Source: Halopseudomonas laoshanensis (lineage in GTDB: Bacteria; Pseudomonadota; Gammaproteobacteria; Pseudomonadales; Pseudomonadaceae). From it: DNA of 64,000 nucleotides. The notes under the pieces are model-generated. The model did no database searches. It was not told where the DNA came from and worked only from the letters and a program-made list of their open reading frames with translations. Positions 1 through 64,000 of the stretch are shown here, piece by piece (position 1 is the stretch's first letter; every line of letters starts with the position of its first letter). The stretch covers positions 868,001-932,000 of the forward strand of contig NZ_QOVF01000001.1 in NCBI RefSeq assembly GCF_008365385.1, in the 5' to 3' direction. Made by a program: the position numbers and the translations under genes.

Positions 1-1330
1 GACTGGCATTGAGGAACGCCTCGGCCACCAATTGTGCGGCATCGCTGCCCTGAGCCAGTGTATTGGCTGTGTCACAACCGGGCGTGCCGCTGCTGCGATT
101 AGTGGTCTCGCCAGGAACACGTACCAGGCAGAATGACTCGTTGGCCAGACCAATGATCTCCTGCTTGCGCTCGTCTATCTGCTCCTTGTAGGTTGCTAGA
201 ATCGCATCTGCAGCGGCGTCCGGCGTGGTGACGCGCAACTCGTCGATGCCTTCAACCAGCGCCAGCAGTTCCTGACGCCGAGTTTCGCCTACCTCCGCAA
301 AGCTTCCCTCTACTGCCTGTTGGAAGCTATCGCCCACCAGCAATGATGCCTGACCCTCGCAGCTGGCCACTTTACCTTCGCTGTCGAACTCAATACTCAT
401 CAGCCCCAGCGCTTTGCTGTACTCCCACGCCTGGCCGATGCAGACCAGGTCGCCATCGGCGTTGGTGGTGCGGGTCGGGTAGTCTCCGGAGGAGCCCAGG
501 CCCAGGGCGCTGAAATCGCCAAGCAACGAGTGTGAGTCACCCCCGATGATGACGTCTACACCGCTCAGGCTCGCGGCCATGGTCTGGTCGTTCTCATAAC
601 CTTGATGGGTGAGCAGAACGATATGCTCAACGCCCTGGCTCTGGAGATCGTCAATGGTATCTTGGGCTGTCTGAACTTCATCGAGAAACTCAGTGGTGTC
701 CAGAGGACGAGAGGAGTTGGTGGTCTTGCCGCTGATGTCGATACCAATAACGCCGACTTGCACGCCGTCGACTTCGCGGATCATGTAAGGCTTGATGTAA
801 TCGTCAGTTGCCGAGGGAGCCAGTGGTGTGCCGACCTGTGGTTTGACGTTGGCGGCCAGCACCGGGGTGTCACAGTCACCCTCAGCCAGGTAATCCAGAA
901 AGGTTTTCAAGCCGGCATCGCTGTCATCAAACTCATGGTTGCCGAGAGCAAAGGCATCGAAGCAGACAGTATTCATCATGTCCGCGTCCGCTTCACCTTG
1001 ATAAAAGGTGTAGTAAAGAGTGCCGGTAATAGCGTCACCGGCGTGCAACTTCAGCAGGTTGGGAACATTTTGTTCCATCTCGGCAAAGGCCGCGGTAACG
1101 CGTGAAAAGCCACCGAGCTCAACGCGGGTAGGTTCACCGTCCAGTTGGATTTCAAAATTGCTGGTGGCGTCGAGCTGCGAGTGATGATCGTTTATGTGCG
1201 CTATGTTGAGCGTCAGTGGGTCAGCCTGAGCCGGATCATCGTTGGAATCATCCGAAGAGTCGCTGTTACAGGCTGCCAGAGAAGTGCAGATGACCAGACA
1301 AGCCAGTCCCTTGAATCGATTGTTCAACAT
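1..1330 (-). CDS. 5'-nucleotidase / UshA-like metallophosphatase lipoprotein, 3' end cut by window
   Basis: Periplasmic or outer-membrane 5'-nucleotidase-type metallophosphoesterase that would release phosphate from nucleotides. The visible 443 residues start with a lipoprotein signal (hydrophobic stretch ending in lipobox LAAC, then a Ser/Asp-rich linker). Metallophosphatase motifs follow in the expected order: HINDHHS near residue 46, GDAITG, GNHEFD, THQGYE and GGDSHS. The region after that corresponds to the start of the C-terminal 5'-nucleotidase domain, and the gene runs off the window start. The ATG at 1330 has AAGGA a few bases upstream. A Pho-box-like element and palindrome lie about 60 bp upstream, which would suit phosphate control. 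Family call is firm; exact substrate is not. Confidence 0.88.
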   Translation of the reverse strand, partial: MLNNRFKGLACLVICTSLAACNSDSSDDSNDDPAQADPLTLNIAHINDHHSQLDATSNFEIQLDGEPTRVELGGFSRVTAAFAEMEQNVPNLLKLHAGDAITGTLYYTFYQGEADADMMNTVCFDAFALGNHEFDDSDAGLKTFLDYLAEGDCDTPVLAANVKPQVGTPLAPSATDDYIKPYMIREVDGVQVGVIGIDISGKTTNSSRPLDTTEFLDEVQTAQDTIDDLQSQGVEHIVLLTHQGYENDQTMAASLSGVDVIIGGDSHSLLGDFSALGLGSSGDYPTRTTNADGDLVCIGQAWEYSKALGLMSIEFDSEGKVASCEGQASLLVGDSFQQAVEGSFAEVGETRRQELLALVEGIDELRVTTPDAAADAILATYKEQIDERKQEIIGLANESFCLVRVPGETTNRSSGTPGCDTANTLAQGSDAAQLVAEAFLNAS

Positions 1331-1390
1331 TGACGCATCCTTGGTTGTGTATGACGAAGTACTTCAAACCTAGGATGCGGGTATTACGGA

Positions 1391-1415
1391 TGCATGACTG
1401 TCATGCAAGATTCAT
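1391..1415. promoter_or_regulatory. Palindrome overlapping a Pho-box-like repeat
   Basis: TGCATGAC-T-GTCATGCA (1391-1407) is a perfect 8-bp inverted repeat with a 1-nt spacer. Overlapping it, CTGTCAT (1398-1404) and GATTCAT (1409-1415) are spaced 11 bp apart, like the two half-sites of a PhoB box (the second is degenerate). It lies about 60 bp upstream of the 5'-nucleotidase start but reads on the opposite strand, so a PhoB role is only a suggestion. Confidence 0.35.
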
Positions 1416-1493
1416 CAACACCGATGCTGATATCTGGCAGCGCTAGAGGGGCGGGAGGAAGCGCCGCTACCTGTGGAGTAACGGCGCGACCCA

Positions 1494-2414
1494 TCAAGCC
1501 GAGGCTTCAGCCTCGTAGTCGGCATAAGAGTGCTTCAGCGTAGCGTGGTTTAGCAGCATTTCAGCCTTGAGTGTTTCGCCGCTGGCGTCGTAGATGCGGC
1601 TGCGGACCCAGTAGGATTCGGTGCGTTTGCTTTCTGACAGTGCAACGATCTCGCGACGGATCAAGTAGTCCTCGCCGACAAACAGGGGGCCGTCGATCAT
1701 GCGGATCTCCTGATCGGCAAACAGGCCGATCACCGGCTGCTTGACCGGAAAGGCGGCCTGCTTGCTGGTGTACTCGGCCAGTACGCTGACCATCTCCAGC
1801 GGAATGACCGCGCGACCCCAGGGGGTGCTGGCGGCGTCGGAATACCAGGGTGAATTTTCCGTTATGCCCTCAAGCTTTTGCGCAAGCGAGAAGGGATACA
1901 GGTCGCCCATGTGCTGCTCGGCATCCATGCGTACTTTCTCGTCCTCAGCACCCAGCATGCCGACGTACAGACCGGAGAGGATGACCAGCTTCTCCGGCGC
2001 GCGCAGTTTCGCCATACGCTCATCCAGCAGGGTAGCGCCGTCATCCGGACCGAGGCTGGCGCTGGCTTCCAGTACCGGGGTGCCATCGGCTTTCTCCGCC
2101 CAGGCGCGCACACGAGTGGTGCCGGGAGCAGGTCGCTCGACAAAAGCGCGAACCAACTCCCCCTCAACGACCATATTCTGGAAGTGCGATGAGAAGCAGC
2201 CCCGTTCAAACCAGGCCTGGCCCCAGATTTCCGCCAGCAGCGGAACGAACAGGCTGAAGTGTGTGGGACCTTCAATAGGTCCGGCTCGGAAGCCGAGCTT
2301 TTCCGCCATGCTGTCATCATGAATGGAGGTGTGGCCGCTGTATTGCTGGTCGGCCAGCATCTGCCTGGGTTCGCGCAGTGGCCCGCAAAGGTAGAGAGGG
2401 GTAGCAAAGCTCAT
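1494..2414 (-). CDS. Twin hot-dog-like protein of unknown function
   Basis: A 306-residue cytosolic protein with no signal peptide. The N-terminal half (HDDSMAEKLGFRAGPIEGPTHF) resembles the MaoC/hot-dog entry strand with its Gly/Pro-rich turn, and the C-terminal half (FVGEDYLIRREIVALSESKRTESYWVRS is the centre of this part) looks like a second hot-dog unit, so a double hot-dog architecture is likely. Such proteins act on acyl-CoA or acyl-ACP thioesters as hydratases or thioesterases, but I do not see a convincing catalytic Asp/His pair, so no reaction is assigned. It stands alone between the nucleotidase and the divergently transcribed pirin gene. Confidence 0.55.
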   Translation of the reverse strand: MSFATPLYLCGPLREPRQMLADQQYSGHTSIHDDSMAEKLGFRAGPIEGPTHFSLFVPLLAEIWGQAWFERGCFSSHFQNMVVEGELVRAFVERPAPGTTRVRAWAEKADGTPVLEASASLGPDDGATLLDERMAKLRAPEKLVILSGLYVGMLGAEDEKVRMDAEQHMGDLYPFSLAQKLEGITENSPWYSDAASTPWGRAVIPLEMVSVLAEYTSKQAAFPVKQPVIGLFADQEIRMIDGPLFVGEDYLIRREIVALSESKRTESYWVRSRIYDASGETLKAEMLLNHATLKHSYADYEAEASA

Positions 2415-2611
2415 GGTTCTGTCCTTGGTGTACAGGGGATCGCTGAAGTGTAGTCAGAGTGGCAGGGGCTCGGCAAACGTGCGGTTGTAGAGATATTCAG
2501 AGCAATGATGGAAAGGTCTGGGGGAACTCGACCTGTTTGGATTGCTGGAGCTATGCTGAGCTAGTTGACGGGCCGGGCCTTACGCGGATTTAACTTGGGA
2601 GGAAAAATCAC

Positions 2612-3526
2612 ATGAGCAATACGTTGCCAGATGCCGTTCAGTCCTGCTCAGTATCTGACCCGCCTTGCGCCGCCATTGAGCTGATCATCCAGCCGCGCGA
2701 GCACGATATCGGCGGCTTGGTGGTCCGGCGGGCGTTGCCCACCGCGAAACGCAAGACGGTCGGCCCCTGGATATTTTTCGACCATATGGGGCCCGCACGT
2801 TTTTCCGCGGGGCAGGGCATCAACGTCCGGCCACATCCGCATATTGGTATTGCCACCGTGACCTACCTGTTTGCCGGCGAAATTTTGCATCGGGACTCCA
2901 TCGGGAGTCTGCAGCCGATCCGGCCTGGCGATATCAACCTGATGGTGACGGGGAGCGGCATGGTGCACTCCGAGCGCGAACGACCAGAAGTCACGGCAGT
3001 CGAGCATGAGCTGCATGGTCTGCAATTGTGGCTGGTGCTACCCGAAGCAGATGAAGAGGTGGCACCGGCATTTCACCACTATCCGAGCCGCGATATACCT
3101 GCCGTCGATATAGAAGGCGTAACAGTTAGAGTCATGATGGGTAGCGCCTTCGGCGTCACCTCGCCAGTGCGGGTGTTCTCCGAAACGCTGTACGTAGAGG
3201 CGCATTTAAAAGCCGGGCAATCGCTGACGCTCCCCGAGGCCGGCGAGCGTGCGGTGTATGTCGCCAGTGGTGCATTGCAGGCAGGAGGCACGGCGTTACC
3301 CCTGCACTCGATGGCGATCTTCTCCAGTGCCTCAGACATCGTGGTGACTGCCACCGAGGACGCCCGCATCGCGCTGATTGGGGGCGAACCACTGGGCCGG
3401 CGTTTTATCGAATGGAATTTTGTATCCAGCCGCAGAGAAAGGATAGAACAGGCCAAACAGGCTTGGCGGGAGGGGCAGTTCGCCAAGGTAGTGGGTGATG
3501 AGGACGAGTTTATTCCATTGCCTTGA
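2612..3526 (+). CDS. Pirin family protein (bicupin)
   Basis: Pirin-type bicupin of 304 residues. The N-terminal cupin carries the metal site: H75 and H77 in RPHPHIG, then H119 and E121 in GSGMVHSE, matching the two-His, His/Glu set of pirins that bind Fe. The C-terminal cupin lacks metal ligands, as usual. It is cytosolic. Bacterial pirins have been linked to quercetin dioxygenase activity and to modulation of pyruvate metabolism; the role here is not shown. The ATG at 2612 follows GGGAGGA with about 8 nt spacing. It is monocistronic and convergent with the PAAR gene. Confidence 0.9.
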   Translation: MSNTLPDAVQSCSVSDPPCAAIELIIQPREHDIGGLVVRRALPTAKRKTVGPWIFFDHMGPARFSAGQGINVRPHPHIGIATVTYLFAGEILHRDSIGSLQPIRPGDINLMVTGSGMVHSERERPEVTAVEHELHGLQLWLVLPEADEEVAPAFHHYPSRDIPAVDIEGVTVRVMMGSAFGVTSPVRVFSETLYVEAHLKAGQSLTLPEAGERAVYVASGALQAGGTALPLHSMAIFSSASDIVVTATEDARIALIGGEPLGRRFIEWNFVSSRRERIEQAKQAWREGQFAKVVGDEDEFIPLP

Positions 3527-3561
3527 TTGATGGCGCTGCGTCTTGGCGTCACGCCCCAGGG

Positions 3562-3855
3562 TTAACCACGCGCACTGTTACTGCCCAAGGTGATGGTTCC
3601 TTCGCCAAGCAGCGTATTGGACCCCGGCGGGCAACCGCAGGCAACGTAATCGCCAGCTCTGGCTGCCAGGCCCGCGGGCAGAGTGACGGTTCTTTTGCCG
3701 ACCGCCACGATCTCGCCAATCCCTTTCTTGCAAGCTGGGCAGGTGGCCTTGTGGCCAACGGAGCTGGCTACAAGGCCATCGAACATCAGTCCCGAGTTGC
3801 CCTCAATTACGGCACCTCCTGTGGAGGTCTTAGAACCAATCCCTATTTTCAGCAT
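3562..3855 (-). CDS. PAAR-domain protein
   Basis: A 97-residue PAAR protein. These form the sharp tip that caps the VgrG spike of type VI secretion or related contractile systems. It begins with the typical MLKIGIGSKTSTGG entry (starting near residue 1), with KATCPACKKG and ACGCPPGSNTLL holding Cys/His residues that can bind the tip metal. The ATG at 3855 has AGGAG 11 nt upstream; a GTG at 3882 would add nine residues. No vgrG, hcp, effector or immunity gene is adjacent, so this is an orphan tip with no fused effector domain. Confidence 0.82.
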   Translation of the reverse strand: MLKIGIGSKTSTGGAVIEGNSGLMFDGLVASSVGHKATCPACKKGIGEIVAVGKRTVTLPAGLAARAGDYVACGCPPGSNTLLGEGTITLGSNSARG

Positions 3856-3967
3856 GACGCCCAATGCTCCTGGTAAAACCACTTTAGCCAGTTGTGGTAA
3901 GTAGGAGCTTGGATTTGCTCTAGATGCACAGGCATGACCACAACACTCTGGCGCATGAGCTTAATAA

Positions 3968-4077
3968 CCCAGGCGCTCAGGTCAATTCGAAGGTGACAGC
4001 TTTGCTGGGCACATCACACTTTGACGCATGAGTGCGGGCGCCTGGGCATAAGCCGGTTGTGTTCCTGGCTTTTTTGA
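3968..4077 (+). ncRNA. Candidate small RNA ending in an intrinsic terminator
   Basis: CCCAGGCGC (3968-3976) is the exact reverse complement of GCGCCTGGG (4038-4046), so a transcript could close a long stem. Immediately after comes AGCCGG...CCTGGCT followed by six T (4051-4075), a good Rho-independent terminator on the + strand with no gene upstream of it. A short structured RNA is one explanation; a remnant of a lost gene is another. No promoter was identified with confidence. Confidence 0.25.
4051..4077 (+). terminator. Rho-independent terminator with no upstream gene
   Basis: Stem AGCCGG / CCTGGCT (one bulged T), 7-nt loop, followed by TTTTTT at 4070-4075. It lies 190 bp downstream of the PAAR gene's 5' end and points toward the hydrolase gene, so it would isolate that gene from upstream + strand transcription. 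Confidence 0.5.
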
Positions 4078-4284
4078 TAGGCAGCGCAGCGCTTAACACC
4101 ACTGCTCAATAAGCACACGTTGGCTGACTTATTCGTGAGTACTAGTGTCAATCGCACCGCGCCTGAACTTTTTAAGTTGGTGTTTTAGTTCCTAACTTTC
4201 TATATCGGTAACTTTGGTCTTTCTATTTAAATGTTCGTGTTGTTAATGACGAAGTGTCCCTATGCAATCCGGCACAACGCTATC

Positions 4285-4380
4285 TCACCCATTTGGGTTA
4301 AGTAATTGATTTAAAAGCATTCATTTTGTATGGTCATAAAATGAAAATGTATCATTTATAACTTTAACCCATATGGGTGA
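4285..4380. promoter_or_regulatory. Symmetric operator array upstream of the polyester hydrolase
   Basis: Two near-identical palindromic sites face each other: TCACCCATTTGGGTTA (4285-4300) and TAACCCATATGGGTGA (4365-4380). Each is itself a palindrome with core ACCCA-NN-TGGGT, and their centres are exactly 80 bp apart. Midway, centred on the same point (4332.5), is an 8-bp inverted repeat TTCATTTT/AAAATGAA (4320-4327 and 4338-4345). The arrangement looks like a pair of binding sites for one dimeric regulator, perhaps with looping. The downstream site is about 20 bp upstream of a candidate -35 box, a typical activator position. The cognate regulator is not known. Confidence 0.6.
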
Positions 4381-4396
4381 AAGTGCCTTGATGGCA

Positions 4397-4424
4397 TTGA
4401 CTTGTGTTCTTTATGGATTAAAAC
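4397..4424 (+). promoter_or_regulatory. Candidate sigma-70 promoter for the polyester hydrolase
   Basis: TTGACT (4397-4402), a 16-bp spacer, then TAAAAC (4419-4424). The -35 is good and the -10 poor, as expected of an activator-dependent promoter. It is about 90 bp upstream of the ATG and 19 bp downstream of the second ACCCATATGGGT site. Confidence 0.4.
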
Positions 4425-4515
4425 TTCGGCCGGCTGATGGTATTTCTCTGGTCCGTGGACCGTCAGCTAAAACAAGTTTGAATAATAAAACCGTTGTTAT
4501 ATCCATGGAGTTTCA

Positions 4516-5448
4516 ATGAAAAATACTAATTCCCGCCCAGCCCGCCTTTCCAAGACGCTGTCCACGTTCCTGACGGCGAGTGCGTTGATGCTCTCTGCTA
4601 CTGCGATGGCCGCAAACCCAGTTCCTCCAGACGAGCCCCGTGAGCCAGGTTCAGGCTTTGAGCGCGGTCCAGATCCAAGCGTGTCTTTTCTGGAAGCAGC
4701 TACCGGTCCTTATTCTGTCGATACCGAGCGGGTCTCCAGCTTCGTGAGTGGTTTCGGGGGCGGTACTATTCACTACCCTGAAGACACCACCGGCACCATG
4801 GCGGCGATCGTTGTCATCCCCGGTTATGTATCTGCCGAGTCGTCTATCGAATGGTGGGGGCCCAAGCTGGCTTCCCACGGCTTTGTGGTCATGACCATCG
4901 ATACCAACAGCGGCTTCGATCAGCCGCCAAGCCGTGCTGATCAGATCAATGCCGCTCTGGATTATCTGGTTGATGAAAACACCAGCTCGGGTAGCCCGGT
5001 GCAGGGCATGATCGATACCGATCGCCTGGGTGTAGTTGGCTGGTCGATGGGCGGCGGCGGCACGCTGCGCGTGGCCACTGAGGGTCGTATCAGTGCGGCC
5101 ATACCGTTGGCGCCTTGGGATACCTCCAGCTTGCGCTTTCGCAATGTAGAGGCGCCGACGCTGATCATTGCCTGCGAGTCCGACATTATTGCTCCGGTGG
5201 GCAGTCATGCATCACCGTTCTACAACCGCATCCCCGATGACGTGGACAAGGCTTTCGTCGAGATCGACGGTGGCAGCCACTACTGCGGCAACGGTGGAGG
5301 GTTCAACAATGATGTGCTGAGCCGTTTCGGTGTGTCCTGGATGAAGCTGCATCTGGATAATGATGAGCGTTATCAGCAGTTCCTCTGCGGTCCTGACCAT
5401 GAGGACGACAACGACATTTCCGAGTATCGCGGTAACTGCCCTTACTAA
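4516..5448 (+). CDS. Secreted type IIb PETase-like polyester hydrolase (cutinase/dienelactone hydrolase fold)
   Basis: Exported alpha/beta hydrolase of 310 residues predicted to cleave ester bonds in polyesters such as cutin-like polymers or PET. A Sec signal runs to about residue 32 (ATAMA then ANP). Catalytic residues: S177 in GWSMGG, D223 in CESD, H255 in GGSHYC; oxyanion hole Y104 (PGY) and M178. C220/C257 and C291/C308 would form the two disulfides typical of type II enzymes; Tyr256 after the catalytic His fits type IIb. W113/W114 and W201 line the expected substrate cleft. The sequence closely follows what I recall of PE-H of H. aestusnigri, but PE-H has Phe where this protein has Tyr104. 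ATG preceded by GGAG. Monocistronic, with its own operator array and terminator. Confidence 0.9.
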
Positions 5449-5467
5449 GCGGCAAGCTGCTAATAAA

Positions 5468-5499
5468 GCGCCGGGACCCGATCAGGGCCCGGCGTTTTC
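5468..5499. terminator. Intrinsic terminator, probably bidirectional
   Basis: CGCCGGG (5469-5475) pairs with CCCGGCG (5488-5494), followed by TTTTC on the + strand. On the minus strand the flank is CTTTATTA. It sits between the convergent hydrolase and TetR genes and overlaps the last codons of the latter. Confidence 0.7.
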
Positions 5500-6148
5500 A
5501 GTTGGATGTCGGGATGTTGTTGTCGGCTTGAATTGCGGCACGGCACAGCTGTTCCATCTGTTCCGCCCACTGACGCATGTAATCGTCATCCATCTGCAGT
5601 AACAGGGCATAACGCCGCCCGCCCCAGACTGCGATGTGTAACGCCTCTATGGTTGCTGGGGAAGGGATGCGGGGCAGATCGGTACAGGCTTGAAACACGC
5701 GCTGCCACATCTGGCTCAGTTCCTGGTGCGCGCGCTGCTGGTGTTTGAGTTCAGCGATGGACGGCTCCAGGTCCAGCATATCTGGATGAAACCAGGGCAA
5801 GCCCGTACGGTCCACGCCACAGAGTATCTGTAACAGACCGTGCAGGCGGGCTTCCCAGTCCAGGCCTTGCGCCTGCGTCACTTGAGTATCGACCTTTTCA
5901 ATCAGCGACTCTATGCAGTAGCGCATGTAGCCAGAGTGCAGGGCGGTCTTGTTCGGGAAGTAGTCGTACAGGGTACCTACGGCGATACCCGTTTCCAGCG
6001 CGACTGCGCGCGTGGTGATGCGCTGCCAACCGTCGCGCTGCCAAATCCGAACAAAGGCATCAAAAATGGCTTGAACGGTGAACTTGGCACGCGCTTGCGA
6101 AGGTCTTTTGAGCGGCCGGGCCTTGGGTTCAGGGGCAGCGGGGCGCAT
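5498..6148 (-). CDS. TetR/AcrR-family transcriptional regulator
   Basis: A 216-residue TetR-type regulator: basic, Pro-rich N-terminus, then the helix-turn-helix (ITTRAVALETGIAVGTLYDY, about residues 46-65) and a ligand-binding alpha-helical C-terminal half. It is divergent from the DUF2855 gene with about 80 bp between them, the usual layout for a repressor and its target. The ATG at 6148 is preferred to a TTG two codons upstream; neither has a strong ribosome site. Ligand unknown. Confidence 0.88.
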   Translation of the reverse strand: MRPAAPEPKARPLKRPSQARAKFTVQAIFDAFVRIWQRDGWQRITTRAVALETGIAVGTLYDYFPNKTALHSGYMRYCIESLIEKVDTQVTQAQGLDWEARLHGLLQILCGVDRTGLPWFHPDMLDLEPSIAELKHQQRAHQELSQMWQRVFQACTDLPRIPSPATIEALHIAVWGGRRYALLLQMDDDYMRQWAEQMEQLCRAAIQADNNIPTSN

Positions 6149-6230
6149 GTTCAATAACCGAACCCGGGGCCCGATTCAACGCGATAGAGTAATTGCATCC
6201 TGAACCACCCCTCCTATGGAGCAACAAGCG

Positions 6231-7337
6231 ATGACAAAGCTGACTCAACTGCAAACTGATAAGTCCGCGCTGGAGCGCACCCGTATTGTGACCAGCGAAT
6301 TACCGACGCTGCAGCAAGGCGAAGCGCTGATGAAAATCGACGGGCTTGCGGTTACGACCAACAATATCACCTATGCCGCCTTCGGTGACACGCCACATTT
6401 GCGCTACTGGCACTTCTTTCCTGCTCAGGAAAAGGGCTGGGGTCATATGCCGGCCTGGGGCTTTGCCGAGGTGGTCGAGTCCACTGTGGAAGGACTGGAA
6501 AAAGGTGAGCGCTTCTATGGCTACTGGCCGATTGCGAGCCATCTGGTGGTCAAGCCGGTCAGGGTCGGTGAGCGCGGTTTCTATGATGGTAGCGAACATC
6601 GGCTGGAGCTGACCTCCGCCTATAATCAATACCAGCGTAGCCGTACTGATGCCGCCTACCGCGAGGATGACGAGTACTACCAGATGCTGCTGCGCCCGCT
6701 GTTCATCACCTCATTCATGCTGGCGGACTTTCTGGAGGACAATGGCTTTTTCGGTGCGCGGCAGATTGCGGTATCCAGCGCTTCGAGCAAGACCGCTTAC
6801 GGGACGGCGTTCTGTCTGGAGAACCTGGATCAGGTGCAACTGTTTGGCTTGACCTCTTCCGGCAACCAGGCATTTGTCGACACTCTGGGATGCTACGATC
6901 AGAGCGTGGGTTATGACGAGCTGGAAACCCTCGATCCATCCGTACCCACGCTGTATGTGGATTTCTCCGGCGATGATCAGTTGCGCTCGCGTGTACACCA
7001 TCATTTTGGCGATTCGCTGGTCTACGACTGTTACGCGGGCTCTGCACAGTCCCATGAGCATCTGGACGAGAGTGAGAAAAACTTGCCGGGGCCTGCGCCG
7101 CAGTTCTACTTCGCGCCCTATCAGATCAAGAAGCGCAATGCCGATTGGGGCGCGGCTGAAGTGACACGTCGGTTCAATGAGGCGCAGCTGGCGTTTATTC
7201 GCCGGGTCGGCGACAAACAGCAACCCTGGATGCGGGTCAACGAGCATAACGGTCTGGAAGCCGCGCAGGCGCTGGTCGAGGATCTTTGTGCCGGGCGCAT
7301 TGATCCGCGTGAAGGTCATGTGGTGCTGATTGACTAA
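6231..7337 (+). CDS. DUF2855 family protein (MDR-like)
   Basis: A 368-residue protein of the DUF2855 family, distantly related to medium-chain dehydrogenase/reductases: N-terminal GroES-like part (EALMKIDGLAVTTNNITYAAFGD) and a C-terminal Rossmann-like part (ASSKTAYGTAFCL ... QVQLFGLTSSGN). No reaction is established for the family. The start chosen is ATG 6231, with GGAG 9 nt upstream; the ATG at 6216 overlaps that site. Divergent to the TetR gene, which probably controls it. Confidence 0.8.
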   Translation: MTKLTQLQTDKSALERTRIVTSELPTLQQGEALMKIDGLAVTTNNITYAAFGDTPHLRYWHFFPAQEKGWGHMPAWGFAEVVESTVEGLEKGERFYGYWPIASHLVVKPVRVGERGFYDGSEHRLELTSAYNQYQRSRTDAAYREDDEYYQMLLRPLFITSFMLADFLEDNGFFGARQIAVSSASSKTAYGTAFCLENLDQVQLFGLTSSGNQAFVDTLGCYDQSVGYDELETLDPSVPTLYVDFSGDDQLRSRVHHHFGDSLVYDCYAGSAQSHEHLDESEKNLPGPAPQFYFAPYQIKKRNADWGAAEVTRRFNEAQLAFIRRVGDKQQPWMRVNEHNGLEAAQALVEDLCAGRIDPREGHVVLID

Positions 7338-7360
7338 GGCCTGATTTTATTTCTGGGAAC

Positions 7361-7385
7361 AAGGCGCCAGATGGCGCCCTGTTTA
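7361..7385 (+). terminator. Hairpin terminator after the DUF2855 gene
   Basis: GGCGCC-AGAT-GGCGCC (7363-7378) followed by CTGTTTAT, between convergent genes. The T-run is short, so efficiency is uncertain. Confidence 0.45.
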
Positions 7386-8000
7386 TGTCCGCGATTTGAC
7401 GCTATCGAGTATGGCGCTGAGGTAGGGCTTGTGCTGGTCGATATCCGCGCGACTCAGGCCGTTCATTTCGTAAGGAAAGACCAGCCAGTCTTCGGTGCTG
7501 TGCAGACAGAAGTCAGGTTTTAGCGCGGTGCGCCCGGCACCCTGGCGCTGATAAAGCGTAGCAATGCGCGTGTCCTGCGGCATATTGCGCTTGAGTTGCT
7601 GGCTAAGCCGATTCAATACGGCCGTCATGCTGTAACCCGTGCCAAAGGCATCGTCCACGATCAGCAGGCGATCATCGTGGTTCAGGTTGTCTAGCAGGTA
7701 ATGGGTGCCGTGAACCCGTATTTCTTCCTCGGGCGAGGCCACCATCGCATCGTAATGATCCATACCCCGATAGGACGTGCGCAGGGCGATATGGTCAGTA
7801 GCTACACCAAGAGTTTGCAAGCATTCCTGCACATAGATGCCGATGGCGCTGCCGCCACGCCACAGGCCGACGATAAAATTGGGCCGGAAGCCGCTTTCAT
7901 AGATTTGCACCCCCAGGCGAAAGGCATCTTCGATCAGCTCGTTTTCCTGTAGGAACCGCCGCTGCCGTGGGGTTTGCTGAGGTGCTGAGGGCTCTTGCAT
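7383..8000 (-). CDS. Phosphoribosyltransferase-domain protein, paralogue A
   Basis: A 205-residue type I PRTase fold. The PRPP-binding signature RLLIVDDAFGTGYS lies at about 111-124 and the PPi loop region VGLWRGGSAIG at 44-54. In this class the enzyme moves a ribose-5-phosphate from PRPP onto a base (hypoxanthine/xanthine type), but the hood region is not diagnostic. Its 5' end faces, with a few bases between reading frames, a homologous gene on the other strand; they share the N-terminal pattern LIEDAF...SGFRPNFIVGLWRGG. In the signature it has FGTG where the partner has FDTG. Confidence 0.82.
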   Translation of the reverse strand: MQEPSAPQQTPRQRRFLQENELIEDAFRLGVQIYESGFRPNFIVGLWRGGSAIGIYVQECLQTLGVATDHIALRTSYRGMDHYDAMVASPEEEIRVHGTHYLLDNLNHDDRLLIVDDAFGTGYSMTAVLNRLSQQLKRNMPQDTRIATLYQRQGAGRTALKPDFCLHSTEDWLVFPYEMNGLSRADIDQHKPYLSAILDSVKSRT

Positions 8001-8062
8001 GACTTGCCAGGATGCTCCGACTGGTGGGACTATGGCGCGAAGTCACAAACGCTAACGGTCTT

Positions 8063-8626
8063 ATGCCAGAGAAACAATACCTCAGCGCACAAAGTTTGCT
8101 TGAAGATGCCTTTCATCTCGCCGCGCAGGTGCTCAACTCCGGGTTTCGCCCCACGTTCATGATCGCCGTGTGGCGCGGCGGTGTGCCCATGGGTATCGCC
8201 GTTCAGGAATTTCTTGATTATCACGGCGTGCAGACCGACAACATTGCCATTCGCACTTCTTCCTACCACGGAATTGACCAGCAAAGCCGCACGGTACGAG
8301 TGCATGGGCTGAATTACCTGGTTAAACACGTCACTCAGGAAGACCGGCTGCTGATCGTTGATGATGTATTCGATACCGGCAGGTCGGTTGCTGCGATTAT
8401 CGAGGAACTGCGTCAGAAGGCGCGGCTCAATACTCCGAATGACATCCGCGTCGCCGTGCCGTACTACAAGCCAAGCCGCAACGAGGTGGGCTGGGAACCC
8501 GATTACTATCAGCACAATACCGATGCCTGGCTAAAGTATCCGCATTCGCTGGAGGGGTTGTCGCATGAAGAGATCAGGGCCAACCGACCAGAGCTATATG
8601 CCATTCTGGCGCCGCATTTGAAGTGA
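8063..8626 (+). CDS. Phosphoribosyltransferase-domain protein, paralogue B
   Basis: A 187-residue PRTase homologous along its length to the divergent neighbour: SLLEDAFHLA, SGFRPTFMIAVWRGGVPMG, and PRPP motif RLLIVDDVFDTGRS (about 95-108), where the second acidic residue is intact as in classical hypoxanthine/xanthine PRTases. The start at ATG 8063 aligns with the paralogue; an in-frame ATG at 8012 would add 17 residues and neither has a clear ribosome site. Head-to-head placement suggests an inverted duplication sharing one control region. Substrate unknown. Confidence 0.8.
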   Translation: MPEKQYLSAQSLLEDAFHLAAQVLNSGFRPTFMIAVWRGGVPMGIAVQEFLDYHGVQTDNIAIRTSSYHGIDQQSRTVRVHGLNYLVKHVTQEDRLLIVDDVFDTGRSVAAIIEELRQKARLNTPNDIRVAVPYYKPSRNEVGWEPDYYQHNTDAWLKYPHSLEGLSHEEIRANRPELYAILAPHLK

Positions 8627-8705
8627 GATAGACACAGGTCAGCGGAACTCGGCCCGCTTTTTACCTATCACAACAGAACATGCATCTGTATTGGCTGGAG
8701 TTCTC

Positions 8706-8867
8706 ATGACCAACGACCATCAACATCCCGGTGAAAATAATCCGCCTCACAAGCCGCGTCCCAGTGATGAGCCGCCTCATGATCAGTGGGAAGGCCCGCT
8801 GGAGGGCGAAGAGCTGAATGAGATAGATCCCGGCAAAATACGCGAGCAACTCGATAAGAAGGACTAA
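8706..8867 (+). CDS. Small hydrophilic protein, 53 aa
   Basis: ATG at 8706 is preceded by GGAG with 6 nt spacing. The 53-residue product is rich in His, Pro, Asp and Glu (starts MTNDHQHPGENNPPHKPRPS, ends KIREQLDKKD), has no signal peptide or membrane segment, and shows no domain I recognise. Codon use matches neighbouring genes, so it is probably real. It follows paralogue B by 79 bp. Confidence 0.5.
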   Translation: MTNDHQHPGENNPPHKPRPSDEPPHDQWEGPLEGEELNEIDPGKIREQLDKKD

Positions 8868-8920
8868 AGAAACCGCTGAGGTTCTTTCGGCCGCGGAGTT
8901 CGTGCTGGGCGAGTAGCCCC

Positions 8921-8970
8921 AGCCAGGTCGCCAGACGGGTAGCCCCACGTGGGCAGCTCCGCGACTGGCT
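8921..8970. repeat. REP-like imperfect hairpin between convergent genes
   Basis: AGCCAGGTCGC (8921-8931) pairs with GCGACTGGCT (8961-8970) with one bulge, and an inner GCCC-CACGT-GGGC closes the top. GC-rich, no T-run, located between the convergent small gene and the DUF1329 gene. It resembles a repetitive extragenic palindrome; no second copy was found in this window by eye. Confidence 0.35.
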
Positions 8971-8993
8971 GGCCAGGGCGCGGAGCGATTGGG

Positions 8994-10343
8994 TCAGTTT
9001 CCTTCCCGGCGCAACGCCTGGGGCGAAAAATCCCGGGGGCTCAATTGAGCCTCGAAGTTGTACATCGGCTCGTTGTTATCCAGGCCGTCGACGAAATAGT
9101 TGCCGGTCTTCAAGTGGTACAGGGTTTCCAGTGTACTGCCGAACATGGGCACATCGTAATAGTTGATCGGATGGCTTTCCTGTAATCCGATCAACTCACC
9201 ATTCTTGTCCCGCAAGTCCACCGCGAGGATTTGCCAACTGTCCTCATCGATATAGAAACGGCGCACCACGTAGGGATGGGTGTAGCCGTAGCGCAAATTC
9301 GCGTCAACGACCCAAACCCGATGCAGCTCGTAGCGCAACAGCTCTGGGTTCAAGGTCTTGGCCTGGACGATCTGGTCGTAGGGAATGCCCTTTTGGTGAA
9401 CGGCATAACTGTTGTAAGGCACCAGCATTTCGCGCTTTCCCGCCAACGTCCATTCATAGCGATCCGGCGCGCCATTGTAGGAGTCCACCACGTCGGCAGT
9501 GGCCAGGCCGCTGGTATCGGGTTGCAAGGAGTCATAAGCCAGCGAGGGCAGGCGGCGAACCCGGCGGTTATCCGGGCTGTAACGCCAGGCCTTGCGCGTA
9601 CTGAAGATCTGGTCTAACGGATCCTCGACGACCAACGAAGTGCCAGCCAAGCGAGCTGGCGCGGTGACAGTGTATTTGTAGTGCAGTAGCGTATTGTCGA
9701 GCTTGTCCGGCGTCATGCCCTCGCGACCGTAGACATAGTAGATTTGCCGGTCGCGCTTGATCAGGTTGGCATTGCCGTTAAGAACCACTGCCTGATTGTT
9801 GATGAAATGGTTCTGGTCGCCGCGGTAATGCAGGATGTGGTTCCAGATCACCTCGGTACCATTTTGCGGGATGGGAAAGGGGATGCCGGCAGCGGCGCCA
9901 GTGATGCCGTTGCCATTTTCGACCAGCTCAGCATTCAAGGCGTTTTGCCGGGTTGCTTCATAGACCCGCTCCGGTGCCGCGGCACTGCGGCGTGTGGGAA
10001 AGACCCGCAGGTAGTACTCAGGGTAGCGCTCAAGCAAGTCACGCAGCCCCTCGGGTAGCAGGCTGGCGTTCTGTTCGGTGTGCTCGTGAGAGATTTGGTA
10101 GAGCACGGCGTCGTCGGCATAAGGGTCAGGGTGGTGCATGCCTGAGCGGTAATGGGGGGGGGCACTGGCTCCACCCGTCCAGGCCGGAATGGTGCCTTCT
10201 GCGTTACCGGCGCGTTCCGCCCCCAATGGCGTGAGTTCATTGCCCAGCTGGGCCGCCTGCGTACTGTCAACTTTGCCGTGAGCCTGGGTGACGCTCAAAG
10301 CTGCCGCAACGGCCAGCACTCTCAATCCCCACTTCCTGTCCAT
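8994..10343 (-). CDS. DUF1329 family outer-membrane-associated protein
   Basis: A 449-residue exported protein with a Sec signal (cleavage near residue 23, TQAHG). The body shows the DUF1329 pattern: GTIPAWTGG near the N-terminus, DQIFSTRKAWRYSPDNRRVRR in the middle, then RYELHRVWVVDANLR and RFYIDEDSWQILAVD. The fold is LolA/LolB-like, suggesting binding of a lipophilic ligand. DUF1329 genes usually sit with a DUF1302 gene and an RND-type exporter; neither is adjacent here. Function unproven. Confidence 0.85.
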   Translation of the reverse strand: MDRKWGLRVLAVAAALSVTQAHGKVDSTQAAQLGNELTPLGAERAGNAEGTIPAWTGGASAPPHYRSGMHHPDPYADDAVLYQISHEHTEQNASLLPEGLRDLLERYPEYYLRVFPTRRSAAAPERVYEATRQNALNAELVENGNGITGAAAGIPFPIPQNGTEVIWNHILHYRGDQNHFINNQAVVLNGNANLIKRDRQIYYVYGREGMTPDKLDNTLLHYKYTVTAPARLAGTSLVVEDPLDQIFSTRKAWRYSPDNRRVRRLPSLAYDSLQPDTSGLATADVVDSYNGAPDRYEWTLAGKREMLVPYNSYAVHQKGIPYDQIVQAKTLNPELLRYELHRVWVVDANLRYGYTHPYVVRRFYIDEDSWQILAVDLRDKNGELIGLQESHPINYYDVPMFGSTLETLYHLKTGNYFVDGLDNNEPMYNFEAQLSPRDFSPQALRREGN

Positions 10344-10430
10344 CGTCTTGCTCCCTGATGACTCACTACGGACACCGATGCGGTCCGTATTTATTTATCG
10401 GCTATACGGATCGAAATGCCGCTCAGACGC

Positions 10431-10464
10431 AAAAAAACCGCGCGGATTGTAGCGCGATTTTTCG
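10431..10464 (-). terminator. Intrinsic terminator of rhlE
   Basis: Read on the minus strand: AAAAATCGCGC, loop TACAATCC, GCGCGG then seven T. It lies about 90 bp downstream of the helicase stop. Confidence 0.65.
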
Positions 10465-10550
10465 CTGCTGTAAGGCGCCAGGAGGCTGGTAAGACGCGAA
10501 GCTGAGACCTGCTGCACATTTTGCTTCGGGCGCTGCGCCCCAACCGGACG

Positions 10551-11801
10551 CTATTTCTCTTCGAACCAGTCGCCCAGGTGGATACGTCCTTTAGCGCTTT
10601 TGTTCTTTTTCAACTTTTTCGGTTTCTTGATCAACTGGCCGCCGAGTCCGGTAACGGGGACTTTGTGCTCGGGTTCGAAACCCGGCTCGGACTCGCGTGG
10701 CAGCAAGGTTTGCAGCAGCGTTTCTATGGCGGCGAGCTGCCGGACTTCATCCGCGCTGACTAGCGATATAGCTTCCCCATCAGCGCCAGCTCGACCAGTC
10801 CGGCCAATGCGGTGGATGTAATCTTCGGCGACTATGGGCAGGTCCAGATTGACCACTACCGGCAGCGCTTCGATATCCAAGCCACGAGCGGCCACGTCGG
10901 TAGCCACCAACACCTGCACCTCGCCAGCCTTGAATCGGGCGAGGGCGCGCAAGCGGCTGGGCTGTGGCCGGTCGCCATGGATGGCGTCCGCCTGTATGCC
11001 TTGAGCCTGCAGCGCCTCCGCTAGCTGATCGACGGCAACACGGGTTTTCGCAAAGACCAACACTTGGCCCCAGCTGCGCTGAGCGAGCAAGTGGAGAAAA
11101 AGCTCGCTTTTGCGCTTCTTGTCCACCGGAATGACGTGCTGGGTAACGGTACGCGCGGCGGAGTTACGCGGGCTGATATCGATCTGCAGGGGATCGTGCA
11201 GCAGCTCATCCGCCAGGCTGCGGATGGTCGCGGAAAAGGTCGCGGAGAACAGTAGCGTCTGACGCCGTTTCGGCAGCGTCATGAAAAGCTGTTGCAACTC
11301 GTCGGCAAAGCCCAGATCGAGCATACGGTCGGCCTCATCCAGGACCAGTACCTGCAACTGACTGAACTTCACCGCGTTCTGACGATACAGGTCGAGTAGC
11401 CGGCCCGGCGTGGCGATGAGCACATCCGTCCCTTTGCGTAATGCCATCATCTGCGGATTAATCGCCACACCGCCGTATACCGCGTAGCTGCGCAATGGCA
11501 GTAGTTCGCCGTAGGCCGTGAAGCTGTGCAATAGCTGCTCGGCCAACTCCCTGGTCGGCACCAGGACCAGGGCACGCACGCAGTTGCTGGCGGTCTTGGC
11601 GCCTTCCTGGGAGAGCCGTTGTAACAGTGGCAAGGCGAAACCGGCCGTTTTACCCGTGCCGGTTTGGGCGGCAGCCAGCAGATCGCCCCCTTGGAGAACG
11701 GCGGGTATGGCTTGTAGCTGGATGGGCGTCGGGGTCTCGTAGCCAAGTGTTATCAGAGTGCGTACGAGCGGCTCAATCAAGCCGAGGGAGGCGAAGGTCA
11801 T
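10551..11801 (-). CDS. rhlE: DEAD-box ATP-dependent RNA helicase, RhlE type
   Basis: A 416-residue DEAD-box helicase that unwinds RNA duplexes using ATP, acting in ribosome assembly and mRNA turnover. Motifs in order: Q motif (TPTPIQLQAIP, about 24-33), I (AQTGTGKT, 45-52), Ia (PTRELAEQ), Ib (TPGR), II (DEAD, 155-158), III (SAT, 186-188), then in the second RecA domain the VATDVAARGLDI and HRIGRTGRAG motifs. The C-terminal tail is short and basic (KKPKKLKKNKSAKGR), an RNA-binding extension. The RhlE group is inferred from motif spelling and size. Confidence 0.85.
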   Translation of the reverse strand: MTFASLGLIEPLVRTLITLGYETPTPIQLQAIPAVLQGGDLLAAAQTGTGKTAGFALPLLQRLSQEGAKTASNCVRALVLVPTRELAEQLLHSFTAYGELLPLRSYAVYGGVAINPQMMALRKGTDVLIATPGRLLDLYRQNAVKFSQLQVLVLDEADRMLDLGFADELQQLFMTLPKRRQTLLFSATFSATIRSLADELLHDPLQIDISPRNSAARTVTQHVIPVDKKRKSELFLHLLAQRSWGQVLVFAKTRVAVDQLAEALQAQGIQADAIHGDRPQPSRLRALARFKAGEVQVLVATDVAARGLDIEALPVVVNLDLPIVAEDYIHRIGRTGRAGADGEAISLVSADEVRQLAAIETLLQTLLPRESEPGFEPEHKVPVTGLGGQLIKKPKKLKKNKSAKGRIHLGDWFEEK

Positions 11802-12002
11802 TGTTTGCGGAACCGGTATAGAGAGTCAGAGCAACAGTTTACCCTCTCAAGGTTGTTGCTGCGGCGCGCTTTTGTAGCCCTGCGGCTGTCGCTGCAAGAA
11901 AAACGGCCGCAATGCTGTTAGGGTGGGCTCTGCACAATGCTCTGAACTCACGTTCGGGCAGATGGTCTGACTTGAAACCCTTTCAGCATGGACGAGTACA
12001 AA

Positions 12003-12611
12003 ATGCATACGCAGCATTTGCGATTACCTTGGCACCTGGCAGCTCTTCTCGTGATTACCACGTTTCTGGCCGGTTGCGGCATCAACAATATTCCAACCTA
12101 CGATGAACAGGTCAAGTCCGCCTGGTCGCAGGTCGAGAACCAGTATCAGCGCCGTGCGGATCTGATTCCAAATCTGGTGGAAACGGTAAAAGGTTTCGCC
12201 CGCCAGGAGCAGGAAACCTTGACCGCGGTTGTCGAAGCCCGCGCCCGTGCAACGTCTATCCAGATCAGCGCGGATGACTTGAATGATCCGGCGAAGATGC
12301 GCGCCTTCGAACAGGCCCAAGGTCAACTGACAGGGGCATTGAGTCGCTTGATGGCGGTCTCCGAGCGCTATCCGGAACTGAAGTCGAATCAGAACTTCCT
12401 GGCGCTGCAGTCGCAACTTGAAGGCACCGAGAATCGTATTGCGGTTGCTCGCCGGGATTACATTGCTGCCGTCGAGCAGTACAACACCGAGATACGCACC
12501 TTCCCAGGGCGTCTTTGGCATAGCGTGATGTACAGCGATATGCCTATCCGGGAAAACTTTGAAGCGACAACCGATAACGCTGAACAAGCGCCTGCTGTGG
12601 AGTTCGAATGA
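12003..12611 (+). CDS. lemA: LemA family lipoprotein
   Basis: A 202-residue LemA protein with an N-terminal signal ending in lipobox LAGC. LemA motifs are clear: YDEQVKSAWSQVENQYQRRADLIPNLVETVKGFA, then EVVEARARA-like helix and NQNFLALQSQLEGTENRIAVARRDY, forming a long helical hairpin, ending with NTEIRTFPG. The molecular role of LemA is not known; it pairs with TPM-domain proteins. The ATG at 12003 is used; one at 11988 would add five residues. First gene of a three-gene operon, overlapping the next start by 4 bp. Confidence 0.9.
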   Translation: MHTQHLRLPWHLAALLVITTFLAGCGINNIPTYDEQVKSAWSQVENQYQRRADLIPNLVETVKGFARQEQETLTAVVEARARATSIQISADDLNDPAKMRAFEQAQGQLTGALSRLMAVSERYPELKSNQNFLALQSQLEGTENRIAVARRDYIAAVEQYNTEIRTFPGRLWHSVMYSDMPIRENFEATTDNAEQAPAVEFE

Positions 12612-13387
12612 GCTATGCATCACCCTTGTCAGTTATAAGGTCGGGCATGAAAACCGCGCTGATCGCGGGTCTGGTGCTGATGGCGAGCACAGTTACGGCG
12701 CAGGAATTAACCGTTCCTGAGCTGACCGGCCGAGTCGTTGACCAGGCCGAGATGCTCGAATCTGCTACCGAGTCGCAACTGACCTCGATGTTGGCCAGCC
12801 ACGAGCAGGCTACCGGCGAGCAGGTTGTTGTGGTCACGGTTCCGGACCTGCAGGGGCGCAGTATCGAAGAGTTTGGTCTGGAGCTCGGGCGTACCTGGGG
12901 CATAGGTCAGGCCGAAGAAGATACCGGTGCCTTGCTGATTATTGCCCGCGATGATCGGCTTCTGCGTATCGAGGTTGGCTATGGCCTGGAAGGCCGTCTG
13001 ACAGATGCCCAGTCTTCGCTGATCATCAACAGCATTATTACCCCGGCTTTTCGTCAGAATGAATTCGAGCGCGGTATCGTTGAAGGTACGACGGCGATGA
13101 TTCAGGTGCTCGGGGGTGATCCACTTCGCGCTCCGGATGCGCAGCCCGCAGGCAAAGGTGACAAGCCGCCGGTCGGGATATTTATTCTGCTGTTCTTTAT
13201 CGTCATGGGCCTGATTGGCGGCGGTGGCCGTGGTGGGCGTGGTAAACGCGGCCGCCTAGGCACAGCCATGCTCGCAGGTGCTTTGCTCGGTGGTATGGGC
13301 GGCCGTGGTGGCGGTATGGGCGGTGGCGGCGGTTTCGGTGGTGGTGGTGGCGGCTTTGGAGGCGGTGGCGCCTCGGGTGGCTGGTAA
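12608..13387 (+). CDS. TPM-domain protein with glycine-rich tail (YgcG family)
   Basis: A 259-residue exported protein. Signal peptide with cleavage after STVTA; then the TPM domain (GRVVDQAEML ... QATGEQVVVVTVPDLQGRSIEEFGLELGRTWGIG ... LLIIARDDRLLRIEVGYGLEG), a transmembrane helix (IFILLFFIVMGLIG, about 182-198), and a tail of about 50 residues that is mostly Gly with Phe and Arg. This is the YgcG layout. ATG 12608 overlaps the lemA stop and has GGAG 5 nt upstream; ATG 12647 with AAGG is a fair alternative that still leaves a signal peptide. Confidence 0.88.
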   Translation: MSYASPLSVIRSGMKTALIAGLVLMASTVTAQELTVPELTGRVVDQAEMLESATESQLTSMLASHEQATGEQVVVVTVPDLQGRSIEEFGLELGRTWGIGQAEEDTGALLIIARDDRLLRIEVGYGLEGRLTDAQSSLIINSIITPAFRQNEFERGIVEGTTAMIQVLGGDPLRAPDAQPAGKGDKPPVGIFILLFFIVMGLIGGGGRGGRGKRGRLGTAMLAGALLGGMGGRGGGMGGGGGFGGGGGGFGGGGASGGW

Positions 13388-13406
13388 TGTCCAGGATGGA
13401 AAAGCA

Positions 13407-14024
13407 ATGACACTTCTTACGCAAAATGAGCAGCAGCAAGTAGCTGATGCGATCGACCGAATTGAACTGACAACCGATGCCGAGGTGGTCACGGTATTGG
13501 CCGCGCAGGCTGATGACTATCATTACATCCCGCTGCTGTGGGCCAGCTTGATTGCCCTGGTCTTGCCGGGAGCGGTACTGCTGCTGACCGACTGGCTGGG
13601 GCCGTGGCAATTGCTGCTGGTGCAGTGGCTGAGCTTTATCGTGCTGGCGCTGGTGTTCCGGCTACCGGGAATCATGACCCGGTTGATACCGGCACCGGTT
13701 CGATTCTGGCGCGCGGGTAATCTTGCGCGTCGGCAGTTCGTCGAGCAGGGTTTGCATCACACCGAAGGCGATACCGGCATGCTGATATTCGTGTCAGAGG
13801 CCGAGCGCTATGTGGAAATACTGGTCGACCGCGGCATTTCTGCGCGGATTGATGATGCGGTGTGGGAGTCGATCATCGAGCGCTTTACTGCGCAGGTGCG
13901 CGAAGGCGAAGTGCTCCAGGGCTTTCTAACCTGTATTCAGGCTTGTGGTGAGCAATTGCAGCAGCACGTACCCGCTACCCACGAGCGCAACGAGCTGCCG
14001 AACCGCCTGGTGATGCTCTCCTGA
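13407..14024 (+). CDS. Second TPM-domain membrane protein
   Basis: A 205-residue inner-membrane protein. A truncated TPM-like N-terminus (VADAIDRIELTTDAEVVTVLA) is followed by two hydrophobic segments (about 43-60 and 67-86) and then the rest of the TPM fold (FVEQGLHHTEGDTGMLIFVSEAERYVEILVDRGI). It is the usual third partner of LemA/TPM operons. ATG 13407 is 20 nt after the previous stop, with CAGGA upstream. Role unknown, probably cell-envelope related. Confidence 0.82.
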   Translation: MTLLTQNEQQQVADAIDRIELTTDAEVVTVLAAQADDYHYIPLLWASLIALVLPGAVLLLTDWLGPWQLLLVQWLSFIVLALVFRLPGIMTRLIPAPVRFWRAGNLARRQFVEQGLHHTEGDTGMLIFVSEAERYVEILVDRGISARIDDAVWESIIERFTAQVREGEVLQGFLTCIQACGEQLQQHVPATHERNELPNRLVMLS

Positions 14025-14043
14025 TCCATTCTCCCTCCTGTTA

Positions 14044-14077
14044 AACCAGCTAACCCCATGGCGGTTGGCTGGTTTCA
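14044..14077 (+). terminator. Terminator of the lemA-TPM operon
   Basis: AACCAGCTAACC pairs with GGTTGGCTGGTT (one bulge each side) around loop CCATGGC, followed by TC. Strong stem, weak T-run. Confidence 0.55.
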
Positions 14078-14289
14078 CTCCCCAGTGTTATTCGATTTGC
14101 CCAGCACCCGCGGGAATCCCTTCGCTTATTGTTGTCTTTCCTCGCACGATTAGTTGCGCCAGATGCAATCGTCACTAAAGACGGCGGCTTTTCGGCCGAT
14201 ATTCAGGATAGATGCGCCAGGACACCAGTGTTGCTGTCACGGGCTTTCTGCAAAGCGCATATCCGCTGGGTGATATTGGAGTAACTTCT

Positions 14290-15936
14290 ATGTTTGGTTT
14301 TTTCCGCAACATGGGCTTCCGTTGGAAGCTGACATTGCCTCTGGGCGTGCTGGCGGTTCTGTTTCTTGCCCTAGGTATTGTGTCCTACACCGCAGTGATG
14401 GATCTGACGGGCCGGCTCAATCGTTTTTCCACGGAGCTGTTGCCGCAGGCCACTACCTTGCTTGAGGCAGACCGTGACCTGTACCAGGCACTGGTGGCGG
14501 AACGGGCATTCGTCACGGGCCTTGATCCTGAACAGTTTGCCGATATGACTGCCGCGCATAGCGAGAATATGCAGCAGGCGATTGATCGGGTGAATGCGTT
14601 CGCAGCTAGTAGCCAGTCGAGTGAAGGCAAGGCTATGGCGCAGCGCTTCAGTGACGCTTTTGCGGCATGGAAACGCTCGACCGAGGAGGTGGTAAAACTG
14701 GCAAAAAGTGATTACGAAGCCGATATGCTGCGCGCTGAAACACTGAGTTTTGGAGAGTCCGACCAACTATTCGGTCGTGCGCGAGACCTGATTGACCAGA
14801 TGACTCAGCAGATTGATGCGCAGGCTGCTCTGGAAGTTTCCGAAGCACAGGCAGCATCGGCCAAGGACTCTGCCATCGTCACCACCATGACGTTGATCGG
14901 GCTGGCCGTTTGCGCGCTGATGATTTTGCTGTTCCCCGGGCTTATTCTGCGCCCGATTCAGGATATTTTGCGGCGCATTGGCGATATAGCCGATGGTGAA
15001 GGTGATCTGACCAAGCGGGTGGAGGTCAATTCGACTGATGAAATAGGCCAGTTGGGCACCACTATTAACCAGTTCCTCTCCCAACTGCAGACGTTGATCC
15101 GCGAAGTCGCTGACTCCACTCTGCAAGTGGCAGCGGCGTCCGAGCAGATGAGCACCATTGCTGCGCACCAGGATCGCCTGGTCAATGAACAGTACAGTGC
15201 AATCGATCAGGTCAGTACCGCCGCGACAGAGATGACCGCAGCCATTCATGAGGTCGCGGATAACGCGCATAGCACCGCAGAGGCTGCCAGCCAGGCAGAT
15301 AAGCAGGGGCACGCTGCCTCCGAGGTCGTGGGCCAGACCATGAATGCGCTGCGCCGGTTGGCGGCAGACGTTGAAGAGGCTGCCGGGGTGATCAATCGCC
15401 TGGAGCAGGACAGTGACAAGATCGGCGGGGTGCTCAGTGTCATCCAGGCGATTGCCGAACAGACCAACCTGTTGGCGTTAAACGCGGCGATTGAAGCGGC
15501 GCGCGCCGGTGAGCAGGGCAGGGGCTTTGCGGTAGTGGCCGATGAAGTACGGGCGCTGGCCGCCCGCACACAAGCCTCCACGCGGGATATTCAGGAGATG
15601 ATCCAGAGCTTGCAGGCAGGCAGTGGTCAGGCGGTGGCGGTCATGCAGCGCGGTGCGGGGCTGGCCTCGCAAAGCGTGGAACAAGCCGCCGGTGCGGAGC
15701 GCTCGTTGAACGATACCGCCCAATCGGTAGTACGCATCAATGACATGGCCGCGCAGATAGCGTCGGCTTGTGAAGAGCAAAGCCAAACCACTGAAGAGAT
15801 CGCTCGTAATATCAGCGGCATTCGCGATCTGTCCAACCAGGCAGCGCAGAGCTCAGAGGAAAGTCGCCAAGCCAGCGAATCAATGGCCAGGCTGGCGGCG
15901 GGATTACAGCAGCAGGTAGGTCGTTTCAGAACCTGA
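14290..15936 (+). CDS. Methyl-accepting chemotaxis protein (membrane, 4HB sensor)
   Basis: A 548-residue transmembrane chemoreceptor. TM1 at about 14-34, a periplasmic four-helix-bundle sensor of about 160 residues, TM2 ([20 protein letters not shown]) near 200-218, HAMP ([24 protein letters not shown]), then the long signalling coiled coil with tip [20 protein letters not shown]. Ligand unknown. Start at ATG 14290 has GGAG with 8 nt spacing and gives a proper N-terminus; the longer ORF from 14212 has no ribosome site. Monocistronic. Confidence 0.92.
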
Positions 15937-15973
15937 GTATTGCTCGTGGTTCAGTGCTTTATCGGCCGGCAGA

Positions 15974-16005
15974 GCGTGGTCCTGTCTTCAGAGCAGGAGC
16001 CACGC
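15974..16005. terminator. Hairpin between convergent MCP and ectD genes
   Basis: GCGTGGTCCTG and CAGGAGCCACGC pair with one bulge around TCTTCAGAG. No T-run on either side, so a terminator role is tentative. Confidence 0.35.
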
Positions 16006-16040
16006 CTCTATCGCTGCAGCTTCGCTAGCCGACCCCGAAT

Positions 16041-17000
16041 CTAGCCGTGGCCTTGCAGGGGTTCAACGCCCTGGCCAGCCAGTTCCGGGAAGTCATCGTG
16101 AATTTCCAGGGGCTTCACGTTGCGGCGCGCCCCCAGGTATTCAGGCCGTTCGCTCTTCGCGGCGTAAGGTACGCCCAATGGGTTGTCGACACTGTTGTAG
16201 ACGAAGAACAGATTGGAGCGTGGCCAGGGCGACATATTGCCGTTTGACGCATGCAGCACATTGCATTCGAATAACAGCAGAGAGCCCGCAGGCCCTTTGG
16301 GGGACTGAATGCCGCCGCGTTTGCCCAGATCCGCAAGCACGGTTTCGTCCGGCACACCCACTTTCTGCGCCTTGAGCGAGCTCTCCCAATTGGCCTCGGG
16401 CGTTTCACCGACACAGGGCACGAACTGGTGATGCGAGCCAGGAATCAGCATCAGCGGGCCGTTGAACTCGTTGTTGTCTGTCAGCATTAGCGACGCACTG
16501 ACGGCGCGCATGCGTGGCATGCCGTCTTCGGCGTGCCAGGTTTCAAAGTCCGAATGCCAGTCAAATCCGCTGCCTTGAAAGCCGTACTTGTCGTTGATGC
16601 GCGACTGGTGGATGTACACCTCGCTGCCCAACAACTGGCGGACCATGCCCAGGATCCGCGGGTCGCGGGTCAACTTGCTGAACCGTTCCGACAGCTCATG
16701 CATACCGAATACCGAGCGAATGGCGCCGCTGGCCGGGTCGGAGATGACCTGTTCGGATTTGAGCATTTCAGGGTCCTGAGCCATTTCCTTCAGCTCTTCG
16801 AAGAACGGCTGCATGCTTTCCTGGGAAAAGAAGCCCTCAAACCAGAGAAAACCATCGCGCTCGTAGTGGGACAAAGCCACTTCATCCAGCGGGCCATTCC
16901 AGCGATGTTGATTGCGCGAGTGCACTACGGGGTCGCGGCGTCTTACCGGCGCGTGGTGTTCCGGCAGGCGGGTGGGGTATAAATCCAACGATTTCGTCAT
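16041..17000 (-). CDS. ectD: Ectoine hydroxylase (Fe(II)/2-oxoglutarate dioxygenase)
   Basis: A 319-residue EctD that converts ectoine to 5-hydroxyectoine, a compatible solute and stress protectant, using Fe(II), O2 and 2-oxoglutarate in the cytosol. The EctD signature FDWHSDFETWHAEDGMPR is intact at about 146-163; iron ligands H149, D151 and H250 are present, as is the GPLMLIPGSH segment. The ATG at 17000 has GGAGG upstream. No ectA, ectB, ectC or ask is next to it, so it is a solitary copy here: ectoine may be made by genes elsewhere or imported. Confidence 0.92.
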   Translation of the reverse strand: MTKSLDLYPTRLPEHHAPVRRRDPVVHSRNQHRWNGPLDEVALSHYERDGFLWFEGFFSQESMQPFFEELKEMAQDPEMLKSEQVISDPASGAIRSVFGMHELSERFSKLTRDPRILGMVRQLLGSEVYIHQSRINDKYGFQGSGFDWHSDFETWHAEDGMPRMRAVSASLMLTDNNEFNGPLMLIPGSHHQFVPCVGETPEANWESSLKAQKVGVPDETVLADLGKRGGIQSPKGPAGSLLLFECNVLHASNGNMSPWPRSNLFFVYNSVDNPLGVPYAAKSERPEYLGARRNVKPLEIHDDFPELAGQGVEPLQGHG

Positions 17001-17379
17001 GCGAGTAACCTCCAGGGTTATCTGTTATCTGTCTGTAAGAGCACAGTTCAGCGCCCTGGGCAAAGGTCCAATGATCGCGGGTTGTATTCCGTCAGAGCGT
17101 GGCAGCAGAGATTGTTCATACAGGGATGAATCAGGTTGCTCGAAGCGAGCCTTGCTTTAGTACGCGCTACGGATGTTCAAGCTGTCGCGGCAACTGCGCC
17201 GCCAGATTGTGTTGCGGAATGACCTTCGCCGTACCCATGCGACATGGGGGGGCTGAAAAAAGTTTCAAGAGTTTTCTTTATGCTCACCCCCGCGTCGTTT
17301 CTGGGTGTACGCTTGGCCCCTGAATTTTGCCGATGCCAGCATTGGCTTCAAGCACAACATTGTTAACAGGATGGGCATC
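17001..17379. other. Intergenic stretch of 379 bp
   Basis: Divergent control region between ectD and the thioredoxin-fold gene. No ORF with credible coding character. Near the ectD ribosome site the minus strand has a 7-bp tandem ACAGATA-ACAGATA (about 17018-17032). No firm promoter assigned. Confidence 0.5.
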
Positions 17380-18111
17380 ATGGGAGAAGCAAAGCGCCGA
17401 CGGACTACCGGGGAACCAGCACCGCAGCGCGAGAAGCGCAAACACAAACAGTCGCTGCTATGGGGCGGCGGGCTGGTGGTGGTTCTGGCACTCGTCGGGT
17501 TAACGGTATACCTGGCCACACCTGGTAGCGGCCCCACTACCGCACTGCCAAGCGTGCCGGAAAACACGCCGCCGTTTCCCGCGGAACTGGATCGTTATGG
17601 CGTTGAACTGGGTGATCCGGATGCGCCCGTAGTGGTGCGCGAGTTCGCCGATTATCAATGCCCGGCATGTGCCAGCTTTGCTCGGGTACATGAGCAGTTG
17701 CGCACGGACTATATAGATACTGGCAAGGTGCGTCTGGTGTTCTTCGAGCTACCGCTGAGTCAGCATCGCAATGCGCTTCCTGCCGCACAGGCAGCCCGTT
17801 GCGCAGGGGATCAGGGTGCCTATTGGGCAATGCATGATCAATTGTTTGCCAGTCAATCCAGCTGGAGTGCGCAGGGTGATCCGCTGAGAATTTTCAACGG
17901 TTATGCTCAGAACCTGGAATTGAACGAAGGACGCTTTGAACGCTGCATGAATACGGAGCAGCGCCGCGATCAGGTAGAAGCCAGTGCGGCGATTGCGCAA
18001 CAGCTGCGAGTGGCGAGCACGCCTACCGTGCTGGTCGATAACATCCCGCTTACCCGGCCAGGCTGGGAGCAGCTGTCAGGGCTGATCGAGCAGCAGCTCG
18101 AAGATCAGTAA
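17380..18111 (+). CDS. Membrane-anchored DsbA-like thioredoxin-fold protein
   Basis: A 243-residue protein with a very basic cytosolic N-terminus (GEAKRRR ... REKRKHKQ), one TM helix (about 28-48), and a periplasmic thioredoxin_4/DsbA-like domain. Active site CPAC (FADYQCPACASF, about residues 85-96) and cis-Pro loop ASTPTV are present, so a thiol oxidoreductase role in the periplasm is likely. Two further Cys (in RCAGDQ and RCMNTE) may form a structural pair. The start at 17380 has AGG 9 nt upstream; ATG 17371 is possible. Confidence 0.85.
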   Translation: MGEAKRRRTTGEPAPQREKRKHKQSLLWGGGLVVVLALVGLTVYLATPGSGPTTALPSVPENTPPFPAELDRYGVELGDPDAPVVVREFADYQCPACASFARVHEQLRTDYIDTGKVRLVFFELPLSQHRNALPAAQAARCAGDQGAYWAMHDQLFASQSSWSAQGDPLRIFNGYAQNLELNEGRFERCMNTEQRRDQVEASAAIAQQLRVASTPTVLVDNIPLTRPGWEQLSGLIEQQLEDQ

Positions 18112-18124
18112 TTCAGTCGGATTG

Positions 18125-18661
18125 TTAGCTCTGTAGCGGATTGTCGACACCGGGTGATCGCGGTTCCTGGCCAATATGTGACAGGTCACGGGCGACCATG
18201 ATCACCTCATCGGCAGAGTACAGGTTGTTGATGACAGCCTCGACCTTGGCACCCAGCACAGCCGCGTAGAGTCGTTGTGCACTGTTGTCCGCGCGGGTTG
18301 TTATCAAGACATGTTTGAGCGCTGATCCATGCGTCGCCAGAATCGAGCGAACATCCTGCAGTGATTCGCTAATCAACTGTGTGCCAACGCCTTTGCCCTG
18401 AAATTCAGTTGATACGGCGATCTGTTCCAGTTCAAGTACCACTTCCGGGCGAAAGCCGCTTTTCTGGGTCCACAGGCAGTAGCCTATACATCGCTCATCA
18501 TGCGTCGCTATGTAAGCCAATATGCGCGGGTAGGCCACCAGGTTGCATGCCAGCCAGTGATAGGAATTGCGCTGTCGGATAAATGCGTCTTTGTGGATTT
18601 CTGCAGCTGCGACCAGATCATCCTGCTGCATGCGGCGAATAATACAAGGCTTCTGACGCAT
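18125..18661 (-). CDS. GNAT family N-acetyltransferase
   Basis: A 178-residue single GNAT domain: IRRMQQDDLVAAAEIHKDAF at the start, then LEQIAVSTEFQGKGVGTQLI with the acetyl-CoA loop Q-x-x-G-x-G (QGKGVG), and NSAQRLYAAVLGAK. It probably transfers acetyl from acetyl-CoA to an amine of unknown identity. It is convergent with the thioredoxin-fold gene, 13 bp from its stop. Confidence 0.82.
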   Translation of the reverse strand: MRQKPCIIRRMQQDDLVAAAEIHKDAFIRQRNSYHWLACNLVAYPRILAYIATHDERCIGYCLWTQKSGFRPEVVLELEQIAVSTEFQGKGVGTQLISESLQDVRSILATHGSALKHVLITTRADNSAQRLYAAVLGAKVEAVINNLYSADEVIMVARDLSHIGQEPRSPGVDNPLQS

Positions 18662-18723
18662 GAGGGTGTTCCATGTTATCTATCCAGAAACCTGCATGGC
18701 TCCGGGGTATAAGGTGGTATCAA

Positions 18724-18777
18724 GAGGGAAGCGCCGGAGAGGCGCTCCCCATGGGTCTAGACTGAAAAGTGTCTAGA
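18724..18777. repeat. Two small hairpins downstream of the HPF-like gene
   Basis: GGGAAGCGCC-GGAGA-GGCGCTCCC (about 18726-18749) and TCTAGAC...GTCTAGA (18756-18777). They lie just past the HPF-like stop and before the GNAT start, and may act as terminator and mRNA 3' end for the HPF-like gene. Confidence 0.35.
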
Positions 18778-18789
18778 GTGAAACGCTAG

Positions 18790-19215
18790 TCAGCTATTGC
18801 CCAGCTCGTGTTGCCGAGCGAGAAACTCTTCCTGCAATAGGGCGTCTTTGACCGCTTTGGGCTCTTCGTCCTGCAAGGGGTCGCTGAGCAGTTTGGCGGG
18901 CGTGCCTTTGGCTTCCAGTTTGCCCATCAGGTGCTCCAAGGCATGGCGTGCCTTGGTGGCGGCGCCGTTAACTGCCTGTTCCAGAGATTCGGCCTTGTGC
19001 GTGACAGACATGGCCTGATGGCCTTTGGGACGAAGTTCGATCTGACAACGCTTGTCGTCGGTTCCAGCCTTATGCGCATTCTCGTCGCTAAGGTGTATTT
19101 CGACTCGGGTGAGGTAATCATCGAAGTGATCAAGTTGGTCGGTGACTGTAGCGCTGACCCATTCCTGCAGCCGTGCGCTGCCTTGAATGTGCTTGCTGTT
19201 GACCTGTACCTGCAT
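18790..19215 (-). CDS. HPF/RaiA-family ribosome-associated protein
   Basis: A 141-residue protein: sigma-54 modulation/HPF domain in the first 100 residues (MQVQVNSKHIQGSARLQEWV, VEIHLSDENAHKAGTDDKRCQIELRPKG, LEQAVNGAATKARHALEHLMGKLE), followed by a 35-residue acidic tail. Family members bind the 30S decoding centre to hibernate or protect ribosomes. The His/Gly-rich middle and tail differ from housekeeping HPF next to rpoN, so this is likely a second, stress-type member. AGGAA precedes the ATG by 6 nt. Confidence 0.78.
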   Translation of the reverse strand: MQVQVNSKHIQGSARLQEWVSATVTDQLDHFDDYLTRVEIHLSDENAHKAGTDDKRCQIELRPKGHQAMSVTHKAESLEQAVNGAATKARHALEHLMGKLEAKGTPAKLLSDPLQDEEPKAVKDALLQEEFLARQHELGNS

Positions 19216-19358
19216 AGGAAATTCCTTATGGTTATTTACCTGCGCTTCAACGCCTTGCGGCGATCAAAGTTCCCACTTGCGAAGAGCCGACTTTGCGCAT
19301 TGCATTTGCGACCCTTCCACTGTTCCAAATTGCGCCATCAGCCGGCGCTTGGCAAGCC

Positions 19359-19649
19359 TCATTCGTTGATCGGTTGATCGTCATCCTGAATGGCGTCTTC
19401 GTCGGTATTCATTTCATCACTTATTTCATCGCCCATTTCATCCAGGCCGACATCGTCATAGGGGTTGGTTGTTTCCGCACCCTCGCGCGTGTTCGGCACC
19501 TGGGCGGAGCCACCGATCTCAGCTTCTGTATCCGAATCCCGGGTATGCTCGGCTCCGTGATCTGCGGCGTGCTCGTCGGCAAGCGCAGGGGCGGCCATTC
19601 CCAGGACGCTGAGCGCCAGGGCGGCAGTGAGTAATCTGAAAGTAGGCAT
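19359..19649 (-). CDS. Small acidic periplasmic protein, unknown
   Basis: A 96-residue protein with a Sec signal (cleavage after APALA) and a very acidic, probably disordered mature part of about 72 residues (DEHAADHGAEH early, DEMGDEISDEMNTDEDAIQDDD late). No domain recognised; His and Asp/Glu clusters could bind cations. The ATG at 19649 has AGGAG 8 nt upstream; a GTG two codons earlier is unlikely. Confidence 0.6.
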   Translation of the reverse strand: MPTFRLLTAALALSVLGMAAPALADEHAADHGAEHTRDSDTEAEIGGSAQVPNTREGAETTNPYDDVGLDEMGDEISDEMNTDEDAIQDDDQPINE

Positions 19650-19836
19650 GGACACTTCTCCTGTTAGGCAGCCTGAAGGGGTAATGATGAGTGCATGTTA
19701 TGGCAGGCTACTAAGTGATAGACAGGCAATCCCCTCGGCTGTTCAGTCTGGCAGTGAAGTTTTAAAAACCCGCGAGCCAATGCCGTATTTTGTTGCTAGA
19801 GTTCCTCGCTATCGACCCATCCTGGCAGAGTAAAAA

Positions 19837-20469
19837 ATGAGTATCGAAACCTGGCTGGCCTTTCTGCTGGCGTGCTGGATCATCAGCTTGTCGCCTGGCG
19901 CCGGTGCTATCGCGTCCATGTCCAGTGGCCTGAATTACGGCTTCCTGCGCGGCTACTGGACGGCCCTCGGTTTGCAGTTCGGACTGCTGTTGCAGATCGC
20001 CGTCGTGGCTGCTGGTGTCGGCGCTTTGCTGGCAACTTCTGAGCTGGCCTTCAGGTTGATCAAATGGTTTGGGGTCGGCTATTTACTCTTCCTGGCCTGG
20101 CGTCAATGGCGCGCAGCACCGGTGGATATGCATGCAGCTTCTTTGACCAGACCGGTAGGTCGGCCGCTAAGCCTGGTCATGCGCGGCTTTCTGATCAACG
20201 CCAGTAATCCGAAAGCGGTGGTGTTCATGTTGGCGGTGCTGCCGCAATTTCTGGATCTGAGCAGGCCGTTGCTGGGTCAGTATCTGCTGATTGCCATAAC
20301 CATGGTGGTGGTTGATCTGATCGTCATGGCGGGCTATACCGGCCTGGCGGCGCGTGTACTGGGATTGCTGCGCTCACCGCGGCAACAGCGGCTGCTCAAC
20401 CGTACCTTTGCCGGGTTGTTTGCCGGCGCCGCAGGGCTTCTGGCCTGCGTCCGTCGGGCTGCCAACTGA
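19837..20469 (+). CDS. LysE/RhtB family exporter
   Basis: A 210-residue inner-membrane protein with about six TM helices. The N-terminal LysE/RhtB signature is clear (SLSPGAGAIASMSSGLNYGFLRGYWTALG), as is the FLINASNPKAVVFMLAVLPQF segment. Members export amino acids or homoserine lactones by proton exchange. Substrate not assignable. The gene ends 58 bp before the potassium-channel start and may be co-transcribed with it. Confidence 0.88.
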   Translation: MSIETWLAFLLACWIISLSPGAGAIASMSSGLNYGFLRGYWTALGLQFGLLLQIAVVAAGVGALLATSELAFRLIKWFGVGYLLFLAWRQWRAAPVDMHAASLTRPVGRPLSLVMRGFLINASNPKAVVFMLAVLPQFLDLSRPLLGQYLLIAITMVVVDLIVMAGYTGLAARVLGLLRSPRQQRLLNRTFAGLFAGAAGLLACVRRAAN

Positions 20470-20527
20470 ACCCTTCGCCGTCTATCTGAGTCTGACCGCA
20501 TACCATCATCAGGCATGGAGGACACAG

Positions 20528-21505
20528 ATGCTGTTGGTCATTCTGGCGGTCTTTGTTTTACTGCTGACACTGTGGGATGTGTTTATTACGGTGTTCAGTA
20601 CGCAGGGGGCAGGGCCACTGTCCTATCGTTGGGGTAAATGGATCTGGGCTGGGCTGCTGCACGTGCACCGGCGGCGGCCGATCCATCGGGTACTGTCGCT
20701 GGCGGGACCCTTCGTGCTGCTCAGCAGCATTCTGCTCTGGTACTGTCTGATTGGGCTGGCGCTGCTGCTGATTTTCTCGGTGCAGCCCGACTCGGTAGTG
20801 CACGGCAGTTCGAATGCGCCGGCGTCGCTGGAGACGCGTTACTACTTCATTAACACCACTCTGTCCGGACTCGGCTATGGTGACTGGGTGCCGTCGGCGT
20901 TTCCATGGACGTTGCTGGCAACCATGGGAACCCTGACTGGAACGGTGGTGCTGACGGTCTCTCTGTCCTATGTGTTGTCCGTAGTGTCGGCGGCGATCGA
21001 TCGCAAGAAGTTGGCGCAGTCGGTTTTTGGCATGGGCGCGAGCGTAACGCAGGTTATAGACAACGCCAGATTGAGCGATCCGCGCGATTCGCTGAAAAAT
21101 CATTTTCTGACCACTGCGGGAGAGATTGATCACCAGCGACTCAAGCACCTGGCTTATCCGATATTGGCGTATTTTCATGCCACTTCGGTGGATTTTTCTC
21201 CAGCGCGTGCTGTGTTGCTGTTGGCGGATACCTGCTTTGTGTTGCAGGTAGCTGCTCCAGATCGGCGCGCGCCAGTGGGCGTGTTGCAGGTAGCCAATAG
21301 CAGTATCCACAACTTTGCCCAGTTACACGCTTCCGGGGCGACCGTTGAGCAAGATCCTGATTGTCCGGAACCGTTGCTGGCAGCAGCGGCTAAGCAGGGT
21401 GCGGCGATCAATAGTGAGGAATTTAAACAGGCGCTGGGCAACTACCTGCCATGCCGTGCTCGATTACTTGCACTGTGCCGGGCAGATGGTTGGCAGGTAG
21501 GCTGA
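20528..21505 (+). CDS. Two-TM potassium channel family protein
   Basis: A 325-residue protein. An N-terminal TM helix (MLLVILAVFVLLLTLWDVFI), a second hydrophobic helix (about 60-84), then the pore loop with a selectivity filter TLSGLGYGDW (GYGD, about 122-125) and a following TM helix. The C-terminal 180 residues are cytosolic and show no RCK/NAD domain that I recognise. A cation (K+) channel is the best reading. ATG 20528 has GGAGG with 6 nt spacing; the frame is open upstream but overlaps lysE. Confidence 0.82.
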   Translation: MLLVILAVFVLLLTLWDVFITVFSTQGAGPLSYRWGKWIWAGLLHVHRRRPIHRVLSLAGPFVLLSSILLWYCLIGLALLLIFSVQPDSVVHGSSNAPASLETRYYFINTTLSGLGYGDWVPSAFPWTLLATMGTLTGTVVLTVSLSYVLSVVSAAIDRKKLAQSVFGMGASVTQVIDNARLSDPRDSLKNHFLTTAGEIDHQRLKHLAYPILAYFHATSVDFSPARAVLLLADTCFVLQVAAPDRRAPVGVLQVANSSIHNFAQLHASGATVEQDPDCPEPLLAAAAKQGAAINSEEFKQALGNYLPCRARLLALCRADGWQVG

Positions 21506-21612
21506 GCCAACGCTTGCCATCTCACCGGGGCAGGGGTTTATCGCGTTGGTAGGGTTGCCCAATTGGGAGCGCTTCAATAGCATGCTGGAACATCAATCAA
21601 GAGGACGTTTTA

Positions 21613-21900
21613 ATGTCAAATGAAGGTTACCACGAACCCGTATCCGAGCTGAGCGACGAGACCCGAGACATGCACCGCGCCATTGTGTCGCTGATGGAAG
21701 AACTGGAAGCCATGGACTGGTACAACCAGCGCGTCGACGCGTGCAAGGATGCCGACCTCAAGGCTGTGCTCAAGCACAACCGTGACGAAGAGAAAGAACA
21801 CGCCGCGATGACCCTGGAATGGATCCGCCGGCGCGATCCGGTATTTGATAAGGAGCTACGTGACTGGCTGTTCACCGATAAGGATCTGGCCCACCACTGA
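21613..21900 (+). CDS. Encapsulated-ferritin-type (EncFtn) protein without encapsulin
   Basis: A 95-residue two-helix ferritin-like protein matching EncFtn, which forms a decamer whose ferroxidase centre is made at a dimer interface. Metal ligands are present: E30 and E32 in SLMEELEAMDWY, E60 and H63 in DEEKEH. Known EncFtn proteins carry a C-terminal peptide that docks to the encapsulin shell; this one stops right after LFTDKDLAHH and has none. No encapsulin gene lies in the window. It could act as a free iron oxidase, or the shell may be encoded elsewhere. AGAGGA precedes the ATG. Confidence 0.82.
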   Translation: MSNEGYHEPVSELSDETRDMHRAIVSLMEELEAMDWYNQRVDACKDADLKAVLKHNRDEEKEHAAMTLEWIRRRDPVFDKELRDWLFTDKDLAHH

Positions 21901-21914
21901 TCCTGAGTGATGGT

Positions 21915-22709
21915 TTATTCCATCACCCTGACCGACTCGATGACCGTGTCCAGCACGTAGGCGATACCCGGCTCATCGGCTCGCGGGTTAGCGACGACAA
22001 AGCGTTGCAGGCGCAGAATATTGCGTGTGCCAGGTTGATGCTCAAAACCTTCGATGCCTTGGTAAAGCAGCGTCCATTCACTGTCCGAGGTTTTCAGACC
22101 TTGAGCGTCGTACGTTAGCTCGCGCACTCGCATACATTGATAATCAGGAATCAACGGGTGTGGACAGGCGACGGTCTGCGCCTGCACCTCCATGAACAGG
22201 GTTTCACCCTCACTGCCATAGCGTGTTTGCGGGGTAGCCTTGCCTTGCAATATGAGTTTGCCGGCTTCATCGCTGCTCAAAGTCAGCCTGGGGCTGTGCG
22301 GGTGTGCCTCCAGCGCCATTTCCAATGGGGTTTCCAGGTAGGTCTTGATGCTCCCTTCACGGAGCATCAATGGCTGTTCACAGGCCATCATGGTTTGCAT
22401 CAGATTGCCGGCAACCAGGTCATCACCCTTGATGCTGTAGGAGCCGCTGAGCCGGTTGCAGGCGCCGGACACGTTGATCATGTTGTTATCAAATCGCAGT
22501 TGCAACGGTTCGGCATCGCCGCCGAAAAGGTCCTGATTGCGATTGCCATGCTGATCTTCGGCTTCTTCCAGAGTCCAGTAGTAGGCAGGCAGCAGCTCAT
22601 CAGCGGAGGCTGGGGCAGCGTCTGAATCGCCTTTCAGGCTGGCGCAGCCGGAAAGGGCCAGAGTGGTAATCAATGCGCAGGTAACGGCAGCGGGTTTTGT
22701 GAGAAGCAT
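21915..22709 (-). CDS. META and DUF4377 domain lipoprotein
   Basis: A 264-residue outer-membrane-type lipoprotein: signal with lipobox LSGC (C22). An N-terminal META/HslJ-like domain holds the typical NVSGACNRLSGSYSIKGDDLV and MTMMACEQPLMLRE pattern, and the C-terminal part (VACPHPLIPDYQCMRVREL ... GIEGFEHQPGTRNILRL) is DUF4377. Such proteins are tied to heat, oxidative or antibiotic stress; the molecular task is unknown. Convergent with the EncFtn gene. Confidence 0.82.
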   Translation of the reverse strand: MLLTKPAAVTCALITTLALSGCASLKGDSDAAPASADELLPAYYWTLEEAEDQHGNRNQDLFGGDAEPLQLRFDNNMINVSGACNRLSGSYSIKGDDLVAGNLMQTMMACEQPLMLREGSIKTYLETPLEMALEAHPHSPRLTLSSDEAGKLILQGKATPQTRYGSEGETLFMEVQAQTVACPHPLIPDYQCMRVRELTYDAQGLKTSDSEWTLLYQGIEGFEHQPGTRNILRLQRFVVANPRADEPGIAYVLDTVIESVRVME

Positions 22710-22862
22710 TGGCTAGAGCCCTGTCCTTGGAAGTAAGGGGCAGGATTATAGTACTGAAATACATTGGTTGACAGGCGGCGACTTTGACCAATAAAGCAAG
22801 CAGTGGTCGGCAGGCTGCGCGGGCCAGCCAGTAGGGCCACCCGCATCAGCCTCAGAGCAAGA

Positions 22863-23327
22863 TTACATTTGTGATTGCAGGAAATTTTCCAGACCGACTT
22901 TATCGATAAGACCTTTCTGGGTTTCCAGCCAGTCGACGTGCTCTTCCTCGGACTCAAGGATGCTTTCGCACAGCTCACGGCTACCGTAATCCGCGACGCT
23001 TTCGCAATAGGCGATGGCTTCACGCAGATCCGGTATGGCTTTCATTTCCAGTCTCAAGTCGCAATCGATGATTTCCGGCACAGTCTCGCCGATCATCAGC
23101 TTGCCCAGATCCTGAAGATTCGGCAGACCTTCGAGAAACAGAATGCGCTTGACCAGCATGTCGGCGTGTTTCATTTCGTCGATGGACTCGTGATATTCAT
23201 GGTCACCCATCTTGTTCAAGCCCCAGTCCTGCAGCATGCGTGCGTGCAAAAAGTACTGGTTAATGGCTACCAGCTCATTGCCCAGGATGATGTTCAGATG
23301 TTGGATGACCTTTCTGTCGCCTTTCAT
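22863..23327 (-). CDS. bfr: Bacterioferritin
   Basis: A 154-residue haem-containing ferritin that oxidises Fe(II) and stores iron in a 24-mer shell. Ferroxidase ligands E18, E51, H54, E94, E127 and H130 are all present, and M52 is the haem-bridging Met, in exact register with E. coli Bfr numbering. Bfd, its electron donor for iron release, is encoded separately at 30900-31103. Upstream sequence shows no convincing Fur box. Confidence 0.95.
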
Positions 23328-23543
23328 GACTGCTTCCTCGCGTTTATCAAGTGTTGAGTTTGGTCATCGCTGGCAGGGCTGTCAAATGGCTGTTGGGGTA
23401 AATCGTTGAAATACCTGGAGTAATGATTTTGATCCGCATTTGTCGATTTGTCCGGGTCTGGAACGACTGATACTCAGGTAGCGTGTATCAATGCGCAGAC
23501 CTGATTTTCTATCCCGACAATGGTACTGACAGTGGAGAATTTT

Positions 23544-23897
23544 ATGCTTTATGTAGACGGCTTTGTGGTCGCGGTGCCTACTGCGAATAAAGAGAAATAT
23601 CGCCAGCATGCGGCTGACGCCGCTGTGGTTTTCAAGGACCATGGCGCGTTGAGTCTGGTTGAATGCTGGGGCGACGATGTGCCGGATGGCGAGGTCACCT
23701 CCTTTCCGATGGCGGTCAAATTGCGTGATGACGAGACGGTGGTTTTTTCCTGGATCACCTGGCCGTCCCGAGAAGTGCGCGATGTGGGTATGGAGAAAGT
23801 CATGGCTGATCCGCGTCTTGACATGGAAAACAATCCTATGCCGTTTGATGGCAAACGCATGATCTACGGTGGTTTTCAGATGATCGTCGACGCCTGA
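23544..23897 (+). CDS. DUF1428 family protein
   Basis: A 117-residue small cytosolic protein of the DUF1428 (YbaA-like) family, with a dimeric alpha-beta-barrel-like fold: MLYVDGFVVAVPTANKEKY, LVECWGDDVPDGEVTSFP, FSWITWPSREVRD, DGKRMIYGGFQ. No biochemical role is known. Such genes are commonly found near YCII/DGPF and VOC genes, as here. ATG 23544 with GGAG 6 nt upstream. Confidence 0.85.
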   Translation: MLYVDGFVVAVPTANKEKYRQHAADAAVVFKDHGALSLVECWGDDVPDGEVTSFPMAVKLRDDETVVFSWITWPSREVRDVGMEKVMADPRLDMENNPMPFDGKRMIYGGFQMIVDA

Positions 23898-23949
23898 TGG
23901 GGTGACTCAGGCTGGCGTTGCCGCTGTGCAACAGCCAGCCTGAGCTATA

Positions 23950-24318
23950 TCAAACACTCTGGTCTTTCGGCGGCAGTTCCCGCACCGGTCGCACCTCTAC
24001 ACTGCCAAGCCTGGCGGGAGGGATGTGGCTGGCCAGTTGCAGTGCTTCGTTCAGGTCTCGCGCTTCGAGCATATAGAAACCGGCCAGCTGTTCTTTGGTT
24101 TCGGCGAAGGGCCCATCGGAAATAATGGCTTCTCCATCGCGTACCCGTACGGTGGTCGCGTTGCTGATCGGCTGCAGCGCCTGGCCCGCCAGGTAGTGGC
24201 CTTTCTCCGTAAGATTCTCGACGCAGCGAATGCATTGCTGGTTCAGATCATGCCACTCCTGTTCCGTCATCGCGTTGATCAGGCTTTCCTGATAATAAAC
24301 CAGTGCCAGGTATTTCAT
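23950..24318 (-). CDS. YCII-related (DGPF) protein
   Basis: A 122-residue YCII-fold protein. The family hallmark SDGPFAETKEQLAGFYML is at about 67-84. YCII proteins have a His-Asp site able to act on small substrates, but function is unproven. The second ATG is the start, with GGGAG 6 nt upstream. It is last in a run of minus-strand genes led by the ECF42-type sigma factor; DGPF proteins are the known genomic partners of that sigma group. Confidence 0.86.
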   Translation of the reverse strand: MKYLALVYYQESLINAMTEQEWHDLNQQCIRCVENLTEKGHYLAGQALQPISNATTVRVRDGEAIISDGPFAETKEQLAGFYMLEARDLNEALQLASHIPPARLGSVEVRPVRELPPKDQSV

Positions 24319-24349
24319 CGTCATCTCCCTTTTCTATGCTGAGCTGGTT

Positions 24350-25213
24350 CTATGCTGAAGCAGTGGTTGTTTGCGCGCAGTTCTCTATGGGTGCAACCCC
24401 GGCATTCAGCATCCAGGCAATCCCGAAGCGGTCGGTCAACATGCCAAAACCTTCAGCCCAGAAGGTTTTATCGAAGGGCATTTGCACCGAGCCGCCGGTA
24501 GCCAATTGGTCAAATACCACGCGCGCGTCTTGCGCCTTGTCGTACTGCAGTTGCACACAGTGGCCCCGAGGTGACTGGTAGCAGTCGCCCATCATGTCTG
24601 CGGCCATGATGATATAGCGGCCGATCTGGATCTCGGAATGGATGATCAACTCCTGGCACTCGGGTGGAACCTCACTGGCGGCCGGGGTTTCGGCGTGGGT
24701 CAGCATGGCGACGACCCGCGCACCCAGTACCTCGGCATACCAGTTCATTGCTTCGCGACAATTGCCGTTGAACACCAGATGCATGCTGACGCTACTGGGT
24801 CTGCGGGCCATGCTGGCGGCCATCTGCCGATGTTGATCAAGACCAGCGCCCGGTACAAAATCCTCGAGGTCGAAATAGCGCCGTAGTTCCAGAGTGACGT
24901 TGCCTTCGTTATCCATCCGCGGCCATTTGCAGGCCCACGCGATGGCTTCTTCCCGCGAATCGACATCCAGAATGCTGTAGCCGGCCAGCAGTTCGCGGGT
25001 TTCTGTGAAGGGGCCATCAGTGACCGTCGGCACGCCATCACGAAAGGTAATGCGACAACCCTCGGAACTGGGGCTCAGGCCATTGCCGTCGACGAATACA
25101 CCGGCGTCGAGCATTTGCTGGTTGTAACTTGCCATGGTCGCGAGCATCTCATTGCTCGGCATTTCACCGCGCTCCGTCCGGTCATCGGCCTTGCGCATCA
25201 ACATGTATTTCAT
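24350..25213 (-). CDS. Fusion of YCII (DGPF) and PhnB-like VOC domains
   Basis: A 287-residue two-domain protein. Residues 1-115 are a YCII domain (TDGPFTETRELLAGYSIL); residues about 138-280 are a PhnB/DUF899-type vicinal-oxygen-chelate domain (SVSMHLVFNGNCREAMNWYAEVLGARVV ... DRFGIAWMLN). The two domains are usually encoded by separate genes beside an ECF42 sigma factor, so the fusion supports a common pathway. No substrate can be assigned. It lies 78 bp downstream of the sigma gene. Confidence 0.85.
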   Translation of the reverse strand: MKYMLMRKADDRTERGEMPSNEMLATMASYNQQMLDAGVFVDGNGLSPSSEGCRITFRDGVPTVTDGPFTETRELLAGYSILDVDSREEAIAWACKWPRMDNEGNVTLELRRYFDLEDFVPGAGLDQHRQMAASMARRPSSVSMHLVFNGNCREAMNWYAEVLGARVVAMLTHAETPAASEVPPECQELIIHSEIQIGRYIIMAADMMGDCYQSPRGHCVQLQYDKAQDARVVFDQLATGGSVQMPFDKTFWAEGFGMLTDRFGIAWMLNAGVAPIENCAQTTTASA

Positions 25214-25291
25214 GTCCTTCTCTCCATAAGCTGAACGTTAATGAGTGCTACATGGATGAGTCGGGGAGCAAAGCGCGAAATCGACAGCCAT

Positions 25292-26548
25292 TTAACTTTT
25301 TTGCGATCTATCTGTTTGAGTAGCGGCCAACGCCAAGGTATCAAGCCGCTGCTGCAGAAAGCGCTGTTCCGGCCCGAGCTGGACCAGTTGCAGCGCTTGT
25401 TGGTAAGCCTCTCGCGCTGCTGACAGCTGACCTGAACGGCGCAAAAGGTCGGCGCGCGCCGCGGGCAACAAATGGTAGTTCTGCAGTGCCGGGGCATCAG
25501 TGAGCACATCCAGCAAGGCCAGACCTGCTTGCGGGCCATCGCGCATGGCCACGGCCACGGCGCGGTTCAGCGCGATGACCGGGGAGGGGTTGCGTTGCAG
25601 CAAAACGTCATACAGACCGATTATTTGGGTCCAGTCAGTATTGGCGGTACTGCTGGCCTCGGCGTGTACCGCAGCGATCGCTGCCTGGAGCGTGTAGCTC
25701 CCCGCAGGCGGGCGCTGTAACGCCGCTTCCAGCCAGCGGACACCTTCGTTGATCTGCGTCTGGTGCCAGAGGCTGCGGTCCTGATCCTCCAATGTGATCA
25801 GTTCACCCTGGGTTGATTGCCGGGCATCGCGACGCGAATCCTGCAGCAACATCAACGCCAGCAATCCGTAGACTTCGGTATCAGGCAGCAAGTTGGCCAT
25901 CAAGGTGCCGAGCCGGATAGCTTCCCGGGCCATGTCAATGTTGACCACGTGCTCGCCGCTGGTGCTTGAATAGCCCTCGTTGAACACCAAATAAATGACC
26001 TGCAATACGCTGTGTAAACGTTGCGGCAGCGCTTTACGTTCGGGCACGTCATAGGGGATGCCAGCTTCGCGGATCTTGCGCTTGGCCCTTACGATCCGCT
26101 GCGCCACGGTCGCCGGTTGCTGGAGCAGTGCTCGCGCGACCTGCTCGGTGCTCAGACCGCACATTTCCCGCAGGGTCATGGCCAGTTGGGTTTCTATAGC
26201 TAATGCAGGGTGGCAACAAGTGAAAATCAGCCGCAGTTGATCGTCGGCGATGCTGTCTTCGTTCAACTCGTGGGTGGGAACGTCATCCAGGTCCAGGCGC
26301 TGCAAATGTTGGCTGGCCGTCTGGCGGCGGCGAATCTGGTCTATCCCCTTGTGCCTGCCGGTACTGACCAGCCAGGCACGCGGGTTGTCGGGTACACCCT
26401 GCAGCGGCCATTGCTGCAATGCCGCGGCGAAGGCCTCCTGCATGGCTTCTTCGGCCAGCTCGAAATCACCCAATAGCCGAATCAGGGTAGCCAGGACCCG
26501 CCGCGACTCGCGCTGATAAACTAGATCGACTTGCGTGCTAACGGACAT
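25292..26548 (-). CDS. ECF42-type RNA polymerase sigma factor with C-terminal TPR-like extension
   Basis: A 418-residue sigma factor: sigma2 (VLATLIRLLGDFELAEEAMQEAFAAAL ... AWLVSTGRHKGIDQIRRR), sigma4 (LAMTLREMCGLSTEQVARALLQQPATVAQRIVRAKRKIRE, about 122-161), then a 230-residue helical extension (DUF6596 plus TPR-like). ECF42 factors lack a classical anti-sigma factor and rely on the extension; they neighbour DGPF/YCII genes, exactly as here. Likely autoregulated with the downstream YCII and YCII-VOC genes. Confidence 0.88.
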   Translation of the reverse strand: MSVSTQVDLVYQRESRRVLATLIRLLGDFELAEEAMQEAFAAALQQWPLQGVPDNPRAWLVSTGRHKGIDQIRRRQTASQHLQRLDLDDVPTHELNEDSIADDQLRLIFTCCHPALAIETQLAMTLREMCGLSTEQVARALLQQPATVAQRIVRAKRKIREAGIPYDVPERKALPQRLHSVLQVIYLVFNEGYSSTSGEHVVNIDMAREAIRLGTLMANLLPDTEVYGLLALMLLQDSRRDARQSTQGELITLEDQDRSLWHQTQINEGVRWLEAALQRPPAGSYTLQAAIAAVHAEASSTANTDWTQIIGLYDVLLQRNPSPVIALNRAVAVAMRDGPQAGLALLDVLTDAPALQNYHLLPAARADLLRRSGQLSAAREAYQQALQLVQLGPEQRFLQQRLDTLALAATQTDRSQKS

Positions 26549-26586
26549 GGAAGTATCTGCAGCGTGATTGAAAGACAGGCAGTGTT

Positions 26587-26621
26587 TGCGCTGATATCTG
26601 CGCTGATATTTGCCTGATAGT
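26587..26621. repeat. 12-bp tandem repeat upstream of the sigma factor
   Basis: TGCGCTGATATC (26587-26598), TGCGCTGATATT (26599-26610) and a shorter third unit TGCCTGATAG (26611-26620). It lies about 40-70 bp upstream of the sigma gene start and could be a tandem binding site or slipped-strand repeat. Confidence 0.45.
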
Positions 26622-26759
26622 TACGCCGCATCTCGCCACAGTCAAGCAGTTCCACGAGTCTGCGTTCGCGAAGACTCAGCGGATGCTGGCAGCTATGGCC
26701 TTTTCCATTCAGGTCCGAAAACCGCCAGCTTTTCTGCTGAGCGGATGTAGTATTAGCTC

Positions 26760-28259
26760 ATGGATATCTCAGCGAACGATTGCTATCAGGCTGTTGTGGC
26801 GCGTGACGAACGTTACGACGGCCGGTTCTTCACCTGTGTCACCAGCACGGGGATTTACTGCCGCCCGGTCTGCCCTGCGCGCGCACCGCGTTTTGCCAAC
26901 TGCCGCTTTGTAGCCACTGCGGCTGCCGCTCAGGAGGCGGGGTTTCGGCCTTGCTTGCGCTGCCGTCCGGAAAGCTCGCCTTCATCCGCCGCCTGGGCCG
27001 GCACATCTGCCGTGGTGTCGCGCGCGTTGGCACTGATCGAAGCCGGAGCGCTGGATAGTGGCAGCCTGGAATCCTTGGCCGAACGGGTAGGGCTGGGCAC
27101 CAGACAGTTGCGCCGGCTATTCATCAAGCACCTGGGCGCGGCGCCGAGTACCGTAGCGCAAACCCGGCGGCTGTTGCTGGCCAAGCAACTGCTTCATCAA
27201 ACCCGCCTGCCGATGAGCGACGTAGCACTGGCTAGCGGGTTCGCCAGCATAAGGCGTTTCAACGAAGCCTTCAGTCAGCTATATGGCCGCTCACCGAGCA
27301 GCTTGAGACGCGAGAGCAACAACGCTCCAGAGCATTCGGACATCGTGCTTTTGTTACCCTACCGGCCGCCCTACGACTGGGACGCAATGCTGGATTTCCT
27401 CCAACGCCGGGCGATTCCTGGCATGGAGCAGGTAGTGGCTGGCGTCTATCAGCGTACGATCCGCATCGGTACGGATGTGGGCGCAGTGTCCGTCGAGCAT
27501 GTCCCGGCACGCAGTGCTCTGCGTGTCAGAATAGGCTTTTCCCGATTGCAGTCCTTGCCGTTGATCATAGACCGGTTACGCCGCATGTTTGATCTGAAGG
27601 CTGATCCCGAGGTGATCCAGCGCGCCCTGACGCATGATTCGGCATTGGCGCTGATGCTGGCAGCCAGACCGGGTTTGCGGGTAGCCGGCGGCTGGGATGC
27701 ATTTGAAGTTGCCGTGCGTGCGATTCTCGGCCAGCAAGTGACGGTCGCCGCTGGCGTAGCGCTGGTCAGCCGCCTGGTAGCCCAGCTGGGAAAGCCGTTG
27801 GAGGCTCCGACCACTAGCGGATTAACGCGGTATTTCCCAGCGCCGGAAGCGTTTGATCCGGAGCAAATTGTCGCCCTCGGCATGCCCCGCGCGCGTGCAG
27901 CCGCCTTGGCAAATCTGGCTCAAGCTTGTCTGGCCGAGCCGGGTTTGCTTGAGCGTCAGTGCGACTTGCCACACACGTTAGAGCGACTATGCGCGTTACC
28001 GGGTATCGGTGATTGGACGGCTAACTACATCGCCATGCGGGCCATGCAGGAAAGCGATGCTTTTCTTGCCTCGGATGTGGCTCTGCAGAGAGCGATGGCT
28101 GGCGACGATGGGCGACCTGACGCCAAACAACTGCTTGCTTTAGCCGAGCAGTGGCGGCCCTGGCGAGCCTATGCGGTGATGCACCTTTGGGCTGCCGACG
28201 GTCTTAACGATGGTATGCGTAAGTCAATTAAGGAGAATAAAGATGCGCTTCCTGCTTGA
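26760..28259 (+). CDS. Ada-type regulator fused to AlkA 3-methyladenine DNA glycosylase
   Basis: A 499-residue fusion. Ada Zn domain with C34, C38, C65 and C68 (CRPVCPA, CLRC), where C34 is the expected methyl-phosphotriester acceptor; AraC-type helix-turn-helix (about 95-185); AlkA N-terminal and glycosylase domain with helix-hairpin-helix LCALPGIGDWTANYIAMRA and catalytic D439 in ASDVALQRA. It senses alkylation damage and excises alkylated bases. The O6-alkylguanine transferase domain of classical Ada is absent and is supplied by the next gene, which it overlaps by 17 bp. Confidence 0.92.
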   Translation: MDISANDCYQAVVARDERYDGRFFTCVTSTGIYCRPVCPARAPRFANCRFVATAAAAQEAGFRPCLRCRPESSPSSAAWAGTSAVVSRALALIEAGALDSGSLESLAERVGLGTRQLRRLFIKHLGAAPSTVAQTRRLLLAKQLLHQTRLPMSDVALASGFASIRRFNEAFSQLYGRSPSSLRRESNNAPEHSDIVLLLPYRPPYDWDAMLDFLQRRAIPGMEQVVAGVYQRTIRIGTDVGAVSVEHVPARSALRVRIGFSRLQSLPLIIDRLRRMFDLKADPEVIQRALTHDSALALMLAARPGLRVAGGWDAFEVAVRAILGQQVTVAAGVALVSRLVAQLGKPLEAPTTSGLTRYFPAPEAFDPEQIVALGMPRARAAALANLAQACLAEPGLLERQCDLPHTLERLCALPGIGDWTANYIAMRAMQESDAFLASDVALQRAMAGDDGRPDAKQLLALAEQWRPWRAYAVMHLWAADGLNDGMRKSIKENKDALPA

Positions 28260-28779
28260 TACTTTTGCCACACCGGTGGGCCAGCTGTTTCTGGTCACAG
28301 ATGAACAGGGCAGGCTGCGCGCGCTGGATTTCGAGGACTACCACGCACGACTCATCCGGCTGCTCGATAAACACTACGGCGATTATCAGCTGGAACCTGG
28401 ACCCGGTTCCACGCCCGAACCACTCAGGCAAGCTTTAAGTGCGTATTTTGCCGGGGATCTGAGCGCGCTGGATAGTATACAGACCGAAACCGCAGGCACT
28501 GCCTTTCAGCGCGCAGTGTGGCAGGCCCTGAGGGATATTCCCGCAGGGCACACGCGCAGTTACGGTCAGTTGGCCGTGGCTATTGGCCGTCCCTCCGCAA
28601 GCCGGGCAGTGGGTTTGGCCAATGGCTCCAATCCGGTGGCGTTGGTGGTGCCCTGTCATCGGGTGATTGGCGCCAGCGGCAAACTGACCGGCTACGGTGG
28701 CGGTTTGTGGCGCAAGCACTGGTTGCTTGAGCACGAGGCCCGACACAGCGGTGCTACTGCTGCCTTTGCCTTGGTTTGA
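28243..28779 (+). CDS. ogt: Methylated-DNA--protein-cysteine S-methyltransferase (Ogt)
   Basis: A 178-residue suicide methyltransferase that removes alkyl groups from O6-alkylguanine. Acceptor C138 is in VVPCHRVIG, preceded by SYGQLAVAIGRP and RAVGLANGSNP, the DNA-binding part. The ATG at 28243 has AAGGAG 7 nt upstream and lies inside the end of the AlkA gene, so translation is coupled. The pair forms an adaptive-response unit. Confidence 0.93.
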   Translation: MRFLLDTFATPVGQLFLVTDEQGRLRALDFEDYHARLIRLLDKHYGDYQLEPGPGSTPEPLRQALSAYFAGDLSALDSIQTETAGTAFQRAVWQALRDIPAGHTRSYGQLAVAIGRPSASRAVGLANGSNPVALVVPCHRVIGASGKLTGYGGGLWRKHWLLEHEARHSGATAAFALV

Positions 28780-28832
28780 ACAAAGGTTTAGCCCAGGTTC
28801 AACCCCAGATTCAACCCTGGATGAGCCGGACG

Positions 28833-29768
28833 CTAGCTGGTCTTTTGTGCGCAGCTTTGCTCTGCTTCATCAGGCGCCCCGTGAAAACGTGTGTCAGCCA
28901 ATTCATGGTGATTGGGCCGCGGACGTTTGCGGTGCTGCTGCAATCCAATCAGGAGCAGCGGTACGACAATCATCGCGCTGCCGGCCAGAAACCAGATATC
29001 CGGCACTTCGGCGAAGAACACCCAGCCAATGATCACTGCCCAGATCAGGCCAGTGTATTCCGCGCTGGTGACCTGGTTGGCATCCACATGCTTGTAGGCG
29101 AGCAACACGCAGACGTTGTAGCCGAGAATAAACAAGGATGAACCGGCGGCGCTGATAAGTACCGCCTGGCTCCATGGCGCAGCTTCCCAAAGCATCAATC
29201 CCAGACACATTGGTGTGATCATCAAGTAGTTGAGAAACAGCTTGTGCATTGTGGACTGCTGCCGGGGCAGTTTGCGTACCAGCACTGCGTTGATCGCCAA
29301 GGCCGCCGCAGATCCCAGTGCGGCCAGCGCCGCCCAGCTGAAGTCGACCGGCCGGAGGATCACCAGAATGCCGGCAAAGCCGCTGATCACCGCGGCTAGA
29401 CTGAGCTTGGTCAGGCGCTCGCCAAAGAACATCACTGAGAGCAGCATCACCATGATGGGCGCCGCATAGAAAACCGCATTGGCGGTAGCCAGGGGCAGGG
29501 CGATCAAGGCATAGACCATGCATACGATGCCGACCAGGTGCACATGGCCGCGGATGAAATGCAGCCGGCCGCCGGCAAACAGATTGCCGGTATCCAACTG
29601 CCGCCAGAACGGCAACAGCAATGCCAGGGTAATCACGCAGCGCAGGAAGGCGTACTGAAAGACCGGTGCATCCGCCTGCAGAAATTTGATGAACACATCG
29701 GAGATCAAGGCCAGGGCGTTGCCGATCACCAGCAACAGAATGGCACTGTTGACGGTTTTTCCTGACAT
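28833..29768 (-). CDS. EamA/DMT-family transporter
   Basis: A 311-residue inner-membrane protein with about ten TM helices in two EamA repeats (first GNALALISDVFIKFLQADAP to PVDFSW; second from about residue 145). It probably exports a metabolite such as an amino acid. ATG 29768 has GGAGG with 5 nt spacing; a GTG four codons upstream overlaps that site. Divergent from a LysR regulator across a perfect palindrome, so likely regulated by it. C-terminal tail hydrophilic. Confidence 0.87.
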   Translation of the reverse strand: MSGKTVNSAILLLVIGNALALISDVFIKFLQADAPVFQYAFLRCVITLALLLPFWRQLDTGNLFAGGRLHFIRGHVHLVGIVCMVYALIALPLATANAVFYAAPIMVMLLSVMFFGERLTKLSLAAVISGFAGILVILRPVDFSWAALAALGSAAALAINAVLVRKLPRQQSTMHKLFLNYLMITPMCLGLMLWEAAPWSQAVLISAAGSSLFILGYNVCVLLAYKHVDANQVTSAEYTGLIWAVIIGWVFFAEVPDIWFLAGSAMIVVPLLLIGLQQHRKRPRPNHHELADTRFHGAPDEAEQSCAQKTS

Positions 29769-29842
29769 GACGGCCTCCACATGACTGATTGACGAGGCGA
29801 GAGTGTAAAGAGCGGGGGCTATCCGTGAAAATGATATTTGGC

Positions 29843-29869
29843 TAGTATCTATTAGAAATATAGATACTA
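29843..29869. promoter_or_regulatory. Perfect palindromic operator between EamA and LysR genes
   Basis: TAGTATCTAT (29843-29852), 7-nt spacer, ATAGATACTA (29860-29869): ten of ten bases pair. It ends 10 bp before the LysR start codon, so a bound regulator would block or shape transcription of its own gene and could also act on the divergent exporter. Confidence 0.7.
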
Positions 29870-29879
29870 AAGACGAGCC

Positions 29880-30836
29880 ATGAAACTACCTCCCCTTAAA
29901 GCGCTGCCGGTATTTGAAGCTGTGGCGCGGCTTAACAGCTTTTCCCTGGCTGCCGAAGAGTTAGCAGTAGGGCAGAGCGCGGTGAGCCATCAGATCAAGT
30001 TGCTGGAAACCTACCTGGGTGAGCCTTTGTTTATTCGCACGGGACGATACCTGGCGCTCACCGACGAAGGGCGGCAGTACTTCGATGCGGTCAGTACCGC
30101 CCTGTTGCAGATCGAACGCGCCAGTGAGCAGCTGCTGGGCCACGAGACGGCGCGGCTGCGCTTGTCGGTATTCAGTTCTTTTGCCGTACGCTGGCTGGTA
30201 CCCCGACTGCCGGTACTACAGAAGCAGTGGCCTCAGCTTGATCTGTCGTTGGAGATGAGCGGCGGGAATCCGCAATTGTCTGATCGGGTTGCGGATTGTT
30301 TTATTACGGTCAGGCCCGATTCTTCGGCATTCAGCTATGAGTTGCTCTACACCGAACGGCTGTTCCCGGTCTGCAGCCAGCAATATTGGCAGACGTTATG
30401 CCGCGAGCAGGAGATTGACCCGGCGCTGCATTTGTCGCCACGGGCCTCAATACACCCGTCGCTGCTGGCGGCATATCCGCTGCTGTCTACACATAGTATT
30501 TACAATCGCGCCGGTGGAGATTGGGCGGCCTGGTTCGACGCGGGCGGCGAACCCTTACCCAAGGGCAGTCGTTTGCAGCACTTCAGCCATATGCTGTTGG
30601 CGCTGGAGGCGGCGCGCTATCATCAGGGCATAGCACTGACTAATGACTATATGCTGAGTAATCGCGCGGATTCGGCGGATTTTGTGCGCTTGCCTTGTCA
30701 CCATCTGATGACCGGAGACCAGTTCTTCTTCGCCTGGAAAACCAGTCGGCGACATGAGCCGGGGATTCAGATATTGCGTCGCTGGTTGCTTGATCAGAGC
30801 ATAGAGTCTGGTCTCAGGCATGCAGCGCAGGCCTGA
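29880..30836 (+). CDS. LysR-type transcriptional regulator (GcvA-like)
   Basis: A 318-residue LTTR. HTH in the first 60 residues (LPVFEAVARLNSFSLAAEELAVGQSAVSHQIKLLE) followed by the substrate-binding domain (RLSVFSSFAVRWLVPRLPVLQ, with the RWLVPRL signature typical of GcvA-like members). Probably controls the divergent EamA exporter and itself through the operator at 29843-29869. Effector unknown. Confidence 0.9.
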   Translation: MKLPPLKALPVFEAVARLNSFSLAAEELAVGQSAVSHQIKLLETYLGEPLFIRTGRYLALTDEGRQYFDAVSTALLQIERASEQLLGHETARLRLSVFSSFAVRWLVPRLPVLQKQWPQLDLSLEMSGGNPQLSDRVADCFITVRPDSSAFSYELLYTERLFPVCSQQYWQTLCREQEIDPALHLSPRASIHPSLLAAYPLLSTHSIYNRAGGDWAAWFDAGGEPLPKGSRLQHFSHMLLALEAARYHQGIALTNDYMLSNRADSADFVRLPCHHLMTGDQFFFAWKTSRRHEPGIQILRRWLLDQSIESGLRHAAQA

Positions 30837-30899
30837 GCTAAGCGTTGGTCAAGAACTGAATTTGATAGGGCTTGGATCAGAAAATAAGCGGGGCTTTTA

Positions 30900-31103
30900 T
30901 CAGGCGGCGACGAACTGACCGCTGAATGCATTGGCGGCAGCCAGCACGGATTCGTTCAACAGCGACTTGCAATCGCGTGCGCACTTGCCGCACTGGTTGG
31001 CTACATCAAGAGTGTTGCGCAGATCGCGCATGCTGCATGCACCTTCGGCAACGGCGTTACGAATTTGTTTGTCTGATACACCTTTGCAAAGACATACATA
31101 CAT
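30900..31103 (-). CDS. bfd: Bacterioferritin-associated ferredoxin
   Basis: A 67-residue [2Fe-2S] protein that reduces bacterioferritin to release stored iron. Cluster ligands C4, C6 (YVCLCKGVSD) and C38, C41 (NQCGKCA) are present. The frame is open further upstream, but family length and alignment place the start at ATG 31103. A Fur box lies 48 bp upstream, matching iron-starvation induction known for bfd. Confidence 0.94.
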   Translation of the reverse strand: MYVCLCKGVSDKQIRNAVAEGACSMRDLRNTLDVANQCGKCARDCKSLLNESVLAAANAFSGQFVAA

Positions 31104-31150
31104 GGCGTTGACCCTGGGGCAAATGACTATGCTCTGCATGCTAATGTGAA

Positions 31151-31165
31151 TGAGAATGCTTGTCA
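31151..31165 (-). promoter_or_regulatory. Fur box upstream of bfd
   Basis: TGAGAATGCTTGTCA fits the 7-1-7 Fur consensus TGATAAT-N-ATTATCA at 11 of 14 informative positions. It overlaps the last codon of the RND pump gene. Confidence 0.6.
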
Positions 31166-34100
31166 AACAGATTTCTGTCCCTTTTGCGCCTGTCGTTTTT
31201 CCTGCCATTGCAGCACCATAATGGTCAATGCCGGAAGCATCGTCAGAGTGACCAGCGTGGCGCCGATGATGCCCGCCATGACGATCACGCCGACACCGCG
31301 GTACAGCTCGCTGCCCGCGCCGGGCAGGAACACCAGTGGCGCCAGACCACAGATGGTGGTGATGGTGGATATCGCGATTGGACGCAGGCGCGAAGCCACC
31401 GCTTCATTGACCGCATCGACAGCATTCATGCCGTCTTCCAGACCATTGCGGATAGCCCGATCGACGATCAGTATCGGATTGTTGACCACGGTACCCATCA
31501 GGATCAGGAAGCCGAGCATAGAAATCATGTCAAAAGGCTGGGTGAAGCCATTCATACCCATTTGTTGCATCACCCAGCCCGTGAGGTTGAGCAGGGCCAG
31601 CCCGGCAATACCGCCCGCGATACCCAGCGGGATAGTGGTCATGATCAGCAGCGGGTAGCCCCAATGACTGAAGATCGCGACCATCAACAGATAGACAATG
31701 ATCAGTGCCACCAGGTAGTTGCTGGCCAGGGATTCACGAGTCGCGTCCAACTGGTCGGCCGCACCGGAAATGGTCAGGTTTACCCCGGTGGGTACTTCGC
31801 CGTTGTCTCGCAGGTATTCAACTACATCGCGGCGGACGATCTCCACGCCGGTCTCCAATGGCACCGAGCGGGGCGGGATGATGTTCAAGGTAATGGTGCG
31901 GCGGCCATCCTTGCGCCTCACCGTGCTGGTGTCGACGCTTTCTTCAGTACGAGTTAGTTCGGATAACAGCAGCGTTTCGCCGGCGGGTGTGTAGACCGCA
32001 ATATTGTCCAGGGTTTCCAGCGTCGCGCCTGGGCCTTGCTGGTTGTACAGGTACATGTCGATCTTGTCGTCAGCCAGGAAAAACTCGTTAACAAAGGCGC
32101 CATCGGTGAGTGCTGCGATGGAAAAGCCCACGTCTTCGGTACTCATGCCGACTTCCGCTGCGCGCTCCCAGTCAGGCCGAACCTGCAACAACGGTTGCGC
32201 CAGCGAGAGGCTGGGTGGCTGGGATTGCAGACCGGGGTCGTCGAACACTTCTCCTGCCCGGTTGTAGGCAGTCTGCGCGACGCGGTAAAGCGTGGCCAGG
32301 TCCGGGCCGGAGATGTCCAGGTTGACGCTGCGCGTTCCGCCGTCGTTGCTGCTGATGATGGACCCGCGCGCGGCGAAAGCGCGCATGCCAGGATAGGTTT
32401 CATACTTGCGTTCCAGAGCTGCCATCAGATCATTGATCTGCGACGGATCCTTGGGCTCGGTAATGATTCTCAGGCTTTGCGCATTGACCCCCAGGTTCAT
32501 GTATTTCATCGCTGGTACGTCGGTATCACCGTTCTCGTAAGCGGCGGGATCGTCATCCAGGAATGGCAGAAAATAGGCCTGTATTTCTTCTGCATAGGCT
32601 TCCATCGTCGCCAGGTTGTAGCCGGGCGGGGCGTTCATGGAGGCGAAGGTCTTCGGCTCCTCGCCCTCTGGCAGATACTCAGCCGGTGGGGTGAGAAAGA
32701 CAATGATCGACAGGCTGACAATCAGCGTGACGGCCAGGCAGCCGATACGCCGGGTAGCGGTGGCCACCAACCAGTCCAGGCGGCGCACGACCGCTGCATG
32801 CAAGCGCGCGCCGGCACTGGCCGGATCGGATTTCTGTTTGAAGTCCAGCCGCGCACTGATAGTCGGAATGACGGTAATCGCTACCAGCATCGAGACCAGG
32901 ATGGAGGCGGCGATGGCGATGGCGACGTCGGAATACAGTTGGCCGGCCTCTTCGGCAATAAAGGCCACCGGCAGGAAGACCATGATGGTGGTAAGGGTAG
33001 AGGCCAGTACCGCGGGCCAGACTTTCTTTACCCCACTGATGGCGGCCTTGAGCCGATCCAATCCCCGGCGGCGCTCCAGTTCGATGCTCTCCAGCACGAC
33101 GATGCTGTTATCCAGCGTCATGCCGATAGCAAAGGCGACGCCCGCCAGGGAAATAACGTTAATGGTGCGCCCGGCCAATGCCAGCCCCAGGAAGGCGGCG
33201 ATAGTGCAGATGGGAATGCCGATCACGCCCACTGCGGTAGCGCGAAACGAGCGCATGAACAGATACATGATCAGCGTCGAAAGCAGGGCGCCCAGCAGCA
33301 GGTTTTTCCAGACGTTGATGATCGAGGCCTGCACATAGACTACGTCATCGGCGGTCAAACGCAGCTGCATGCCTTCCGGGTTAAGCAGTTCCTGGTTGAT
33401 CAGCTCGATCTCGGCCTGCATGTCCTCCTTGATACGGATGACATTCGAGCCACTTTCCCGGCGAACCGCCAAACTGATTACCGGGCTGCCGTTGTAATAG
33501 GAGCGATCACGAATCCGGAAATGATCCAGCTCCACATCAGCCACGTCGCGTAGCCGCGTAAGGCTGTCGTCGCGGCGGGTCAGAATCATGTTTTCCAGGT
33601 CTGCCAGATCATCAAAACGACCCACCGTACGCAGCAGATAGCTGCGTTTGCCGCTATCGATCTCGCCGCCGGAGATATCCTGATTGCGCTCGCCGATGGC
33701 CTCGCGCACGTCATTCAGGCTCAGGCCGCGGGCGGACAAGCGTTCCGGGTCGATACGGATCTGCACCTGACGGGCGGCGCCGCCCCGGACTTCGACCTGG
33801 GCCACGCCAGCAACACTGGACATGCGCGTGCGTACATTGTCTTCGATGTAGTCACGCATCATGTCCATATCCAGCCCGCGTGGATTATCCTCCAGCGGCG
33901 AGACGGTGAAGTACATGAAAGCGTTGGAGGAGAACGAGGTTGCGCTGACGCGCGGCTCATCGACATTCTCCGGGTAGGAGGGCACCTGGGTGAGAGCATT
34001 GTTGACGCGGATCAGGGTCTCGGTGATATCCACGCCAAAGGGAAAGTCCAACTCGATTTCAGCCGAGCCGGTAGTGGCGGTGGAGGTGATCTCTTCCAGG

Positions 34101-34321
34101 TAGGGAATGTTGCGCAGGAATTCTTCCTGCTCGATGAGAATTTCCTTTTCGATATCCTGTGGCGTTGCCCCCGGCCAACTGGTCTCGATGGTAATGGTGC
34201 GGGTTTCCAGATCCGGGATCATCTGCACCGGAATCCGCAGTGCAGCAATCACGCCCAGCACGCAAACAATCAATACCGTGACGGTAACCAGGATGCCGTG
34301 CCGGACAATATGTTCAAACAT
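31163..34321 (-). CDS. RND-family efflux pump permease (AcrB type)
   Basis: A 1052-residue inner-membrane proton antiporter. The AcrB/HAE1 layout is visible: TM1 (ILVTVTVLIVCVLGVIAALRIPVQMIPDLE), periplasmic porter loops, TM4 with VAFAIGMTLDNSIVVLESIELERR carrying the proton-relay Asp, a second large periplasmic loop, and the C-terminal TM block (MISMLGFLILMGTVVNNPILIVDRAIRNG). Moves drugs or toxic compounds with the adaptor encoded 5 bp upstream. No outer-membrane TolC-like gene is adjacent. Substrate unknown. Confidence 0.93.
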   Translation of the reverse strand: MFEHIVRHGILVTVTVLIVCVLGVIAALRIPVQMIPDLETRTITIETSWPGATPQDIEKEILIEQEEFLRNIPYLEEITSTATTGSAEIELDFPFGVDITETLIRVNNALTQVPSYPENVDEPRVSATSFSSNAFMYFTVSPLEDNPRGLDMDMMRDYIEDNVRTRMSSVAGVAQVEVRGGAARQVQIRIDPERLSARGLSLNDVREAIGERNQDISGGEIDSGKRSYLLRTVGRFDDLADLENMILTRRDDSLTRLRDVADVELDHFRIRDRSYYNGSPVISLAVRRESGSNVIRIKEDMQAEIELINQELLNPEGMQLRLTADDVVYVQASIINVWKNLLLGALLSTLIMYLFMRSFRATAVGVIGIPICTIAAFLGLALAGRTINVISLAGVAFAIGMTLDNSIVVLESIELERRRGLDRLKAAISGVKKVWPAVLASTLTTIMVFLPVAFIAEEAGQLYSDVAIAIAASILVSMLVAITVIPTISARLDFKQKSDPASAGARLHAAVVRRLDWLVATATRRIGCLAVTLIVSLSIIVFLTPPAEYLPEGEEPKTFASMNAPPGYNLATMEAYAEEIQAYFLPFLDDDPAAYENGDTDVPAMKYMNLGVNAQSLRIITEPKDPSQINDLMAALERKYETYPGMRAFAARGSIISSNDGGTRSVNLDISGPDLATLYRVAQTAYNRAGEVFDDPGLQSQPPSLSLAQPLLQVRPDWERAAEVGMSTEDVGFSIAALTDGAFVNEFFLADDKIDMYLYNQQGPGATLETLDNIAVYTPAGETLLLSELTRTEESVDTSTVRRKDGRRTITLNIIPPRSVPLETGVEIVRRDVVEYLRDNGEVPTGVNLTISGAADQLDATRESLASNYLVALIIVYLLMVAIFSHWGYPLLIMTTIPLGIAGGIAGLALLNLTGWVMQQMGMNGFTQPFDMISMLGFLILMGTVVNNPILIVDRAIRNGLEDGMNAVDAVNEAVASRLRPIAISTITTICGLAPLVFLPGAGSELYRGVGVIVMAGIIGATLVTLTMLPALTIMVLQWQEKRQAQKGQKSV

Positions 34322-34326
34322 TCGGC

Positions 34327-35454
34327 TTACTCGCTTTCCGTGTCGGTAATCTTCACGGCCTGGCCGTCTCTGAGTGTTTCATTGCCGCGGGTGACCACGG
34401 TCTGCCCGGCTTCCAGTCCAGAGCGGATTTCCACCTGGCCGGCAAAGCTCAGGCCGGTCTCTACCTGGAGTTCGCGCACGGTTTGATTCTCGCCTTCCTC
34501 CGCGCTCGCATCCGCGACTATCCAGACGCTGACGCGGCCGTCGGGGTAACGTCGCAACGCGTCACGATTGACAACAATACCGCGGCGTTTTTCAGCCAGC
34601 CTCAGGGTGGCGTGGGCCGACATGCCAGGGATCAGCAGTGGCTGATCCGCGTCTTCAATCTGGGTACGCAACAAGAAGGTGCGTGCATCGCTGCTGCTCA
34701 AAGGCACTTTGTTAATAACCTTGCCGGTGAAGCGGCGCTGCGGGTGCGCGTCGAAGCGGATGCTCAGCGTCGCGCTGTCTTCGACCAGCGGGTAGAAGCG
34801 CTGGGCTAACTGGAAATCGATGCGCAGCTGTTCAGTGGAGACCAGCTCCAGCAGATCAGTACCCGGCGTCACCCATTCACCGACCTCTACCAGCTTACGA
34901 CTGAGCGTACCGTCAAATGGTACCGCGATCTGATGGCGCTGCAGTTCGGCCTGACGTTGGCGCACCTGGGCATCGGCAACCTGGACCGAGGCAGCATCCA
35001 CGCGCGCCTGAGACTCCAGCCCGCGAACCTCGCTGGCGGCGATTGCGTTGCGCGACACCAGTGTCTGGGCTTCGTCAAAGCGCCGCTGGCTGTCGGCCTG
35101 AGCTTCCCGCGCACTGCGGGCCGAAGCGCGGGCACCGTCCAGGGCAATTTCCGCCAGTTCGCTGTCCAGCTCGATAAGCAAATCTCCGGCGGCGACCTGG
35201 TCGCCGGCTTCAACGTGGATCCGTTGCACCAGACCGGCCACTTGCGATGAGAGTAAGGCGATCTGTGAAGCCGAGACGCTGCCGCTGATGGGCACTTCGT
35301 TGACCAACTGTTGTTCGCGCGCTTCACCCACTTCAACAATCACTGCGTTGTCGGCCTGAACCAGGCCAACTTGCAAGGAAAGTGCGGAAAACAGAAGGGC
35401 GCACAGCACTTGGCGCTGCCGGGACATGGAGTGCAGGAAAGGTGAGTTCATCAT
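34327..35454 (-). CDS. RND efflux periplasmic adaptor (membrane fusion protein)
   Basis: A 375-residue MFP: signal peptide (cleavage near VGLVQA), barrel-sandwich first half (ISGSVSASQIALLSSQVAGLVQRIHVEAGDQVAAGDLLIELD), alpha-hairpin (about 90-165), second lipoyl half (IAVPFDGTLSRKLVEVGEWV), beta-barrel and membrane-proximal domain. No lipobox. It links the pump encoded downstream to an outer-membrane channel. First gene of the two-gene operon. Confidence 0.92.
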   Translation of the reverse strand: MMNSPFLHSMSRQRQVLCALLFSALSLQVGLVQADNAVIVEVGEAREQQLVNEVPISGSVSASQIALLSSQVAGLVQRIHVEAGDQVAAGDLLIELDSELAEIALDGARASARSAREAQADSQRRFDEAQTLVSRNAIAASEVRGLESQARVDAASVQVADAQVRQRQAELQRHQIAVPFDGTLSRKLVEVGEWVTPGTDLLELVSTEQLRIDFQLAQRFYPLVEDSATLSIRFDAHPQRRFTGKVINKVPLSSSDARTFLLRTQIEDADQPLLIPGMSAHATLRLAEKRRGIVVNRDALRRYPDGRVSVWIVADASAEEGENQTVRELQVETGLSFAGQVEIRSGLEAGQTVVTRGNETLRDGQAVKITDTESE

Positions 35455-35649
35455 TGCTCAAGCGGCCGGAAAATAGATTGAATACAGCATACACAGGCCC
35501 TTCTTCAGTGCAACGCACTGGGCGCGCGGTGCTGCAAGGCATTGCTACAAAAGATGTATGGCCTTGAGCGGAGGCAGGGAACGAATCGGGCTTGCCTCTC
35601 TCTATTTAGATGGATAAGGAACACTGAAACCGACATTGAGGATGTACCC

Positions 35650-35892
35650 ATGGAACCGGCACTGAAAGACATTGGCACACTGTTTGAGCAATTGGGTTTA
35701 CCCGCAGATGAAGCGAGTATCGATGAGTTTATTGCTAGCCATTATCCGCTGCCCGACGAGGTGAAACTGTCGGAAGCACCGTTCTGGAGCGATAGCCAGG
35801 CGGCGTTCCTGAAGGCCGAGATCCTTGAGGACGCAGAGTGGGCGCCGATTGTTGATGAGCTGAATGTAAGACTGCACGCCAACAAGGCCTGA
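35650..35892 (+). CDS. DUF2789 family protein
   Basis: An 80-residue protein: LKDIGTLFEQLGLPADEASIDEFIASH, then LSEAPFWSDSQAAFLKAEILEDAEWAPIVDELN, which is the DUF2789 pattern found widely in pseudomonads. No known function. ATG 35650 follows GAGG with 8 nt spacing. Monocistronic and followed by a hairpin. Confidence 0.85.
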   Translation: MEPALKDIGTLFEQLGLPADEASIDEFIASHYPLPDEVKLSEAPFWSDSQAAFLKAEILEDAEWAPIVDELNVRLHANKA

Positions 35893-35902
35893 AACAGCTA
35901 GC

Positions 35903-35940
35903 GCCTTGTGGGCTTGCAAGCCCGCAAGGCACTGTGTTTT
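35903..35940 (+). terminator. Terminator after the DUF2789 gene
   Basis: GCCTTGTGGGCT-TGCA-AGCCCGCAAGGC (35903-35930) is a 12-bp stem with one T-G pair, followed by ACTGTGTTTT. Confidence 0.55.
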
Positions 35941-36070
35941 GCTAAGATTCTTGGATTAACGGTACATCAGGACATGAATGTACACGATTTGTATAAGCAC
36001 TGAGTCCGCGCTGGAGCCATAATTGACGGGTTATCAAGATCTGCGGACCACCGCAAAAGGATTCCGTCAT

Positions 36071-38218
36071 ATGACTGCAGTAGAAACACAGCGACCCCAG
36101 CTCAGCTCGTCCTACCTTCCCCGTTCCCCTGCATTGGACGGCAGCGATCCAGAAGCCAAGCGCGCGGAGATGGCTGAGTATTTCACCAGTGTATTTGATC
36201 GATACGAATCTCTTTTTGACCTGTTGGCCAATGATGCGGCTTTCTACGACAAGCCCATAGCGCTGCGTCATCCGTTGATTTTCTACTTCGGTCACACGGC
36301 GACTTTTTATACCAACAAACTGGTATTGGCCAAACTGCTTCCCGAGCGCATTGACCCGCGGCTTGAGTCCATATGCGCGGTCGGCGTGGATGAGATGAGC
36401 TGGGACGACCTCGACGACACTCATTACGAATGGCCCAGTGTGGGAGAGGTGCGCGCCTATCGACAGAAAGTGCGTGCCGCGGTGCTCAAGGTGATCAACA
36501 GCTTGCCATTGCAACTGCCGATTCAGTGGGAGGGCACTTGGTGGCCGATAATCATGTGTATTGAACATGAGCTGATTCATCTGGAAACCAGCACAGTGCT
36601 GATACGTCAGCACAAGCTCGAGTACGTCCGCTCGTCACCCGAATGGTCGCCATGCAAGTCTTCGTGCGCCGTTCAGAGCGCTGCCCCGGAAAACCAGCTG
36701 TTGTCATTGCCGGCCGGTCAGGTGACCTTGGGCAAGGCGCGCAATGCGGATCGTTATGGATGGGATAATGAATACGGTCACCGGCAGGTGGATGTTGAAG
36801 CCTTCCAGGCCAGCCGCTATCTGGTCAGTAATGCCGAGTTTCTGCAGTTCGTTGAGGCCGGCGGGTACGCCGATGATGATGTCTGGGACGATGAGGGCCT
36901 CAAGTGGCGTAATTTCGCCGCGGCGCGACATCCCGCGTTCTGGGTTTGGCGCGATGCCTGGTATTTGCGCCTGATGAGCGAAGAAGTCAGCATGCCTTGG
37001 GACTGGCCAGTAGAGGTCAATTGTCTCGAGGCCAGCGCGTTCTGCCGCTGGAAAGCACGCGAGACCGGTGAGCCGATCCGCTTGCCCAGTGAAGATGAGT
37101 GGTATCGGCTGTATGATCACGCCGGGGTGCAGGAAGTATCATCAGCCCCAGCCAGTGCCAATCTTCAGCTGGAGCATTTTGCCTCTCCTTGCCCGGTCAC
37201 CGAATTCGCCCACGGCGACTTTTACGATGTGGTGGGCAATGTCTGGCAATGGACCCACACGCCTATTTATCCATTCGACGGCTTTCAGGTGCATCCGCTA
37301 TACGATGATTTCACCACCCCGACCTTCGATAATCAGCATAATCTGATCAAGGGCGGGTCCTGGGCCTCCTGCGGCAACGAAACCCGGCGCAGTGCGCGCT
37401 ATGCTTTCCGCCGTCATTTTTTCCAACATGCGGGGTTCCGTTACGTGTCTTCCGATGCTCAGGCCCAAGAGCCGAATGCCTATTACGAAAGTGACCGGCA
37501 GATGTCCGAATATGCCGAGTTTCATTACGGTGACAGCTACTTCAACGTGGCGAATTTTCCCAAGGCGATGGCCGAGCTGGCGATTGCTGCAATGGGCGAT
37601 CAACCGGCTGAAACCGCGCTTGATCTGGGCTGCGCCTCCGGTCGTGCGACTTTTGAGCTGGCCAGGCATTTTGCCCATGTTACCGGGATCGATTTTTCCG
37701 CGCGCTTTGTCGGTCAGGGGGCAGAGATGGCGGAGCAGGGCATATTACGTTACACGCTGACGGATGAGGGCGAGCTGGTTTCCTACAAGTCCAGCAGTCT
37801 AGCGGACCTGCAACTGGCCGAGTACGCGTCAAAGGTAGCGTTCTACCAGGGTGATGCGTGCAATCTCAAGCCGCAGTTCAGCGGCTACGATCTTGTTCTG
37901 GCGGTCAATCTGATTGACCGGCTGTATAACCCCGCCAGTTTCCTCGAGACCGTGCATGAGCGTTTGAAGCTGGGTGGCAAACTGGTATTGGCGTCACCTT
38001 ACACCTGGCTTGAGGAGCACACCCCGCGCGCGCAATGGGTGGGCGGGTTCAAGAAAGACGGTGAAAACTACACCACCCTGGATGGGCTGCAGGATCTGCT
38101 TGGCAAACACTTCCGGCAAGTAGGCGAGCCGCAGAAGGTCGAATTTGTCATCCGTGAGACTCGGCATAAATTCCAACATAGCTATTCTGAAGCCAGTGTC
38201 TGGGAACGTATCCTGTGA
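36071..38218 (+). CDS. ovoA: OvoA: 5-histidylcysteine sulfoxide synthase / methyltransferase
   Basis: A 715-residue first enzyme of ovothiol A synthesis: it joins cysteine to C5 of histidine using O2 and a mononuclear non-haem iron, and its C-terminal domain N-methylates the product. N-terminal DinB-like part with iron ligands H75 (FGHTAT), H166 and H170 (the HELIHLE motif); FGE-sulfatase-like middle (about 205-455, with GGSWASCGNETRRSARYAFRR near its end); SAM methyltransferase C-terminus (ALDLGCASGRATFELARHF). ATG 36071 has AAGGA 9 nt upstream. Followed after 11 bp by the lyase gene. Confidence 0.92.
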   Translation: MTAVETQRPQLSSSYLPRSPALDGSDPEAKRAEMAEYFTSVFDRYESLFDLLANDAAFYDKPIALRHPLIFYFGHTATFYTNKLVLAKLLPERIDPRLESICAVGVDEMSWDDLDDTHYEWPSVGEVRAYRQKVRAAVLKVINSLPLQLPIQWEGTWWPIIMCIEHELIHLETSTVLIRQHKLEYVRSSPEWSPCKSSCAVQSAAPENQLLSLPAGQVTLGKARNADRYGWDNEYGHRQVDVEAFQASRYLVSNAEFLQFVEAGGYADDDVWDDEGLKWRNFAAARHPAFWVWRDAWYLRLMSEEVSMPWDWPVEVNCLEASAFCRWKARETGEPIRLPSEDEWYRLYDHAGVQEVSSAPASANLQLEHFASPCPVTEFAHGDFYDVVGNVWQWTHTPIYPFDGFQVHPLYDDFTTPTFDNQHNLIKGGSWASCGNETRRSARYAFRRHFFQHAGFRYVSSDAQAQEPNAYYESDRQMSEYAEFHYGDSYFNVANFPKAMAELAIAAMGDQPAETALDLGCASGRATFELARHFAHVTGIDFSARFVGQGAEMAEQGILRYTLTDEGELVSYKSSSLADLQLAEYASKVAFYQGDACNLKPQFSGYDLVLAVNLIDRLYNPASFLETVHERLKLGGKLVLASPYTWLEEHTPRAQWVGGFKKDGENYTTLDGLQDLLGKHFRQVGEPQKVEFVIRETRHKFQHSYSEASVWERIL

Positions 38219-38229
38219 CCGGGCTTTAG

Positions 38230-39444
38230 ATGAGGGGCAACGGATTGGGTATTGATTTTGACCAGTTGATCACCCGCGAGCACACCGAATCTGTCAAGTT
38301 CGATGCGCGCAAATCGGTATTCGGCACTGATCAGGTGATTCCGCTATGGGTGGCGGATATGGATTTCGCTGCGCCGCAAGCCGTTACCCGCGCGCTTGAG
38401 GAGCGAGCCCGGCATCCGGTCTACGGCTACAGCCTGTTTCCGGAGTCCCTGTACCAGTCGATGATCGACTGGTTCGCTTCCCGGCATGGCTGGCATATCG
38501 AACGTGATTGGATCCTGCTGGCGCCGGGTGTGGTGCCTTCGCTGCACGCCGCTGCTATGGCATTCGCCGCTGAGGGCGAAGGGATCATTATTCAGCCGCC
38601 GGTGTATCCTCCGTTTTTCAGTTCGGTACAAAAAACCGGGCGCCGGGTGATTGAAAACCCGCTGCAGTGGGTTGACGGCGAATACCGGATGGATCTGGAG
38701 CATCTGGCCGCGTGTGCGCAGCAGGGCGCCAGGATGCTGGTTCTGTGCTCGCCCCATAATCCCGTCGGGCGAGTCTGGCGGCGCGAAGAGCTAGAGGGGT
38801 TATTGGAGATCACTCGGCAGCACGATCTGCTGGTGGTCTCTGATGATATCCATTGCGATCTGGTGTTTGATGGGCATCGCCAACAGATGCTCGCCAGTAT
38901 GGCGACGCGCGAGGATCGCATCATCACCGCATTGGCACCCAGCAAGACCTTCAATATCCCGGGCATGGGCCTCTCGGCGCTGGTGATTGCGGATGCCGGC
39001 CAACGCCAGGCAATCAAGCGGGTGTTCGATTCCCTGCATATGCAGCAGGCGAATCCCTTCAGTATTGTCGCATTTGAAGCGGCCTATCGGCATGGCGGCC
39101 CCTGGCTGGATGCGCTGCTGCCATATCTACAGTCGAACATGCAATTTGTCCGGCAGTATTTGCAGCAGCATGTGCCACAGATCCGCTGTGCCCAGGCTCA
39201 GGGTACTTACCTGTTATGGTTGGATTGTCGCGCGCTGGGGATGACCGATGGGCAGCTCAAGGCCTTTTTTATTCAAAAAGCCGGTGTCGGGCTGAACCCG
39301 GGTATCAGCTTTGGGGCCGCGGGCAGTGGCTATATGCGGATCAATATCGGTACCCGGCGCGCGTTGTTACAGCAGGCTCTCGAGCAGATACGCGACGCTG
39401 TCCAGGCACATGTGGCCACCGCGCTCGGCCGTGAGTCGCGTTAG
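38230..39444 (+). CDS. ovoB: OvoB: PLP-dependent beta-lyase of ovothiol synthesis
   Basis: A 404-residue class I/II aminotransferase-fold enzyme of the MalY/PatB type: ESVKFDARKSVFGTDQVIPLWVADMDFAAP, CSPHNPVGRVW, SDDIHCDLVF and PLP-lysine loop ALAPSKTFNIPGM. Next to ovoA, it is the expected lyase that cleaves the C-S bond of the sulfoxide to give 5-thiohistidine. ATG 38230 lacks a good ribosome site; a TTG at 38245 has AGGGG 7 nt upstream and may be the true start. Confidence 0.87.
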   Translation: MRGNGLGIDFDQLITREHTESVKFDARKSVFGTDQVIPLWVADMDFAAPQAVTRALEERARHPVYGYSLFPESLYQSMIDWFASRHGWHIERDWILLAPGVVPSLHAAAMAFAAEGEGIIIQPPVYPPFFSSVQKTGRRVIENPLQWVDGEYRMDLEHLAACAQQGARMLVLCSPHNPVGRVWRREELEGLLEITRQHDLLVVSDDIHCDLVFDGHRQQMLASMATREDRIITALAPSKTFNIPGMGLSALVIADAGQRQAIKRVFDSLHMQQANPFSIVAFEAAYRHGGPWLDALLPYLQSNMQFVRQYLQQHVPQIRCAQAQGTYLLWLDCRALGMTDGQLKAFFIQKAGVGLNPGISFGAAGSGYMRINIGTRRALLQQALEQIRDAVQAHVATALGRESR

Positions 39445-39463
39445 AGCGTCGAGTCGCAAGATC

Positions 39464-41236
39464 TCAGTCAGTACGCTGGCTCAGACCAAACTGCAACTCG
39501 GCCAGACGCGCGTATAGCGGGCTGCTTTGTATCAGTTGCTGGTGAGTGCCCAACGCCACCAATTTGCCATGCTCAATCACCGCGATACGGTCGGCATGCT
39601 GAACCGTGGCTAACCGGTGCGCAATCACCAGCGTAGTGCGGCCGTGCATTAGCGCGGGTAGCGCCTGCTGAATCAGGTGCTCGCTCTGGGCATCCAGCGC
39701 GCTGGTCGCCTCATCCAGCAGCAGTATCGGCGCGTCGGTGAGTAGTGCCCGGGCGATGGCCAAACGTTGCTTCTGGCCACCAGACAAGCCCAGGCCGGCA
39801 TCGCCCAGCTGCGTGTCGTAGCCCTGCGGCATGGCGTTGATAAACTCTTCGGCATGCGCTGCACGCGCGGCATTGATGACCGCCTGCATATCGGCTTGAG
39901 GACGCCCGTAGCGGATATTGTCGGCCACACTGCCGTAGAACAGCGCCGGATTTTGCGACACCAGCGCAAAGCAGCGACGCAAATCGACCGGGTCCAGTTG
40001 GCGGATATCGCAGCCTTCCAAGGTGATCCGTCCTGCGCTGGGATCGAAGAAACGCAGTAACAGGTCGAGCAGGGTCGACTTGCCCGACCCTGAGGGGCCG
40101 ACCAGAGCCAGCGTTTCCCCCGCGTAAACCTGCAAATCCAGGCCGTCGATGGCATAAACCTCAGGCCGCGTGGGGTAGGCAAACCGCACCTGCTCAAATG
40201 CAAGGTTGCCGCTGACTCGGGCGGGCAACTGCAACAGGCCGCTCACGGGCGCGGTAATTTCCCGCTGGGTCTGAAGCAACTCGACGATGCGCGCCCCCGC
40301 GCCAGCAGCACGCTGCAACTCGCCGATCACCTCGCTCAACGCAGCGGCAGAGACGCCGACGATCAAACTGTAGAAGACGAAGGCGGCCAGTTCGCCACCG
40401 CTGATACGCCCGGCGATCACGTCCATGCCGCCCACCCAGAGCATTACGCCGATAGCGCCGAGCACCAGCACAATCACCACAAAAGTCAGCCAGGCCCGCT
40501 GGCGGATTCGCTGTCGCGCGACCTCGAAGGCCTGCTCGACTACGCTGGAAAAACGCTGGCGATCCTGCTCCTGATGGTTATAGGCCTGCACTGTCTTGAT
40601 CTGGCCGAGAATCTCGCCCACGTAGCTGCCAACGTCCGCAACGCGATCCTGACTTTGCCGAGACAGGCTTCTGACCCGTCGGCCGAAAAACAGGATAGGC
40701 GCGATCACCAGGGGAATTGCCAGCATGACGATACTGGTCAGCTTGGGATTGGTGACGAATAACAGAACAATACCGCCCAGCAGCATTAATGCGTTACGCA
40801 GGGCGATGGATACGGTCGAGCCGATAACGGATTGCAGCACGGTGGTGTCGGCGGTAAGCCGTGACTGGATTTCCAGACCGCGGTTGCTTTCGTAGAATCC
40901 CGGATGCAGTTCGATCAGATGATCGAACACTTGCCGGCGTATGTCAGCCACCACCCGTTCGCCAATCCACGACACCAGGTAGAAACGCGCAAAGGTGCCT
41001 ACCGCCAGGGCGATCACCAGCACCGCAAAAAAGCCAACTGACTGATTGAGTAGTTCCGGCGATCGAGTAGCGAAGCCTTGATCGACCAGCAAGCGCAGCC
41101 CCTGACCCAGGGACAGGGTGATCGCCGCAGTGAAGGTCAAGGCCAGCATGGCTCCGGCTACCTGCCAGCGGTAAGGGGCAATAAAGCGTAGTGTCAGTGC
41201 CAGAGCTTGGCGATGCGTGCCGGCTATAGTCTTCAT
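39464..41236 (-). CDS. ABC exporter, fused permease-ATPase (MsbA/lipid-drug type)
   Basis: A 590-residue half-transporter: six TM helices in residues 1-310 followed by the nucleotide-binding domain with Walker A GPSGSGKST, Q-loop VSQNPALF, signature LSGGQKQR, Walker B ILLLDEATSALD and H-loop IAHRLATV. Works as a dimer exporting lipids, drugs or peptides. Convergent with ovoB, so not obviously part of the ovothiol pathway. Substrate unknown. Confidence 0.9.
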   Translation of the reverse strand: MKTIAGTHRQALALTLRFIAPYRWQVAGAMLALTFTAAITLSLGQGLRLLVDQGFATRSPELLNQSVGFFAVLVIALAVGTFARFYLVSWIGERVVADIRRQVFDHLIELHPGFYESNRGLEIQSRLTADTTVLQSVIGSTVSIALRNALMLLGGIVLLFVTNPKLTSIVMLAIPLVIAPILFFGRRVRSLSRQSQDRVADVGSYVGEILGQIKTVQAYNHQEQDRQRFSSVVEQAFEVARQRIRQRAWLTFVVIVLVLGAIGVMLWVGGMDVIAGRISGGELAAFVFYSLIVGVSAAALSEVIGELQRAAGAGARIVELLQTQREITAPVSGLLQLPARVSGNLAFEQVRFAYPTRPEVYAIDGLDLQVYAGETLALVGPSGSGKSTLLDLLLRFFDPSAGRITLEGCDIRQLDPVDLRRCFALVSQNPALFYGSVADNIRYGRPQADMQAVINAARAAHAEEFINAMPQGYDTQLGDAGLGLSGGQKQRLAIARALLTDAPILLLDEATSALDAQSEHLIQQALPALMHGRTTLVIAHRLATVQHADRIAVIEHGKLVALGTHQQLIQSSPLYARLAELQFGLSQRTD

Positions 41237-41322
41237 TGAGGGCCCAGTCGAGATTCGATATTAGCTATGGTACCCTTGCGCGCTCATTTTTTTCCCGTTA
41301 ATTGCCTGCTGGAACCCTACTG

Positions 41323-42765
41323 ATGAGCTCTCGAAACATCTGGACCCACAAGGGTACCTTTCTCCTCGCCGCGGTTGGTTCTGCGGTCGGCCTCGGCAAC
41401 CTATGGCGTTTCCCCTATCTGACTGGCGAAAACGGCGGCGGAGCCTTTATTCTGGTCTATGCGATGACCATTGCCATTGTCGGGATCCCCATTCTGATCG
41501 CCGAAACCCTGATTGGCCGCGCCAGCCGCCGCAGCCCGATCATGGGCATGAAACACCTTACCGAAAGCCAGGGCTTGAACAATGCCTGGCGCAGCATCGG
41601 TTGGATGGGCGCTGCAGCCGCGTTCATTATTCTGAGCTTCTATTCGGTGATTGCCGGCTGGGCAGTGCATTACACCGGGCTGATGTTCAGCGGTTCTCTG
41701 GCGGGTGCGGACGCGGAAGCCATTGGCGCGTCATTTGACAACCTGTTGGCCTCACCGGTATTGCTGTTGATATACCACACGCTGTTTATTGTCGGCTCCG
41801 GGCTGATCGTCGGCATGGGTATTCACAAAGGCATCGAGGGCAGTTTGCGTTTTCTGATGCCTTCATTGTTTCTGATTCTGCTGATCGTGCTGGTGTATTC
41901 ACTCATGGTCGGCGACGCGGCGGCAGCGTTCAGCTTCCTGTTCACCTTCAACCTGCAGGATCTGAGCCTGGAAGGCTGGTTGGAAGCAATGGGGCAATCG
42001 TTCTTTACGCTGAGTCTGGGTATGGGCGCGATCATGGCTTATGGCGCTTATATGTCTGGTGAGGCATCGCTGACGCGTACCGCCTTCGCTATTGCGCTGG
42101 TGGACACTGTGGTGGCGCTGATGGCCGGTGTGGCGATCTTTGCTCTGGTCTTCGGCAGCGGGCTGGAAGCTGCACAAGGCCCTGGCTTGATGTTCGTCAC
42201 TCTGCCTATCGCTTTTGCCCAGTTGCCGGGCGGCTCGATTCTGGGCGGGGTGTTTTTCGTATTGGTAATTGGCGCGGCCTTAACGTCGGCAATCTCGTTG
42301 GTGGAGCCTGTGGCGGCCTGGTTGGTCGAGCGTTTTGGTTTCAGCCGTCCGAAAGCGGTGGCACTGATGGTGGCGCTTTGCTGGTTGCTGGGGTTGGTAA
42401 CAGTATTCAGCTTCAATCTGTGGTCGGAAGGGACCATTACCCATCAGCTGTTCGACCGCTCACCCTTTGACGTGCTGGAATTCATAACCAATATCCTGAT
42501 GCCGCTGGGCGGTCTGTTGATCGCGCTGTTTGCCGGTTGGGCGTTGAGCCGCGATGCAGTAATACGGGAAATGGGCACCAACACCGGTTGGTTCAGTATC
42601 TGGCAATTCCTGGTGCGCTTTATCGCCCCCACGGCTGTGGCGTTTGTTTTTCTGCGCACCATTCCGCAGATCGAGGGCAATCTGCGTCCGGCCGTGCTGG
42701 CAGTATTGATGATCGTTGCGTTTAGCGTTGGCAGAAGGCTGTTGGCACGGCGCAGGATCGGCTGA
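41323..42765 (+). CDS. Sodium-dependent transporter, NSS (SNF) family
   Basis: A 480-residue LeuT-fold symporter with twelve predicted TM helices. The TM1 signature WTHKGTFLLAAVGSAVGLGNLWRFPYLTGENGGGAF, which forms the Na+ and substrate sites, is intact, as is SLGMGAIMAYGAYM in TM6. It imports an amino acid or amine with sodium. ATG 41323 is preferred to an upstream TTG. Confidence 0.92.
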   Translation: MSSRNIWTHKGTFLLAAVGSAVGLGNLWRFPYLTGENGGGAFILVYAMTIAIVGIPILIAETLIGRASRRSPIMGMKHLTESQGLNNAWRSIGWMGAAAAFIILSFYSVIAGWAVHYTGLMFSGSLAGADAEAIGASFDNLLASPVLLLIYHTLFIVGSGLIVGMGIHKGIEGSLRFLMPSLFLILLIVLVYSLMVGDAAAAFSFLFTFNLQDLSLEGWLEAMGQSFFTLSLGMGAIMAYGAYMSGEASLTRTAFAIALVDTVVALMAGVAIFALVFGSGLEAAQGPGLMFVTLPIAFAQLPGGSILGGVFFVLVIGAALTSAISLVEPVAAWLVERFGFSRPKAVALMVALCWLLGLVTVFSFNLWSEGTITHQLFDRSPFDVLEFITNILMPLGGLLIALFAGWALSRDAVIREMGTNTGWFSIWQFLVRFIAPTAVAFVFLRTIPQIEGNLRPAVLAVLMIVAFSVGRRLLARRRIG

Positions 42766-42791
42766 AGCGAAGAGCAGGAGCGGGGAGCCGT

Positions 42792-44153
42792 TCAGCTCTG
42801 CTCTATCGAGACGGTCAGGCGGGATGTGTGCGCGGCTAGCGCAACCTGGTTACGACCAGCCCGCTTGGCCTCATACATGGCCTGGTCGGCGATGTTGACC
42901 AAATCTTCCGGGGCCAGGCCATCAAAAGGGTAGGTCGCCACACCGACGCTGGCGGAGATCTGGACCAGCGTGTCCAGAACACTGAAGGGCCGACACAGGT
43001 CGGTGGTGATCTTTTTCGCCACCGCCATCACCTGTTCGGGCGCGCTGATTTCGTTCAGCGCAACAGTGAATTCGTCGCCGCCCATGCGCGCGACCGTGTC
43101 GGATTCGCGGACGCAATCCTTGATGCGCTGTGCCACCAGGCGCAGCAGCACATCGCCAGCCTCATGACCCATGCTGTCATTCACCTCTTTAAACCCATCC
43201 AGGTCAATGAACATGACTGCAATGGACAGCTTGGCCCTTTCGGCATGACGCAGATCCTGCTGCAGCCGATCCATAAACAGGCGGCGGTTCGGAAGGTCGG
43301 TGAGAATGTCGAAATTGGCCTGGTGCCAGCTCTGGTCTTCCGCCGCTTTGCGCAGCGTGATATCCCTGGCGATGCCTACCACGGCTTCGACCATTTCAGG
43401 GTGATCGCCTTCCTTGACCAACACTGGCGAGAGAATATATTCCAGCTGCTGGCCAGCGCCGAGGGTGTAGGAAAATTCACCTCGATAGCTTTCGCCGCTG
43501 CTGACCACCTGCAGCAGGTTGCGCTGCAGGCTGGCGGCGAAATCAAAGCCCAGATCAAAGCAGGTTTTGCCGATTATCTGGTAATGCGGGCGGTCGAACA
43601 AATCGGCGGTCGCTGCATTAACGTATAAAAACCGACCCTCGGGATCGAGTACGAAAGTCTGGTCGGTGGACGCGCTGAGGATGGTTTTCAGCAGGCGAGT
43701 GTCCATGTCTTTTTCGTTGGTGTAGCTGGCCAGCGATTCATCCAGCGACTGGTCGATTGCCTCGTTGAAACGAAGAATGTCGTCCAGGCAGTTGGGGGAG
43801 TTGGCGGGGTCGATTTCCTTCATCCACAGGCGCAGCACGTTGACGCGCAGGGCGCGATATTCCGATACGGCTTCATTGATGGTGAATCCAGCGGTCAGGC
43901 GGTCAACGCCGTGCTCTTCTGCAGCGGTGTCTGCATCGGGATCAAAGGGGGCCTGGCCCTTGGAGCGGGCGATTTGCTGAGCTTCGGTTTGCGGCTTGTC
44001 CAGATCGGCGGCGATGGCCATGAGCATTTCGCGGGCGTGATCGCGACGGCCTTTCTTGTCGAGGTTGTTGGCTGAGTCGATACTCAGCGCAAACTTGTCC
44101 CATTCCAGAAGCAGTATCTCGATATTGCCGCGAATAAAATCAGCCAGCTTCAC
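42792..44153 (-). CDS. PAS-GGDEF diguanylate cyclase with RsbRD-like N-terminus
   Basis: A 453-residue soluble protein making c-di-GMP. N-terminal helical region of about 145 residues resembling the RsbRD/globin-like sensor input, PAS domain (about 155-270), then GGDEF domain: NFDILTDLPNRRLFMDRL, VMFIDLDGFKEVND, and catalytic GGDEF at 358-362. The inhibitory I-site RESD is at 349-352, five residues before it, so product feedback is expected. Signal sensed is unknown. Confidence 0.9.
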   Translation of the reverse strand: MKLADFIRGNIEILLLEWDKFALSIDSANNLDKKGRRDHAREMLMAIAADLDKPQTEAQQIARSKGQAPFDPDADTAAEEHGVDRLTAGFTINEAVSEYRALRVNVLRLWMKEIDPANSPNCLDDILRFNEAIDQSLDESLASYTNEKDMDTRLLKTILSASTDQTFVLDPEGRFLYVNAATADLFDRPHYQIIGKTCFDLGFDFAASLQRNLLQVVSSGESYRGEFSYTLGAGQQLEYILSPVLVKEGDHPEMVEAVVGIARDITLRKAAEDQSWHQANFDILTDLPNRRLFMDRLQQDLRHAERAKLSIAVMFIDLDGFKEVNDSMGHEAGDVLLRLVAQRIKDCVRESDTVARMGGDEFTVALNEISAPEQVMAVAKKITTDLCRPFSVLDTLVQISASVGVATYPFDGLAPEDLVNIADQAMYEAKRAGRNQVALAAHTSRLTVSIEQS

Positions 44154-44382
44154 CCGTTAACCTCACATGCGTACTCTGTTCAGACAAGCATGCTGGTAAT
44201 CCTAGTTCTGCTGAACTAAGTGACAAGTATGCCGCATACCCGACACAGGAATTCATTACGTCAAGTGCTGGCAATATATCACCGTTTTGCCTTAAGAAAA
44301 GCATTGCCAGTGGTTGGCGGGGGTGTTGCCCGTTCTGCGCTGAAGGCTAGGCCTGCTGGGAGGTTGCCAGTAATCGGCAGCC

Positions 44383-44898
44383 TCAACCGTTGGGCTGAAG
44401 CAAAGCGACTACGTCAGTGGCACCCATCGCCCGGGCAAGGTCCAGAGCGGTTTTGCCCTCATCGTCGGTAGCGCGGGTGTCTGCGCCGGCACCCAGCAAT
44501 TGATTGAAGATATCGCGCTGGTTGAACATGGCAGCAAACATCAGCGCGGTTTTACCTCCTGGCGGGCGAAAGTTGACGTCAGCTCCACCAAGGATCAACG
44601 CGTCGATCAGCGCTCTTTCGCCCTTGAAAACCACTCCGGCCAGCGGTGTCTGTCCGCGATCATTGGCCAGGTCTGGATCTGCTCCGTGTTTCAGCAGTAA
44701 GGTCGATGTTTCCAGGTGACCGTGGTAGCTGGCCAGCATCAGCAGACTATCACCCTTGTGATTTCTCAGATTGGCGGGTAGCCCTGCTTGCAGCAGTGGC
44801 GCCAATCCCCGGGTATTTCCGTCCCGGGCAAAGTCAAAGACCTTTTCGGCAAAAGCGAGTGCTTCATCATCAAGTACGCCGGGAGGGGCAGTCTGCAT
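44383..44898 (-). CDS. Ankyrin-repeat protein
   Basis: A 171-residue protein made of about four ankyrin repeats (NHKGDSLLMLASYHGHLETSTLLLKHGADPDLAN, DRGQTPLAGVVFKGERALIDALILGGADVNF, and so on), with no signal peptide. Probably a cytosolic binding partner; in pseudomonads such genes may accompany catalase, but no such gene is here. Confidence 0.87.
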   Translation of the reverse strand: MQTAPPGVLDDEALAFAEKVFDFARDGNTRGLAPLLQAGLPANLRNHKGDSLLMLASYHGHLETSTLLLKHGADPDLANDRGQTPLAGVVFKGERALIDALILGGADVNFRPPGGKTALMFAAMFNQRDIFNQLLGAGADTRATDDEGKTALDLARAMGATDVVALLQPNG

Positions 44899-44946
44899 AA
44901 AATTACCTTTTTGGGTTTAGTCGCTGCTCGTACGTAGGAGCTCGAT

Positions 44947-45102
44947 ATGGCCATTCAGACTGACGCACGTCAATTGCGCCGTCTCTGTGCTATGGCTCGC
45001 CAGGCTGATTTTGGTTCCCTTGCAGCAGTCATGACTCCACGCATCGGGCTTCTGCGGCAACAGTCTGTTGCCAGCAGTGGCGGGGCTTTTCTGGCATCAT
45101 GA
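44947..45102 (+). CDS. Possible 51-aa small protein
   Basis: ATG at 44947 has AGGAG with 6 nt spacing, a strong start signal. The 51-residue product (MAIQTDARQLRRLCAMARQA at the start) is basic with no signal peptide or recognised domain. It ends 52 bp before the Bcr/CflA gene and could be a leader or chance ORF. Confidence 0.3.
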   Translation: MAIQTDARQLRRLCAMARQADFGSLAAVMTPRIGLLRQQSVASSGGAFLAS

Positions 45103-45154
45103 ACCTCTATGTTCTGCTATCTTCCGAGCAGACCGCCCGTTATTCGGATATTAC

Positions 45155-46330
45155 ATGCCTCTCAAAATACTGCTCATTCTGGGTGGTCTCAGCGCTTTCG
45201 GCCCGCTGGCGATTGATCTTTATCTGCCTGCCTTTCCAGCCATGGCTACCGCCTTTGGCACCGATATCGAGCACATTCAGCTCAGCATGTCAGTGTATTT
45301 TCTTGGATTGGCTTCAGGCCAACTCTTCTACGGCCCTGTCGCCGACCGTTATGGCCGCCGCAAACCGCTGATGTTTGGCATTGCGCTGTTCTGTCTGGCC
45401 TCGCTGGCCTGTGCTTTGGCACCCACGCTCGAGTGGCTACTGGTGGGCCGCTTTGGTCAGGCGCTAGGTGGCTGCGCTGGCATGGTGGTGACGCGCGCGG
45501 TAGTGCGTGACCTATGCAAGCCGATTGACGCCGCGAAAGCTTTCTCGCAGTTGATGCTGGTTATGGGCGTAGCACCGATTCTGGCGCCCTTGGCCGGCGG
45601 TTGGCTGCTCAAGCTGGGCGGCTGGCCGTCGATCTTTCTGTTTCTCACAGTGTTCTCCGGGCTGTTTGCCTTCGCAGTTTATTTCGGCTTGCGTGAGACG
45701 TTGTCTGTGCACGAACGGCCGGCGCTATCCACCGCGTGGGGCCGCTATATGCGCTTATTGCGCGAACCGGTGTTCATGTACCACGCGTTGACTGGCGGCA
45801 TTGCCATCGCTGGCATGTTCGCCTACATCGCAGGCTCGCCCTTCATCATTATCGAACTCTATGGCATTGCCCCGGAGCATTTCGGCTGGTTCTTTGGTGC
45901 CAACGCCGCGGGCTTTATTCTGTTCGCCCAGTTCAACAGCAGGATGCTGCGCCGTCGGCCGCCGGTAAAGCTGCTGCAACGCACCACGTTGATCTATCTG
46001 CTGTGCACCTTCTGGCTACTGGGTACGGCGCTATGGCAGCCAGAATCGCTATGGCCCCTCATGCTCCCGCTGTTTGGTAGCGTCGCGGTGATCGCACTGG
46101 TATTGCCCAACTCTTCGGCCTGTGCGATGGCCGGGCATGGGCATCAGGCAGGGGTAGCGTCGGCGCTGATGGGCACCATGCAGTTTGTGATTGCGGGCAT
46201 TACTTCTGCATTGGTTGGGCTGCTGCACAACGGCACCGCCTTGCCCATGGCGGGCGTAATGGCCACCTGTGGCGTTCTGGTGGTGTTGATGGCGCGGCAG
46301 GCACGGCGCGCTGGCGGTCTGCATTTCTGA
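45155..46330 (+). CDS. Bcr/CflA-family MFS drug exporter
   Basis: A 391-residue twelve-TM major facilitator: LGGLSAFGPLAIDLYLPAFPAMA with the DHA1 TM1 signature, the loop motif GPVADRYGRRKP, and motif C-like MLVMGVAPILAPLAGGWL. Exports drugs or small metabolites by proton antiport. ATG 45155 gives the standard family N-terminus, though the ribosome site is weak. Confidence 0.9.
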   Translation: MPLKILLILGGLSAFGPLAIDLYLPAFPAMATAFGTDIEHIQLSMSVYFLGLASGQLFYGPVADRYGRRKPLMFGIALFCLASLACALAPTLEWLLVGRFGQALGGCAGMVVTRAVVRDLCKPIDAAKAFSQLMLVMGVAPILAPLAGGWLLKLGGWPSIFLFLTVFSGLFAFAVYFGLRETLSVHERPALSTAWGRYMRLLREPVFMYHALTGGIAIAGMFAYIAGSPFIIIELYGIAPEHFGWFFGANAAGFILFAQFNSRMLRRRPPVKLLQRTTLIYLLCTFWLLGTALWQPESLWPLMLPLFGSVAVIALVLPNSSACAMAGHGHQAGVASALMGTMQFVIAGITSALVGLLHNGTALPMAGVMATCGVLVVLMARQARRAGGLHF

Positions 46331-46366
46331 ACCTGCCTATGGCCTGGATTTTCCAGGGCGCTGAAT

Positions 46367-48222
46367 TCAAGCGAGCCGTCGAGATTGTCCGCTTTGTCGG
46401 GTCATGCCGGCCTTGTCGAAGTATTCCAGAACCGCGACGCTGTGATTGCGACCGATGCCGCTGTGATCGCGGAAGCTTGCCGTGCTGAATTGCCCGTCAT
46501 CCTGTTGCCTTGCCAACTCGCCAGCGACGCTGAGCAAGTGATCAACGCTTGCCGGAAGCAGGTAGCGATTGCGTCCCACGCACGCCAGTAACCCCAGGGC
46601 GCTTAGTTTATCCAGCCTTGTCAGTAGCTCGGCCTTGTCCAGGTTCAAATCAGCCATCAGCTCGCCGATAATAGGCGGGCGTGGGGCGCAAGCGCTGAAG
46701 GCAGGCTGCAGCTGCTCGAACCATTCCAGACTTTGTGCATCGGCTTGGGGTTGATGGCCCGGCAAGTGCAGGTTGGGACCGCTTTGCTGCAGCATGTGCC
46801 GGTCAAGTGCATGGCGAATCACCGCGCTCAGTAGTCGACTCCTGATAGGCAAACCCAGATGTCTTGTGAAGCGCTGGCGGCTCATGCCAGCCTGATCGGG
46901 ATGCTGAAGATGATGCGCGGCTAATGCCGCCAGCAGACGCTGCAGACAATGTTCGAAATCGGGCTGCCTGCAAAGCCAGCCAGCCACGCGAAGAGTTTCT
47001 GGATGCCGTGCTCGCCCAGGCTCGATGGTCAGGTGCCGAGCACGCATGAAACGGCCCAGATCTACGCCGTCGGCCAACACGGCCAGCAAGTTCTGCAGAG
47101 CCTGATCAGCATCGGAAGCATCCACGGCCACCAAGGCTGCGAGACGTTCCGGTCGTTGCCGGCCCTTGCTCTCGGCAAAAGGATCAAGCACCTGGCCGCT
47201 GCCAAGCAGCTTGCGGCTCGCTGGGTCGCGGATGATAAACCGCTCGCCGTAACGGCAACATACGGGCCGGTCCAGAATCCACTGTCCGTAGTGCTGATCT
47301 GCGGTTAACGGCTCGCCCCTCAAGGGAACACAGCGGGCGTTGATAACCGCATTGCCCATATGCAACTGCAGAGTGCCGCGATTGGGCAGGCGGGAGATCA
47401 GCTGCAGGCGTGCGTCCAGGCAAGCGGTCGGCGCGAAAATGGCTGCGTCGAGTAATTGACTGCCACGGGTCAAGTCCGCGCCCGCCAGGTCGCCCACCAG
47501 ATTCAACGCGCAGCGCTGGCCTGCATGGGCGGCACTAGCTGCCCGACCGTGCACCTGTATGCTGCGGATACGCAAGGAAGCGCCGTTATCAGATAGGCGA
47601 AGAACGTCACCGATCTGAGCACGCCCGCTCAGCAGGGTGCCAGTCACGATATCGCCTGCGCCCGGCTGGCTGAAATGGCGGTCGATGCTCATCCGTGCCG
47701 GCCCTTGGTCATCCGCCGGGGAAAAGCTTTCGGCCCAGGTGTTGAGCTGCTCGACAAGCGCAGCCATTCCATCGCCGCTCAGACTATCGAGCAAAAAGCT
47801 CGGTGGTTTATGAACAGCTAGCTCAGCCAGAAGCTGTAAGATTTCTTGCTGCACGTGCAAGGCACGCTCGTTAGTGACGTTGGCGCATTTGCTGATGACC
47901 ACCAGAACAGGTCGGCCGCCGAGCAACTTGAGCACTTGCAGATGCTCCAGCGTTTGCGGCATAACCCCGTCATCCGCCGCGACCACCAGCATCACCGCGT
48001 CCACACACCCCATGCCGGCGAGCAGGGTGCGCATGAATTTTTCGTGGCCGGGTACATCCACCAGATCAATCGTCTTGCCGTCAGCGCAGTCCATCCAGGC
48101 GTAGCCCAGCTCGATACTCATGCCGCGGCGCTGTTCCTCGGCGGTACGATCAGTATGCTGGCCGGTTAGCGCCTTGATCAGCGCCGTCTTGCCGTGGTCA
48201 ACGTGGCCGGCGGTGGCGATGA

Positions 48223-48226
<4 letters not shown>
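46367..48226 (-). CDS. selB: Selenocysteine-specific elongation factor SelB
   Basis: A 619-residue GTPase that brings Sec-tRNA to UGA codons by binding the SECIS hairpin. G1 motif GHVDHGKT at 7-14, DVPGHEKF (G3), SKCANVTN (G4-like), translation-factor domains 2 and 3, a SelB-specific fourth part with winged-helix repeats (the last about 550-615) that bind SECIS. It overlaps selA by 4 bp and completes a locus that also holds a selenoprotein gene. Confidence 0.95.
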
Positions 48227-49632
<1,406 letters not shown>

Positions 49633-49690
49633 GGAACACTAGCCTCGTGAAGTAATGCGAAGCAAGACGACTGGGTGAGATTGGTGTTCT

Positions 49691-49799
49691 GGGCGGATGC
49701 GGGCACCCCTGTACAAGACACGCAGCAAGTACGTCCTTGTAGCTCAGCGATGCCGTCCCTGGCATCGATGGTCTTGTACAGGGGTGCCCCCATCCACCC
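49691..49799. repeat. Nested inverted repeat between the UGSC gene and selA
   Basis: Outer arms of 29 bp (49691-49719 and 49771-49799) match at 27 positions, including a perfect 19-bp core GGGCACCCCTGTACAAGAC (49701-49719). Inside, CGATGCC-GTCCCT-GGCATCG (49748-49767) forms a second hairpin. It fills half of the 222-bp gap between the selenoprotein and selA. It could be a dispersed palindromic repeat, or a processing or attenuation element. It contains no tRNA(Sec) features. Confidence 0.65.
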
Positions 49800-49854
49800 T
49801 GACTGAGCACCGAGTTCAACAGCCTTCATGCACGGGCTGCAAGGCCCGCCACCA

Positions 49855-50385
49855 TCACGAGCCTTGCAGCGTTAACGCCTCCAAAATGCTCTCGAAAGCG
49901 TTGTCGGCCAGTGCGCGCAATTCGTCATCGGTACGGTCCTGAATCGGGTGAGGAACAAACACCATTTTCGGGTCCATGCCCAATGCCTTGGACTGCAGCG
50001 CTGCCGCTTCAACAAATTCGCTGGAAGCTATGCCTACGCCGGGGATCTGCCGGCCTTCCAAGTCGCCTATATCATGCATACAGCACGAGGTACAGGAGCC
50101 TCAGTCAGCCAGACCTTCCACCAGCAGATCACACTCACTGGCGATCTGTTGTTTCAGATCCGTGGGGGCAATACGTGCGAAAGTAGGTTTGCGATAGCGT
50201 TTTACCTCGATGCCGCGCTCGCTGAGCAGCTCATCCAGACGGTCCAGCAGCACGTTGCCACGTGCTTTGGAAATATCCAGCAAGCCGACAGTCAGGCCCT
50301 CCAGTGTGGCGGGTCTGGCCGTCAACGCGCGGCTGGCAGCCGAGCGTTCAGCGGTCGGGTCGAGCAATACGGTCGGCGATATCAT
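49855..50385 (-). CDS. UGSC family selenoprotein (in-frame UGA at codon 95 read as Sec)
   Basis: Read through one TGA (50101-50103), this frame gives 176 residues. Before it: GLTVGLLDISKARGN ... IASECDLLVEGLAD; after it: U95-G-S-C98-T-S-C101-C102-MHDIGDLEGR, then VPHPIQDRTDDELRAL. UxxC is a selenolthiol redox motif, the signature of the UGSC family. A SECIS-like hairpin follows the UGA, and selA-selB are directly downstream. The ATG has AAGGAGG with 7 nt spacing and overlaps the stop of the upstream gene (ATGA). Automatic annotation would split it into 94- and 74-residue ORFs. The C-terminal motif recalls subunit B of glycine/proline reductases. Substrate unknown; translation ends at a second UGA (49855-49857). 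Confidence 0.88.
50066..50096 (-). promoter_or_regulatory. Bacterial SECIS element
   Basis: In the mRNA, bases +5 to +35 after the UGA fold: lower stem CCUGUA/UAUAGG (6 bp, one G-U), bulge CC, upper stem UCGUGC/GCAUGA (6 bp, one G-U), and a five-base loop UGUAU at +19 to +23. The G in loop position 2 and the distance from the UGA meet the known rules for bacterial SECIS recognition by SelB. Confidence 0.75.
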
Positions 50386-51818
50386 GCCGTTACCTCCTTG
50401 CTAACCGGGGTGGAGCCAGTGGGTCCGGAAGCGGCCCAACCAGCGATAACAGCGGAAAACAGACCAGCCGGGCCACCGGCCCTGACGATCAGTAATCCAC
50501 CAGGTCGAAACTTGGGTAGATCGGCGCCGGCAAAATTCTCCGGCATGCCCTCGGTAATGTCTTGCGCACCCATCACCAGATCCTTGCCCGGCAGAGTCAG
50601 CAGGCGGGTAAGCTCTTCGTGCAGGCGCGCCTTGCTCCAGCCGGCATCGGTAAATACCCGGCAGTGTTCGGGTGATATTACCAGGATGGCGTCGCCGTGC
50701 ATGACCAGCTTGTAGTGATCCACCGCGCGCAAGGACAGGGCAAAACTGCGGGCCAGGGATTCGGGGGTGCGAGACTTCTGATCGACGATCGCCTGTACGC
50801 CTTCGCCAGCAAATAGGGTGACCACCGATTGGTCTTTGCTGAAGCCACGTTCAACGGCCAGAGAATCCCACTCGCTGTCTTCCGCTTCAGCAAAACAGAA
50901 GCTGTATTTGCCGGGGTTGCCCATGGTCGCGCGATCGATTTCGCCGGGGCGGCCACCGCCGACATTGCGCACTACCAACTGCAGCGCGCGGCCAATACTG
51001 GCATTGGCACGGTTGCCCTGGCCCAGGCAATTGACACCGGAGTTCATGCCAATACGTTTGGCCACGGGGCCGTTGACCAGCACCAATGGACTGCCAAACA
51101 TCGTGGTGCAAAGCAGCCCATGCATGCCGAATTCGTCAATCAATGCAGCCTCGACTGCGGCGATGACCACAGGCATATATTCAGGTTTGCAGCCGGCCAT
51201 GACCGCGTTGATCGCGACTTTTTCCACAGTGCAGGGCACCAGATCCGGCGGCATCAAACCGAGCACTTCGTCGGCTTTGCGCTCGGTGCCTTGCAGCATG
51301 CTGTATACGCGTTCAGGGGTCGGCGGGACGACGGGAAGGCCATCGCTCCAGCCGCGCTCATGACAGGCTTCTATAGGATCTTCGCTTTCACCGATTTCCA
51401 CTTCGCGAGACTGGAAGGTAACGGCGCCAAAGCGGATTGCCAGCTTCTCTGCCATACCCGGATCCTGGGTTTTCGACCCGCAGCCGGGGCGGGAAGGGGG
51501 CAGGTCGGAGCCAAGCCCAGGTATGCCGGTCAGCTCCTCCCAGTCTTCACGGAACCAGCCGTAGGTGCGACTCTGCTCCTGACCGTTGGCGCGTTGAATC
51601 AAGGTGGGGACGATTTCACAGTCCAGTTGCCAGGACCACTCCAGCGTATCATCCTGGATCTGTTGGCCAGAGCCAACATCAAAGTCGGCCGTGTCCTGCA
51701 CAATAACCGTGAGCGGTTGATCGCCACTGGCCAATTGAGCGAGTACAGGTTCGATCAAGGCGCAGGTCGGGCAAGCGCGCTTGAGAATAACGATGAGTCC
51801 ATCAGGTAATGTTTGCAT
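50382..51818 (-). CDS. Thioredoxin-domain protein fused to a large domain of unknown function, UGSC partner
   Basis: A 478-residue cytosolic protein. The first 80 residues are thioredoxin-like (LPDGLIVILKRACPTCALIEPVLAQL, CxxC = CPTC); the remaining 350 form a domain I cannot name, with conserved-looking stretches WSDGLPVVPPTPERV, FGMHGLLCTTMFGSPLVLVNGP, NSGVNCLGQGNRANASIGRALQL and NPGKYSFCFAEAE. It overlaps the selenoprotein start by 4 bp, so the two are almost certainly made together and may form one redox complex. ATG 51818 lacks a good ribosome site; the frame is open to a GTG at 51911. Confidence 0.75.
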   Translation of the reverse strand: MQTLPDGLIVILKRACPTCALIEPVLAQLASGDQPLTVIVQDTADFDVGSGQQIQDDTLEWSWQLDCEIVPTLIQRANGQEQSRTYGWFREDWEELTGIPGLGSDLPPSRPGCGSKTQDPGMAEKLAIRFGAVTFQSREVEIGESEDPIEACHERGWSDGLPVVPPTPERVYSMLQGTERKADEVLGLMPPDLVPCTVEKVAINAVMAGCKPEYMPVVIAAVEAALIDEFGMHGLLCTTMFGSPLVLVNGPVAKRIGMNSGVNCLGQGNRANASIGRALQLVVRNVGGGRPGEIDRATMGNPGKYSFCFAEAEDSEWDSLAVERGFSKDQSVVTLFAGEGVQAIVDQKSRTPESLARSFALSLRAVDHYKLVMHGDAILVISPEHCRVFTDAGWSKARLHEELTRLLTLPGKDLVMGAQDITEGMPENFAGADLPKFRPGGLLIVRAGGPAGLFSAVIAGWAASGPTGSTPVSKEVTA

Positions 51819-51962
51819 ACCTGAGTTGTAGCAGTTTGAGCGCCACAGGCAAGCACTATCATTGGGTTTGATGGTGCTCGCCCACTGTCGTATATCGAGA
51901 CGGGTGTGCACCTTAGCTTGCGATGGCTAAGCTGTCTCACTGTGGTATTTCCGCAGGGCCCT

Positions 51963-53402
51963 TCAGCTGGCTATTGCGGTCAGCTGTGGCCGCCCGCTGG
52001 GGCCACCGTGCTCCAGCAGCGCCGACAGGCGCACGTCCGCTCCGATCACATAACGCAGTTGCCCGTCCCCGGAGAACACCGGGGCCGAGAGGGTAAAACA
52101 AAAGGCATCGGTGGCCGAGGAGCGGTACACCGGGCTGATCTGCGGGGTGAGCTGATCTTTGACCTTGCGAAACCAGCTTCTGCTCGACCAGTTGCTGCCT
52201 TTCATGCTCTTGGCACCGCTGCACTCAAGGTCTGGTGCCAGAAGGTTTTCGCTGACTTGCAGGCCATCTGCGCCCACCAGATACATCAGTTCAAAGCGGC
52301 CGTCCTGGGCCAGGCAGTTGCGCATCAGCTTTTCTGCTGCCGCCATGTTGCTGCATATCGCGGGTTCACGCGCCAATGCGACCACGCGCTCGCGTATCTG
52401 TTGATGAACCCCTAGCTGGAATTCGCCCAGACCCTCAAGCAGGCGGTCACTCTCCAATCGAACCGCGTCGCTGTGTTTGCGCACCTGAGTGGCGCTCTGT
52501 TTCAGCTCGCCGGCGACGTCCGCGACTTTTTGCACGTCGGCGCTGACCGAGCGCACGGCTGCGCCGATCTGCTCGGTACCACTGGCCATGCCAGCCACGC
52601 GTTGATCCAGCTGGGCCATGGATTCGGTTGCATGGCTGAGACCCTGATCAACTCGTAAAATGCCTTCCCGGCCGTCGGAGATGGCCTGATGCATGCTATC
52701 GCCGGCTTGATGCAATCGTTGCATGCCGCTGCGCAGGCCATTGATGATCTGCCCGACCTGGTCCGTCGCCTGGGTTGTGTGGCCCGCCAAACGTCGTACC
52801 TCGTCGGCGACTACGGCGAAGCCGCGGCCTTGTTCACCGGCGCGGGCCGCTTCAATGGCCGCATTGAGGGCTAGCAGATTGGTCTGCTGAGAGATGTTGG
52901 CGATCATCGCGATGACCTGGTTGACCTCTTCAAGCTGCTTGCTCAGAGTCTGGATTTCCGTTGCTAGCGATTGTTCGGTCGCTTGTATGGTGTCGACCTG
53001 ACCGAGTACCAGTTGACTATCGGTTTCACAAGCCTGCAATTGGGTGGATACGCTGCTGGCCAGATTCGCCACGGCAGTTGCGCCCGGCACCAGTTCCGAC
53101 TCGAGGCTCGCACTGATTTCCTCAATCGCGCTGGCGATCATCTCCGAGGATTCGGCCAATTGATCGCCCTGGGTTTCCGTCGCTCTGGCAATGCTCGCCA
53201 GTTTCGGCGCATGCGCAGCTATCCCCACGGCCGCGTGCAGGCTAAGCGTAATGCGCTGCTGCAGTTTGCCGGTCCACCGACCGATTCTGCCAAGCAGGCC
53301 GGCTTGTTCCGGCACAGTGACACTCAGATCCAGGTGATCGAACAGCCTGTCCAGCTGTTCGGCTCCGTTTCTATCCTTGCGGGAGAAGTTGAAAAGGCTC
53401 AT
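51963..53402 (-). CDS. Soluble chemoreceptor with C-terminal sensor-like region
   Basis: A 479-residue methyl-accepting protein without TM helices. The signalling hairpin is in the middle (tip [36 protein letters not shown], about 172-207), unusually followed by about 130 residues (from [21 protein letters not shown]) resembling a PDC/Cache sensor: [16 protein letters not shown] and [22 protein letters not shown] cytosolic receptor with a C-terminal sensory module is inferred. Monocistronic. Confidence 0.82.
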
Positions 53403-53620
53403 GACAGGTTCCTTGGCAGAGTTAGGCTATCAAACTGATATCAGTCTTTGCTGCCAAGCAAATAGAGTGCCACGCTCTAGCCTGCGGACACGCGCGGCTG
53501 GAGGCGATTGCATGCATTGATTTGGTGCGGGCGGTCTTATGGGAGAACGCAATGGTGCGTCGGGAATCACAGCTAGTGCATCTGGAGTTGCGGGCGCGGA
53601 CCGGTCAGTTCAGTTGCGCA

Positions 53621-53648
53621 ATAAAAAACGGGCGCCGTTAGCGCCCGT
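53621..53648 (-). terminator. Terminator of fabA-fabB
   Basis: On the minus strand ACGGGCGC-TAACG-GCGCCCGT followed by TTTTTTAT, 26 bp past the fabB stop. Confidence 0.8.
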
Positions 53649-53673
53649 CTTGTGCTGCAGTATTGATGTGCGG

Positions 53674-54891
53674 TCAGGCGCCAGTCCAGCGCTTGAGTAC
53701 GAGCGTGGCGTTGGTGCCGCCAAAGCCGAAGCTGTTGGACATCATCAGGTCCGCTGCTTCATCGGCGCGTTCGCGCAGAATGGGCAGGCCGGCGGCATTC
53801 TCGTCCAGCTCGTCGATATTGGCCGAGGCGGTGAGGAAGTTGTCGCGCATCATCAACAGGCAGTAGATGGCTTCCTGTACGCCAGCAGCACCCAGTGAGT
53901 GCCCGGAGAGGCTCTTGGTCGAGCTGATCTTCGGTGCCTTGTCGCCAAACACTTCACGGATCGCCTTGAGTTCTGCGACGTCGCCTACCGGTGTGGAGGT
54001 GCCGTGGGTGTTAAGGTAATCGATAGTGCCATCAACGGTAGCCAGGGCTTGCTGCATGCAGCGCACTGCGCCTTCACCACTGGGTGCGACCATGTCGTAG
54101 CCATCGGAGGTGGCGCCGTAGCCAACCACTTCGGCATAGATCTTGGCGCCGCGAGCCAGGGCGTGTTCCAGTTCTTCAACCACCACCATACCGCCGCCAC
54201 CGGCGATGACGAAACCGTCACGCTTGTTGTCATAGGCGCGGGAGGCTTTCTCGGGGGTATCGTTGTACTGGGTAGAGAGGGCGCCCATCGCATCGAACAA
54301 CATCGACTGCGACCAATGCTCTTCCTCGCCGCCGCCGGCAAAGACCATGTCCTGCTTGCCGAGCTGAATCTGTTCCATGGCGCTGCCGATGCAATGCGCA
54401 CTGGTGGCACAAGCGGAAGAGATCGAGTAGTTGATGCCCTTGATCTTGAATGGCGTGGCCAGACAGGCGGAAACGGTGCTGCCCATGGTGCGCGGCACGC
54501 GGTATGGCCCGATCTTCTTGACGCCTTTCTCACGCAGGATGTCGATCGCTTCCATCTGATTCAAGGTGGAGGCGCCGCCGCTACCGGCGATCAGGCCGAT
54601 GCGCGGGTGGCTGATGTCTTCCGCGCTCAGGCCGGCGTCGGCGATCGCCTGCTCCATGGATAGGTAAGCGAAACCCGCAGCATCGCCCATGAAGCGCTTG
54701 ACCTTGCGGTCAATGGCAGCTTCCAGGTCGATATCGACGGTGCCGGAAACGTGACTGCGTAGCCCCATTTCAGCGTATGAAGGATTATGACGAATTCCAG
54801 ATTTACCAGCTTTGAGGCTGGCGGCGACCGATTCCAGGTCCTGGCCCAGGCAGGAAATGATGCCCATACCGGTAATAACGACGCGACGCAT
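53674..54891 (-). CDS. fabB: 3-oxoacyl-ACP synthase I FabB
   Basis: A 405-residue condensing enzyme for chain elongation, needed for unsaturated fatty acids. Active-site C161 ([10 protein letters not shown]), two catalytic His in [11 protein letters not shown] and [10 protein letters not shown], full family length. It lies 11 bp downstream of fabA, forming the standard pseudomonad fabAB operon. Confidence 0.96.
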
Positions 54892-54902
54892 GGTGAGTAT
54901 CC

Positions 54903-55418
54903 TCAGAAGCTATCGGTAGATGTAAACAGACCTACCCGCAAACCTTCGGCGGTGTAGATTTCACGCCCATCGACGGCCATGCTGCCTTCGGCGATGCCGA
55001 GCGTCAGAGAGCGATTGATGGTGCGTTTGATATGGATGGTATACGTGACTTTTTTCGCAGTGGGCAGGACCTGGCCGAAGAACTTCACTTCGCCGGAGCC
55101 CAGTGCGCGGCCTTTGCCTTCATAGCCGAGCCAGCCAAGGTGGAAACCCACCAACTGCCACATGGCATCCAGACCCAGGCAGCCAGGCATGACCGGGTCG
55201 CCCTCAAAGTGGCAAGCAAAAAACCAGAGATCAGGATTGATATCCAGTTCGGCGACGATCTCGCCCTTGCCGTATCTACCGCCGGTTTCGCTGATGTGGG
55301 TGATGCGGTCGATCATCAGCATGTTGGGGGCGGGCAATTGTGCGTTTCCGGGCCCGAACAATTCGCCACGGCTGCATTTAAGCAACTCTTCCCGGGTGTA
55401 CGCATTCTGTTTAGACAT
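54903..55418 (-). CDS. fabA: 3-hydroxydecanoyl-ACP dehydratase/isomerase FabA
   Basis: A 171-residue hot-dog enzyme that dehydrates 3-hydroxydecanoyl-ACP and isomerises trans-2 to cis-3-decenoyl-ACP, starting unsaturated fatty-acid synthesis. Catalytic H70 ([15 protein letters not shown]) and D84 (LGLDAMWQ) are present. First gene of the fabAB operon. I do not see a clear DesT or FadR palindrome in the upstream 200 bp. Confidence 0.96.
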
Positions 55419-55627
55419 GTTGGCTCCTGCTCAACCCCGTTCGGTGGGGTGCGATTAATTCGGCTCTGCGGTGCTTACGGATTTATCCGCCAGCGTAAGC
55501 TCAGACAGCCCGGACCGGTTCAGAGTCACAACCGGGAACGGACTGGCGAGTCAGGCGTTGAGGATACCTGCGATGGGAGCCGAGGACAAAGTTTCTCTGC
55601 CCCCGACTAACGGCGGGTTGCGCTGAA

Positions 55628-57178
55628 TCAATCCAGCTCGCCATATTGCGCCTGGAACTGATCACGCAGTTCGCGCTTGAGTACTTTGCCAATCGCGCTG
55701 CGCGGCAGCTCATCGGTGAGGATCAGGCGGTTGAGCCGCTGGGTCTTGCCGACCCGTTCGTTGAACCACTCGCAGATGGCCTGCGCATCGGTGTTCGCAC
55801 CCGGCCGTAGTACCGCATAACCCACTGGCGTCTCGCCCCAGCTGCGCGATTGCACACCGATTACGGTGACCTCCTGCAGGTCCGGGTGCTTGCGCAGTTC
55901 CTGCTCCAGGTCACTGGGGTAAATGTTGAAACCGCCGCTAATGATCATATCCTTACGGCGATCCATCAACGTCAGGAAACCTTCTTCGTCAAAGCGGCCA
56001 ACATCGCCCGTGCGAATAAAGCGTTTGCCCTCGGCGTCGTACCATTCAGCCTCGGCGGTTTTTTCCGGCTTGTTCAGATAGCCGGTCATCATCGCGGGAG
56101 AATGCCCGACCACTTCACCGATCTCGCCAGCAGGCAGCTCTACGCCGTCCTCGTCAATCACGCGCATATCGTGGTTTTCCAGCGGCTTGCCAACAGTGGC
56201 AAGCTTGTCCGGAAATTGATGCGCAGCGAGCATGCAGGAACCACCGCCTTCGGTCATACCGTAGAACTCGATAAGCCCGCCCGGCCAACGCTTGAGAATG
56301 TCAGCCTTGAGTTCGGCGTGGAAGGGCGCGCTGGTGCTGAACTTCATGTGGAAGGATGACAAGTCGTACTGATCAAAATCCTCGCGCGCCATGATGCGCT
56401 GATACTGCACCGGCACCAGCATGGTGTGGGTTACTGAGAGCTGCTCCGCGAGTTTCAGATACTTGGCCGCATCGAACTTGGCCATCAACGCCACGGTGCC
56501 GCCCAAGCCCAAGGAGGGTAGGAAGGACACCAGCGTGGTATTGGAATACAGCGGGGTGGAAATCAGCGTGACGCATTCCGGGCCGTAACCGAACACAATG
56601 CCGCGCTGAATATGCGACCAACGCATGCCGTGTGATTGCACGATGCCCTTGGGGTCACCAGTGGTGCCTGAAGAGTAGATGATGTTGAACGGCATCTCCG
56701 GGGTAATCGTCACGGGAGTTGGGGTTGCATCGGCCAGCCACTGGCTAAAGGCATTTTCCGTGCAGCTGTCATCCATGCTCATCAATTTGATCTGATGTTG
56801 CTCTGCGGTTTTGCCCAGCGCTTGGTCCACGGCTTGATCGACGAATACCAGCTTGGCTGCCGAATCCTTGATCATGGTGACCAGGCCCTCGGGGGTGGAG
56901 GAGGGCGCCAGGGGCGCTACCACCATGCCAGCGCGCAGGGCGCCGATATACAGCAAGGCATAGGGGATCGAATTGCTGCCGCAGATGGCGATGCTGTCGC
57001 CGGCTTGGAAACCGTCGCGCTGCAGCGCTGCGGCGACCTGATCGACCTTGCTGTTCAGCGCCGCGTAATCAAGCTGCTGACCATCCTGAATCAGCGCAGG
57101 ATGGCTGCCTCGCGTCTTGGCGTGCAGGGCGATGAGGTCAGGCAATACGCTAAAGGGCGTTTCAAGGGTGATGGTCAT
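55628..57178 (-). CDS. Acyl-CoA synthetase / AMP-forming ligase
   Basis: A 516-residue class I adenylate-forming enzyme: P-loop INIIYSSGTTGDPKG-type motif (FNIIYSSGTTGDPKGI), A5 motif EFYGMTEGG, and the RTGDVGRFDEEGFLTLMDRRKDMIISGGFNIYPSDLE hinge, ending near SAIGKVLKRELR with the catalytic Lys. It activates a carboxylic acid, probably fatty, as acyl-AMP then acyl-CoA. The frame is open further upstream, but ATG 57178 matches the family N-terminus. Proximity to fabAB suggests lipid metabolism. Confidence 0.88.
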   Translation of the reverse strand: MTITLETPFSVLPDLIALHAKTRGSHPALIQDGQQLDYAALNSKVDQVAAALQRDGFQAGDSIAICGSNSIPYALLYIGALRAGMVVAPLAPSSTPEGLVTMIKDSAAKLVFVDQAVDQALGKTAEQHQIKLMSMDDSCTENAFSQWLADATPTPVTITPEMPFNIIYSSGTTGDPKGIVQSHGMRWSHIQRGIVFGYGPECVTLISTPLYSNTTLVSFLPSLGLGGTVALMAKFDAAKYLKLAEQLSVTHTMLVPVQYQRIMAREDFDQYDLSSFHMKFSTSAPFHAELKADILKRWPGGLIEFYGMTEGGGSCMLAAHQFPDKLATVGKPLENHDMRVIDEDGVELPAGEIGEVVGHSPAMMTGYLNKPEKTAEAEWYDAEGKRFIRTGDVGRFDEEGFLTLMDRRKDMIISGGFNIYPSDLEQELRKHPDLQEVTVIGVQSRSWGETPVGYAVLRPGANTDAQAICEWFNERVGKTQRLNRLILTDELPRSAIGKVLKRELRDQFQAQYGELD

Positions 57179-57272
57179 GGTGACAATACTCGCAGACTGT
57201 TGATGACAGCTGCCTAGTATCGCCGCTCGGTGCGGCCTTGCACAGGAGTGAAATAGTGGTGGATCAGCGCGG

Positions 57273-59207
57273 TCAATGATCGGCTTTTTTCGCCTGTATC
57301 TGGTCTTCCACCGCTTTTTGCAATGCCTGGCGCGAGAGCGGTTTGCTGAGGAAACCCTGCATGCCAGCGTCGACACACTGCTGTCGGTCATCGGGCATGG
57401 CGCTGGCCGTCAAAGCGATGCAGCTGATGGGCGCGTGTTGCTGCTTGCGGCAATGCTGTAAATACTGGCGATAGACGCTCAGGCCGTCGATATCAGGTAG
57501 CTGAAGGTCCATCAGGATTACCGAGAAGGCTTGATCGTTCATGGCCAGATGGTTCAGCGCGGCCTGCCCGCTATCCGCGGTGATAACGCGATAACCCAGG
57601 CTGTGCAACATGCCCTCGATGACCATCTGGTTCACCGGGTTGTCCTCCACCAGCAGTATCGGTAACTCTGCGGTCATTGCCGTTGGCGGGACAGCCGTGC
57701 TGGGCGTCTCGGCTAGTGTGTCGGTCAGGGGCAAGGTCATTGTCAGGGTGAAGCATGAGCCCTGGCCTTCAGTGCTTTGCGCTTCCAGGCTACCGCCCAT
57801 TTTCACCGCAAAGGTCCGTGCGATCGAAAGACCGAGTCCGGTGCCGCCGAAGCGTCGGGAGGTGCTGCTGTCCGCTTGCTGAAAGGCCTGAAACATGCTT
57901 TCCAGACGATCGGGTGCGATGCCGATGCCGCTATCGCGAACCTCGCAGCGCAGCCGGATATTGCGTGCATCGGCATCCGCCTGCCAACTTGCGTCGATCT
58001 CGATGCGCCCCTGCTCGGTGAATTTGAGCGCGTTACCGATCAGGTTGACCAGGATCTGCCGGATCCGGGTCGGGTCGCCGATCACCGTGGGCGATGCAGG
58101 ACTACCCTGGGTGTGCGTGATCAGGGAGAGACTCTTCTGCGCGGCGGTGTGCTCGAACACGGTCACCGAATGGTTGATCAGCTCGGGCAGGTTGAAGGCT
58201 ATCTCTTCCAGGTCCAGCACGCCGCGTTCGATACGAGAGAAGTCCAGGATATCGTTGATGACCCTGAGCAGGTGATCGGTAGATTCGCCGGCAATCTGCA
58301 CATACTCGGCCTGCTCATTATTCAGCTCGGTTGTTTCCAGTAGTTGCAACATGCCCAGCACGCCGTTCATGGGTGTGCGCAGCTCGTGGCTCATCATGGC
58401 GAGAAAATCCGATTTTGCCCTGTTGGCGGCCTCGGCCTCTTCCTTTGCGGTATTCATCTGATTCAGCGCTTGCTGCTGCTCAAACGCCGACTGCTGTAAT
58501 GCGCCTGCGAGGGTGTTGATGTTATGCATCAACTTGCCCATTTCGTGCTGCTGATCTTCGGTCAAGCGAGTGTCCAACTGCCCATCCTGCAGCGCCTGAA
58601 CCGCTTGGCTCATGCGTGCCAGCGGACTCGACAGGGCGCTGGCGAGCCGCAGCGCAAGGATCAGCGCGGCCATGATCACCAGCGCTGCAAGAAGCAGGGC
58701 GCCGAGCAGGATTTCATCCTGTCGATCATCGAAGGCTTCGCGGCTCAGACCCACTCGCACCTGCCCGAGATAGCGGGACGCTTCGTCACCTTGCATCGCG
58801 GGGGCGTCCAGCAGGTAGAGCTCATTGCGCAATGGAATGCTTTGGCGCTGGATATCCGCAGCGAAGTATTGCAAAGGGGCGGGCTTAGCTTTTTGGGATT
58901 CGGACTGCAAATCCAGCATCAGCGTGCCGGCTTGGTCATATACCTCTACGCTGCGCACGTGCGGCGTGTCCAGAGTGCCTTTGATCAAGCTTTCGAGGGT
59001 CTTCAGGTTGCCGCTGATCACGCCGTATTCGGCGGTGGGTGCCAGTTGCTTCGCGATCAGCGCGCCGGTGTCCTGTAATTGACGACTGACGTCATCCAGG
59101 CGTGCGCTGACAAAGTAGGCGAAGACCACCAAACCCAGCATCAGTGCGGGGGCCAGGGCGATCAGAATCAGCCGGTTGTGAATACTGCCGGTGTTCCTTG
59201 GGCTCAT
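57273..59207 (-). CDS. Hybrid sensor histidine kinase with receiver domain
   Basis: A 644-residue membrane kinase: TM1 (RLILIALAPALMLGLVVFAYF), periplasmic region of about 130 residues, TM2 (about 165-185), HAMP, HisKA with the phosphorylated His in MMSHELRTPMNGVLGML, HATPase with DSGIGIAPDRL and FGGTGLGLSIARTF, then a receiver domain with phospho-Asp in VILMDLQLPDIDG. No HPt domain follows, so a separate phosphotransfer protein is needed. It overlaps the upstream periplasmic-protein gene by 4 bp, which points to that protein as its input. Confidence 0.9.
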   Translation of the reverse strand: MSPRNTGSIHNRLILIALAPALMLGLVVFAYFVSARLDDVSRQLQDTGALIAKQLAPTAEYGVISGNLKTLESLIKGTLDTPHVRSVEVYDQAGTLMLDLQSESQKAKPAPLQYFAADIQRQSIPLRNELYLLDAPAMQGDEASRYLGQVRVGLSREAFDDRQDEILLGALLLAALVIMAALILALRLASALSSPLARMSQAVQALQDGQLDTRLTEDQQHEMGKLMHNINTLAGALQQSAFEQQQALNQMNTAKEEAEAANRAKSDFLAMMSHELRTPMNGVLGMLQLLETTELNNEQAEYVQIAGESTDHLLRVINDILDFSRIERGVLDLEEIAFNLPELINHSVTVFEHTAAQKSLSLITHTQGSPASPTVIGDPTRIRQILVNLIGNALKFTEQGRIEIDASWQADADARNIRLRCEVRDSGIGIAPDRLESMFQAFQQADSSTSRRFGGTGLGLSIARTFAVKMGGSLEAQSTEGQGSCFTLTMTLPLTDTLAETPSTAVPPTAMTAELPILLVEDNPVNQMVIEGMLHSLGYRVITADSGQAALNHLAMNDQAFSVILMDLQLPDIDGLSVYRQYLQHCRKQQHAPISCIALTASAMPDDRQQCVDAGMQGFLSKPLSRQALQKAVEDQIQAKKADH

Positions 59208-60088
59208 TGGCCCACCTCCTGTTGTCTCAACTGACTGCTCAGAGCATCGTCATCCGGCGGCGGGAAGCCGAGAGAGCGGGCGACCTGAGCGTTACTGAGA
59301 ACGGAAAAATATCGTGGGTAGCTGATCACGCCGCCGCGCCAGGGCGCATCGAGTAAATCATCGACGCTCTGCGCCATCTGCTCAGGTGTGCTGTAGGTGG
59401 TGCTCAGGCTGCCGGCATTGATAAACGGGGCGCTTGGGCCGATCAGCACTTTGTTGCGGGTGTAGCTGCTGAGCAAAATGGTCTTCAGATTGTCCGCGTT
59501 GTAGATATTCGGATCGTCCAGGGCAACCAGCACGTCGCTGCGATCAAGCAGATCGATCATCTGCCTGCCAAGTTGCGCCTGTGTGTTGAGAGGCATACTG
59601 ACCAGGTTCAGCCCGAGAGTTGTAGCGGATTGCTCCCATTCGGCCAGTTGTGCTTGATGCTGCGGTGTAAACAGCGCGCCGATATTTTCTATTCTGGGTA
59701 TCAGTAGTTGCGCCAGTCGCAGTTGCCTGGACGGTGCAGGGTTGGCCAGCAATATCTGCACCGACTTTGCCGGGGACGATATCCCAAGATCGCTCAGACT
59801 GCTGCGGCTGATATAGGTACCGATGGTTGGCGTATCAAGCTTCTGGTTGAGCCGCCATTGCAGGCTGCGACTGCCCATGGTTATGAGGCGTGAGGCATCG
59901 GGGGCAGAGCCTGAACTGGCAAGGCTGTGAACCAATACGTCGTCGTAGCGACGCTGTTCGCGCAGACGCTCGACAAACTCTTCTGTCAGGCTACTAGGCT
60001 CGGGAATGACCACCAGCAGGGTATCGGCGCGTGCGACTGCGCAGAACGCCATGCAGCAAACAATCAGCAGCAGGCGAAGGCGATTCAT
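59204..60088 (-). CDS. Periplasmic ABC-type substrate-binding-like protein
   Basis: A 294-residue exported protein (signal MNRLRLLLIVCCMAFCAVARA then DT) of the ABC_sub_bind type: LLVVIPEPSSLTEEFVERL, RIENIGALFTPQHQAQL, LNLVSMPLNTQAQLG, SDVLVALDDPNIYNADNL, ISYPRYFSVL. No ABC permease or ATPase is near; instead it is sandwiched between a TonB receptor and a hybrid kinase, so it probably passes ligand information to the kinase. An ATG at 60127 would add 13 residues ahead of the signal peptide. Confidence 0.82.
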   Translation of the reverse strand: MNRLRLLLIVCCMAFCAVARADTLLVVIPEPSSLTEEFVERLREQRRYDDVLVHSLASSGSAPDASRLITMGSRSLQWRLNQKLDTPTIGTYISRSSLSDLGISSPAKSVQILLANPAPSRQLRLAQLLIPRIENIGALFTPQHQAQLAEWEQSATTLGLNLVSMPLNTQAQLGRQMIDLLDRSDVLVALDDPNIYNADNLKTILLSSYTRNKVLIGPSAPFINAGSLSTTYSTPEQMAQSVDDLLDAPWRGGVISYPRYFSVLSNAQVARSLGFPPPDDDALSSQLRQQEVGQ

Positions 60089-60148
60089 CGCCCAGGTGCC
60101 TTGGTGATTGGTCTGTTCATGCGACATTCCCTGTCTAATGCGCTATCT

Positions 60149-60176
60149 ATCAGCAGCAGCGATCGCTGCTGCTGAT
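60149..60176. repeat. 28-bp perfect palindrome after the TonB receptor gene
   Basis: ATCAGCAGCAGCGA and its exact complement TCGCTGCTGCTGAT, 12 bp past the TonB receptor stop and before the next gene. In mRNA it gives a strong hairpin without a U-run, suited to 3'-end protection or partial attenuation. Confidence 0.75.
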
Positions 60177-60188
60177 TGCTATGGTGCC

Positions 60189-62420
60189 TCAGAAATTGAG
60201 CTCGGCACTAAGATAATAATGGCTGGGGCTATTGAACTGATTTTCCGGCCAGGTCAGGCCCTCGTCATCCAGGCGGTACTGCCAGGTCAATGCCAGGTTG
60301 AGATTGCTTGAGTTGCTTAAATCAAAGCGCTTGGCAATGCGACTGTCAAGCCGTTCGAAGCGACGCTCGTTGAGCATGTCGGCGCCATAGTAGATCAGGC
60401 TGCTTTCAATCTTGCCTGGCCACTGTCGCAACCAGGCCGCAGAACCGCTGTTACGGGCGGTCAGACGCTGGTCGAGCCTGCTGGTGGCAATAAAATCGAC
60501 GTAGGCATAGGTTAGTCGCAGCCGGTCAGAACGGGTTATCGTCCAGTCGATCTGCGTTTCTGCCCCGGTAAAGCGGGAAAAGTTATCGTTGTTTGGCTCG
60601 AAGTTCCAAAGCTGCAAGGGCTGGCTGATCATGTCTTCGATCTCGTCATAAAAGCCTTTTATGTCGATCGACAGACCCAGGTTGTGAAAGTAGCCGTTGT
60701 AGCCAATCTCGTGTGAGCGCATGCGCTCCTGCTTTAAGTTACCCGGTGCCTGCGCCAGTGCGTAGTACTGATCGCTACCAGAAACGGGACCGCTGAGGTT
60801 ATTGGCGGTGTAGGTCCAGTGAGCGTTGTTTTCATACATGTCGGGCGAGCGCACAGCTTCGGAGTAGACCGCGCGCAAGCTGTGAGTGGGATATATGAAG
60901 AAATGCGCTGCCACACGTGGCGAGACCGAAAAGCCGCTGAGTTTGTCGTCTTCTGCCATGGCGCCCGCGTGCAACAGCCAGCGGTGGTGCGGGCGGTACT
61001 CCAGGTTGCCGAACATCTGACCGATGTGGTTGTTCACGCGGCCGCCAAACAGCGTGTCAGATTGAGCTTCGTCATAGCGCAGGCTGCCGCCAAATACGGT
61101 ACGCAGGTTGTCGGCGAGCTGCATGGTGTTCTGTACTTCCACCTCGTAGCGCGTTTCTCGCAGGTTCTCGTTAAGATCCCAGCAGGCAGGCTCGCCGTCA
61201 CGCGCAGCGGCGTGTTCGGCGACAACGGCGTCAACCAGGGGCAAGTACTCTACTGGTAACGCATCCCCTCCAGGGGGGAGGTCATCGCCAATATAAGGAT
61301 GGTCCTCTGGCCTTGTAAGGTATTCGTTACGTAGCTCACGGTCCCCCCAAAAGCCTCTGTTGCGCAGAATATAATTTATTCGCCGCGGGTATACCTCGCC
61401 GATATCCGCCAGCGCCCGCAACGCAGGGGAGAACACCACGGGTGAGTCACAGGCTCGCCACTGGCTGAGGCGCTCCATATGCTGGGCGTAGGTTTTTATT
61501 TCCAGGCGGTGCGTAGGCGAGAGGTCATTTTTCCAATGCAGCTGGGCGAAGTAGTCGCTGGACTCGATGTCAGAATTGGCTTGATGCTCGTTCATCATCC
61601 GATCATATGTAAAGCTATTGTCAGTTGGCTCTGCCAGCACGGTATAGTCGTTGGCGCGCTGATTGGTGCCTTCTTTGGCACCAAATTGCCAGCTCAACGT
61701 CTGGTTGGCGGATAACGTGGTGTCTCCCAACATGTTGAAGGCGTTCAGACGCCTGCCATCGCGAAAGTCGTTGCCATCTTCATCGATATCGAAGCCGGTA
61801 TCTTCCTTACCAAATACGCTGAGCCGAGCCAGGCTGTTGCCAAACTCGAGGCCTTGGCTTGCATACAGGTCCTTGACGCCACGGTTACCTTGAGTGACCT
61901 TCAAGCGCGTGCCTTGAGCCAGTTCTGGCCGGGTGGAAATGATATTGATCACGCCCATCAAGGCATTGGCGCCATAGGTCGCGGTATTCGGGCCACGGAA
62001 AACTTCAATGCGCTCGATATCTTCAATCGCCAACGGAATGTCCGTCCAGTCAACGGTGGCTAGCCCGGGGCGATATACCGAGCGGCCATCGACCAGCACC
62101 TGCATGCGGCGCGCTTCAGTGGTGTTGGTGCCGTGGTAGTTGACGTTGCCGCGATGACCGTACAGATAGCCGACCATCATGCCGGGCACGAGACGGAGTA
62201 TCTCCGGGATATCCCGGGCCCCTGTGGCGCGAATCAAATCACGATCAAGAACTGTCATGCTGCCGGGCACCTCAGCCGGCGATTGCTTCAGTCGCGTAGC
62301 GCTGAGTACCGAGGGCAGTTCGGAGTCGCCTGAACTCAGGCCGTCCACGGCAAAGGCAGGCATGCTGGCAACCAGGCACAGCAGTGGAAAAAAGGGATAT
62401 CTCAACGGTGATGCCATCAT
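60189..62420 (-). CDS. TonB-dependent outer-membrane receptor
   Basis: A 743-residue receptor: signal peptide to about residue 24, plug domain (PSVLSATRLKQSPAEVPGSMTVLDRDLIRATGARDIPEILRLVPGMMV to ANALMGVINIIST), then a 22-strand barrel ending in the aromatic SHYYLSAELNF. Imports a scarce ligand using TonB energy. The ligand is not evident; there is no N-terminal FecR-type signalling domain. First gene of a three-gene operon with the periplasmic binding protein and hybrid kinase. Confidence 0.9.
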   Translation of the reverse strand: MMASPLRYPFFPLLCLVASMPAFAVDGLSSGDSELPSVLSATRLKQSPAEVPGSMTVLDRDLIRATGARDIPEILRLVPGMMVGYLYGHRGNVNYHGTNTTEARRMQVLVDGRSVYRPGLATVDWTDIPLAIEDIERIEVFRGPNTATYGANALMGVINIISTRPELAQGTRLKVTQGNRGVKDLYASQGLEFGNSLARLSVFGKEDTGFDIDEDGNDFRDGRRLNAFNMLGDTTLSANQTLSWQFGAKEGTNQRANDYTVLAEPTDNSFTYDRMMNEHQANSDIESSDYFAQLHWKNDLSPTHRLEIKTYAQHMERLSQWRACDSPVVFSPALRALADIGEVYPRRINYILRNRGFWGDRELRNEYLTRPEDHPYIGDDLPPGGDALPVEYLPLVDAVVAEHAAARDGEPACWDLNENLRETRYEVEVQNTMQLADNLRTVFGGSLRYDEAQSDTLFGGRVNNHIGQMFGNLEYRPHHRWLLHAGAMAEDDKLSGFSVSPRVAAHFFIYPTHSLRAVYSEAVRSPDMYENNAHWTYTANNLSGPVSGSDQYYALAQAPGNLKQERMRSHEIGYNGYFHNLGLSIDIKGFYDEIEDMISQPLQLWNFEPNNDNFSRFTGAETQIDWTITRSDRLRLTYAYVDFIATSRLDQRLTARNSGSAAWLRQWPGKIESSLIYYGADMLNERRFERLDSRIAKRFDLSNSSNLNLALTWQYRLDDEGLTWPENQFNSPSHYYLSAELNF

Positions 62421-62566
62421 TTTGCAACCATGCAGGTTTTTGTCAGCCCATCTTACCCAGAGGCGGCTTTTTTACCACCTTTGACGAACTGATTTATCGG
62501 CAGCGCCCCATTTAGCCTTAGCACGATTTATACTGCGCCCATCAATCACTGTTCCAAGGATCTCAG

Positions 62567-63613
62567 ATGACCGATCACAAGACGCCTGTCTGCATACTGG
62601 GTGGCGGTAGTTTCGGCACGACACTGGCAGGACTGATGGCCGCAGAAGGTGTACCTGTCACCTTGTGGCTGCGGGATGAAAAGGTAGCCGAGGAAATCAA
62701 CCGGCTGCACGAGAATCGTCGCTACATGCCGGGTTTCAAGCTTGATCCGCGGCTGACGGTGAGCACTGATATGCAAACGGCAGTGGCTAATGCCGAGCTG
62801 GTGTTTCTAGCCATCCCCAGCAGCGCTTTTCGCTCGGTGCTCAAGGACATCGGACCGGCTCTGGCCGGCAAGGGCGTGATCAGTACCACCAAGGGTATCG
62901 AGCAGCCGGGCTTCCTGATGATGAGCGACATCGCCGCTGAGGAAGCGCCAGAGGCCCGCGTTGCGGTGCTCTCCGGCCCCAATCTGGCCAAGGAGATGGC
63001 TGCCGGTGAATTGACCGCCACTGTGGTAGCGAGCGATGACCAGGCGCTCTGTTCCGAGGTGCAGGGCGTGCTGGGCAGCAAGCGCTTGCGCGTGTATGCC
63101 AGTCAGGATCGATACGGCGTAGAACTGGGCGGTGCATTGAAAAACGTCTATGCGATCATTTCCGGCATGGCAGCCGCGATGGGTATGGGCGAGAACACCC
63201 GGAGCATGTTGATTACCCGTTCGTTGGCGGAAATGAGTCGCTTCGCCGTGCATATGGGTGCCAATCCGCTGACCTTCCTGGGCTTGGCTGGAGTAGGCGA
63301 TCTGATTGTGACCTGCATGTCACCGCTGTCGCGCAATTACCAGGTGGGATTCGCGCTGGGGCAGGGTAAAACGCTGGAGGAGGCGGTTGCCCAGTTGGGG
63401 CAAGTGGCCGAAGGCGTTAATACGTTGCGGGTATTGCGGCAGAAGTCTGAGGAAGAGGGCGTTTACATGCCGCTGGTAGCGGGCTTGCATGCAATCCTGT
63501 TCGAACAGCAGCCGCTGGCAGCGGTTATCAGTCGCCTGATGAGCGCTGAACAGAAGCACGATGTGGAGTTTGCCGCGTTCATGTCCACTACAGCGGTGCA
63601 GGAGAAACCTTGA
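62567..63613 (+). CDS. gpsA: Glycerol-3-phosphate dehydrogenase [NAD(P)+]
   Basis: A 348-residue cytosolic enzyme making sn-glycerol-3-phosphate from dihydroxyacetone phosphate for phospholipids. Nucleotide loop [37 protein letters not shown], and catalytic Lys in [18 protein letters not shown]. The stop overlaps the next start (TGATG). Confidence 0.95.
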
Positions 63614-63927
63614 TGAGTAAACTGAATCAATCCGTCGGCTCGGCCGATTTCTGGCTGCGCCTGCTCTATACCTTGCTCTTGGCGCTCGCCTGGCAGGTTA
63701 CGGAGTTGCTGTTGATAGCGGTGGTGATACTCCAGATCGGCTATCGAGTGTTCACTGCGAAGGCTGACCCCAGGCTGGCTGAGTTCGGCAGTAGCCTGTC
63801 GGCTTACGCCGCACAGATCGGACGCTACGTTACCGGCGCGTCGGAGCAGAAACCCTGGCCGTTCATGGAATGGCCAACGGACAATGCCGCGGCACCTGTC
63901 TCCGAAGCGCCCGCCGAGAAAATATGA
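63613..63927 (+). CDS. DUF4389 membrane protein
   Basis: A 104-residue protein with two close hydrophobic segments (FWLRLLYTLLLALAWQVTELLLIAVVILQIGYRVFTA) and a hydrophilic C-terminus, matching DUF4389. ATG 63613 has GGAG 8 nt upstream. It overlaps both gpsA and sixA by a few bases, the conserved gpsA-DUF4389-sixA order of pseudomonads. Function unknown. Confidence 0.87.
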   Translation: MSKLNQSVGSADFWLRLLYTLLLALAWQVTELLLIAVVILQIGYRVFTAKADPRLAEFGSSLSAYAAQIGRYVTGASEQKPWPFMEWPTDNAAAPVSEAPAEKI

Positions 63928-64000
63928 AGATCTGGATTCTGCGTCATGGTCAGGCGCAAGGGTTGGCGCCCAGCGATGAGTTGCGAGCATTGACCGACGA
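63924..64000 (+). CDS. sixA: Phosphohistidine phosphatase SixA, 5' end only
   Basis: Twenty-five codons are visible: start MKIWILRHGQAQG with the histidine-phosphatase RHG motif, then LRALTD. SixA removes phosphate from histidine in phosphorelay proteins. The gene continues beyond the window; the start overlaps the DUF4389 stop (ATGA). Confidence 0.8.
   Translation, partial: MKIWILRHGQAQGLAPSDELRALTD

Follow-up and report, generated by a model that had tools for sequence, protein, structure and literature searches.

The window analysed here, a 64,000-nucleotide stretch of the Halopseudomonas laoshanensis genome, carries on its minus strand a short gene of the UGSC selenoprotein family, preceded by a partner gene with a thioredoxin-like domain and followed by selA and selB (Table 1). 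As a sequence-only reading had noted, a single frame of 176 codons, closed by a terminal TGA stop, holds one internal TGA, at codon 95, and Gly-Ser-Cys follows directly; if this TGA is taken as a stop, the frame falls into one ORF of 94 residues and another of 74. The near-perfect ribosome site described in the same reading is also there, its last base 7 nt upstream of the ATG, which itself overlaps the partner gene's stop codon (ATGA). The partner start was set at the ATG at 51821, near which most homology begins, whereas the ORF list gives a GTG at 51911. A 222-base gap separates the UGSC gene from selA. Within this gap lies a long palindrome. Its core of about 57 bases recurs in five further partial copies across the genome, which suggests a dispersed intergenic repeat.

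Table 1 Features of the UGSC locus, in window positions
Feature	Position	Strand	Basis
UGSC-family selenoprotein gene	49855..50385	-	176 residues, selenocysteine (Sec) at residue 95; NF041046, PF24696, TGA in 103/105 loci
Sec-encoding TGA, codon 95	50101..50103	-	Sequence; Cys at this place in L110 and 6/7 plasmid homologues
Shine-Dalgarno-like AAGGAGG	50393..50399	-	Sequence
bSECIS-type hairpin	50066..50096	-	Apical stem UCGUGC/GCAUGA (50088-50083 with 50077-50072), loop UGUAU
Partner gene	50382..51821	-	N-terminal thioredoxin-like domain fused to a ~360-residue domain, the latter without a family model
selA	48223..49632	-	TIGR00474, 579.7 bits
selB	46367..48226	-	TIGR00475, 356.8 bits
Long palindrome, UGSC-selA gap	49690..49800	.	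Near-perfect; -81 kcal/mol, z -11.3

Membership of the UGSC family, likewise claimed from the sequence alone, is borne out by profile scores. With U given to HMMER as C, the read-through product reached 153.8 bits against NF041046 (UGSC family (seleno)protein; curated cut-off 125), the model assigned to the UGSC-containing protein in a 2026 review (PMC13188914), and 149.2 bits against PF24696 (curated cut-off 25). The first 94 residues alone matched NF041046 at profile positions 2-68 (E 5.5e-15) and the last 74 alone at positions 77-147 (E 6.7e-16); because the two halves match consecutive parts of the model, the TGA at codon 95 falls at the family's Sec. The H. laoshanensis gene is a further member of an already known family, one that in the GOS aquatic metagenomes was counted among the commonest selenoproteins, with 255 Sec and 21 Cys forms (PMC2398784). 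The expectation that standard annotation would lose the gene holds only in part: NF041046 already covers the family, yet the coding sequence of a homologue on the IncP plasmid p2-T1 of Acidovorax sp. T1 stops at the TGA and is called a 'hypothetical protein'. The Acidovorax gene (L163:8640-10247) seems to form an in-frame fusion with the partner domain, and IS1071 and IS91-type transposases lie nearby.

Homologues were collected from several sources. A UGSC gene is present in 27 of 37 genus genomes, each time with one internal TGA, and 20 of these 27 loci were fetched; a scan of named genomes gave 439 relatives, and the 80 best of these were retrieved; and an even phylum sample of 398 genomes gave a match in five, two of them (the present genome included) above the cut-off. 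These make 105 loci, that of the window included, in which some species may occur twice. The Sec codon is TGA in 103 of the 105, window included and across several phyla, and TGC in the other two (L110 and L112), so that homologues with Sec and with Cys at residue 95 both exist. L110 is a clean Cys homologue, 44% identical, with the motif CGSCTSC and an accompanying partner gene; it scores 120.5 bits against NF041046, just below the cut-off, and its genome has no SelB above cut-off. L112 (86.3 bits) may be a broken gene, since it has another TGA at a later codon and its genome likewise lacks an over-cut-off SelB. A search of plasmids added seven homologues, six with Cys (in three haloarchaea, Roseovarius, Arthrobacter and Embleya) and one with TGA, that of Acidovorax. 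Copy number and arrangement vary in places: in genome G175 two divergent UGSC genes of TGA type (L121 and L122) lie far apart, each with a partner homologue, L122 having two partner-like ORFs, whilst on a Halorientalis litorea plasmid (L166) partner-domain genes flank the Cys-type UGSC gene on both sides.

The hairpin behind the UGA has a six-pair apical stem and a loop with G in second place, 18 nt from the UGA, and in H. laoshanensis it is extended by a lower stem. Folding of 41 nt gave -13.7 kcal/mol with a z of -2.1, other lengths of folded sequence giving z of -0.8 to -2.9. It satisfies the published bSECIS rules (loop of 3-9, G in the first two places, spacing of 16-37, MFE of -7.5 or below; PMC13188914), as do, by MFE folding, 101 of the 103 TGA loci. 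In a control using every fourth gene (27 of 105), other codon positions satisfied them in 240 of 1236 cases: the rule alone is weak, yet the enrichment at the UGSC TGA is large. The apical pair forms in every one of 74 distinct sequences (C-G in 70, U-A in three, G-C in one), and their core stem is 97.5% paired. Covariation is modest, with changes on both sides in two of seven pairs, a count reached in 47 of 500 shuffles; the covariation score was reached in none. The hairpin is not retained in the Cys gene of L110, where the best fold (z -1.1) has a different loop 11 nt after the codon with no G in the first two places. Rfam gave no match in the window at gathering thresholds. That SelB, carrying Sec-tRNA, would read the UGSC UGA by way of this hairpin is supported by homology, by conservation and by the presence of the machinery.

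That Sec machinery genes follow on the same strand was correctly recognized from the sequence. The genome has the full set of SelA, SelB, SelD and tRNA-Sec: no tRNA was detected in the window by ARAGORN; tRNA-Sec lies elsewhere in the genome, with a score of 72.8 bits, and so does selD, with 430.8 bits and at a distance of about 22 kb. SelB scored above cut-off in 28 of the 37 genus genomes, namely all 27 with UGSC and one (G030) in which the contig ends inside selA, so that the presence of UGSC cannot be judged there; all nine genomes without SelB also lack UGSC (Fisher p 1e-8, a value in which the kinship of the genomes overstates independence). Two genomes with TGA-type UGSC genes (G175 and G347) have SelB above cut-off, and two with TGC-type genes (G179 and G313) do not. 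Within the stretches fetched around the 80 named loci, many of which end at contig ends, selB was found in 36, selA in 34 and either in 39. FdhA, the further selenoprotein family covered in the genus, scored above cut-off in five of the 37 genomes, the present one not among them, and is of TGA type in three. Since only three of the 27 UGSC-bearing genus members thus have a TGA-type FdhA, UGSC may be what maintains the Sec machinery. Two Sec islands seem to coexist in three genus members (G016, G020 and G029): each carries a pair of SelB genes above cut-off, of which one sits about 300 bases away from a TGA-type formate dehydrogenase and one about 100 bases away from UGSC.

The two short ORFs that flank the TGA could be read as the remains of an ordinary Cys protein split by a nonsense mutation or a sequencing error. 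Such an accident is hardly credible when the TGA stands at the same codon in nearly all loci and in several phyla and when the presence of UGSC tracks SelB. Nor does selection change at the TGA: in the 20 genus loci, window included, substitution rates at codon positions 1, 2 and 3 are 0.147, 0.095 and 0.466 before it and 0.123, 0.067 and 0.402 after it, the same purifying pattern on both sides. This agrees with the earlier impression of protein-like sequence before and after the codon. The frame is almost certainly one gene encoding a true UGSC-family selenoprotein, with Sec at the TGA of codon 95.

The partner gene is a constant feature of the neighbourhood. A homologue adjoins UGSC in 104 of the 105 loci, upstream in 102 and downstream in two, and the sole locus without one is cut by a contig end. 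Residues 2-100 of the partner fit a thioredoxin fold with a CxxC motif, CPTC at residues 17-20; the ~360-residue domain behind them matches no Pfam or NCBIfam model, and a PDB sequence search with it gave nothing (best E 0.22). Two cysteines of the partner, Cys211 and Cys309, are invariant. Two of the partner relatives that are without the thioredoxin fusion adjoin trxB, and annotation places trx genes close to UGSC in two of the six plasmid loci that have any. No Pfam match to a pyruvoyl-subunit family was found in 52 partner members or in nine stand-alone relatives. Class I fumarase was considered for the C-terminal domain, as it filled the top Foldseek rows, though at a TM of 0.23; profile comparison lent this no support (hhalign P 0.02 over 33 columns). 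Figure S1 of PMC2398784 concerns a UGSC/Unknown_1 fusion; from the fused Acidovorax form we infer that Unknown_1 probably corresponds to the partner. What goes beyond the sequence-only reading lies at the level of the family: a constant partner, coupling to thioredoxin, and probable kinship to the glycine and proline reductase selenoproteins GrdB and PrdB.

The evidence for that kinship comes from profile comparison. Against GrdB/PrdB-like selenoproteins the UGSC profile gave a probability of 86 (E 5.1e-6) with Sec aligned on Sec; the similarity was retained with the active site masked, and shuffle controls were also run. An initial comparison, against five GrdB-like proteins of Cys type, had reached a probability of only 10%; the deeper GrdB-like profile has 20 added rows, a few running past a second TGA (L143, L153). 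UxxCxxC, given as the GrdB motif in PMC13188914, is present in UGSC, its final Cys being kept by 56 of the 57 members aligned. The Pfam GRDB model (PF07355) did not match UGSC at E ≤ 0.1, nor did a PDB sequence search with the UGSC profile find anything (best E 0.44). In the GrdB/PrdB-like relatives the Pfam GRDB model aligns up to about the Sec or Cys, and so seems to be without the part behind Sec. It looks probable, from these profile alignments, that UGSC is distantly related to GrdB and PrdB. GrdB/PrdB-like genes themselves occur in 18 of the 39 UGSC-bearing genomes searched, with up to eight matches per genome; all 20 such loci that were read (L143-L162) have the TGA at U-P-x-C, and none of 25 fetched has a homologue of the UGSC partner nearby.

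The mechanism that we consider likeliest, at not quite even chances, is that of a thioredoxin-driven, GrdB-like reductase. In glycine reductase, GrdB binds the substrate and electrons come from thioredoxin (PMC13188914). UGSC would be a single-domain relative of GrdB/PrdB. Its Sec95, placed where the helix following the third strand begins, would serve as nucleophile or reductant towards a substrate that the partner's large C-terminal domain handles. Once oxidized, Sec95 would form a selenenylsulfide with Cys98, to be reset by the CPTC of the partner's fused thioredoxin domain, itself presumably fed by thioredoxin reductase.

Two other readings of the protein must be set against this. UGSC might itself be a thioredoxin-fold thiol oxidoreductase, that is, a general redoxin or peroxidase and not a GrdB-like enzyme: UxxC resembles the CxxC redox motifs, and a Trx-like fold was suggested in PMC2398784. 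The AlphaFold2 model, in which five strands alternate with helices, is instead flavodoxin- or Rossmann-like, and the structural matches listed are mostly of that kind, with no thioredoxin among the rows shown, although this by itself does not exclude the fold. Comparison of the UGSC profile with the partner's thioredoxin domain was moreover not significant (P 0.19), whereas the similarity to GrdB-like proteins was, and we consider this reading unlikely. Rather stronger, though we would not call it probable, is the case for UGSC and its partner acting in sulfur or selenium handling or in some other role apart from that of GrdB, with Sec as a redox switch only and the likeness to GrdB reflecting a shared Rossmann-like scaffold. 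Such scaffolds are common and alone yield many structural matches, neighbourhoods vary, and there is no known substrate; against this stand the register of Sec on Sec, a similarity that survives masking of the active site, and the linkage to thioredoxin.

For the GrdB-like reductase, the neighbours of distant homologues point weakly to organic-acid catabolism, with an organic acid as substrate: hand-picked and varied as they are, they include CoA transferases, enoyl-CoA hydratases, acyl-CoA dehydrogenases and carboxylate transporters (TRAP, TTT). In a clustering of 83 neighbourhoods, shadow frames included, no ORF cluster beyond the partner, selA and selB extends to more than 11 loci, and the substrate is therefore a guess. 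The furthest-reaching proposal is a tentative one, and we put its chances clearly below even: UGSC and its partner may be the two subunits of an as yet undescribed selenoenzyme of aerobic bacteria (with Cys in haloarchaea), coupled to thioredoxin and sharing its origin with the GrdB/PrdB reductases, whose model-less subunit handles the substrate and whose reaction is reductive cleavage of an organic acid. PMC13188914 describes the functions of a list that includes UGSC proteins as largely uncharacterized. The constancy of the partner, the electron donor built into it and the likely kinship to the glycine and proline reductases turn the function of UGSC into a testable biochemical question, and together they suggest why these genomes may retain the Sec machinery.

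How, then, does the locus compare with known systems? With the UGSC family of NF041046 and PF24696 it shares scores above both cut-offs, the UGSC motif in the family's place, Cys homologues and the bSECIS hairpin; the protein itself shows no difference, and what marks the locus is a partner with a fused thioredoxin domain, followed by selA and selB. Like thioredoxin-fold selenoproteins, UGSC carries UxxC as a redox motif and is linked to thioredoxin through its genomic setting, but its predicted fold is different. From GrdB/PrdB (PF07355 with its Cys and Sec relatives) it differs in being a single 176-residue protein with another partner gene and without a PF07355 match at E ≤ 0.1, from the glycine/proline reductase system in a partner without a pyruvoyl-type subunit match, and, again unlike GrdB/PrdB, it occurs in organisms taken to be aerobic. 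What it has in common with GrdB/PrdB is a profile similarity that places Sec on Sec, and a Cys three residues after it.
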